Below are positions 1 to 64,000 of a stretch of DNA of 64,000 nt, one piece after another. Source of the stretch: Bolinopsis microptera (Eukaryota > Ctenophora > Tentaculata > Lobata > Bolinopsidae); assembly GCF_026151205.1 (NCBI RefSeq), contig NC_087075.1, positions 3,260,359-3,324,358 of the forward strand, read 5' to 3'. The notes under the pieces were generated by a model. That model made no database searches. It was not told the DNA's origin and saw only the letters and a program-made list of their open reading frames with translations. Made by a program: the position numbers and the translations under genes. Each line of letters opens with the position of its first letter. The stretch's first letter is position 1.

Positions 1-131
1 CAGGTTTCACCAAAATTTCATTGGCCGCTAGGCCCCACTTTAAACAAATTCGTGATCAATTTAATCACGAAATATTTATATAATAAATTTATTCACGATA
101 ATCCTATACTAATAGTAATAATCCCAATAAA

Positions 132-490
132 TGTGTGTACGTGTGTACGTATGTACGTATGTACGTGTGTACGTGTGTACGTGCGTACGTGTGTACGTGC
201 GTACGTGTGTACGTTTGTACGTGTGTACGTTTGTACGTGTGTACGTGTGTACGTTTGTACGTGTGTACGTGTGTACGTGTGTACGTGTGTACGTGTGTAC
301 GTGTGTACGTGTGTACGTGTGTACGTGTGTACGCGTGTGTACGTGTGTACGTGTGTACGTGTGTACGTGTGTACGTGTGTACGTGTGTACGTGTGTACGT
401 GTGCACGTGTGTACGTGTGTACGTGTGTACGTTTGTACCTTTGTACCTTTGTACGTTTGTACGTACGTGTGTATAACTGTGTACGTGTAT
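132..490. repeat. (ACGTGTGT)n tandem repeat, alternating purine-pyrimidine
   Basis: An 8-bp unit is repeated about 40 times with few changes. Almost every base alternates purine and pyrimidine, the pattern known to favour Z-DNA. Long open frames on both strands here come only from the repeat. Confidence 0.95.
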
Positions 491-1273
491 AATTTCCGAA
501 CCGCTTAATCAAAAAAACGGTAAGAGTTATGGGACTGGTTTTTTCGGTATAGATTCGACAAAACTCTGACAAAGCCAATAAGCAAATTAAAAAAAAATCA
601 GCCGCTGGTAAGTGGTTTAATTGATGGTTTTGTATCCCAAATGTGATACTAAAGTGTCTCGCTTTTTCTCCCCCTCTCTCACACTCTCTCTCACTCTCTC
701 CCCGTTTACAGGCCTCGTGAACCCTCGTGTTGTAACCGGGCCCTGTAGATCCCTAGTCAGGGGTGTAGGAATGATTCTTTTAGAACAAATACGGAGACGC
801 AACACCGTAATAGTACGGTGATATAACATCATTTATTTTTCATTTTAAATAATATGTAGAAAGGAGCCGTTGAGTGTTGGTGCTACTGCTAATGAAAAAG
901 GTTTTGGTCAATTCGACAATTTACCAGCATAATAACACAAACAACTTTAAAAGTATAGGAACGCAAAGGTTATTGTCAAAATAAAATCGCAGAACATTAA
1001 CTTTGTGAATTTTGGAGCCGGTAGGACTTTACAATAACATATCCTGAATCTATACTAATAATCCCAATAAATCTGTGAGGTCAGCACTCAGCCCTCACAC
1101 TCTCTTCCCCCAATTACAGCTCCCTTAAATTTAATTACAACTTTGGTACAAAATTAGGTAATTTGGCAGTGAAGTAAATTTACTCTAATGCGGCCGGTTT
1201 CGACTGAGCGAGTTCATACTTTTACACCGTTTCAACTTTTGCACCGTTTATAATTTTGCACGGGTTACACTAG
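491..1273. other. Gene-free stretch
   Basis: I see no exon-like structure. A CT-rich tract lies at 660-705. The string CTATACTAATAATCCC near 1,049-1,064 resembles sequence just before the repeat at 105-131, which hints at one interspersed repeat family at both places. Confidence 0.5.
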
Positions 1274-2170
1274 TTACCTTATCGGACCTTATTTGGACGG
1301 ACATTACTTGAACGCTGGAGGCCCTAGCGTTCATTTTAATGTCCGTTCAAATAAAGTCCGTTCAATTAATGTCCGTCCAAGTTAAAGTCCGTTGAAATTT
1401 TTTCAAAATTTTTTCCATTTCGAACTTTTTACCCAGAATATGACAACTATGAGAACTTTATTGTGCCGTAAGTTAACGACGGAAAGGTTCTCCTTGGTCT
1501 GCCGGAGGCACAGAAAACTCTACTAGTATATGATGTTTTCAAGGGTCACTTGGCGGAAAAAGTCAACGAAATCATGACACTCAACAACATAGTTCATGAG
1601 CTAGTCCCCGCCAACATGACAAACTTGTTCCATGGCCTCTAGATATTACGGTAAATCGTGTTGCCAAGGACATTTTCCGACGTTTTTCTAGTTCATATTA
1701 CTGAGGGGAGGTAATGAAACAGTGCTAGGAAAGCTCCACGTGATGTTAAGGTTAACCTAAAGTTGTCTAAGATAAAACCACTTCACGCCGAATGGCTTGT
1801 AAAAGTTAACACTGAAATGCAGGACCAGGGTAGTTTGATAAAAAAGGTTTCCACAAAGCTAGAAATCACTGATGCTTGTTCAAACATGGACTATTTCATG
1901 CACGAAAACCCATTTCATGAAGATGATATGTGATATTAGACACTGATCATGTACACATATTTTAACATTTTTACTGCTTAATGACTGCTATTCTTACTTA
2001 CTGTATAAAAAATGGATTAAAAAATCATTTGCTGAAATTTAAAAAACGTCAAAAATTGAAAAAAATTCGGATTTTTGATGGTTTTAATGCCTTCGAGCGT
2101 TCATATTAATGTCCGTTCACAATTATGTCCGTTCATGTAATGTCCGTCCAAATAAGGTCCGATAAGGTAA
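1274..2170 (+). mobile_element. DNA transposon remnant with 34-bp terminal inverted repeats
   Basis: The ends match as an inverted repeat: TTACCTTATCGGACCTTATT continues for 34 identical bases at both ends. Subterminal copies of GTCCGTTCA follow. Inside is the 3' part of a DDE transposase (see the entry at 1,490-1,933). The short length for a transposase-bearing element suggests an internal deletion. No clear target-site duplication is visible. Confidence 0.85.
1490..1933 (+). pseudogene. pogo/Tigger-like DDE transposase, C-terminal remnant
   Basis: The conceptual protein reads KTLLVYDVFKGHLAEKVNE, then VPANMTNLFH, PLDITVNRVAKDIFR, and a tail ending in NMDYFMHENPFHED with a stop at 1,931-1,933. 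A catalytic Asp in an LxxYDxF context followed by an N-M-T-x-L-F-x-P-L-D block is typical of DDE_1 (pogo/Tigger) transposases. The reading frame slips once just after the LFH codons (about 1,637) and a stop lies near 1,700, so the copy is dead. The N-terminal DNA-binding part is absent. It belongs to the inverted-repeat element around it. Confidence 0.75.
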
Positions 2171-2229
2171 TCATAAAATGAACAGTAAAGTGAATGACAT
2201 TCTTCATATTTTTGCCTTTATAGTTATAT

Positions 2230-2580
2230 CCATACCGGTATCGACATTGAGTTGACAGAAAAGGCCTCGTCTGATTCTGTCGTCTTATTTTAAACTTGTT
2301 TAAAAAGAGAAGACTGAGACAGTCTCCTCTTCGTCGCCACATATAGGATAAGCAATGGTGCTTGTTTTGTGAATGGTGCGGAGTTGTTTGTTTAAGCCAC
2401 TGTGTCCCGTGATACGGTGGTAAGGTGCACTGCAGTTCTGTAATTTTGTCAAATACACTCCAAAGTGGATTCACTGGTTGTGCCAAGCTTGGCCAGTTCA
2501 TTTGCTTTTTCGTTTCCCCGAAATCCTATGTGTTAATGGATCCGAGTGAGGGAGTCATAACAATGGTGTTACTGTTGTCC
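2230..2580 (-). pseudogene. Decayed LINE RNase H / C-terminal fragment
   Basis: The reverse strand reads HIGFRGNEKANELAKLGTT in one frame, the diagnostic end of the RNase H domain of I-clade-type LINEs. A short distance on, in another frame, it reads CGDEEETVS, like the CxxC-EETxxH motif that follows in such elements. In-frame stops and frame changes show that it is a fossil. The reverse-transcriptase part is not present nearby. Confidence 0.6.
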
Positions 2581-3049
2581 AGGCAGTAGCGGTATCCGTC
2601 GTGGATAATGTTTCTTGAACCAGAAGTACGTTCAGCTGGAATGAAGGTGACTGTGGAGGTCAGGTTGCTCGATGCTTCGGTAGAGTCATCGTAACCTTAT
2701 ACTAAGGTATATATGGCCCAAGCATATGAACTTGTTATCCCAATCAGAGATATTTCTTTAAACGATGCGTGTGATACCTTATCGGACATAATTGTCACGG
2801 ACAATTTTTTCACGGACAGAATGTTTCACGGACATAATTATTCACGCTCATGGCCGCCCAAAAACTGTGAAAATATTTGGTGATTTTTTAATAGCTCAGA
2901 CTGTTTTACCCTTTTTCCGAACTCTAGAATTAATAATAAATGTGACTGCGGAGTGATTATATTATACTAATAAGCTAATATAGTAATCAGCTACACACAT
3001 ATCTAAGCATATATACTTAATATAGGGCCGCACAGTGCTCACACACACG

Positions 3050-3081
<32 letters not shown>
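3050..3081. repeat. (CA)n microsatellite
   Basis: About 15 CA dinucleotides directly precede the first direct-repeat copy in the inverted-repeat element. Confidence 0.9.
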
Positions 3082-3085
<4 letters not shown>

Positions 3086-3090
3086 ATTAA

Positions 3091-3402
3091 CTAGCAGGAA
3101 CCCGTCTCACTCTAAAGTGGTGTCAAGACTCAAGAGACTAAAATAACCATTACCTATTTAATTCAGGTTTTTGATACCACTTGGGGGTCAAAATTTTGGG
3201 CACTAAAATTCTTATTCCTTGGCCAATTTTTTATTTTTTCATGCTGATTTGGAAAGCATAAAAGCATTAGACCTAGTCAAAAAAGTTTCAATTGTATATC
3301 TTGTATGGTTTTTGCAGAAAGTCGTGTTAAAGTTGATGCCGTGGTGTCAGTAAAATGGCACGGATAATCATATAGCGTCTCGCTTTATATATAGTAAGAT
3401 GG
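3091..3402 (+). repeat. Interspersed repeat family A, copy 1
   Basis: It starts CTAGCAGGAACCCGT and ends CTTTATATATAGTAAGATGG. It matches the copy at 3,445-3,773 over its whole length with roughly 85 percent identity by eye. A reverse-strand third copy lies split at 26,721-26,753 and 27,792-27,937. Confidence 0.85.
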
Positions 3403-3444
3403 AATTATTCACGGACCTTAATAATGCTACAGACTTTATTATCA

Positions 3445-3773
3445 CTAGCAGGAACCCGTATAATATAACCCTAAACGGTGTCAAGACTCAAAATACTAAA
3501 ATAATTATTACCTATTTAATTGGCGTTTTTGACACCACTTGGGGGTACAAATTTTCGGCTCTAAAATCATTTAATTATTCCTTGGCCAATTTTTTATTTT
3601 TTCATGCTGATTTGAAGGCCATTAAAGCATTTGACCCAGCCAAAAAAGTTCCAGTTGTATATCTTTTACGGTTTATGCGGAAAGTCGCGTTAAAGTTGAT
3701 GCCGTGGTGTCAGTAAAATGGCACAGATATATATATATATATATATCGTCTCGCTTTATATATAGTAAGATGG
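3445..3773 (+). repeat. Interspersed repeat family A, copy 2
   Basis: A direct repeat of 3,091-3,402 with a short TA microsatellite near its 3' end. Shared blocks include TTGATGCCGTGGTGTCAGTA. The small open frame across it has no recognisable product. Confidence 0.85.
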
Positions 3774-3834
3774 ACATAATTATTCAATATTCAGCGTTAA
3801 CGAAATGTCCGTGATAATTATTACCGATAAGGTA

Positions 3835-5269
3835 GGATCACCTGCTGCTTCCGACTGACTCAGTGGATTTCTCTGAAATACGTGGCGTGAACCGACCCGA
3901 CGAATCACTTAATGGTTCATTAGAACTAGAAGGATAGGATCTGACCTGAGATTGGAAATATGAGTATGACAGGATTTGGTGTCGCACTACAGTTCGCTAC
4001 CTGTTCGAAAGAGGGATCGGTCTTGTCGAACTTCAGGTTTCGCACTACAGTACGTTTACCGTTGTCAGTTGTGTTGCCCCGTTTCCTGACGTAAGACTAA
4101 GATCTTTTATATTTCTTAACAAGCAGCGTAATGGACATTCCATCATTATCCGAAATAATTGTAGTAGTTGTACAGAAATAGTAATAGTATACCGGCCAAA
4201 CCTTGTTAACAAAGCCGCAGATTGTGATTAGTTTAAGTTATTAAGCCTAGATCATGATGCTGTGAGAGTTATAAGATCTCATACAAAGTTAGGATTTTTA
4301 TTTTTTGAATTTTATTTTTTGTTTTTAGATTTAAAAAAGAAAAAGCGCGTAATAGGTGTATTAGACATTTATAGGATTAGGTTTACAACCTACCATATAA
4401 AATGCTCCGGGACGCCAAAAAGCTGTATAGCCGGCGGCAAAAAGAAGGCCTGACATTTTTTTTTGTGGAACATTAAAAACACTTTAGGAGAAAACCTTTG
4501 GCTTTGGTAGGGTGTAAGCGTATCATCGACTATTCCGTCCACTTAAACGTTCGGTCGACGCGAAAAATTATTGGGGGTCGGCCTGACCTTTTAAATAAAT
4601 TTTTTTGGGACATTCGAAAAAAATGTAGTACGTGAGTGAATGTTGCACGATTTAATCCTCACACGTATGACGTACGTTTCAGATGAGACTAAATTTTTGC
4701 TATAATTATAACAAGCGCCACTGTACTTGCTCGTTATAGTCGCACTTAACCACCTAGCAAGATCTTTGGTCACTGAAGATATATTAAGTTATGTCACAAT
4801 ATTTGCTGATTTTTTCGTATAGCAAGCAACTATTGATGTTGTGACGATTCTGGTTCCGTTGTGCTTGTTAAGATAGTGTGCTTGGTCCTAGTACGTGCAC
4901 CATGAAGTTTAGTTTTCTTTCACTTTTTCAATCATTGCTGAAGAGACTAATATTGTTTTCAATTGCACTGAAGTTAACGTAGCATGCGATTGTGACGACA
5001 ACTTAATAATTTATAACTTTTTTAAGATAACAAGAGAGAGATCTAGATTTGTCTGAATTTCCATGTTGGACACCACTGTTTGGTTTGTGTTTAACAAGCT
5101 CTCTTTTTAGCTCATCCAGCAGTATTTATTGAACCGATTCAGAAGGCGACTTTCATTATTTCTCAACATTTCACATGAGAACTGAGCGCGGTGGTTTGTC
5201 GACTTCTTTTAATTTTTCATCGTTATGCTTATTATATATCACGACGCAGTAAGACTATCGGACTACGAT
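3835..5269. other. Gene-free AT-rich stretch
   Basis: No exon chain, RNA gene or clear repeat seen. Short open frames at 4,262-4,453 and on the reverse strand at 4,591-4,773 have low-complexity, AT-driven composition and no known motif. Confidence 0.5.
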
Positions 5270-5679
5270 CAGGCACATAGCCAGGATTTTTCTTTGGGGC
5301 GCAGCCCCCAGCGGGGTCCAGGGGCGGAGCACCTTGTATTGGCGGGGGGGGGGGGGGGGGGTAGGGTGTTTTAGAAGTGTTTTAGACGACATTTGGCATT
5401 AAAGAAATTTGTAGGACAGCAATAAACTGGGACTGAAAAGATTCAAGTACTCACGCGTAAATTTGGTAACTTCACAACAGCAATCTGCATTCTCCAATTG
5501 CAATCAGAATTTACGACTTATTCAGGCCTCATCGTCTTAAGATTTTGACATTTCCTACGGTTTAGGGGACAACAACAACAACAATTTATTTAACAATGAT
5601 TTAAGAAATACAAATTTAGCGATTAAGAATAACCCGGTTTGGCAATCAACAGATTCTAATGCCCTTGGCTACGTGCCTG
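5270..5679. mobile_element. hAT-like MITE
   Basis: The ends form an inverted repeat of about 13 bases: CAGGCACATAGCC on the left, GGCTACGTGCCTG on the right. The 8-bp flanks ACTACGAT and ACTAGGAA agree at 6 of 8 positions, consistent with an aged 8-bp target-site duplication as made by hAT elements. A run of about 20 G lies inside near 5,342. There is no coding capacity. Confidence 0.65.
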
Positions 5680-6600
5680 ACTAGGAAATTTTAAAATTGG
5701 TTTGAGAAACACCCACGATTGCTTTTGTTCCTGTATCTTAATAAAATAATTATCGATACTTCTTACAAAGTTACCCCCTTCTCCCTTTAGGAGCCCTGCC
5801 CTATAATCGAATGATAATTCGATGAAACTATAAATTTATAAGCTGAATACTAATTCTTCTGTTAAGATTTTCATCTTTGCTCGTATTTCACAAGCATAAA
5901 ATGTGAGTTTAGGTACAACTTTTGATTATGATGCTCATTTACAATTACATAATATACACAAATACTAAATACATAGAAAGGAGTACACTTAAACAATCGA
6001 TAAAAGTTAAGTTACAAATTACAAATCGGAAAGAAAATTGTTCAAAATAAAAATCTTAACATTTTCAATAATAAATAACATCATGGAAATAAGATGTCCT
6101 TTAGTTCCATGGCCAATTTTTCACTGTATTAATACGCTCAAAAAAATATACCCGATTTTTTGGCTCTCTCTTTTCGATTCACTGAATAAATACAGCTTAA
6201 AAAAATCGTAAACATGTTTACGATTAAATTTTTCTCACTGTATTAATACAGTGGCTGCGGTCGTAATTATCGATATTGTAATTGCATTTTGTTGTTCCGC
6301 AAGTTTTTGGGATCAACTATGTTCCGTTGTGGAATGCATTTACTCATAACATAATTACACTGATAATTACAACATGATTACGCTGCACATTTATTAACGA
6401 TTTTTTTGAGGAGCTGCAGTTGAGTCATGTTCGGGTTCCGATTTCAAGAACTATTGTTTATCAGATATCTATTTCACTGCCCTGGTTTTTGACGGGTTTA
6501 AATATTTAGGCTTAATATAACGTTTGTGAACTTTTTATAGATGATAATAGAGTCATATGGCCCATAATGTGGTGTTCACTCTAAACTCACACCTTTTTGC
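5680..6600. other. Gene-free stretch with a 22-bp palindrome
   Basis: AT-rich. A perfect 22-bp palindrome at 6,204-6,225 (AATCGTAAACA and its complement) is the only structured signal. The string AGTTCCATGGCCAATT near 6,106 recurs near 7,230 in the same orientation. Confidence 0.5.
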
Positions 6601-6840
6601 TCATGATGCTGCAGTCAAAGAGAAAGGCCTGTAGAAGGAGGCCTTTTGCCATGTGGAGGCAGTGGAGATTCAGAGAAGCTGTCAGAGAAGCTGCAACATT
6701 GCGCACTCAAAAGTTGGATGCCGACCGGAGGCCGGGGAAAGAAATTCCGGAAGACCGGTCTTAATCCGGGTCTCGGCTTAACCCTGGTCCCGGCACTTTT
6801 CTCCAGTCCAACGATGATTAAAAGAGATAAATAGAAATGA
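6601..6840 (+). other. GC-richer island, possible unassigned exon or element fragment
   Basis: This stretch is clearly richer in GC than its surroundings. After CTGCAG at about 6,609-6,614, one plus frame reads KRKACRRRPFAMWRQWRF, rich in Arg, for about 45 codons to a stop near 6,764. I do not recognise it. It could be a transposon remnant or a terminal exon. No linked exon was found. Confidence 0.25.
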
Positions 6841-9800
6841 TAAAATAAGTTAATTTACATAATAAGTTAGTAGCTACATGCTATGATAGCTGCTGGTGGC
6901 CCTAGGGGCAAATACGATGGCCGAAATTTGCACCATTGCACCTAGAGCGTTGTCTTCCTCCATTGCTCTCAACCTTTGCACTATTATCACTCTGACCAGG
7001 GGCAGGGGCAGGGGCTGGGAGGGGAGCTGGAGTTGCCAAGGACGCAACTAGTGCAGAGCTCAACTAGAAAATAGAATTGCAGGACATCGGTTGTTACACT
7101 AAGTTTGTGTATCCTTTTAAAACTCGTGTGGCCGCAGTCCTGATCTTGCCCGACACCACCAATTAATAGTAATAAGCGTATCGATTACTGCGTGCAAATT
7201 AATACGGTCATGGAACAGGTAACCCTCTAGTTCCATGGCCAATTAATACAGCGAAACATTGCATATTGAAATGTCTAATGGCATGTTGGCATGTGTAACA
7301 TGTGTAATCACATTTTCTCACCATAATGCTAACAGTCGACAAGTAGACACACTGAGATCGCACCTTCTTTAAAACTCCCCCGGTCGATCCCTTTGATGAC
7401 CATGTGTGACGCGGCTTATGTTGTTGTTGTTGTTGGATGTCCCATTTGGCACTAACGCCCTAAAACAACATCGCGTGGGGGGACTCACGTCACGTGGGGG
7501 ATTATTTATGATATTTGCTGCATGACCGACTATTTTGTCACTTTAGTTCCTTTTTTCTGTATCTCTATTCGGTTGTTATTTAACAAGCCAACTCAAGTAT
7601 AATATCCTAAAAAGTATGGCTCTATAATTAATAAGGTAGGTATAATTAACAATGAACATTGAACTTGCATTTAAAGATGAACTAGGTAGATTCTTTTGCA
7701 TGCCTATAAGTATAGCTCTCTTTTCCCACATATAGTGTCAACATACAGACTCTTGACAGTCAACAACGGTGCAGGGAGCCCTCGCAAGGTTGACAACCGG
7801 GAGAAGTTGGCACAGTACTGGGGCTCATCAGCTCCACCTTCATATTTAACATTTAGTGTGATCACAAAACTAAACTGTCCGCTCACTTAGTTGGTTAGTT
7901 GCCACACATTACCTTTGATATAGTCAGGATACTAGAATCTATCGGTACTCACTGCAACTGCCCTCTTTCACAATCCACAGCATTACCTTTGATATAGTCA
8001 GGATACTAGAAGTAGAATCGCTGTCACGTTCTAAAACTAACTAGATAGTTATCTCACCGGTCTCAAAACGTGCTGATTTCACTTGTAAAGCAGCTTTGTT
8101 GACAAATAGCCTGATAACGTGACAAATAGAGCTAGTTCACCGGTTCACGTGGTCCTGTTGATATCTAGGACACTGATCACCATCAAGCAGTATAGCAGTA
8201 TCCTTGTCGAGCCCTTCTCTAAACATTATAACATTGTTATGCTTGTGAACTCTCTCTGATCCTCCCCGCTACCTAGGTCACGTGCCCTGCTGACAAAGCC
8301 TCATCGTCACGGTAACTGCACAATGAAGTGATTAGGTGAACAAACAGCATTGTTTATCTAACAGCTCAACAGTCAACAAGCATATCTAGTGCTGACAAAG
8401 TTTCTAGTGCATTCCACATTTTAGGATACGAGAGTCTGGTCACATGGAGCCTAGGTTGGAGTGTCGTGCTGCATGTTTCTTAGCAAACTACCAGAGCGGC
8501 AAGTTTTTGTAAGAGTCAAACTTGAAGTGTTCAGGTCAAGGTGACGGTTGGTTGATCTAGCAATTTGACAGGGTTGTTGTAGATTGTGAGACCGGGAATT
8601 TTTAAGGGAACCCTGGCGCTGTGACGCATGAAGTTTTGCTTTTTTAATCGCGTTTGTAAAGTTCATGTACAAATTGACAAACAATAGATATTCATTTGAT
8701 TGTAGACGTTGGTAATTTTTTAGCTAGTTTGATGGGAGACGTTTTCATAATTTTACCAGACTTCATGTTTTCCTATTTTAGGACTACTACTAATACTATT
8801 AGGTCGGAACTAAGTCCGATCTAGGCCAGCTAACCCCCTCCACATATCCCTATCCCGCTTCAGGGTTCACAGTTCCTCTTTATAGTTTTCCAAATTTCCT
8901 TCAGTAGGTAACATAGACATTTATTTTTGTCTCAGTGTTCAAGTAGGCGGCTTAAAACGCCCAGTTTAACTAAATTGCTCTTATACTGAAGATATCATCA
9001 TTTGTTAAAATTCATCAAACCGCTGCTGGTCGAAGATGTGATAACTATTTTTGATTCGTAGATACCACATTCATAGATATTATCTTAAAGCTAGACGGTC
9101 GGAACAAGCAGCTCTACTGATCACTTCGTACGTGAGGACCATGTGGTGTCCACTGTGACGTCCCGATTTGGATACAGTCTCTGTGACTCTTCTTGTAAGC
9201 AACTCGGCCACTCACAATGAGAAACTGGATCCACATTTGCGGACACTACTTTTTCGTCGCCCCCTCAGCTGGTGCCTGCTACGTCACTCTCTGTAAGGCC
9301 TGCATGTTCCGCACGTTTTTAACAGTTCTCACATCATTTTTGTCAGTTAAATCCAAACTCCTTCTCAAGTAATAATGACGCTTTTTAAAAATTCCATTCA
9401 CCGAGTCTAGCTCTTCCTCTGTGACGTTGCTTGATTGCACGTTCGCTCCGAGATTTAAAGCTTTTAAACTGGTTTGATAGCCAACTGAAAATGATAAGTT
9501 GTGGTTTTTAAAAAGCCAATATAGGAGAGAGGTTGGAGTTAACGAAATTGCGTTTTATATCCATCATATTTTTCAACATGTTTGCTCTACGTTTGGTCAC
9601 ATATGTTTGCTTTTCCAGTATCGAATTATTGAAATGTGCTGGATGGAGCTCTTTTTAATTTGAATTATTTGCCTCCACACCCAATTAATTTCGTTCCTAA
9701 GTTGTCAAAAAGTGCCAATTTATACCCGACGGTAGCACTATATCACGATTGCGTCCGTTACTATTCTTGGTTTCCGGCTTAACTTGCACAACATTAATCT

Positions 9801-11415
9801 TCATACGGTTTGTAATGAAATCAGCAACTAAAAATTATTATATTAAATCAGAATGCAAAGTGAGTGAAATATTGAAAATATTTTCCTTCCTCCTGATTGA
9901 ACAAATTCTACAAATTGAAATGGTCATCTTGATCTATCACGACGCTCATCTTTTAGATTTATTTTCCTGATTTTGTGTTTTTAAGGCTCCGCTTCCATTC
10001 AAAGACTGAAGCAAGGTATTTGAAATGAAATAAAATAAAATAAAGCATTTAACTACTTTCTTCAAGTTCTCTGCCGTGAAGGTGGAGGCAGAGCTGGGCC
10101 CTGGGGGAATGTTTGACACAGCATGCAGCACTGTAAGACTTAATCTCAGCTTGAACAGTATTTTCTACAGCGGTTTTAACAGTTCTCTGGACTGAGAATC
10201 CAATATAATTATCAATATCATCAATAAGTTTTCACAATTTTTAGTAATTGTGCGTGTCGAACTACAGTGCATCTCAAAAAAGTTACTTGTTAGATCTACC
10301 TAGCTACAGTCCGGTCAAACACTACTAGCTTCATTTCTTGCTAAAAAATTACTGTGAACCAGCCCATCTTTATGCCTTTTTATTATATTATTATTAAATG
10401 GTGTTAAAATATTTTCCTGACTGGATATTCTCGCAGGTCATAGCTACATTCATTACCTAAACCTTAAAGAAAACAACCGTGAAATTGTTGCTTATATGAC
10501 AACACAGTGCCACTTTCATCCTTCCGCTTAAAATTTACAATCAGTACCATTCTTAGCCACCATTTGACGTATTATAAATATATGTCCCGCTTTTAAATAT
10601 TTTCTGTTTAAACCTATTAGATATTTAAAATTTATAAATTTAGATATATTCTATATTTAAAATCATACGTTTTAATATGTTAGACACAAGTCACAGGAGG
10701 GCCGCTAAAGTGTAGGTATATGGTAGCTTAGAACCGTCGTGCCTAGCTGCCTACATACGTGCCTGCGCGCACAAATGTCGCATACTTTCCTAATATAAGT
10801 ATAACTGCGCAAAGTTATTTGGGAGATATTCTGAATTATATTATTATTGGCGCTTGGCGCAGAACTGATCAAGTAAATCATTAATTTCACCATGCATGTA
10901 GGTATTCCACTAGGCAGTAATTGTTTATCATACATTCTCTACGTTATAGAAGAAAAATTTCGGAAGATATAAAATGACGGCAGCTCTTATCCTTCCACAA
11001 AGTCGGAATATTGATCTATTGCATGTCAATCAATTGTATCTGTCCATCGCTCTTATCAATCATTGGACCCGTTCTTTAGGAGTACCAGTACAATATTAAT
11101 AATGCAGCTTCTTTCCTGTCACGTGATTGGTTCGTATCGTGCTTGCTATTAAGCAGCACCAGTTGAGCTTGTGAAACATTCTGTGAAGCTTGAAGTTGAA
11201 CGTTTTTAAAAATAATTTGATTGCTTTTATCTTCCGATATTCGTTCGAGTTTGCCGCTATACATTTAGTTTGTGATTCAAATCCGTTTATTAATATTATA
11301 ATCTGAATTAAACTTGTTATCTGTTAGATTTTGATATTTCAAACTTGTTTTAAAAAACTGTAAAATAAGCTTCTTCATAGATAAGATTAGTGGAAAAGAA
11401 ACTTTTCGGAATTAA
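6841..11415. other. Gene-free stretch upstream of the IgSF gene
   Basis: No exon chain or RNA gene seen. A 31-bp direct repeat (CATTACCTTTGATATAGTCA and onward) lies at 7,907-7,937 and 7,981-8,011. The final few hundred bases before 11,416 must include the promoter and 5' UTR of the large gene, but no TATA box or initiator can be assigned with confidence. Confidence 0.5.
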
Positions 11416-11482
11416 ATGAGGATCTATATCCTGCTGACTTTATTGGGAACACTCGCCAAAGAATCGACGTCCTTTAGTATTA
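11416..11482 (+). CDS. Exon 1: start codon and signal peptide
   Basis: The ATG at 11,416 opens MRIYILLTLLGTLAKESTSF, a short basic start followed by a Leu-rich core and small residues, as in a secretory signal peptide. The exon ends in phase 1 before GTAAGTG. This is the only upstream ATG exon that joins in frame to exon 2, which fixes the start. The protein should enter the secretory pathway. Confidence 0.8.
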
Positions 11483-14400
11483 GTAAGTGCTGGTTTTAAA
11501 TCAATATAATGCAAGAGACACTGTCATATACTGCAATCTGCGTTTTTCTTTTTCAAACATAGTATTCCAATAAACTTTAGTTTTTCTCGTAAATTTGCTA
11601 AACCAATTAATTCACAACTTACCAAAATAATAAATAATAAATATTCATCGAAGAACTGGTGAGTATGTAAATTAGCGCCTCGATATCAATTGATATGGTT
11701 AAATTTATCAATCGCTTGTTGATAATCAGTTGATATGGTAATTGAATCGCTTGTTGATAATCACTAACTGTCGCATTTGCAGATTTGGACGGAGCCTCAG
11801 ACGCGAACTATGAATCTACAGTGGAGTGTGCCTCCCCACTTATAGAAGTAGACGGGTTATGTAGTAAGTATGCCTTCTTCTCTTTCTCATTGTTTTACGT
11901 CGCCAAACTAATAATCAAGTATCTCAGTTTCTACGCATAATACTGATGTTTATCCTTTCTTTAACACCACGTGTTCTCTAATTAACACCACGTGTTCTCG
12001 CAGAGGAGTGCTCAGCTGGAACCTACATCGGCACCTCAGACTGTATTGACTGTCCGATTGGTACCTACACAGACACAGTCAGTCAATCCTCCTGTACTGC
12101 CTGTGGAGGTGGTACCAGCACAATGAGTATCGGCTCCACCGCCTCCAGTGACTGCATAGGTTAGTTATATCGACTGGTTCAGGGTATTTGTTTAGGTTCA
12201 TTACTAATTATTCAGTATTGTCCACAAATGACTTTTCTTTAATAACTAAATCACCATATTTCTGCTGCATTATAGTAAAACAACACGTGACCTCCCTTTT
12301 CAGCCATATGCACGGTCCCCACTGCAACCTTCTCGAGCAGTATGTATCCACTTGCTGGAACTAACGTGGCAACTGGTACCACAATTACCACATTCTGCCA
12401 GAATGAGTACTATATCGATGGTCAGAGTACTAAAACGGAAGCCTGCAGCACCACACCTACTAGTTGTAGTAGTAAGTGATTTTACATATTGTCTTTTAAA
12501 CCTTGGTTACAAATGATTACCAATGGTTACTAACGATTACTATTGATAACTTATGGTTACTAATGGTTACTAATGGTTACTAATGGTTACTAATGGTTAC
12601 TAATGAATCTTCTCACAGAGGTGACAACAACAATTGGACAGAGCGGCTACTTCACAGCTGGATCTAACGTCCAGCTGACTTGTACTGTAGTTACTGGTGA
12701 TACTCTTACCTTAAACGATCCGTCTAAATGCTCTTGGACCGAAGGAGGCATTGCCATTCCCAATTCCGGCGGGGCCTCGTTTAGGTATGTCAATAATCTT
12801 AATGACAGTTAATTTAGGCACTCTAATTCTTTAGAATCACGCACTGCTGGTAATTGCCAGGAACTTGAAATTCAGGGTCTTATTTAACCTCTCTCAGTGC
12901 TCACACTACTGCTGCTAACACGTACGAGTGTGTGCAGACATTATCTGGAGTGACCTCCAGTAGCGCAGGTATCTACGCTTGTTCTGCTGTTATTGCCTCC
13001 AGAACTGAAAGTGCCATCTCAACTGCTACCCTCAATGTTCTGAGTAAGTTTATTGTCTCTTAGTTTATAATGTTGCACTGATCAGTGCTAGAAGTAACTT
13101 GTTGTAAGATTAGTAGTCTCATTGCTTCCTCATTAATATGTTTCTAATAAAGCATTTCAGCTAACTGACACTCTACTTCAGCTCTCACATACGACACGGC
13201 ACAAGTAGTAGATATCCTAGGAGTATCTATTCAGTTAACGTGTACAGCAACCATGCCAGCCCCTCTTAGCGCTATACTTACCTTCGAGTGGGAGAGAGAT
13301 GGAACCTTAGTTACATCAGGTGAGTTGTCAGGTGGTGTGATGTCATGTCAGGTGGTGTGACGTCATGTCAGGTGGTGTGACGTCATGTCAGGTGGTGTGA
13401 CGTCATGTCAGGTGGTGTGACGTCATGTCAGGTGGTGTGACGTCATTTCAGGTGGTGTGAGATTAAGAAATTGTTTGCAGGAGACTCTGGTCTAATAGTC
13501 AATATATTTAGAACTAGAACAATCATACCAAGTTGACTTCGTTGGGACACTTAAGTCATTGATTACAAAATGTTTCCTTGTGTTTGAGTTAAACAACTTT
13601 TAAAACAGGTGTGATCTCTGACTCATACGGAACAACACGTGACAGTGTGTTGACTCTATCTCCCCTGGCAAGTACTGACACTGCAAAGTACAAGTGTTTC
13701 GCTACCTACAGTAACATCGGAGTCCTGGAGTCTTCAGAAAAACAAGTCGTCGCTGTCTGTAAGTTTGTGTGTTTACTTTACCTTTTCAGTAGTTGTTATT
13801 TATATTTATCAAACTTTATAATTTATCCAAAAAGCATTGGGATGCTCACAAACCTTAATTTGAAGCTTTCCTTGTTTTTCGCGTTCTCATCAGTGATATC
13901 ATTTCTTATTCGGAAATGTAAATCTACTTACTTGAAAAAAAACGCCAGTCCCGCGGATACGGAAAATCGATTTACCCACACAACGAGCTTGCAAAGGAGT
14001 TTTGACATTTTTGAGTCCCACTAGGTGTCTTCTGACTTTACAATGTCCCATATCACCCTAACTAGGCAGTCATTATTCCTATGTGCCAACTGATAGATCT
14101 ATTTCAAGTCGTTCCAGAATATTTCAGATTGTTTCCGATGATCTTCTGCAGAAGATCATCGGAAACAATCTGAAATATATATACGAGATCATCATGATGA
14201 TCTCGTATATTTCCAATATTGGAAATATGCGAAATCATCAGAAGATCATCGGTAAATCGGGGTTTTTTTCGACGGATCTGTCTGTTATACTATTAGTAGG
14301 GGTTGTAATAAGTTGTGGTTCTGAATGTTGGGGTTTATAATTCAAATATTTGCAGATATCGCGTCGCCTATACCTAACAGACAAGCAGTAGCAGCAACCA

Positions 14401-17400
14401 GTATTACCCTTACCTGTATAACGTACGGTACAGCTCAGACCATCACTTGGACTACACCTCAAGGATCAAATGGTGGCTCACAAACAAGCTCCTCCACTAC
14501 TGACGGCGTCAAAACGTAAGGAGAGAGCCTTTTCTTTCTGTTTTAGGCCTACTTTGTGTTTACGCGCGCCTATTAAACGTTGGAAATAATTATAATTATC
14601 ATCGCAAAGTGCGAATCTACGTCATAAGAAAGGCTCGCGCAGGAAAGTCGGTAAACGTCAATGAAATTTGTCTACCAATATCTTGTGGGTACTTGTGAGA
14701 CTGGAAATAGCGAACAATAATGATTTACTTATCTTTCCAAACGACCTAGTTCAATTTAATAAACTTTTTCTTTACTAAATATGAAACCACAGATAATATA
14801 AATAATTATGTCTACTTTTATTCTCCAGACAATTATTTCATAAATCAATTCTACTTATCACCTCATCAAACACTTTTCAGTGATGATGATCACAATAAAT
14901 TCCTTTTTAAATTTATTATCTTGTTATATCTCTTCCACAATATTATATATTATATGTAATTATAAACTCTTTTCCTTAAGATGGCACATTCGAGTTTTTG
15001 TATAATAATATGGCGAGGATACGGTATAAGTCACTTTTTGCTTCCCTATATTCAACATATTGACGCTTCTTAACTACTCATTTTAACGAACGCGCTAGTG
15101 TAAGCTAGTAGCTAATGTTTGTAACACTAACACCAGAGCATCCTAATAACTTAATTATTTACTTGATTACTTAATTCATTAACTACTTAATTACTCAATT
15201 ACTTTATTACTTATTTACTTAATTACTTAATTACTTAATTACTTAATTACTTAATTACTTAATTACTTAATCACTTAATTACTTAATTACTTAATTACTT
15301 AATTACTTAATTACTCAATTACTTAATTACTTAATTACTTAATTATTTAATTATTTAATTACTTAATTACTTAATTACTTAATTACTTAATTACTTAATT
15401 ACTTAATTACTTAATTACTTGATTACTTAATTACTTAATTACTTAATTACTTAATTACTTAATTACTTAATCACTTATTCAGCTTGACGAACGAGCTAGT
15501 GTTAGCAAATGTTGATAGCGCTACCTACGACGGAGCGTATACCTGTGTTGTAGTCAATGCTGGTAAAACTGTCACTTCATCCGGCAACTTAAACGTTTAC
15601 GGTAAGTTGGGCTATTCCACACATATTGACACTGTCATGTGTGATGAACATTTTTTGGCAACCGCTCTTTTATAAAAATTGTTTCTTTTTTCAACATGGT
15701 CACATTTTTATGTGAAACACCCTGTAAATCCATCATGAGTATTTTGCTGAGCTTATTTTTCTTAAAACTCAGATACATTTCAGCGGATGGTTGGCGGTCC
15801 ACACAGTCAGATATTGTTGGAGTTGTGGGTAGCGACATCGTATTGACTCTTAATGCAGATACTAACGGACCCGATGCAACAACTTACGATTCAATAATAT
15901 GGTACCACGACGGTAAAGGGATACATTCTGGTGAGTCACTACACATACTTTACCATTGCAGATATTGCAGATATTGCAGATATTGCAGATATTGCAGATA
16001 TTGCAGATATTTCAGATATTGCAGATATTGCAGATATTGCAGATATTTCAGATATTTCAGATATTGCAGATATTGAAGATATTGCAGATATTGCAGATAT
16101 TGCAGATATTGCAGATATTGCAGATATTGCAGATACTTTATCGCTATTTAGTCAAAATTGACTAGTAGTTTAATCAAAGTGTCTGACAAAAACTACTAGA
16201 AACTTGTTTATTGGAACTATTTCATAAAGTATAAATTTATCTAATGCCTGTTATTATTATTTTCTTGAGTCTTTGAAATGAGTTAGTAAGTGATGAGTTA
16301 GCAGGTGATATATTGGAGTTGATAGATAAAGTTAGTAGTTGATATCATGGGTTGGTTAGTACTTTAGTAAAGTTGATAGATGAAGTTAACAGTTGAAAGC
16401 TGAGCATGTTTGAATCCTTAATACTGAACCTTAATACACAGTACCCTCTCCAGGTATTGTAAACCAAGCCAGCACACCTACGGCTGCTTATACCACTACT
16501 AGTCTCACTTTATCCTCCGTCATTATCTCTGATACTGGTAAGAAATTCAACCTTAACTTACATTATTGTTAACTGGTCAAACAAAACGAATTTTTCAGTT
16601 GAACCAATCAAGGAGAAAACGGTCTATAACAAGTTAAAATAAAACGGTTATTCACGAGGAAAGTAATGAAGTTAGCTTGTTAACCACTGTACTATTCTCA
16701 GGTTATTATTGGTGCGTCATTACCTACGGTGATATTGGAGCCATAACCTCTGACACCACCAGAGTCTTCATAGAAGGTTTGTGTAATTTTATTGTTTAAA
16801 TTCAATTATCATCCATTCTTAATCTTTTATTTTTCTTATTTTTCTCTGATTGCTAAAAAGTAATTTGATATCAGACATATGTAGAGTTTTGGGGAGTCGA
16901 TATAAGTTTGCAGACAATAATCTAAATCCTCTGCAGGAGTAATATCACACCCGGTCCACACTGCGGGGGACCTAGGAGAATCTGTGACCTTCACTGCAGT
17001 ATTCACTGGAAAAACCACCACGCCAGCTCCCACCTGGGCAAAAAAGGCTCTTACCACCGGAGCCTTATCGGATCCTAACATCCCCAGATCAACAATAACC
17101 CAAACTTATGACTCAGCCACCCTCAGCTGGACCTCCAAACTTGTTATATCAACTCTGGAAACGGCTGATGAGGCTGCGTACGCGTGTAAGATAATCTACG
17201 TCAGTTCAGTTCATATGGAGATGACAACTGATGCTGCGCTATCTGTCTTCCGTAAGTCATTGTCCTTTTATCTTGTGATACTTAGTTCTAGCAAAACATC
17301 TTCTAACTTTGATTTCATCTGTTGTAAATTGAAACGTGGATATCATTTAATAACACAATCGTTTTTTCAGACGCGGCAGTAGAACCCGCGTACGGGTTTG

Positions 17401-20400
17401 TGGGTAGTTCTTTAACACTGACAGCCAAGATAACGGCTAATGAGGAGGCGACCAACATCGTGTGGTTCAAAAACAGCGCCCATATGACTGATGTAATTTT
17501 AGCTGAAACTATGGGATTTTTAAATCAGTTTCCTATTATATAATTCCAGTAACTAGTCTCACTTTACTATTTTTAATTTATAATTTCAGTAACTATAGTC
17601 TCAGTTTCCTATATAATTTTAGATAGATTTTGCTTTTAAGATTATACGAGGTGGCCCATTAAATCATCTTGAAAAAATGTGTCCTAAACTATTCTAATTT
17701 TCAGACGATAAACAACGTCTATGACGTCGGAACAGGAGTCACAACTTCTGAGATCGTATTCGGGTCTGCGGTCTCCGCTGGAGACATCACCACCTACAAG
17801 GTCACCGCAGTGCTCGACATCGCCAAGATCATCGTTCAGTCCCCTGAGATAACTCTCAGCCAGATTAGTGAGTAATTTCCCTATCTCATATTCAATAAAG
17901 CGAACTATACGGGCTAATCTCTATTATACTTAATGTTTTCTATACCTGTTTATCTGGAGAACTAACCACGTGATATACCTGTTTAGTGTTTATCTGGAGA
18001 ACTAACCACGTGATATACCTGTTTATCTGGAGAACTAACCACGTGATATACCTGTTTATCTGGAGAACTAACCACGTGATATACCTGTTTATCTAGAGAA
18101 CTAACCACGTGATATACCTGTTTATCTGGAGAACTAACCACGTGATATACCTGTTTATCTGGAGAACTAACCACGTGATATACCTGTTTATATGGAGAAC
18201 TAACCACGTGATATACCTGTTTATCTGGAGAACTAACCACGTGATATACCTGTTTATCTGGAGAACTAACCACGTGATATACCTGTTTATCTGGAGAACT
18301 AACCTCGTGATATACCTGTTTATCTGGAGAACTAACCACGTGATATACCTGTTTATCTGGAGAACTAACCACGTGATATACATGTTTATCTGGAGAACTA
18401 ACCACGTGATATACCTGTTTATCTGGAGAACTAACCACGTGATATACCTGTTTATATAGAGAGCTAACCAAGTGATATACCTGTTTATCTGGAGAACTAA
18501 CCACGTGATATACCTGTTTATCTGGAGAACTAACCACGTGATATACCTGTTTATCTGGAGAACTAACCACGTGACATACCTGTTTATCTAGAGAACTAAC
18601 CACGTGACATTCAGCTATAACTGAGAACCCGACGGGAGGAGATTACATTGTGGGTGGTCAGGGTACCCTCACCTGCAAGTTCGGACCTTCCACTGTCTCC
18701 ACATTTGCTACCCCGACCATCAAATGGGTCAGAACCACTGACAACTTCGAATTTGCCGGGTTAGTGCTCCTTCATTAAGGTGTTTGAAATACTGACATTC
18801 ACTTAATTGGCATTATAATACATAGTAGTATAGCAGTATTTCTCAACAATTAGTGGCCTATTTTTTAGTATTCCTCAACAATTAGTGACTTATTCATGGT
18901 TCCACATCAGAACAATAGAGGACACGTTTGATAACTCGGTCTACACCTCACTGATGAAAATATTCCCGGCTGCTGTTGGTGACGCGGGGATCTGGAAGTG
19001 CGTTGTGACCCTCCAGGACTTTACTGGATCTATTGAGAGTTCTACTGCTACTGTTACTGTATCAGGTGAGCGGTTAATTGTACTGGCCAGCTTTTATTAC
19101 GATTTATCACGATTTAACTCAGACAGATTGTTAAGGTACCAACTTTTGGTTATCGAATCCACGTACAGATGTACACAGGAGACAATCTACCATTGTTTTT
19201 TGTTAAAATAGTTGTATCTACAATATCACCGTTATCCTGCTCTATAACTCTATAACTCCACTACAACTCCACTTCTAGTTACGATCAGACGTTTCTAAGC
19301 GTATTTATTAATAATAGAAACTGACTGCCGTTTAGAGCTCGGGACGTTCTTCAAACACTTCTAATGTTAAATATTTAAAACCCGTCAGTGCACTTTAACA
19401 ACAAGTCTAGTCGTCATGGTAACGCCCTGAAGTTTGTAGAAAGTGTTCACTATAGCTCTGCTTGACACTATGCCATCGTGATATGTTGTTACTTGTTACG
19501 CCAACTTCTATGCTCATGGGAAATTATATCAGCATTAGAGTTGAAAAATTGCGGTGAAATCACTAAATAATTCACAACGAGCATACTCTTGTTTGTATTT
19601 TGCCGTCATAATATTATAATTTGGCCACCCTGCACAACTTTCTCGCCCAACTATGGCATTTTTGCAAACGACATGCATTTAATATTGAAATAATAAAATT
19701 ATGGCAAAGTTATACAGCTACATGAGGCGTTAGACTCATTATGATGGGTCGGGCTAGAAACCTCAACTAAACTTAAAAATCTGCTTACAAAACAAAACAA
19801 GCAATATGGGGCGGTTATCATGTGCAATATTCAGAACAGTTTAATTAAATTTTAAATGACTTGGGTAGTCAATCGCAATGTTTATCAAATGAAATTTGGT
19901 GCTCCAAGGCAAGCTTAACTATCTGCTGATGGATAAAAGCGTGAAGCAAAGCTGTAGGAAACTGAACCCCCCCCCCCCCCTAGATACCCCCCCCCCCACT
20001 ACAGTAATACCCCGATTTACCGCGGTGTTTGGGAGAAAGGAAAAAGCCGCGGTAAATCGGGGTTTTTGGTAAATCGGGTTTTGATTGTTTACATTATGCA
20101 TATTAAGCCCTATTTGGGGGAAGGAAATGGCCATGGTAAAGCGAGGCTTGCGGTAAAACGGAGTGAGACTTAATAATTGGGAGATTTTAATCGCTAACTT
20201 GTCATGCTCTGAAGCAAGAGTTCAATTATGATATCCGTTAGCTTACCTTAGTTGTATTATAGTAGACTGTTACCTCTTCCCAAAAGTAGAGCCTCCCTTT
20301 AAGTTCATGGATGATTTGCACTATGATAAGCTGTAACAGAGAACAACCTAAATTAAACCCCTCATTCTCAACTTAACGAAACTTTAAACTGAACAAACCC

Positions 20401-23400
20401 CCCACTAGATAAACCCCCACTAAATTAACCCCCACTAAATAAACCCCCGCTAAATAAACCCCCGCCAGATAAACCCCCCACTAGATAAACCCCCCACTAG
20501 ATAAAACCCCACTTAATAAACCCACCACTAAATAAACCCACCACTAAATAAACCCCCGCCAGATAAACCCCCCACTAGATAATCCCTCATCTAGATAAAC
20601 CCCCCACTAGATAACCCCACACTAAATAAACCCCCACTAAATAAACCCCCACTAAATAAACCCCCACTAAATAACCCCCACTAAATAAACCCCCACTAAA
20701 TAACCCCCACTAAATAAACCCCCACTAAATAACCCCCACTAAATAAACCCCCACTAAATAAACCCCCACTAAATAAACCCCCACTAAATAACCCCCACTA
20801 AATAAACCCCCACTAAATAACCCTCACTAAATAAACCCCCACTAGATAAACCCCCCACTAGATAACCCCACACTAAATAAACCCCCACTAAATAACCCCC
20901 ACTAAATAAACCCCCGCCAGATAAACCCCCCACTAGATAACCCCACACTAAATAAACCCCCACTAAATAAACCCCCCACTAGATAAACCCCCACTAAATA
21001 AACCCCCACTGAATAACCCCCACTAAATAAACCCCCACTAAATAAACCCCCACTAAATAACCCCCACTAAATAAACCCCCACTAAATAAACCCCCACTAG
21101 ATAACCCCACACTAAATAAACCCCCACTAAATAAACCCCCACTAAATAAACCCCCACTAAATAAACCCCCACTAAATAAACCCCCACTAAATAAACCCCC
21201 CACTAGATAACCCCACACTAAATAAACCCCCACTAAATAAACCCCCACTAAATAAACCCCCACTAAATAAACCCCCCACTAAATAAACCCCCCACTAGAT
21301 AACCCCCCACTAAATAAACCCCCACTAAATAACCCCCACTAAATAACCCCCACTAGATAACCCCCCACTAGATAAACCCCCCACTAAATAAACCCCCCAC
21401 TAGATAAACCCCCCACTAGATAAACCCCCACTGAATAACCCCCCACTAAATAAACCCCCACTAAATAACCCCCCACTAAATAAACCCCCCACTAGATAAC
21501 CCCCCACTAGATAAACCCCCCACTAGATAACCCCCCACTAGATAAACCCCCCACTAGATAAACCCCCCACTAGATAAACCCCCCACTAGATAAACCCCCC
21601 ACTAGATAAACCCCCCACTAGATAAACCCCCCACTAGATAACCCCCCACTAGATAACCCCCCACTAAATAAACCCCCCACTAGATAAACCCCCCACTAGA
21701 TAAACCCCCCACTAGATAAACCCCCCACTAGATAAACCCCCCCACTAGATAAACCCCCCACTAGATAACCCCCCACTAGATAAACCCCCACTAGATAACC
21801 CCCCACTAAATAAACCCCCCACTAAATAAACCCTCACTAAATAAACCCCCCGCCAGGAATAATCACATCGCCGACCTCTGACAATGTCGTACAAGGAGCT
21901 CTTGTAACCTTATCCTGTGTTGCCTCCACCCTGACAGAGCCGACTGTGGTCTGGAAAGAAGGACTTAGCTCCGAAAATACAGTAACAGCTGGATCGGGAA
22001 CCTCCATAACTAACACTTACTCTGGCACTTCCTTCACCAGGTGACTATTAATTTTCATGTTGTTAATTTTATCTTATATATCTTAAATCTTTTCAAACAA
22101 TACATGATTTTACAGAAATGAATGAATCTAAATAAACCCAGATATACATTATACAACGAGGAATCCGATCTATCCCCAGTTAACAGTGCAAAATTGTGCA
22201 GTAATGAATACCACACCCGCAATAAGATTGGACCGTTGACAGCGTTAACGTTGTTAACGTTGTTAACGTTGTTAAAGTTGTTAACGTTGTTAAAGTTGTT
22301 AAAGTTGTTAACGTTGTTAACGTTGTTAACGTTGTTAACGTTGTTAACGTTGTTAACGTTGTTAACGTTGTTAAAGTTGTTAACGTTGTTAAAGTTGTTA
22401 AAGTTGTTAACGTTGTTAACGTTGTTAACGTTGTTAACGTTGTTAACGTTGTTAACGTTGTTAACGTTGTTAACGTTGTTGACGTTGTTGACGTTGTTAA
22501 CGTTGTTGACGTTGTTAACGTTGTTAACGTTGTTAACGTTGTGAACGTTGTTAACGTTGTTAACGTTGTTAACGTTGTTAACGTTGTTATTTCTTTTAAA
22601 GATCCCACGTGCACCACTCTCAACTTCCTGAAATGTTCCACTAACAAAGAAATCAACTTTATCCTTATTTCAGCGTGTTGATATTTCAATACACTGTGTC
22701 CACTACAGACACTTACGCGTGTGAAGTAACGGATTCCTCCACCACCTACACGTCTTCAAAGGCCAACTTCACCCCCCTCGGTTAGTACTCTTTCACCACC
22801 TACACATCTTCAAAAGCCAACCTCATCCCCCTCGGTTAGTACTCTTCCACCACCTACACATCTTCACAAGCCAACCGCATCCCCCTCGGTTAGTACTCTT
22901 CCACCACCTACACATCTTCACAAGCCAACCTCATCTCCCTCGGTTAGTACTCTTCCACCACCTACACATCTTCACAAGCCAACCTCACCCCCCGGTTAGT
23001 ACTCTTCCACCACCTACACATCTTCACAAGCCAACCTCATCTCCCTCGGTTAGTACTCTTCCACCACCTACACATCTTCACAAGCCAACCTCATCCCCCT
23101 CGGTTAGTACACTTCCACCACCTACACATCTTCACAAGCCAACCTCATCTCCCTCGGTTAGTACTCTTTCACCACCTACACATCTTCACAAGCCAACCTC
23201 ATCCCCCTCGGTTAGTACACTTCCACCACCTACACATCTTCACAAGCCAACCTCATCTCCCTCGGTTAGTACTCTTTCACCACCTACACATCTTCACAAG
23301 CCAACCTCACCCCCTCGGTTAGTACTCTTCCACCACCTACACATCTTCACAAGCCAACCTATCCCCCTCGGTTAGTACACAATTTTTTTATTACTCAGAA

Positions 23401-26400
23401 CTGTAAGTATTATTACTTGGAACTGTTAATATCATTACTTGGAACTGTAAGTATTATTACTTGGAACTGTAAGTATTATTACTTGGAACTGTAAGTGTTA
23501 TTACTTGGAACTGTAAGTGTTATTACTTGGAGCTGTAAGTATTATAACTTGGAGATGTAAGTGTTATTACTTGGAACTGTAAGTGTTATTACTTGGAGCT
23601 GTAAGTGTTATTACTTGGAACTGTAAGTATTATTACTTGGAACTGTTAATATTATTACTTGGAACTGTAAGTATTATTACTTGGAACTGTAAGTGTTATT
23701 ACTTGGAACTGTAAGTGTTATTACTTGGAACTGTAAGTGTTATTACTTGGAGCTGTAAGTGTTATTACTAGGAGCTGTAAGTGTTATTACTTGGAACTGT
23801 AAGTATTATTACTTGAAACTGTAAGTGTTATTACTTGGAACTGTTAATATTATTACTTGGAACTGTAAGTATTATTACTTGGAACTATAAGTATTATTAC
23901 TTGGAACTGTAAGTATTATTACTTGGAATTGTAAGTATTATTACTTAAATTTAACACTTCCACTTCCAGTGATCACGAGTCAGCCTGCGGCTGTGATAGC
24001 AAAGTCCGGTGACTCCCAAGCAGGTCCTATTTCTTGCACCGCCTCCGATCACAGCTCCCTTACTATTTCCTGGTTTAAGGTAGGTCCATTTATCCTCTGG
24101 ATTTGATTCCATGTTTGATTCTATGTTTTATTCTATGTTTGATTCTGTGTTGTTTGCATAATTTAGGTATTGGCGACGCCAATAACTAAATTGACATTAC
24201 AAAGCAAGCGTTGTTATAGTTGCTATAGTTACTAGTTGCTATAGTTAATGGTTGCTATAGTTACTAGTTCCTATAGTTACTAATTGGTATAGTTACTAGT
24301 TGCTATAGTTACTAGTTGTTATAGTAACCTATGATGAGAAGTTCGTACGGTACGTACTTTTCAAAGTGGCTGTACCGTACGTACTAATAAATTTTTAAAA
24401 AAGTACGATAGATGGGACTTTTGTGACAAAATAATAACAGGAACACTTGAAATGGCGCTACGGGCACCTAAACTTATGTCGCTGCATTTGTATTTCCATC
24501 ATTAAAATAGTATGACTGTACGTACTCCTATTGAGTATAATTGCAGTTATTCAAATTAATTTATTGTCTTAAAAATTATTCAATTCGACTTTAGCATTCG
24601 ATGGCACTAAAATCATGATTTGAAAATTGCATATATACCTGCCAATTTTACAACAATAAAAAATAAAGTAAAAAACGGACACCATTTTAAGAAAAATTTC
24701 GTTCTTTAAACTTTAAGTGGTTGTACGGTACGTACTAATAAAAACTTCTTACCGTACGTACTTTAAGCCGGGTACGGTACGTACTTCTCATCTTAGATAT
24801 TAACTGGTTGCTATAGTTACTAGTTGCTATAGTTACTAGTTGCTATAGTTACTAGTTGCTATAGTTACTAGTTGCTATAGTTACTAGTTGCTATAGTTAC
24901 TAGTTGCTATAGTTACTAATTGCTATAGTTACTAGTTGCTATAGTTATTAATTGCTATAGTAACAAGCGTTACCAGTTTTGCTAGTGGATTACCAATATT
25001 TCGGTAATACAAGTTTGAGTTGAAGGCAGTTCTAGAGTAGTACTCATGCCGTACAGTCATCGTTCTGCCTCCGTCGTCATTAAATTGTGCGACATTTTCA
25101 GGGAAACATTTCAATGAAAGAAAAGTATATCTATAATCTAAACCCAGTTAAATTTACTCTCTTTTGTTAAATTTAATCTTTTCTGTTACATTTACTCTCT
25201 TTTGTCACTAGAACTTTATTTTCTATTATTTAGAAAACATGCAAGATAGATAACGGTTACTACTTACTAGTTGCTATAGTTACAAGATAGATAACAGTTC
25301 CTCTCTCACAGGGAAGTACTGAACTGACGGATACTAATAAATACTCCTTCTCGTCCACTTCCGGTGTAGGAGAAATGACGGTGATAAACGATGTGAATAT
25401 AGGTAAACAGATAAACAGTCTGACAATGTAATGCCACGTGTCAAGTGTGCAGTGTCACGTGCAATGCCACGTGTCTAGTGTTCACCTTCCCACCAGTCAT
25501 CTTGTTTTTTGTTCTGAAACTCGGTGCTTTTAAATTTAATGCCTTGATGATGCAGATTGTTGATATGTTTATCATTCTATTATTACCTTATTACATATTA
25601 TATGTAATAAATTAATACCTATTTGTAATATACATTAATACATTTATATTAATTAAATAAAAAACAGTCTCTCCTCCACCTATCAATTATTACAATTTTT
25701 TATTTTAAATATATAAAAATAATGTGGTATTCACTAGTTATAGTTACTATTTGATATTATAGTTACTAGTTGCTATAGTTACTAGTTGTTATAGTTACTA
25801 GTTTAAATGTATAATGAGGTATTTTTATCACATCTCCTCAGACGATGCAGGTGACTACTACTGCAAGGCAGAGTACGCACAGAATGGGAACTTCAACGGG
25901 GGTAGCGTTACCTCTAACTCCGCAACTCTCGATATTATCAGTACGTTATCTTATAACTTTATAAGCTCTAAAGGTAAAATGACGTTTAAATCTAACTATT
26001 ATTACATTCATTGCCAAATATAAACCAAATAATTCAAGACTAAAAGTAAAAACTAAGAATAACATGCATTTTTCCAGGCATTGTTGACGAACCGTCTGAA
26101 CTAAGAAAATACTTCAATACCGCAATATTCAATACAGCGTACTCTCTTCCTCCGTGTGTTGCAATTGGGCCCAAAGAGGCTGACACAGCTACCTGGTAAA
26201 TATGAAGCGAACATTTTGTAACATTTTCCCAGTTTCCTAATAAAGTCCCTGTCTTAATGTCTCGAGTATTATAATTAAAGATAACTGGATTTGTTTACAG
26301 GACTTCCTATGCAGATATGACCGCAACCACTTCCACCAAGACGTATGATCCTAACACCAAAAAGACCACGACCACTCTATCGTGGGCATCTATACCGGTA

Positions 26401-29400
26401 CAATTTAAATAATAAGAATTTTACTGTAAATTCATAAGAGTATATTAAAGTTTAAACATAATACAGAATCTAAATCGATTGTTACGTGTTACTCCAATTA
26501 CTGTAAAAATAAACAGCAGCATATAATTATTATATATGATAATTATATGCTGCTGTATATATACAAGATACTGATTTGATCAGCGAAGTGCTGTCTTTTA
26601 GCTTAGACTTAGAGGGTGTTTTGGTTAAGTCTATTTTTAAACTTTAAAATAAATCTTAAAGTCAAAATACTTTGAAGTAAAAAATTAAGATTGATGAGGT
26701 ATTCTTACTATACAATAGGACCATCTTACTATATATAAAGCGAGACGATATATACAGGATGGGCCAAAATTAAGTGGGCATACGTTGGCCTTATAATAGC
26801 TCCGCCGAGTTTTATATTTGAGAGCTGTTGCTTTGCAGATGGCATACTGTACTAAATTGTTCGAGGATTCCGTCGTCAAACTTTGAAAATTCGAATATTT
26901 TAGACCACGCCCATTCAATATTAAAACACCTTTTGTATCTCGTTAACAAAATTGACTGGGTGATTATGTGACACCGTGACACGACACCTTAATTGGGCAC
27001 CGCCTTAACAATTTCCATAATGTTTAACGGGGTGGTTAACGGGGTCACCTAATCAAGTGATTAGGTAAACACATGACCGGATCACACGTAATGAATAAAC
27101 TCGTTATGATTCATATCTCGGTCATCTGAGAATCTAAATTTCTACAGTTCTAAATTTTTCAGGACAATCGTAATTCGAGTGGCCAAACACAATTCAATAA
27201 AATTTAGCTCGATCCGACTATTAAAACTATCAAATAAATGCAAAAATGAACCTTCATATGAAAAAAATGAAATCGAATATTTTTCGATTTGACAAATTCC
27301 TCTAACCAGTGTTGGTTATCTCACACTTATTTTACTTCGGAGTATTCCAACAGCCACATTGTTACACAAGTGTAACTAGCCAATTACAGGAAGCCGAAGG
27401 ATTTAATTAGGCCAGTGACGGTTAAGGTAGTGTGTACCATACTTTCTTCGCCCGAGACTTCGCTGCAATGGACAGCTTCTCATTTAACCCTCACACACGA
27501 TTTCTCGAATATTCGGCTGAGTAGACCGGGGGGCTGCATAGACCACTCAGGATCATTAGCTGAATGTCGACGACACTCACCCCACGACTAGGCAGGCAGT
27601 GGGTTTCGAACTCGCAATCTCACGATTACAAATCCGATGATTAACCAACTACGCTACCTGGCCGTTAGACTTCGCTGCAATGGAGTTGTAAGTCAAACAA
27701 AAAATATCTCAATTGGGCACTCAGTAACCGAGCTATTAAGGCCAACGTATGTCCACTGACTTTTGGCCCACCCTGTTACAGGGTGACCCTGTATAAATCC
27801 GTATTATTTTACTGAAACCACGGCATCAACTTTAACACGACTTTCTTCAAAAACTGTAAAAGATATACAACTTTTTTGACTGGTGCGAATGCTTAAGTGG
27901 CCTTCAAATCAGCATGAAACAAAAAATTGGTATTATTCCTGATATAACGTTAATCTTCACAGAATGATTTGAGTGGCAGTGCATACATCTGTACTATAAC
28001 ATATGACGCTAACAGTGTCCAGATTCCCTTTATGATGGAACCCACATGTAAGTCAACACTCAACACTTTCAAATAATAACAGTTATAATAATATATATAT
28101 ATATATTATATTGTATAGGTTAGAAATAAAGTTCTTCCTTTGAAAAATATTTGATGTAATATATTAAATATTTTGTATAATGTATGACGTATGTATATAT
28201 GTATAATGTATATTGTATATTAATCCAGTTTTTACTTCAGCTAAGGGCTTTGTGACCCACCCAACCTCAGTCGTCCAATCAGGAACTGCAGTTACCTTCA
28301 CCGCCGTTGTGGACGGCTCCCTGAGTTCCATATTGTATAAAACAATACTATGGTACGGTGTTATTCCGGGGTCCTCATATTATGTAAGTTTTTAAATAAC
28401 TTGAATAAGGTGATAGTAACGGTAATAGTAACGTTACTATAGCAACCATGTGAAGATGATAGTAATGGTGATAGTAACGTTACTATATTAACCATTAACC
28501 ATGTGAAGGTGATAGTAACGGTAATAGTAACGTTACTATAGCAACCATGTGAAGATGATAGTAATGGTGATAGTAACGTTTCTATAGTAACCATGTGAGG
28601 GTGATAGTAACGGTGATAGTAACGTTACTATAGTAACCATGTGAAGGTGATAGTAACGGTGATATTAACGTTACTATAGTAACCATGTGAAGGTGATAGT
28701 AACGGTAATATTAACGTTACTATAGCAACCATGTGAAGGTGATAGTAACGGTGATATTAACGTTACTATAGCAACGGCAAAACAATAGTGCTTAGTAAGT
28801 TTTTTTAATTGATTGAAATTCTTCTTTTCAGGTCTCTTTAAGTGGAGTAGATGGATACACAATTACTGTACCGACAGAGGCTTCCCTGACTTCAGAATTG
28901 CGAATAGACACAGCAAGTGTAACAGCTGATTTATACACGGCTTACGTGGCAGGGATTTATGTAACTTCATCCACCATGGCTTATTCTACCGAAGCTTATC
29001 TGTATAAGCGAGGTAAGCAATTTTGCGGCATTTTTAGATATTTCAAAAAGCATCGGTCCACTGAACTATCCCTTTACTTATTAGTAGAGCTAAAATTGAC
29101 AAATCACATTGTTTTCTTGTCATGTTTTTACTATCATACAAGCTAATTCAAAATTACTATCTGGAAATATTAATAAGCGAATTGTTAAACGGTTGAATAT
29201 TCGATCATCAATGAGATACGCTCCCATGAATGAATAAATAGTATTTCACAGAAATAACAACATAAATATTATTTCCTCCGAAATAACAACGCAAACATTA
29301 TTTCCTCAGAAATAACAGCATAGATATTATTTCCTCCGAAATAACAACGTAAATATTATTTCCTCAGAAATAACAATGTAAATATTATTTCTTTAGGAAT

Positions 29401-32400
29401 AACAACGTAAATATAATTTTTTCAGAAATATCAACGTGAATATTATTTCCTCAGAAATAACAACGTAAATATTATTTCCTCAGAAATATCAACGTAAATG
29501 TTATTTCCTCAGAAATAACAACGTCCCTGTTTGGACATACTTATTCACTTCCGGGGACGGCTTACACCATTACTTGTACATATGAAGGTGACGCCACAGA
29601 CAGCCTGAAATGGTAACGTACAATTATAATTATTTAAAAACTTTAATTGATTAAACTAATTAATTAATATTAATTAATTAATATTTATTAAAACTTTATA
29701 GATTTAGATACTGGTTGGGAGCTGTTCAGATGTTTCTGACATTTGACACTGTGACAGTGATCAACCAATCAGCTTCCAGCATCGACAAATTAAAATCTAG
29801 ATTCACGTGTAAAACAAATATGGTTACTTTGCCGCAAGTAGGTATATTGATTTGAGGTTGAATCTCATTTAAGCATTTATAAGGTGTAATTCAGCCGGTT
29901 AGACCGTATCTAGACGGTACGTAACGCATCACGCGATGAGTCACGTGATGGTGTATTTCTTCTAGCTAAACGTGATGTGACGCGTTACGTGATCGATTGC
30001 GTCACGTACCGTCTAGCTACGGTCTTAGGTGGGGGGGGGGGGGGGGTAGTGTGACACCAGTTTCTAGTAAAAGTAAACTAAGAGATCACGTGATAACACA
30101 TGTCGTGTAACTAAAAGATCACATAATTAATTACACATACGTGTAAATAATCAAAATACCAACCGTCCTCACAATTACAAATTTGTTATTTTAATTAATT
30201 TCTGTTTCAGGTACAAGGATGATGTTGAAATAGAACAAATAGCAGGCAAGATCAGCTCACAGAACACTTACTATCAAAATCTCAAACAGGTTTGTGAACA
30301 TTTTGTAGAAAATTATAATACCCTTTCAAGAGTTGTACTGCTGTGTGAAAGTTCCTGTCTATACGAAGGACTGGAAACTGGTTGGAAGTGTAACTTTTCC
30401 GCACTCGTGACAGCAATTAACCAATCAGATTCAAGCATTGACCGAACATAGACCGATCAAAATCCAAAGTCACTGTCACGTGTCAAAACAAATATGCTAC
30501 ACAGCTCTCAACCAGGATCCACGTTTATAATATTCACCCACTAATTGTTCAAGTCAACAATACCAGTTAATTACCACTTAATTGCCACTCAATAACCACA
30601 TAATTACCATATAATTACCACTTAATTGCCACTTAATTTCCACTTAATTACCACTTGATTACCACTTATTAATTACCAGGTGTCGACGTTATTCTTTGAG
30701 TCATCCACAGCTTCGGATTCTGGATCTTACAAGTGTAGAGCTATTACGACCGATTCTACGGTGACCGTTGATTCGGCTGCCACTTACATTGGCTTCCCAC
30801 GTAAGTACCGTTACATCATTACCATGGTTACTTCGTTTTTATACTATTATACTGTAAAATGTAAATGGATGGAATTCACCACTGTATGCTCAATGTTCAT
30901 CAAGTATAATATTATGTAAATTATATGTTAATCTATTATTTGCCAATCTGAGTTATATGTAAATCCTAAAAAACTCTGCTACCTTGGGGTAACATGTCAC
31001 GTTATGGCCATATAAGCGCGTGTTAACATGCCCCAACTACCCAGGTTTTATTCCTCCAAGTACTCTATACACGACAGTCGGTTCTACTATATCAGTGTCC
31101 TGTACCCTAGAGCTTGACACTTTGTTGCAATCCAGCTTCTCCAGCGGCGCGTCCTGTAAGTTCCATCTAGTTCACCTATATTTTCCACAAAATCTTTCTC
31201 ATAATAATATATGCAATTAGTTTATGTTCAATTTTTGCTACTTATATAACCAATCTGCATATACTATTATTTAATCATTAATTATTTAATAGTTATGTAG
31301 TTCTGTGTGTTATCCTTTCAATTTATAATTTTACTGATTAATGGTGTATTTTCAGACTTAGTCAGGGACAGCACTTCGATCTCCACTCTAAACCTGATCG
31401 GTGGATCTACAACCAGTACAACCCTGCTGCTAGCAGCAAATGACGTATCATTGAATTCTGCAAGTTTGTTCTCTCCAACGGTGTCCTACAAGTGCAAGGG
31501 CTACTTCACTGGAAATAACATTCCATTTTATTCAGCGACGTTCGACATACGCCAACTTGGTAAGATATTTAAATCCCTTATAAACCCGTTATAAACCCGT
31601 TATGAACCCCTTATAAACCCGTTATAAACCCGTTATAAACCTCTTATAAACCCGTCATAAACCCGTCATAAATCCCTTATAAACCCCCCATAAACGTGAT
31701 GGGTCGTTTGCGACCCGGACGAGTGGGTCGTTTTTGTTCATCGTTGTATCTTTTAAAGTAAACGATATAGATTAGCTTTTTTGGATAACTCATTTTTGCT
31801 GTGAAGTGACCTAGTGTGTTAAATTGCATCAAAATGGGCGAATTTTAAAAATCGTCGTCCCTTATGGGTTAAACCCCATTATAAACCCCTTATGAACCCC
31901 TTATAAACCTCTACCTGTGCTACTATCGAGTTAAATTCGAAGGAGAAATGCATTATTTACAAAGCTGAAATTGTATCTTTTCACTGCTAATCATAGGTCT
32001 AATATGAATGTTTTGTGGCACTAACGCTGAGAATCCCTCAATCTCTCAATAAAATATCTGACAAAAGGTGCACGTGATAACCAGGTGCACACGGTAAGTT
32101 ACCATGGTAACCAGTTGCATATTTCAGAGATAACCACAGCGCCATCTGACGTGAACACAATCGCTGGTGTTTCAGTGACCTTCACCTGCTCTGCCTCCAG
32201 TCCTACTGATTACACTGCAGATATCAACTTCTACCTCTCAGCCGACCCTATTAGTTAGTTGTAACTTTGTTTTAAGAGAGTGTGTGTGACGTCACGTGAG
32301 AGTGTGTGACGTCACATGAGAGTGTGTGACGTCACGTGAGAGTGTGTGACGTCACGTGAGAGTGTGTGACGTCACGTGAGAGTGTGTGACGACACGTGAG

Positions 32401-35400
32401 AGTGTGACCTAATAGTTATTTGTAAGTATGCTATATTGCGGAGTGGCGCTATTTCTATAACTATAATTTCTATAATTATATGATTATAATTAATTATTGT
32501 AGTACATAACCTACTAACAGCCTGACACCAAGCTGCATAATAGTCTTTATAACCATAAAGCAGTTAAATCAATATAATACCAAGAAATAGCAATTGTAAT
32601 GCAAATATAATCTAACGATATTTCTTGAAAACATGAAAGATATAACATTTCCGAACTACACCAGCTGCTCTGACCAGTGGGGGAGACTACACAGTCAGCT
32701 CGATAACTACAACTAACTTCATCGCCACCAAGACCTTGTCACGTACAGCCACCACTGACGAGAGCTTTAAGTGCGCGGTAGTGTACAGCTCACTAGCTGT
32801 GGTTGGAGGGAGTAATATAGTCACTAGTAGTCCGGCTTCTATCAACATACTCGGTGGGTAACTGGTTATTGGTTTAATTTATTAGGTTAATTCATTAGGT
32901 TAATTAGTTTACACTCCACTGTGTTTATTATATCAGTCCAATGTCTGGGTTGTTATCTCCAACTTAATAATTCGATGTGATAGTGTTTTGGTACTTATTA
33001 CTATAATTAATTTAATTAATAACACAATATTGCCCAGCGAACACTGGTGCCGCCACAGCCACCCTCAACGGGTATGACGGAGTTGCCCTAACCCTCTCAT
33101 GTGCATTCTCTTATACCCCCACCTCGGTAAGTGCATACTCATTGTTATCAATAACCTTCAGTTCTAAACAGAGCAGTTCTGGCAACTTAGTCCAACATCT
33201 TGTCACGTGTTTATCTTATCACGTGTTTATCTTGTCACGTGTTTATCTTGTCACGTGCTAAGCCTATCACGTGTTTATCTTATCACGTGCTAAGCTTATC
33301 TTTTCATCAGATCACGTGGTCTAAAGACAACATCCTTGTGGACACTACAGCTAACTCTGGTTACGAAAAATCCTCTTCTGCACCTAACCACTATCTCAAA
33401 ATAGTATCTCCCCAAACTAGTGACGCAGGTGATTATTAACTGTTACAATATTTATTAGTGGACCATGAAATGTAATGTTTAATAACGAAATTGAAATAAT
33501 TAATTGAAGTGATTAATTGAAGTAATTACCGTAGTTGTAGTGATTTAAATTAATTGAGGTAGATGGTGTTCTCCGACTAAACTTTATTTATTTAGAGCTT
33601 CTAAACCTCGCATTTCAGGTTCCTACACGTGTGTCGCGGACTACGGAACAGCGACCGTTTCTGGAACCGTGACCACTCTAGCAATCAAAGGTATGTAACA
33701 CGTCATAATATCACGAACCAGATTCAATATCTACTGGTTATCCTAAATCATGACATATTGATCTGTTCCTGAAAATTGAAACTTGTGACTTCACATTGAC
33801 AATAATGCAACAGCAAGAGTCAGCAGTATAATAATTTTCACTAAATTTGCAACACTCCAGGGTTCAGCGTGGTACCGACCTATACTAAAGTTGGGGCAGA
33901 CGCCGCCTTCACCATGTCCTGTACCATATCAGCTGGTCTGGGAACTAGCGGCAATCTGGAAATGTACAGAGCTCACCCCTCCTTCATCTCAGGTACGTAA
34001 CCTTAGTCAATGTTTATAGTACACCTTTAGTGTTACTTTACCTTGTTTGGACATATTTGAGATATTTTTGGTTTTGTCTCTTATGGCCGGATACGGTTCA
34101 AGTTGTTTCCCCGTAAAACTGGAGCGTTAGAAAAGGCCTGGTATATATTATATTGAATAATGAATATAACGATTGGATCCTAAATTAATGATTTATTATA
34201 AATACACAAACATCAGGTTGGGTAGCTGTTACTAATATCCACTATTCAGGTTGAACTACTGTTACTAATATCCACTATTCAGGTTGTCCTACTGTTACTA
34301 ATATCCACTATTCAGGTTGGGCTACTGATACTAATATCCACTATTCAGGTTGGGCTACTGTTACTAATATCCACTATTCAGGTTGGGCAACTGTTACTAA
34401 TATCCACTATTCAGGTTGGGCTACTGTTACTAATATCCACTATTCAGGTTGGGCTACTGTTACTAATATCCACTATTCAGGTTGGGCTACTGTTACTAAT
34501 ATCCACTATTCAGGTTGGGCTACTGTTACTAATATCCACTGTTCAGGTTGGGCTACTGTTACTAATATCCACTATTCAGGTTGTCCTACTGTTACTAATA
34601 TCCACTATTCAGGTTGGGCTACTGTTACTAATATCCACTATTCAGGTTGGGCTACTGTTACTAATATCCACTATTCAGGTTGGGCTACTGTTACTACGGG
34701 TGGCCTTATAACCATGGACCTGGAAGCCAAGGAGCTACAGATCAAAACAGATTCAGCCCCCAGTTCCAACGACAAGGTTAACGTAGAGTTCTACACCAGT
34801 CAGGACGCCAAGATCGGCAGTCTTGAAATAAATTTCGCGGCAACACTTACCTACCAGGTATCAGGGTGTCACTCGTCAGCGGTCACCTTCCCAAGCCCAC
34901 CCACTACTGACTTGGAGAAAGTGTGGAGAATAACGGAGAAGGCAGACCACACGGAACTGTACATACATTGTAATGATGAGCTGGTGGTGACCCTTACTTA
35001 CAGTGGTGTAGCCAACTGTGGTTCTACCTATAATGATGACAGCGCTAAAATCAAATTTGCGGCTGATGATACCGCTTCTGATTCGTATAGGATAGTGGGT
35101 AAGTGGTGAAGATGAGTTTATCAATGAAATCATAACTAGGGTAGTGTATCTTCTCTTTTAAAAGAAACTTTCTTGGCATTAGGAGGAATCTTATTTATGA
35201 CAATGACAGTAACTACACTAATTACACTAAATACAATAACTACACTAATTACACTAAATACAATAATTACAATAATTACAATAATTACAATAATTACAAT
35301 AATTACACTAAATACAATAATTACAATAATTACAATAATTACAATAATTACAATAATTACAATAATTACAATAATTACAATAATTACAATAATTACAATA

Positions 35401-38400
35401 ATTACAATATTTACAATAATTACACTAATTAAAAACCTCCCACAGATCCTCCCACAAGCGTAATGAGTCAAACTCTGACCGACAGTGTACAAGCTCTCGA
35501 GTACACCAAGGTATGGTGTAACCAAGTATTTAACCAATTGTGTAAATGATTACCTTACGAGACATATTTAAATGGTATACGAAAGTCGGTGGTTTTTCGA
35601 AAAAAAAATCATATTTTCGGATCAAAATTTAGGTCACCATCATTATTTTCCCGAAATTGTTTTTCACGTATTTTCTTTAATTATGACTTGATCGATTTAC
35701 TCTCAAATTATCAATATAGTAAGTTATACATATGATATATCAAACAATTAATGAACACTAATATTCAATCAAGAATTGCTTTAAAAATGATTTTGGACAC
35801 GTTCCATTAAAAATAAGCAAGCTCTGTCACTACTTTATTGGCCACGACGGTGAAAGTGGCAGAAAACAAACACTGTCGGTCTCCTATACCGGATGAAACA
35901 GGATGAAACAGCTGATCAGAGAAGATCTTTGTATTTAATTTTCTCAAATATTGAGTTTCATTTTTGTAAAATAATGAGAAAATCCTCAAATACCATGCTC
36001 TAATTTGCAGTACGAAATGTGGCGGTTTTCGGTAAAAATTCCTATATTTTCGTTCCCGAATCATTTAGGTCATCGGAATTATGTCGAACATAAATATATC
36101 TCGTAAGGTATGTACTATGTGTAACTATCGTTACGAATGAGGAACACTTTCACCCTTGAAGTCTTTTAAAATGTACAGAAAGGTTACTGTTCCGGCTTCA
36201 ATCAGGTTGCTATGGTAACATTATTTCATTCTGGCTGCCGACTGAAATAATGTTAATTCGTTAGAATGTGGCTACTGGACGTGAGGAGGTGATGAACATG
36301 TGACAGTCATTAACCAATCAGCATCCAGCGTTGACTAATTAAACCCCAGAATCACTGGTTGCTAAGGTAACATGTAACGTGGCTCGTCTCCCTAATCTAG
36401 ATCTATAAGCTTATAACTTTATGAGTAAACTATAATTACAATGTTTGCAGTCGACGGCTGTCAATGACGACCTGGGATCTTACTACTGTTCAGCCGACTC
36501 GAGAACTGTAGTTTCCCAGGCAGCAGATCTGGTGATTGTTGGTAAGTTACTAGGTTACTAGGTTACTAGGTTACTAGGTTACTAGGTTACTAGGTTACTA
36601 GGTTACTAGGTTACTAGGTTACTAGGTTACTAGGTTGCTAGGTTACTAGGTTACTAGGTTACTAGGTTACTAGGTTACTAGGTTACTAGGTTACTAGGTT
36701 ACTAGGTTACTAGGTTACTAGGTTACTAGGTTACTAGGTTACTAAGTTACTAGGTCACTAGGTTACTAGGTCACTAGGTTACTAGGTCACTAGGTTACTA
36801 GGTCACTAGGTTACTAGGTCACTAGGTTACTAGGTTACTTGGTTACTAGGTTACTACGTTACTAGGTTACTAGGTTACTAGGTTACTAGGTTACTACTGT
36901 TCAGCCAACTCTGCAGTCGGTGATTGTTGGTAAGTTGTTTTTTCTTTTCAAGTTTCGATATATTTATTGTTTACATATTGCTAAATTGGTATTGTTAACA
37001 TATACATTGATAACGCAGCTAACTCTGTTCTGCGCAGGTATAACAACAGATCCAGCTGCGGTAGTAGGTCAAGTTGGAGGAACTGCCACTTTCTCCTGTT
37101 CTGCTCGATCCGATACTGCAGCCTCCGGGTAAGTGTTCCTTCTCAAGATTATAAACTAATTATAGACTTGTTAGCAAGTAATTGTAGACTAGTTAACAAG
37201 TATTTATAGACTATTTAGCAAGTCATTACTAATTATATACTAGTAAGTAATTCCTGGCAGGAGCATCTTATACACCATTGTAAAACAAATAGTCAACAAA
37301 ATGGATTACAGGTTCACGTGGCACGATAAAAACGGTGCTATAACAGTAGACAACTCCAAGTACGTGGAAACCAGGGAGTTCGACGTGTGCAGCTGTGATA
37401 CCTTCCTCTCTACTAGCATCCTTACGGTCAGTTACTAGGTTACAAGGTTACTAGGTTACTAGGTTACTAGGTTACTAGGTTAATAGGTTACTAGGTTACT
37501 AGGTTACTAGGTTAATAGGTTACTAGGTTACTAGGTTACTAGGTTACTAGGTTACTAGGTTACTAGGTTACTAGGTTAATAGGTTACTAGGTTACCAGGT
37601 TACTAGGTTTCTAGGTTACTAGGTTACTAGGTTACTAGGTTACTAGGTTACTAGGTTACTAGGTTACTAGGTTACTAGGTTACTAGGTTACTAGGTTACT
37701 AGGTTATTAGGTTACTAGGTTACTAGGTTACTAGGTTACTAGGTTACTAGGTTACTAGGTGACTAGGTTACTAGGTTACTAGGTTATTAGGTTACTAGGT
37801 TACTAGGTTACTAGGTTACTATGTTACTAGGTGACTAGGTTACTAGGTTACTAGGTTACTAGGTTACTAGGTTACTAGGTTACTAGGTTACTAGGTTACT
37901 AGGTTACTAGGTTACTATGTTACTATGTTACTATGTTACTATGTTACTATGTTACTATGTTACTATGTTACTATGTTACTATGTTACTATGTTACTATGT
38001 TACTATGTTACTATGTTACTATGTTACTATGTTACTATGTTTCTATGAGTATTGCTGAAAGCACAGTGTAAGGCCTACACGGACCGCCTCTAACTAGCCA
38101 ATCCCTGTTTACATGCCGTGTAGCAGGGGACTAGAAAGAGCTAAACTAGTAAGCGGGGCATAGCCATACACTATACTCCCATCATTGAGTATATTAACAA
38201 CCAGAAGGAAAATTTCCTTGTGTTTGGAATCTACCAAGACGAAAGTTGTACAATCCAGCGAAATTCCGAAGAATCATTCCAGTAGACTAGGCGCATTGCA
38301 ACCACAGCCACGGAAATACTTATGAGTATTGCTGAAAGCACAGTGTAAGGCCTACACGGACCGCCTCTAACTAGCCAATCCCTGTTTACATGCCGTGTAG

Positions 38401-41400
38401 CAGGGTACTAGAAAGAGCTAAACTAGTAAGCGGGGCATAGCCAATACACTATACTCCCATCATTGAGTATATTAACAACCAGAAGGAAAATTTCCTTGTG
38501 TTTGGAATCTACCAAGACGAAAGTTGTACAATCCAGCGAAATTCCGAAGAATCATTCCAGTAGACTAGGCGCATTGCAACCACAGCCACGGAAATACTTA
38601 TGAGTATTGCTGAAAGCACAGTGTAAGGCCTACACGGACCGCCTCTAACTAGCCAATCCCTGTTTACATGCCGTGTAGCAGGGGACTAGAAAGAGCTAAA
38701 CTAGTAAGCGGGGCATAGCCAATACACTATACTCCCATCATTGAGTATATTAACAACCAGAAGGAAAATTTCCTTGTGTTTGGAATCTACCAAGACGAAA
38801 GTTGTACAATCCAGCGAAATTCTATGTTACTATGTTACTACCTTCCTATCTAATTCACAAAAAGTTCCCTACCGACCGTCCCTTCATATTTATCCCTGTT
38901 TACATGCCCTAAGGCAGGGGACAAAATATTGTAGGGAGGTTAAAGCATAAATATCAGGAAATAAATACCAGGAAATCTTCAACAAAAAATAATTCCTTGT
39001 GTTTGACAATCGTATCTTGCCATCAATATCCGTTTGTTACAGATCAACGATTTGACGACCACTGACGGTAGCAACAGCAACTACAAATGTGTGGCTATAT
39101 ACGGTTCAATCAGCACGGAGTCAGCTGACGTTCCTATTACTTTCAGATGTGAGCTGCTTTTTTATTCTAATTTCATTTTCAAATTATGGTTTTAAGGTAT
39201 TTAAGAGTAGGTAGTTTCATGTGTACTAAAATACCCTGATTGGTTAGTAGGTTGCTAGGTTGCTAGGTTGCTAGGTTGCTAGGTTACTAGGTTACTAGGT
39301 TACTAGGGTACTAGGTTACTAGGTTACTAGGTTACTAGGTTACTAGGTTACTAGGTTACTAGGTTACTAGGTTACTAGGTTACTAGGTTACTAGGTTACT
39401 AGGTTACTAGGTTACTAGGTTACTAGGTTACTAGGTTACTAGGTTACTAGGTTACTAGGTTACTAGGTTACTAGGTTACTAGGTTACTAGGTTACTAGGT
39501 TACTAGGTTACTAGGTTACTAGGTTACTAGGTTACTAGGTTACTAGGTTACTAGGTTACTTATCCCGTATTGCCCTAGATGACGACTTCCCTGTTGTCTA
39601 CGCTAGAAAAGACGATCCCTCTGAATTGAAATGCGAATGGACTGATAAAAGTGTTGTCGCTGCCACCCTCACTATAGAATTATTTTACAAAGAGACCTTA
39701 GACGGATCATGGATACAGGTGTCAGGGTAAGTTTTGTTACTATACTAAGTTTTGTTACTATACTAAGCTTAAGCTAGTATAGTATAGGTTATTGTACGTT
39801 TTGTCTGTTTGTACGTGATGTTAAAGTGTAGTACTTTACACCCGAAAGTCGGATTAATAAAAGCATTGACCTTTTCAAACATAAGTTTACATTCCTTACC
39901 TAATATTAAATTTCTGGGATATTATATTGAACACTGCTGATTGCTGAGTATCAGGTATAATTATTATCATCTTCTACATCCACCATCTTCTTTTACAGAA
40001 CGCCAAGTAATCACGAGTTGTCATTTTCGATTGACCCTACACCCAGTGAGTTTTACCTGCTTATTGCTAATTACTAAAAACTAATTAATAATAACTAATT
40101 ACTAAAAAATAATTACTAATAGCTAAATACTAATAACTAATTACTAAAAACTAATTACTAATAACTAATTACTAAAAACTAATTACTAATAGCTAATTAC
40201 TAATAACTAATAACTAATAACTAATTACTAATTACTAATAACTAATTACTAATTACTAATTACTAATTACTAATAGCTAATTACTAATAACTAATTACTA
40301 ATAACTAATTACTAATTGCTAATTTACTAATTACTGATTACTAATTACTTATTACTAATTATTGATTGATAATTTAACCAAATGGGAAAAGCGAGCGACC
40401 GATTTCATTGTCGGTATCATTTTGCATTTGCAGACGGTCAACCAAATTAATATCATTTTCTTTTGTTTGGGAAAGAGAGACACTGGCAGCGGTCCACTCT
40501 ACCCAATTATGGGTTTTGATCAAATATCATCTCTTTTTGATTATAATGTCAGGGTACTTAACAAAGTTGAAATATAAACTGATATTTTCATTAAATTTAT
40601 ATTATATATTTTCATTTAATTAAAGACAAAGACAAAGACAAAGACAAAGACAAAGACAAAGACAAAGACAAAGACAAAGACAAAGACAAAGACAAAGACA
40701 AAGACAAAGACAAAGACAAAGACAAAGACAAAGACAAAGACAAAGACAAAGACAAAGACAAAGACAAAGACAAAGACAAAGACAAAGACAAAGACAAAGA
40801 CAAAGACAAAGACAAAGACAAAGACAAAGACAAAGACAAAGACAAAGACAAAGACAAAGACAAAGACAAAGACAAAACAAAGACAAAGACAAAGACAAAG
40901 ACAAAGACAAAGACAAAGACAAAGACAAAGACAAAGATCCTGTTCTTGATAAAGACTGCATCTTTGATAATTTCTCGGAGATAACAGCTGATGAACTTAA
41001 AGACCTGGTATCAAAGATGTCCAAAAAGTTCTGCTGCTTGGATCCGATCCCAGCATTTCTCTTAAAAAACTGTGTTGATGAACTAACACCTTTTTTACTT
41101 CATGTATTGAACTCATCCTTGAAGACTGGAGTCTTTCCCTCAGATATGAAGAAAACAGTCATCAAACCGACTTTGAAGAAGGAAAATGCTGATGTTGATA
41201 TTCTCAGTAACTATCGACCAGTGTCTAACCTTTCTGCCTTCTCTAAGATCCTAGAGAGAATTGTACTAAACCAGCTTAATGTCCATCAAACGAACCATAG
41301 CCTTTACTCAAAAGTCCAATCTGGATATCGCCCTAATCATAGCTGTGAAACATTACTTGTTAGAATGTGTGATGATCTAAACAAAGAAATTGAAGCTGGG

Positions 41401-44400
41401 AATGTTGTTATAGTTGTACTTCTCGACTTAAGTGCAGCATTTGATACCATTGACCACACAGTCTTATTGGAAAAGCTTATGAAGGACTATAGAATTACTG
41501 GAAGTGCACTGCAATGGATAAAGTCCTACCTTGAGAAAAGACACTTCTGTGTTAAGATTGATGATACTCTTTCATCTTTCTTGGAGCTTCTGTTTGGAGT
41601 TCCCCAGGGATCACTCTTGGGGCCTATTCTTTTCATCCTTTATATCAAAGCTCTCCAGAAAATTGCGGCCAAATATGGTCTTGATATACATTATACAGCT
41701 CTATGCAGATGATTCTCAACTGTACATCTCATTTAAACCAAACCGTGTGGTACAGTTCATTGATGTCCAAGACAGAACAAACAAATGTCTTGCAGAGATA
41801 AAAGCATGGATGGTGAACAACTACATGAAACTGAACGAAACAAAGACAGAACTACTGGTGTTAGGAAAGAGCCATGTTCTAAAAAAGTGTGAACTCAGTG
41901 TCAGACTACAATTTGGAAGCACTGAAATTCTGCCTACGGAGTGTAAAGGAGACAGCTGGAAGAGTCTGGGTGTAAAATTTGATGAAACTCTAAAATTATG
42001 GAAAGACAGATCAATAATGTCAAAAGGAAATGCAGCTGGACAATAATGAATCTAAGAACCATTGGTCGTTACCTGGATGAAGGCATTAAATTGATGCTGG
42101 TGAAACAACTGGTCATATCTAAATTAGACTACTGTAATTCTCTTTACATGAATCTACCCAAGACCAGATTGAAAAAACTTAGATCAACCCTTAATGGGGC
42201 AGTTCGTTTCATCTATAACATAGAAGAGAGGACCACGGACTTGGTTCCCTTCTATAAGAAGGCCCACATACTCCCTATAGACCAACGAATCTTCTTTAAA
42301 GTTTGTCTATTAACCCACAAAGCAGTTCACGGTACTGCACCTGATTACCTCAAAGCACTACTGGATGTGGATGTAGTGGATAAAGAACTCTCAAACACCA
42401 TGACCATGAGCAGGTCGAAGAGACCTAATGACCATCTCATGCTCAAGGTACCAAAGAATAAAAGGTCCAAAGTTGATGACAGACGTTTCTCAAGCCATGC
42501 ACCGACTGCATGGAACTCTCTTCCCCTGATGTTGAGATGTATTACTGATACCAACTGTTTCAAGCCAATGTTAAATAATCATTTGTATAATCAGTTCTGA
42601 TGTTTTTCTTTCCATTGTCTTCACTTTGCGTCTTGCTGGATGAGAGATTGGCAGAGCTTCAGTTGTTTTTTGAGCGGTCTTCGTATCCTACTGATATGGT
42701 GAGAGAGGTCATCAGTGATGTCAGATCGATACCAAGAACTTTACAGTACAAGGCAAAGGATCAGGGTCCCCCTTCTTTCACACCATGGATTGTTACATTC
42801 GGTGCGGGCTATGAGGAAACCAAGGAAAAGGCTAAAGAGGCCAGTAACATCATCTCAAATAGCCGTACATGGAGCAGTGAGAACCCTGAGAGGATCCCTA
42901 AACTCCAAGTGGTGACCAGGCGAGCCCCTAACTTAAAGGACACTTTATTCAAGAGAAAGAAGCTTGCCTTAGGTTCAGAGTCAAGAACAACTGACCCATG
43001 CACCAAACCTGGTGAGAAGAAGAAAGGCAGACCCTGCCAAACTTGTCACCTTGTTAGTGGCAATTCCATGGTCTCCAATAATGGACACTCAGTCAGAACT
43101 CAAGGTGGTAACTGTAAGACACGCAACATTGTGTACGGCGCGACGTGCAAACTTTGTACTGTTAATAACGTATACGTGGGAAAAACAGTCACCAGCCTCA
43201 GCCAACGTGTGAATGGTCATCGCAGTAAATATTATGAGATTTTAGAGGCGAGTAGTAAGGGGAATGTTGAGGGCCACAGAGATTTTGATGACGAGAATGT
43301 TTTAGGGGCACATCTTTTTTCAGTTCATAATTTGAGGGAGAGATCTGATTTCAATGAAAGTTTCCATTTTGATATTTTGTGTTCTACATCCCCAGATAAT
43401 ATTAGAAAGTCAGAACAGTTTTATAGTAACAAATTGAAGACACTTTATCCGTTTGGCCTGAACAATGTGAATTCCGTTTCTGGAAGCTAATTTTTCATGG
43501 TGTCCCGAATTTTATTTTTATTTTTATTTTTAATTCGTCCATTTTTGTTTTATATATGCAGTCTATCAATTTTTGAATTGCGTCTTTTTGATTTAATGAA
43601 CTACTGCAGACTCCACATTATTATAGTATATGCCATTAATTTTGTTCCGATTTTAAACTATTCCATTTTGACGAGATGCTAAATTAATTTTTTGAGACTT
43701 TGCTACATTTTTGATGAGAATTTTTGACATTTTCAAACTAACCATTGATATTCTCAGATTATGTGACTGATTAAATGCTGAAGATAAAAGAAATATATTC
43801 ATTTTGCTAAGATTATGTTTGCGTTTCATTGCTCAACAGCTGTTCGAAGGATCAAATTTAAGACTTCACTTTGCAAGACACATTGGCTTTTATTTTTTAC
43901 CGCACTCCATTTTATGCCTTGATCTCTTACTTACTTGGATCTGATTCTTTCTTGATTGATTATGTCACTGTACTTACCTTTATTATACCTACATGTACTG
44001 TATGGTTTCTGCTTCTATTTAGTTTAGTGTGGTTTACAATAAAAGATGTTTTAATTTTGTCTTTGCCTTATGCTGAGTTATACTTTACATAGTTCACTTT
44101 TACACTTTTGCCCACATCACTCACAGTCAGCCGCTCTGACATGGTTAACCACCTTCCTTGTGTTGTTGGTTAATCATAATTTGAGCGGGATATAAATACC
44201 TCATTTCATTTCATTTCATTTCAAAGCATTAATAAGGAGATAATTTCAACGATTTCGAATATTTTCCTTTGAAAACATTTCCTTGTGTTTAGGTAAGTAT
44301 ATCGGTCGATCACTGACTGAACATGACACATTATACTCATTCAAGTTGGAATTAAATTAATATATAATGCCATTGAACTGTCGTGGCAAAGCAGAATTTG

Positions 44401-47400
44401 TCCGAAATCACGAATGAGCAAAATGTTCACTTTTCGCACTGCATGCAAACTTTAAAGCTTTAAGCGGACGTTGCATGCGCATCCGATATTGAATCACCGT
44501 AAATTTTTGCATATTCGTAATTTATTAATAGTTTGATAAGCATGCAAAGTTTCTAAATTAACTAATTTCTAAACAATTATCTTCAAGACTTGTGGAATGT
44601 GGTTCAATATGACTGTATCTTTAAAGCTGATTTGAGGCCTCTCAATCTTACTTAAGTACTTAGTTGAGTGTGTCCCACAACCAAGCTCCTTGCCTAGAAT
44701 TCCTGCATTATATAAGTATATACTTATATAATACTAAAAAACCCGTGGTCACAGTGAGGAAGCTAATACTAATAGTTTTTTTTGTTAGTAAGTTTAAATC
44801 GAGTCAAAAAATTGTCTTATCAGTTAATTGCTTTTGCGTCGGTTTAAACAGCTCTCACTGTGTAGCAGATAATATACTCGTGTATATTAAACTGGCCCTG
44901 CGTGTACATTGTACATCATGGTTAACAAATACTTGGAGAATCTTGACAATGAAATAGCGATGAATTACTCTACACTCAAATTCAGATCAATGTATGCTGA
45001 ACAGATTTTGGGTGCTCAGATTATGCTACTCAACGATATGCGTCAAGCGGCAGGTGTTCAGAAATCCAATGTGTTACGTAAAGAAACGCTCAACAAGCCT
45101 CAGATCACCAAGGCTATACTGTGTGATTGGATGGAAACTCTTATCGACATTCTCGACAGTTATTGTTCACCGCTGTTGTTTTCAGCCACCAAACTACAAG
45201 ATGAAATCGACCAACTGAAGGACGAAAAGATTGCAGATCAGAACACTGTGATTAAACTGCAAGGACAATTGCTTGAGAAGAAAAGTGAAGATTTGACCTC
45301 TATTCAGACGACAGTGAAAAGCGAACTCAAATCCTGGTCGTCAGTTGTGAAGAATTCATGCAGCAAGGCGCTAGCGCCTAAGAAAATGAAAGCTGCTCTG
45401 AAACGTGCCTCCGAGGAAGAGGATCGTAGTCAAAATCTGGTCATCTACGGTCTACCAGAAAAGAGTGAAGAAATCCTGGAAAAGAGAGTGCTTGAGGTAC
45501 TAGAAAACATAGATGAGAAACCTCGAATCGTTTCTTGCTGTAGGATGGGGAGAACTGTATCAGATGGAGGACCAGCCGTTAAACCTATCAAGTTCACTCT
45601 CAGCGGCTCAGATCATGTGCGGCGAGTGTTGAGCAAAGCGAGAAAACTAAGAGAAGTGGAGGGGTATGACTCAGTGTACATCAGCCCCGACCGATCAGCC
45701 GAGCAGAGAGCTGCCTTCAGGAAGTTAGTTCTTGAAGTTAAGCAGAAACGGGAATTGGAGCCTCAGCGAGTTCATGTTGTAAGGAACAATAAGATCGTAA
45801 GCTCCGAGAAGGACTGATGGGATATGATTTTTTATCAACATATTATTTGATTGATTTTCATTTACCAGGGACTAGGCTTGTGCGGTGTGGTTTCGACTAC
45901 AATTTTACTGCGTTCTGGTTTCCCTTTGAAATTTACATACATCTGTCCTTTAGAGATCGCAATCAGTTATATTTTGATTTTATTTTGCGCCACATGTTAT
46001 ATTGTATGTAAATTTTGAAAAGATTTTCATAAAAAAAAATCCTACACAACCAAAGATACAGCCGATCAAAATGTTGCTCGCACTAAACACAACGTAATAT
46101 CAACAAAACCGATAAAAATGCCGTTCTAACAATCTTTGCACGTGCCTGTAACAACCTTCGTTACCATGGTTACTTTGCAACTTTTTGCTTTTTACCGAAT
46201 TTGCACGTGGGCGGTCGTACATCAGCAAAAATAATTCACTGAATTATAATATAGACTAGAAAGCCCGTGGTAACTGGGATGAAGCTAAAAGTATTATTTG
46301 AAAGAAATTTTTAATCGCATCAAAAAAGATCCATCCCAACCGAAGATACAGCCGATTTAAATATAAAAACTTTAAACACAACGTAATTACCACAAAACCG
46401 ATAAAAAATGACGTTAAAACAATCTTTGCACGTGCATGTGTGCATTAAAACACCGTTGCTATGGAAATTGGAACCTTTTGATTGTTACCGAAATTCTTAT
46501 TTTTTATCTAGTTTGCACGTGGGCGGTCGTACATACATTTTTTTATACAGCAGAAATAATTTTCTGAATTATAAGTAAGACTAAAAAACCTGTAGTCACA
46601 GGGAGGAAGCTAATAGTTTTCTTTTGTAATCAGTTTTTATCGCATTAAAAAACATCCGTCACAACCGAAGATACAGCCGATTAAAATGTAGTTCGCACTG
46701 AACACAACGTAATTACATCAAAACTGATCAAAATGTCGCTCGCCAATCTTTGCACGTGCACGTGCGTGTAGCAATCCTTGTTACCATGGTTACTATGCAA
46801 CTACTTATTTTCATCTAATTTGCACGTGGGCGGTCGTACAGACGTATACATTCTACAGACAGCTAAAATAATTCTCTGAATTATAAGTAAGATAATGAAC
46901 CTGGACATATATAGCTCGCAGCTCTATAAAGAAAACAAAAATTGCGCCCATTGTTTCGTTTTGGCGGACGCTAGATTTCCATTCCACATTTACTATAAAT
47001 TTAGGTATAAGCTCCAATCAGCTCACTTTCATGATTATAATATTGATAAATTATGCATCAAATACGGGAAACACTTGAAATTCAGTTCAATTGCCGTAGA
47101 ACTTAACTTGTATCTGTAATTCAAGAAATTCACTATTGCCTTTTTACAAAAGGGTGAAAATGAAAAAATCTTTAAAAGTTTAAAGCTTTTGAATCTACGG
47201 ACACTTAAATAGTTAAATATAGGCTATAATTGACTGCCAAAGCGTCTATATTCCCTGAATATATCTATATAATAAATGTATATATCACAGCAATCTATCG
47301 TAAAACAGGGGTTCCAGAAAACCCACTTCCCGATACTATTGAATCTTGAAACGTTTTTTGCAGTCGATTTGGTCAACATCTAGACGCTCTGCAAAATTTC

Positions 47401-50400
47401 AGATCTCTAGCTCAATTTTAACATGGTTTTTAAGGCACCTGAATATGGCGATTTTGGGTTTTTTACCGATTTTTGTATAACTGTATAACACTACTGCGCG
47501 CGTATATTATGCGAATTTCTTAAAAATCTTTACATAAATATTTCTTATTCCTGTCATCTTTGACATTGAATGAGAATGTTTTGAACTAAAAATAAACTTT
47601 CTGAACGATTTCCGAATAGTCTTAATGCCTGAAAAATAATAAAGGGGGTAAATAGTAAAGGGAGTATAATAGTGAAGGGGGTAAATAGTATAGTGAATAT
47701 AAAAGCTTAAAAGGCACAGTCATGCTTGCCAGCACTGTGATTACTATTTACTAATTACTATTTACTAATTACTATTTATTAATTACTAATTACTATTTAC
47801 TAATTACTATTTACTAATTACTATTTTCTTATTACTATTTAATTATTACTATTTACTAATAATTACTATTTTATCTTTTTATGTTATCTTTAGACCAAAG
47901 TTATTTGAGTATTAACTGGTTGAAATAGCTTAAAATTAGGAAAATAATGAAACCACATTATCATACTATGATAAAAAGTTGACTTCTTTAATGTTGCTTG
48001 TTGAACTAAATTACACATCCTCAGTGTCACTGGGAGATATATATTGGAAATGTGAGTCGAGCATAGGGGGAGTCACGTACACCAAAGAAATGCAAATGAT
48101 TGTAGTCGGTAAGCGTGTTAGTTTGTCACCTAGGTTACCGGATTACCTAAGTAACCTTAGTTACCTTAGTAACCCAGGTTACCTTAGTTACCCTAGTTAC
48201 CTTAGTTACCTTAGTAACCCAGGTTACCTTAGTTATCCTAGTTACCTTAGTTACCTAGGTTACCTAAGTTACCTAGGTTACCTTAGTTACCTAGGTTACC
48301 TTAGTTACCTTAGTTACCTAGGTTACCTTAGTTATCCTAGTTACCTTAGTTACCTAGGTTACCTAAGTTACCTAGGTTACCTTAGTTACCTAGGTTACCT
48401 TAGTTACCTTAGTTACCTAGGTTACCTTAGTTACCTTAGTTACCTAAGTAACATTAGTTACCTAGGTTACCTTAGTTACCTAAGTAACCTTATAGTTACC
48501 TTAGTTACCTTAGTTACCTTAGTTGCCTAGGTTACCTTAGTTACCTAGGTTACCTTAGTTACCTAGGTTACCTAAGTTACCTAGGTTACCTTAGTTACCT
48601 AGGTTACCTTAGTTACCTTAGTTACCTAGGTTACCTTAGTTACCTTAGTAACCTAAGTAACCTTATAGTTACCTTAGTTGCCTTAGTTGCATTAGTTACC
48701 TTGTGCAGCTCGCTTTCTACTATTCTGGCTTTTTCTTATTCTACACAAACTCCATCTCTCTTCAATCTTGATGAGTATTGAGTGCGTTATTAAGCGAAAT
48801 AACATATAACTGTTACAGAGGAAAGCGTTTCCCCGGTAATAGTACAAACCTTCACCTCCGGGGTGGGGGACTCTACGTTCACTTGCAAGTTCACTGCAAA
48901 TGGAGCTGTTAGTGCTGCCTCTGTCTCGTGGTACAAGGAGGATATTGAAATCATGGTCAATGAGGGGGGTAAGTGCTGGACATTTACTAATTACTAGCTA
49001 CTAGTACTAATAACATCTACTAGCTACTAATTACTAGCTACTAGCTACTAATTACTAGCTACTAGTACTAATTACTAGCTACTAGCTACTAATTACTAGC
49101 TACTAGCTACTAATTACTAGCTACTAGTACTAATTACTAGCTACTAATTACTAGCTACTAATTACTAGCTACTAGCTACTAATTACTAGCTACTAATTAC
49201 TAGCTACTAGTACTAATTACTAGCTACTAATTACTAGCTACTAATTACTAGCTACTAATTACTAGCTACTAGTACTAATTACTAGCTACTAATTACTAGC
49301 TACTAATTACTAGCTACTAGCTACTAATTACTAGCTACTAATTACTAGCTACTAATTACTAGCTACTAGTACTAATAACATCTACTAGCTACTAATTATT
49401 ACTAGCTACTAATTACTAATTACTAGCTACTAATTACTAGCTACTAGTACTAATAACATCTACTAGCTACTAATTATTACTAGCTACTAATTACTAGCTA
49501 CTAATTATAACTAGCTACTAATTACTAGCTACTAATTACTAGCTACTAGCTACTAATTACTAGCTACTAATTGCTATTATCCGATTACTGAAAACTGATT
49601 ACTAATTATTATTTACTTATTGCTGATAACTGATTACCAAAGTAACCAGTGAAACAGTTGTAGTGATTGTTATATGATAGCAAGGGGAATAGTTTACCTT
49701 GGTTCCCAAAACTTAGGTTTCCCAAAAGGTTCCTAGGGGAAAACCCTTTTTAAAATTGGGGGAAACCCTTAAAGAACCCAGATTTAACCTTTTTCCTTTT
49801 ATTGGGGCAAAAAAGAAACCTTTTTGGGGGGAGTTCCCTTTTTTTCCCTTTTTTGGGGGGTTTTTCCTTTTCCCCACAGAAACTTATCTTCTAAATTCGG
49901 GGGGGAGTTTGACCCCTTTAAAACCCGGAAATAAATTAATTTACAGAGGAAAGGGTTTTTTGGGGTAATGGGGGTTCCAAACCTTTAATTCCGGGGTTGG
50001 GGAAATCCTTTTTGGGGAAAAGTTTCCGGGAAATTTCCTGTAATTCCTTGTTGTTAAAAGGGGGAAATTTTTGGAATATTAAATGGGGGGGAATTCCTAA
50101 AATTTTAATAATTTTTTTTAAAATGTAACAAAAACCCCGCACAATTTTTTACATTTACCCCTATTAAAAAAAAATAACCCCCCAAAAGGGAAATTAATTT
50201 TTTAAGCATTTAGGCTAAATTAAAACTAAAAATTAAAAATTCGCTATTTTAGAAATTTTTCCCCTACTAATTAACTGGCTTTAAATTTTTGCCCCCGGCA
50301 ATAAATTTAAAAGCACAAACCCAGTTTCTATAAAATTACAGACAAAATACCTCTTTTCGGGCACAAAAAGGGCGTACACAGTAATTTTTTTTTCCTAAAA

Positions 50401-53400
50401 ATTTAGTCCCAATTAATCCCTGCAATTTATGAAACAAAATAGCAATAATTTGCTACAAAACTAAATAAACTAAACCCAGCAAATTTATTTTACAAAAAGG
50501 TAAAATTACTTTTATACCCCTAAAATTTCTAAAGGAACCTGTTAATAAATCAACTAGTATTAAAACAGCACAATTTACATTTACCAATTTAAATAAAACC
50601 CAAAACCCATCCCTAAAATATTTCAATTTTAAATTTTTCCCACCTAAATTGCATTTATTTATTTGAAAACTAAAATTTACTAAAATTTTTCCCCCAAAAA
50701 CGGGATACCAATCCGGTAAACCTTTGGAGAAAAAGGGTTTAAAAGGAAAGAAAGTTTATATAACCCCACGAAAAAAGGGGCCCCGGATAAAAAAAAATAT
50801 TCCAAAAATTTTGTTTAAAAATTTCATCCCCAAGGGGAAAACCCAAAAAATTTTAAAATTTAAAATGAAATTAATTGGCAAAAACCCCTTTAATAAAAAC
50901 AGAAAAAAACAAAAAAAATTTTGTTTTTGCCGGAAAGGGAAAAATTGATATAACGAAGGGACCCCCAAAAAAGAAGGCCCCCGAAAGGTTCCCTTAAAAA
51001 AGGAATTTGTAAAACCCCAAACCCCCCCTTTGAAATTATAATATAAAATAAAAGCAAACCAAAAAGGTACCCCCCGAAAAATTTTAAAACCCCTTGGGGG
51101 TAAAAAACCCTTGGGGGTTTTCCCCTTTTTTTTCCCTTTTTTTGGGAGGGGGTTTTTGGGGCCCAGAGGATAGAAAAGTGGTTCCCCTTTGCAATCTTGG
51201 GGTTTGGAAAAGCCTTCTCCTAGGGGAAAAAAGATCCCCCGGAGGGAAACCAAAAAAGTGATGACAGGAAAGAAGGTTTTTTTAAAAAAGGGGGGGGGGT
51301 TTCTTTGAAATTTTGGGAATTTTTGTAAATTTCCGGGTTGGGGAATTCATGAAAAATTCCGGGTTGAAATTTGTAATTTTTTAAATTTGGAATATTTTTT
51401 GGGGCCCCCCTAAATTTTCAGAGGGAATTCCTGTAAATGAAGTGCAATTATTGTATGTGAACACCACCCGCACACACTTTGACACTTATCCAATATTCAA
51501 ATAAAAGCGAACCATCCCTAAAAGGGTACTTCGAATCTTAAACTGCTTGCCAGCGGCTGAAACTTGCAGTTCTATAAATACTTGACTAAACTCGACTATA
51601 CTTGCAGAAGATTGTGTTGCGGGCCAGTATCTGGATCAGTCAAGTGGCTGTCAAGCCTGTCCGGCAGATCAATGGAGTTTAGCAGCAAACGCAGCTTCTA
51701 CCTGCACGGCATGTCCAGCTGACAAAGAGGTAGCCTCTGGATCAGGAACACAAGAAAGTGACTGCACATGGAGTAAGTTGTTGTTTCCTAAAAATTGGAG
51801 GGACCGAAGGGGTTCATCCTGAAATTTATGTTAATCTTAGAAATGCAATAATGTGTGCGAATAAACATAGACTGAAATACTGACGTCAACAAGCAAAGTT
51901 TAGTATTTGTACAATAATTGGTATTACTATACGTTTATGAGGTCCCATCACAGATGCTCGAAAGGAATTCCTGTGAATGAAATGCAACTATTGTATGTGA
52001 ACACCACCCGCACAAGCTTTGACACTTATCCAATATTCAAATAAAAGCGAACCATCCCTAAAAGGGTACTTCGAATCTTAAACTGCTTGCCAGCGGCTGA
52101 AACTTGCAGTTCTATAAATACTTGACTAAACTCGACTATACTTGCAGAAGATTGTGTTGCGGGCCAGTATCTGGATCAGTCAAGTGGCTGTCAAGCCTGT
52201 CCGGCAGATCAATGGAGTTTAGCAGCAAACGCAGCTTCTACCTGCACGGCATGTCCAGCTGACAAAGAGGTAGCCTCTGGATCAGGAACACAAGAAAGTG
52301 ACTGCACATGGAGTAAGTTGTTGTTTCCTAAAAATTGGAGGGACCGAAGGGGTTCATCCTGAAATTTATGTTAATCTTAGAAATGCAATAATGTGTGCGA
52401 ATAAACATAGACTGAAATACTGACGTCAACAAGCAAAGTTTAGTATTTGTACAATAATTGGTATTACTATACGTTTATGAGGTCCCATCACAGATGCTCG
52501 AAAGGAATTCCTGTGAATGAAATGCAACTATTGTATGTGAACACCACCCGCACACACTTTGACACTTATCCAATATTCAAATAAAAGCGAACCATCCCTA
52601 AAAGGGTACTTCGAATCTTAAACTGCTTGCCAGCGGCTGAAACTTGCAGTTCTATAAATACTTGACTAAACTCGACTATACTTGCAGAAGATTGTGTTGC
52701 GGGCCAGTATCTGGATCAGTCAAGTGGCTGTCAAGCCTGTCCGGCAGATCAATGGAGTTTAGCAGCAAACGCAGCTTCTACCTGCACGGCATGTCCAGCT
52801 GACAAAGAGGTAGCCTCTGGATCAGGAACACAAGAAAGTGACTGCACATGGAGTAAGTTGTTGTTTCCTAAAAATTGGAGGGACCGAAGGGGTTCATCCT
52901 GAAATTTATGTTAATCTTAGAAATGCAATAATGTGTGCGAATAAACATAGACTGAAATACTGACGTCAACAAGCAAAGTTTAGTATTTGTACAATAATTG
53001 GTATTACTATACGTTTATGAGGTCCCATCACAGATGCTCGAAAGGAATTCCTGTGAATGAAATGCAACTATTGTATGTGAACACCACCCGCACACACTTT
53101 GACACTTATCCAATATTCAAATAAAAGCGAACCATCCCTAAAAGGGTACTTCGAATCTTAAACTGCTTGCCAGCGGCTGAAACTTGCAGTTCTATAAATA
53201 CTTGACTAAACTCGACTATACTTGCAGAAGATTGTGTTGCGGGCCAGTATCTGGATCAGTCAAGTGGCTGTCAAGCCTGTCCGGCAGATCAATGGAGTTT
53301 AGCAGCAAACGCAGCTTCTACCTGCACGGCATGTCCAGCTGACAAAGAGGTAGCCTCTGGATCAGGAACACAAGAAAGTGACTGCACATGGAGTAAGTTG

Positions 53401-56400
53401 TTGTTTCCTAAAAATTGGAGGGACCGAAGGGGTTCATCCTGAAATTTATGTTAATCTTAGAAATGCAATAATGTGTGCGAATAAACATAGACTGAAATAC
53501 TGACGTCAACAAGCAAAGTTTAGTATTTGTACAATAATTGGTATTACTATACGTTTATGAGGTCCCATCACAGATGCTCGAAAGGAATTCCTGTGAATGA
53601 AATGCAACTATTGTATGTGAACACCACCCGCACACACTTTGACACTTATCCAATATTCAAATAAAAGCGAACCATCCCTAAAAGGGTACTTCGAATCTTA
53701 AACTGCTTGCCAGCGGCTGAAACTTGCAGTTCTATAAATACTTGACTAAACTCGACTATACTTGCAGAAGATTGTGTTGCGGGCCAGTATCTGGATCAGT
53801 CAAGTGGCTGTCAAGCCTGTCCGGCAGATCAATGGAGTTTAGCAGCAAACGCAGCTTCTACCTGCACGGCATGTCCAGCTGACAAAGAGGTAGCCTCTGG
53901 ATCAGGAACACAAGAAAGTGACTGCACATGGAGTAAGTTGTTGTTTCCTAAAAATTGGAGGGACCGAAGGGGTTCATCCTGAAATTTATGTTAATCTTAG
54001 AAATGCAATAATGTGTGCGAATAAACATAGACTGAAATACTGACGTCAACAAGCAAAGTTTAGTATTTGTACAATAATTGGTATTACTATACGTTTATGA
54101 GGTCCCATCACAGATGCTCGAAAGGAATTCCTGTGAATGAAATGCAACTATTGTATGTGAACACCACCCGCACACACTTTGACACTTATCCAATATTCAA
54201 ATAAAAGCGAACCATCCCTAAAAGGGTACTTCGAATCTTAAACTGCTTGCCAGCGGCTGAAACTTGCAGTTCTATAAATACTTGACTAAACTCGACTATA
54301 CTTGCAGAAGATTGTGTTGCGGGCCAGTATCTGGATCAGTCAAGTGGCTGTCAAGCCTGTCCGGCAGATCAATGGAGTTTAGCAGCAAACGCAGCTTCTA
54401 CCTGCACGGCATGTCCAGCTGACAAAGAGGTAGCCTCTGGATCAGGAACACAAGAAAGTGACTGCACATGGAGTAAGTTGTTGTTTCCTAAAAATTGGAG
54501 GGACCGAAGGGGTTCATCCTGAAATTTATGTTAATCTTAGAAATGCAATAATGTGTGCGAATAAACATAGACTGAAATACTGACGTCAACAAGCAAAGTT
54601 TAGTATTTGTACAATAATTGGTATTACTATACGTTTATGAGGTCCCATCACAGATGCTCGAAAGGAATTCCTGTGAATGAAATGCAACTATTGTATGTGA
54701 ACACCACCCGCACACACTTTGACACTTATCCAATATTCAAATAAAAGCGAACCATCCCTAAAAGGGTACTTCGAATCTTAAACTGCTTGCCAGCGGCTGA
54801 AACTTGCAGTTCTATAAATACTTGACTAAACTCGACTATACTTGCAGAAGATTGTGTTGCGGGCCAGTATCTGGATCAGTCAAGTGGCTGTCAAGCCTGT
54901 CCGGCAGATCAATGGAGTTTAGCAGCAAACGCAGCTTCTACCTGCACGGCATGTCCAGCTGACAAAGAGGTAGCCTCTGGATCAGGAACACAAGAAAGTG
55001 ACTGCACATGGAGTAAGTTGTTGTTTCCTAAAAATTGGAGGGACCGAAGGGGTTCATCCTGAAATTTATGTTAATCTTAGAAATGCAATAATGTGTGCGA
55101 ATAAACATAGACTGAAATACTGACGTCAACAAGCAAAGTTTAGTATTTGTACAATAATTGGTATTACTATACGTTTATGAGGTCCCATCACAGATGCTCG
55201 AAAGGAATTCCTGTGAATGAAATGCAACTATTGTATGTGAACACCACCCGCACACACTTTGACACTTATCCAATATTCAAATAAAAGCGAACCATCCCTA
55301 AAAGGGTACTTCGAATCTTAAACTGCTTGCCAGCGGCTGAAACTTGCAGTTCTATAAATACTTGACTAAACTCGACTATACTTGCAGGAAGGATTGTGTT
55401 GCGGGCCAGTATCTGGATCAGTCAAGTGGCTGTCAAGCCTGTCCGGCAGATCAATGGAGTTTAGCAGGCAAACGCAGCTTCTACCTGCACGGCATGTCCA
55501 GCTGACAAAGAGGTAGCCTCTGGATCAGGACACAAGAAAGTGACTGCACATGGAGTAAGTTGTTGTTTCCTAAAAAATTGGAGGGACCGAAGGGAGTTCA
55601 TCCTGAAATTATTAAGTTAATCTAGAATTTGCATTAAAGTTGTGCGATAAACATTGACTGAAGATACTGACGTCAACACAAGCAAAGTTAGTATTTGTTA
55701 CAATTAATTGGTATTACGATACGTTTATGAGGTCACCATCACAGATGCGCGAAAGGAGAATTCCCTGTAATGAAATGCAACAATTGTATGTGAACACCAC
55801 CCCACACTTTTTTGGGACATTTAAATCCAATATTAAAATAAAAAAACGAACCACCCCCTAAAAGGGTACTTCAAATTTTTAAACCTTCTTGCCAGGGGCT
55901 AAAATTTGGGCCCAATAAATACTTGATTTAAACTCGCCAATACTTTCAAAGATTGTTTTTCGGGCCAGTCTTTTGGATAAAGGCAATGGCTGTCAACCTT
56001 CCGCAGTTAAGGGATTTTAAACCAGAAAACGCAGCTCTCCCTGCACGCATGTCCACGGCCAAAGGGGTACCCCTTTTGGATCGGGAACACAAAAGTGCCT
56101 GCACAGGGATTTAATTTTGTTGTTTCCTAAACATTGAGGACCGAAGGGGTTCACCCCTAAATTTTAATGTTAATCATAGAAAAAAAAAATAATGGTTGCG
56201 AATAAACAAAAACTAAAAACCTGACGTCAAAAAGGGCAAAGTTTAGTATTTGTACAAAATTGGAAATTACTATACTTTATGAGGCCCCCACACAGATGCT
56301 CAAAAAAATTCCTGTGAATAAAAAGCAACTATAGTATTGAACCCCACCCGCACACACTTTGAAAAAACTTACCCAATATTCAAAAAAAAAAAGGGAACCA

Positions 56401-59400
56401 CCCTAAAAGGGTACTTCGAATTTTAAAACTGTTTGGCCCAGGGGCTGAAACTTGCAACAAAAATACTTGACTAAACTCGACTTTTCCTTTGCAGAAGTTT
56501 TGTGTTGCGGGGCCCATTCTGGAATCAGTAAATTGGCATCAACCCTGCCGGAAAGATAAGGGAAATTTTAGCAGCAAACGCAGCTTCAAACCGCCCCTGG
56601 AAATTTTTCCACGGCAAAGGGGAAAGCCCTGGATCGGGAAACACAAAAGTGCCTGCACAGGGAAAGTAATTGTTTTTTTTTAAAAAAAGGGAGGACCAAA
56701 GGGGTTTCACCCTAAAATTTTTATGTTAATCTTAAAAATGAACAATAAAAGGGGGCAAAATAAACAAAAAGACTAAAATACTGACGTAAAAAAACCCCCC
56801 AAATTTAGTTTTTGAAACAAAAATTGGGTATTACAAATACTTTTATGAGGCCCCCACACAGATCCAAAAGGGAAATTTCCTAAATTTAAAGAAAACTTTG
56901 TTTTTGAAAAACCCCCGCACCCCTTTTTGCCCACTTATCCAATTTTCCAAAAAAAAAAAGCGAACCACCCCCAAAAGGGGTACTTTCCGGAATAAAAAAC
57001 GTTTGCCGGGGCTAAAAATTTGAAAACTATAAATACTTAACAAACCGACTATACTTGCGAAGATTTTTTTGCGGGTCCCAGTCTCGGATCACCCCAATGG
57101 CTGTCCCCTGCCCGGGGCAGAAAAATGGAATTTTTAGCAAAACGCATTTTTCTAACCTGCACGGCAGGGACCGCGGGCAAAGGGGCCCTGGATGGGAAAA
57201 AACAAAGGGGCCTCCCACAGGGAAAGTAAGTTGTTTTTTTCCCAAAAAAATTTTGGAAAGGGACCGGGGGTTTTCTCCAAAAATTTTTATTTAATCTTAG
57301 AAAAAAATGAAATAATGGTCAATAAACAAAAAGACAAAATACTGACGCCCAAAAAGGGAAAAGTTTAGTATTTTGTAAAAAATTTTGGGGAATTACTAAA
57401 AACGTTTATAGGCCCCACCACAAGACCCAAAAGGGAAATTTCCCTTGAATAAAATGCAACAAAAGTATGTGAACCCCCAAACCCCGCACACACTTTGACA
57501 CTTATCCAATATTAAAATAAAAAGCGAACCACCCAAAAAAAAGGGAATTTTTCGAATTTAAACTGCTTGCCAGGGCTGAAACTTGAAACTTTTAATACTT
57601 GACAAAAACCTCGACAATACTTGCAAAAGTTTGTTTTTGGCGGGGCCCATTCCCCCTGGATCAGTAAAAGGGCTTGTCCCCCCGTCCGGCAATAAGGGAG
57701 TTTAGAAAACAAAAACGCAGCTTCTCCCTGCACGGGCATGTCCACCCTTAAAAGGGACCCTGGATCGGGAAAAACCAAAAAAAGGTGTTTGCACAGGGAA
57801 AATTTGTTTTTTCCCCAAAAAAAAAAAATTGGAGGCCCAAAAGGGGGTTCATCCTGAAATTATTTAAATTTTAAAAATAAAATAAAATAATGTGTGGGGA
57901 AAAAATTTAATAGACTAAAATACTAAACGTCAACAACAAAGTTTAGTATTTTAAAATTTAATTGGTATTACTAACGTTTATGAGGTCCCATCACAGATCT
58001 CAAAAAAATTCCTGTAATAAAAATTAAACCTATTGTAGGGAAACACCACCCGCCCACATTTTGGGCATTTAACCAATTTTAAAATTTAAAAGCAAACCCA
58101 CCCCAAAAAAGGGGACTTCAAAATTTTAACTGTTTTGCCAGGGGCTGAAATTTGAAACTAAAAAAAATTTACAAAACTCAAACTATACTTGCAGAAATTT
58201 TGGGTTTGGGGCCAGTTCTGGATCAGTAAAGGGCTTTTCCCCCCTGTCCGGCAGATAATTTGGAGTTTAGCGGGCAAAGGGCAGTTTCCTCCCTGAAACG
58301 GCATGCCCAACGGGAAAAAGGGGTAGCCCGGAAATCAAACCACAAAAAGTGCCGGGCACAAGGAGAAAGTTGTTGTTTTTCCTAAAAATTGGAGGGACCG
58401 AAGGGGTTCATCCTGAAATTTTTTATTTTCCTTAAAAAGAAATCCCAAAAATGTGTGCAAATAAACATTTTAACTGAAATCTGGACGTCAACAAGAAAAT
58501 TTAGAAATTTGTAAAATATTTGGGAATTTCCTAAAACTTTATGGGGGCCCCACACAAAATTCTCGAAAGAATTCCGGTGAATAAAATGCAACTTTTTGGG
58601 AATGTGAACCCCCCCCCCAACCCCATTTTGACACTTACCCAAAAAACCAAAAAAAGCGAAACCCTTCCCAAAAAGGGAACTTCGAATTTTAACTGTTTGG
58701 GCCAGGGGGTTTGAAACTTCCAAATTATAAATATTTTACTAAACCCGACTATATTTGAAAAAATTTTGTGTTGGGGGGCCAGTTCTGGATAATTCAAGGG
58801 CGTCCCCCCTTTCCCGGGCCCAATAAGGGATTTAGCAGCCAAACCCAGCTTCTACCTGAAAGGGCAGGGTCCACGGGAAAAAGGGTAGCCCGGACGGGAA
58901 CCAAAAGTGTGCACATGGGTAATTTGTTTTTTTCCCAAAAAAATGTAGGGACCGAAGGGTTAATCCTGAAAATTTATTTTTTAATCTTAAAAAATGCAAA
59001 AATTTGGTGCGAATAAACAAAAAGACTGAAATACTGACGCCCAAAAAACAAAGTTTGTATTTGTACAAAAATTTGGGAAATTTCTAAAAACTTTTAAAAT
59101 GGGGCCCCCTCACAGATGCTCGAAAGGAATTCCTTGAATAAATGCAACTATTGTAGGTGAACAACCACCCGAAACACAATTTTTGAAAACTTATCCAATA
59201 TTCAAATAAAAAACGAACCATCCCAAAAGGGTACTTCGAATCTTAAACCTGCTTGCCAGGGGCTAAAACCTTGAAACTATAAAAAACTTGACTAAACCCA
59301 CTATATTTTGCAGAAGAGGGGTTTTTCGGGCCAGTTCTGGATCAGTAAAATGGCTGTCAACCCTGTCCGGAAAGATAAGGGGTTTTTTGGGCAGAAAACG

Positions 59401-62400
59401 CAGTTTTCTCCCTGCAGGGGCATGCCAGCGGAAAAAGGGGGGTACCCCGCTGGATAAAGGAACACAAAAAGTGCCTGCACAGGGGAGAAAATTTTTTGTT
59501 TCCAAAAATTGGGGGGGGCCCCCTAGGGGTTTTTCCAACCTAAAAATTTTTTTTAATCTTAAAAAGAAATCAATAATTGTGGGGAATAAACAAATAGCCC
59601 CTGAAATACTGACCCCCAAAAAAGCAAAGTTTAGTATTGTAAAATTTTTTTGGGTTTTAACAAATACTTTTAAATAGCCCCCCACACAGATGCAAAAAGG
59701 GAATTTCCCTTGTAAAATAAAATGAAACTTTTGGTTGGAACACCACCCCACACATTTTGACACTTACCAAATATTCAAAAAAAAAAGCAAACCAAACCCT
59801 AAAAGGGTATTTTCGAATCAAAACTGCTTGCCAGCGGCTGAAATTTTGAAAACTATAAAACTTGCCTAAACCCCCTATACTTGCAGAAGATTGTTTGCGG
59901 GGGGGGCCCACAGGACCCAGCCCCAAGGGCTGTCAACCCTTCCCAGATAATGGATTTTTAAAGGGCAGCAAACGCATTTTCTACCTAAAACGGCATGTCC
60001 GCGGGCAAAGGGGCACCGGGGATCGGGAAACACAAAAAGTGCCTGCACAGGGAGTAAGTTTTTTGTTTCCAAAAATTGAGGGACCGAAGGGGTTCACCCT
60101 TTAAAATTTAAATTTTAATTTTAAAAAATGGAAATAAAGTGTGCGAATAAACAATCCCCCTGAAAACTGACGCCCAACAAGAAAAAGTTTAGTTTTTTTG
60201 TACAAAAATTTGGTATTACTATACGTTTATGAGGTCCCACACAATGCCAAAAGGAAATTCTGTAAATGAAATCCCAATATTGTATTGCACCACCCGCACA
60301 CACTTTACACTTACCCCAATATTCAAAAAAAAAACGAACCATCCCAAAAAGGGTATTTTCAAAATCTTAAACTGTTTGCCAGGGGTTGAAACTTCCCAAG
60401 GAAAAAATACTTGACTAAACCCGACTATACTTGCAGAAGTTTGGTTGGGGGGCCAGTTTCGGGATAAGTCAAGGGCTTAAACCCTGTCCGGCAGATAAAT
60501 GGAGTTTGGGCAGCAAACGCAGCTTCTACCTGCACGGAGCCCCAGCGGGCAAAGGGTAGCCCGGATAAAGGAACACAAAAAGTGCCTGCACGGGAGTAAT
60601 TTTGTTGTTTCCTAAAATTTTGGAGGACCAAAAGGGGTTTCCCACCCCTGTTTTTAAATTTTAATTTTTAAAAATAAATGAAATTTAATGTGTGCAAATT
60701 TAAACATTTAGACTGAAATACTGACGTAAAACAACAAATTTTAGTATTTTACAAAAATTTGGTTTTACTAACTTTTTATGAGGCCCATCCAGATGCTGGG
60801 AAAGGGAAAATTCCGTGAATAAAATCCCAACTATTGTATGTGAACACCACCCCCCCACACTTTGACATTTTACCCCAAAATTCAAAAAAAAAAGGCGAAC
60901 CACCCCAAAAGGGAACTTCGAATTTTAAAAACTGTTTGGCCAGGGGCTAAAACCTTGCAATAAAACTTACAAAACTCGACTATACTTGAGAAAAATTTTG
61001 GGGTTGGGGGCCAGTTCTGGACCCGTAAAATGGCTGTAAAACCTGCCCGGCAGATAAGGAGTTTACCCGCAAACGAAAGCTTCTACCTGCCACGAAATGT
61101 CCACCTGCCAAAGAGGGTACCCGGGATCAGAACACAAAAAGTGCCTGCCCCCATGGAGTAAGTTTGTTGTTTCCAAAAATTGGGGGGAACCCCAAAAGGG
61201 GTTCACCCCAAAATTTTTTATTTTAAATCTTAGAAAGGGCAAAAAATTGTGCGAATAAAATAGATGAAATACCTGACTTTCCAACAAGCAAAGTTTATTT
61301 TGTACAAAAAATTGGTTTTAAATAAATTTTATGGGGGCCCCATCACAGATCCCTCGAAAGGAATTTCCTGTGAATGAAAAGCCCATTTTTTTGGAACCCC
61401 CACCCGCACACATTTTGACACTTATCCAATATTCTATAAAAAGGAACCATCCCTAAAAGGGTACTTCAAATTCTTAAGCTGCTTGCCAGGGCTGAAATTT
61501 TAAACTATAAATACTTGACAAAACCGACTATATTTGCAAAGATTGGGTTGGGGGCCCCCCTTCGGATCAGCCCAAAATGGCTTAAACCCCTGCCCGGGCC
61601 CAGATAATGAGTTTACCCAGCAAACGCATTCCCCACCTGAAAGGGCTGCCCCCACGGAAAAAGGGGGAACCCCGGGAATCGGGAACCAAAAGGCCTCCCA
61701 CATAAAAGTAATTTTTGTTTCCAAAAAATTTTGGGGGCCGGGGGGGTTTCATCCAAAAATTTTATTTAATCTTAGAAATGCAAAAAATTTGCAATAAAAA
61801 AAAGACGGAAATCCTGACGAAACAAGAAAAGTTTTTATTTTTGTCCAAAATTTTTGGTTTTACTATACGTTTATGGGGTTCCCATAAACAGAGGCTCAAA
61901 AGGGGTTTCCCTGAATGAAATGGCAACTTTTGGGATGTGAACACCCCCCGCACACACTTGACACTTACCAAAAATTCCAAATTAAAAAAGCGAACCCCCC
62001 TAAAAGGTATTTCGAATCTTAACTGCTTCCCCAGGGGCGAAACTTGCAACTATAAATATTTACTAAATCGACTAAACTTGCAAAAGTTTGGGTTGCGGGC
62101 CCATTTCGGATCAGTCAATGGCTGTAAACCCCCCGGAAAGGAAAATGGAGTTTAGCACAAACGCACTTCTCCCTGCAGGGAAATTTCCAGCTGCAAAGGG
62201 AGCCCTGGATCAGGAACACAAAAAAGTGCCAATGCCCCAATGAGAAATTTTGGTTTTTTCCCCAAAAAAATTGGGGGGCCCCGGGGGGGGTTTCATCCTG
62301 AAATTTATGTTAATTTTAAAAAAAACCCAAAATGGTGCGAATAAACAAAAAGACAAAATTTACGGACGCAACAAGCAAATTTTTGTATTTGTACAAAAAT

Positions 62401-63800: not shown

Positions 63801-64000
63801 ACTAATTCAATACTGTTGATACATCGGTCAGCTAAAAAAGCAACGAAAAATAAGTACCCCTGGTACCCTCAGATTAACAAACTAAACTCACCCTCCCCCC
63901 CCCCCCCCCCCCCCCCCTGCATCTGGTCGTACAATCTTCTTATTTCGTATTTGATTTCTTAACATTGTCTTCGTAAGCCGTCCTATTTTCCCCTCTGATT
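63801..64000. other. Sequence after the array, with a C-run
   Basis: The garbled array stops in mid-exon at about 63,800 and clean-looking sequence follows, with about 25 C at 63,894-63,917. No exon is recognised. The gene's 3' end is not seen. Confidence 0.6.

Follow-up and report, generated by a model that had tools for sequence, protein, structure and literature searches.

A gene rich in tandem arrays

The window, by which we mean the whole 64,000-nucleotide stretch of Bolinopsis microptera DNA analysed here, contains a gene that our own exon model resolves into a long chain of Ig-like half-domain exons. Pfam comparison of three such stretches returned Ig families for two of them, one above the curated cut-off. 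Exon 39 looks like the first half of an Ig-like domain, a label given by eye, since exon 39 joined with the exon before it had no match in Pfam. Nine of the 52 exons predicted between 11.78 and 49 kb were discarded on manual inspection because they were not Ig-like, overlapped arrays or looked transposon-like (start positions 14066, 23772, 30029, 36069, 36265, 39999, 42595, 42979 and 45020). A long open stretch at 45020–45796, within the span of the gene, resembles a retroelement protein by eye.

Tandem arrays of at least 60 bp fill 26.5% of the interval from 11.7 to 49.7 kb, whereas they fill 3.6% of 202,700 bases in 49 paralog loci. Arrays shorter than 60 bp were excluded and only the best-scoring of overlapping TRF rows was kept, so that one array with a 54-bp unit is counted with a period of 322. 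Of the 26 wholly intronic arrays between 11780 and 49700, 9 have an end no more than 25 nt from an acceptor, where 3.5 would be expected (p 0.0016). The donor side had no excess at 15 or 25 nt (5 arrays within 25 nt, where 3.4 would be expected) and a slight excess at 40 nt (9 arrays versus 5.5 expected, p 0.044). The units of several intronic arrays in this interval contain TTACTAA-like, branch-point-like words.

Three of the 30 arrays straddle a predicted splice site: the 33-bp array described below, a 29-bp array across the acceptor at 29513 and the 54-bp array across the donor at 22780. The 29-bp array (29235–29524) consists of 10 units, 7 with an intact CAG and the others decayed, and each of the 6 upstream CAG acceptors leads in phase to a stop after 3 codons. 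The 54-bp array (22738–23378) repeats an exon tail and donor (GGTTAGT) with donor spacings of 52–54 nt in the window, and a reading frame continued across the donor at 22780 runs into TAG at codon two. It forms a donor-side mirror image of the acceptor array. A preliminary description, made from the letters of the window, had stated that the other border repeats of this gene run into stops, and this is true of both that were found. A 22-bp array of 25 units, with the donor-like ACTGTAAGTA in its consensus, lies at 23388–23946.

Anatomy and reading frame of the 33-bp array

The 33-bp array comprises 14 units of exactly 33 bp each (Table 1). TRF reports it at 34213–34696 with period 33, 14.7 copies, 96% matches and 0% indels, and as a run of head-to-tail units within the 10–100 bp range it is a minisatellite. 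TACTAAT is present in 14 of 14 units and TTCAG ends all 14. The start of exon 40, fixed by hand at 34679, is a partial fifteenth unit that matches the others over their first 18 nt, giving 15 similar acceptors at the exon 40 border, spaced 33 nt apart. In these respects the preliminary description was accurate: it had listed 14 units with both motifs, a unit of 11 codons (33 = 3 × 11, here without indels in the spacing) and an exon 40 start that is itself the next unit.

Table 1. Features in and around the 33-bp array, in window positions
Feature	Position	Strand	Basis
Preceding exon (exon 39), ending in phase 1 (TCA G/gtacgt)	33861–33992	+	own exon model
Putative ancestral intron tail and acceptor 1	34201–34216	+	paralog intron tails; acceptor kept in second gene copy
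Array of 14 × 33 bp; unit read as exon head (~17 nt), branch-like TACTAAT and TTCAG acceptor	34217–34678	+	
Putative ancestral exon head in unit 1 (W-V-A-V-T)	34217–34233	+	paralog exon heads
In-phase TGA of unit 2	34252–34254	+	
Units 3–14, open in phase, 12 × 11 codons WATVTNIHYSG	34283–34678	+	
Exon 40 from the last acceptor; galectin-like predicted fold	34679–35098	+	paralog matches, structure model

In the phase of the preceding exon, the sole stop over the 14 units is the TGA of unit 2, which agrees with the earlier statement that units 3–14 are open, and 281 open codons run from 34255 to the exon 40 donor. Acceptor 1 reaches this TGA after 11 codons and acceptor 2 meets a stop at once, whereas the 13 acceptors from 3 to 15 meet none before the end of exon 40 and would add from 12 down to 0 copies of WATVTNIHYSG. 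The proposal that 13 acceptors could be used without a frameshift, with 0–12 extra repeats, thus holds at the level of the reading frame.

The genome assembly (264.65 Mb in 232 contigs, with nearly all hits on the contigs numbered 1 to 13) was searched for further copies. For a glutamate receptor encoded in this genome, the best match among solved structures is Mnemiopsis ML032222a, which is in keeping with a lobate ctenophore. A unit query gave 7 matches, all inside the array, and TACTAATATCCACTATTCAGG at no more than 2 mismatches gave 14, again all in the array, with 1 for the reversed control pattern.

Origin of the unit

Searching the genome with exon 40 yielded 363 first-look candidates and 150 scored matches, exon 40 included, and similar intron ends precede many of its genome matches. 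Our paralog set comprised 60 exon matches of these 150, at 50 loci, some of them overlapping. Among the 60, 56 begin at residue 1–3 (exon 40 and some doubly fetched exons included) and the 4 starting after residue 3 were excluded; the AG lies at the same place in 55 of the 56, exon 40 again included. Depending on the sequence length compared, 48 or 49 distinct acceptors remain besides that of exon 40.

In 47 of 48 comparisons with distinct paralog heads, the 17-nt head of unit 1 is more similar than that of unit 15. Of the 17-nt intron tails, the one preceding unit 1 is nearer to the paralogs than the one preceding unit 15 in 41 of 48 cases (3 ties, 4 worse). These counts are not independent, the paralogs being mutually related. 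As both head and tail of unit 1 lie nearer to the paralogs than those of unit 15, the comparison places the ancestral acceptor at 34216/34217. The direction of the difference is plain in these alignments, which describe the array as a multiplied intron-exon border, each unit being about 16 nt of intron tail and about 17 nt of exon head. By the same comparison it is unit 1, and not the last unit, that holds the ancestral exon start, which corrects the preliminary description.

No array crosses any of the 49 other distinct paralog acceptors, and a wider class of arrays at exons of the exon 40 type was set aside on this count. Intron gain by tandem AGGT duplication would leave a new intron with both ends derived from duplicated copies. 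CAGGT occurs 15 times over the array, but GTTGGG makes a poor donor by eye, and the 55 of 56 shared AG positions indicate an acceptor that predates the array.

Splice signals in the units

Acceptor strength was scored with a matrix trained on the 41 other predicted acceptors of the gene, a training set that favours those 41, and both the scores and the exon chain rest on our own exon predictions. Acceptors 2–15 scored 9.1–10.0 bits, the 34th to 49th percentile, against a median of 10.1 for the 41 others, and acceptor 1 scored 8.1 bits (27th percentile). On these scores, every unit looks like a complete and average 3′ splice site. A splice-site minisatellite has a usable-looking site in each unit at a real border, and the array resembles one in the scores of acceptors 2–15 and in its paralog-supported border.

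The claim that the units carry a branch-point motif stands in part. The looser word YTAAY is enriched: in the gene's 41 other predicted acceptors it precedes 21 at a distance of 10–45 nt, compared with 20% of control positions. The exact CTAAY, however, occurs at 8 of the 41 and the exact TACTAAY at only 1, so that TACTAAT does not emerge as the branch consensus of the gene and, judged by these counts, is not its usual branch word. The branch A of the array CTAAT lies 14 nt before each exon start by hand count, 15–18 nt being the commonest distance in the other introns.

Openness of the frame against chance

The preliminary description treated the open frame as a distinguishing feature and asked whether its lack of stops exceeds chance. 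It does not. An imagined 33-bp duplication that includes 16 nt of intron tail would keep the phase free of stops at 37 of the 42 other acceptors in the window and at 44 of the 48 in the paralogs; with the tail varied from 27 to 6 nt, the window count ranges from 21 to 41 of the 42. Across imagined border duplications with periods of 12–60, 23.9% were both frame-neutral and open. Periods divisible by three are found in 11 of the 30 arrays in the gene (best TRF row). Since the best TRF row has 0% indels in 12 of 17 arrays of at least 200 bp, exact 33-nt spacing is not special either. Stop-free length was discarded as evidence of coding because two of the three forward frames are equally open, the other one also having a single stop over the 14 units.

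No sign of a synonymous bias was seen. Changes in units 3–14 comprise W to C together with A to P (units 3 and 12), V to D, Y to C and one synonymous change, that is, one synonymous among four distinct events where 25% would be expected at random, the events being too few for a decision. The most changed units are 1–3, at the upstream edge, and unit 12, which copies unit 3. Of six mutation events, five lie within the first 13 positions and outside the splice signals (p 0.038), and p rises to 0.12 when the cut is set at position 17. The high chance of openness, the 11 of 30 periods and the lack of synonymous bias together weaken an adaptive reading. Selection for the frame was dropped as unneeded in view of the controls on openness, period and the second open frame; by sequence, the open frame is about what chance would give and not special.

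A second, inverted copy of the gene

An inverted second copy of parts of the gene, between the exon at 22674 and exon 39, lies about 350 kb away at C4:3.642–3.667 Mb. Near exon 39, introns differ at 28 of 601 compared columns (about 4.7%, with 25 gap columns left aside) and exons at 4 of 322, all third codon positions. Exon 39 itself encodes an identical protein with 2 nucleotide differences, both at third codon positions. The second copy could be either a paralog or a misplaced allele.

Unit number differs between the two copies in all seven of the other comparable arrays of at least 60 bp (window versus second copy): the 54-bp array has 11.9 and 16.9 units, the 46-bp array 7.9 and 10.9, the 11-bp array 9.8 and 22.7, the 9-bp array 38.4 and 6.6, and the 22-bp array 25.4 and 28.7, the latter lying no more than 6 nt from the end of the compared locus; a 16-bp array has 6 and 18 CACGTG words, and for the 29-bp acceptor array 10 units in the window, of which 7 keep an intact CAG, compare with 2 acceptors in the second copy. 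A 15-bp array that runs off the end of the compared locus was left out. These differences lend indirect support to the length variability proposed for the 33-bp array. The 7 versus 2 acceptors of the 29-bp array indicate that border arrays do change size, and its two copies form a natural few-versus-many pair for studying acceptor duplication.

At the exon 40 border, the second copy retains acceptor 1 and the opening 23 nt of unit 1, from which a single G has been lost to give TGG TAG in phase, and then enters repeat-like DNA that recurs at 89% on C5 and C13. The 33-bp array was not found there beyond these 23 nt. None of the 150 scored exon 40 matches is a near-identical exon 40 at the second copy, and none of 25 genome matches of the later exons falls there. 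In the second copy GTTACT directly adjoins AATATCC. Such a junction should arise only once the border had been duplicated, which makes the array probably at least as old as the split of the two gene copies. Stops and length changes other than multiples of 33 in other alleles had been named beforehand as evidence against in-frame variability. The 1-nt deletion and TAG bear on this condition, but they weigh little, because with exon 40 not found at this locus the stop in unit 1 says little about a working allele.

Exon 40 and the modelled repeats

The structure model of exon 40 is a beta-sandwich with pLDDT 88.3. Foldseek gave a galectin as best match (E 2.7e-5, TM about 0.6), and the best 50 of 176 structural matches at E 0.001 or better were all galectins or galectin-like (TM 0.5–0.66, 6–14% identity). 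Sequence searches of Pfam and the PDB with exon 40 gave no convincing relatives. The model thus suggests that exon 40 encodes a domain with a galectin-like predicted fold, and added repeats would precede this domain at its first residues.

AlphaFold run on a single sequence drew the repeats as regular strands with block pLDDT of 81–93 over residues 1–100, and in the same run the exon 40 domain was poorly modelled. Foldseek returned nothing at E 0.001 or better for the repeat model. AlphaFold is over-confident on perfect repeats, and we give the predicted strands little weight.

A proposed ladder of 3′ splice sites at an intron-exon border

We propose, with a probability of about 0.58, that copying of an intron-exon border produced by accident a ladder of 3′ splice sites that is frame-neutral and probably used leakily. 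A segment made up of about 16 nt from the end of the intron, which include the branch-like site and the acceptor, and the first 17 nt of the exon would have been multiplied in tandem at 34216/34217, leaving 15 similar 3′ splice sites at 33-nt intervals. With a period divisible by three and a unit open in phase, 13 of the acceptors would give in-frame messages with 0–12 extra WATVTNIHYSG, and the two upstream ones would lead to a premature stop. With near-identical local signals at acceptors 2–15, more than one is most likely used, and leaky use of several is likely on the sequence. The spliceosome would then produce a mixture of lengths with some unproductive message. Judging from the chance controls, frame neutrality would be luck that let the array spread into the exon and not a selected device. 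When 3′ splice sites are duplicated experimentally, one of them is often strongly preferred, and in this array that one might be acceptor 1 or 2, both unproductive.

Such a preference would be complete if the array were silent, an ordinary intronic minisatellite in which exon context or position sets a single choice, most simply the last acceptor (34678/34679), and leaves 14 decoys. We regard this as possible but unlikely. It fits the setting, in which arrays fill 26.5% of 11.7–49.7 kb and 9 of 26 intronic ones end near acceptors (3.5 expected), and the gene seems to tolerate decoy sites, since its two other border arrays hit stops in phase; yet acceptors 2–15 are so nearly identical that exclusivity would need a rule of position or exon context alone. 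A constant choice at the other end, always the acceptor of unit 3 or 4, would turn the repeats into a constant part of the protein that varies by allele and not by splicing. The 281 open codons favour such a coding minisatellite, as do the predicted strands at pLDDT 81–93 and our exon chain, which rewards open length and chose acceptor 4. We nevertheless consider it improbable: the changes in units 3–14 are mostly non-synonymous with no sign of constraint, though few in number, the strands come from one sequence of perfect repeats with no Foldseek match at E 0.001, and the 49 other distinct paralog acceptors have no such array.

Should the ladder instead be kept for the spread of linker lengths that it allows between the Ig-like and galectin-like parts, its in-frame, open and uniform units would be expected, and so would the sparing of splice signals by 5 of 6 mutations (p 0.038; 0.12 at cut 17). 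We find this most improbable of all, given that 23.9% of imagined duplications are frame-neutral and open, that 11 of 30 periods are multiples of three, that no synonymous bias is seen and that neither the array nor exon 40 turned up in the second copy. A doubtful relative of our reading is a length dial, in which each mRNA ends the intron at a different rung and so carries 0–12 beta-forming 11-residue units, the unit number of the allele setting the range. Were it true, one gene would yield a spread of Ig-like/galectin-like protein lengths.

Short tandem units are hard to polish, and the size of the array in the assembly may be wrong. According to the available part of the source, the published Bolinopsis microptera assembly was built with wtdbg, polished with Illumina reads and Pilon and annotated with the help of Iso-Seq reads (PMC10232365), and the unit number and the TGA of unit 2 might be errors of such a short-read-polished long-read assembly. 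We hold such errors to be very improbable, considering that the most-changed units 1–3 lie at the upstream edge, a pattern usual for minisatellite edges, and that acceptor 1 and the start of unit 1 recur at a second locus.

Relation to known systems

NAGNAG tandem acceptors consist of two sites 3 nt apart. As there, a choice among near-equivalent acceptors would add or drop whole codons here, but the array offers 15 sites at 33-nt intervals and has a branch-like site between one and the next. The nearest precedent by analogy is a donor minisatellite in IFI6 (6-16), of which the acceptor-side array would be a variant; its unit is reportedly 12 bp, like ours a multiple of three, and transcripts were reportedly shown for it, while use of the sites is here predicted from the DNA sequence. 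As far as the portion of the citing source goes, the IFI6 minisatellite has multiple splice donor sites (Nucleic Acids Res 1995, 23:1854–1861, PMID 7596809, cited in PMC2572611), so that in both cases the units carry splice sites and offer many alternatives at one border, on the donor side in IFI6 and, with a branch-like site per unit, on the acceptor side here.

Two routes of intron gain come close. In the part of PMC4974935 available, tandem units of a multiple of three with AGGT and splice sites occur inside a coding region, but these exonic repeats create a new intron, whereas here an existing intron-exon border appears to be multiplied. In intron gain by duplication of an intron-exon segment, described in the same part, branch site, tract and acceptor are copied along as they seem to be here, but the outcome is a new intron and not a 14-unit array. 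Within the portions of the literature covered on minisatellites, VNTRs or tandem repeats and splicing, and on ctenophores, no acceptor minisatellite was recognised. PMC3039753, in the part consulted, concerns a promoter minisatellite and was set aside as a precedent, and the available part of PMC11797021 contains no mention of a galectin or an intron.

Through the array a single intron would naturally offer up to 15 similar 3′ splice sites, 14 of them near-identical and with their own branch-like site, and with them a clean test of how the spliceosome chooses among equal sites by position alone. It suggests how a minisatellite can be born at an intron-exon border and, given a frame-neutral period, extend into the exon. 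As border arrays vary in size between gene copies, with 7 versus 2 intact acceptors at a sister exon, they may offer a route to rapid change in protein length.

At 51608–55012, seven predicted 165-bp cysteine-rich exons with identical protein lie exactly 540 bp apart and are followed by diverged copies; these exons are weakly ephrin-receptor/TNFR-like.
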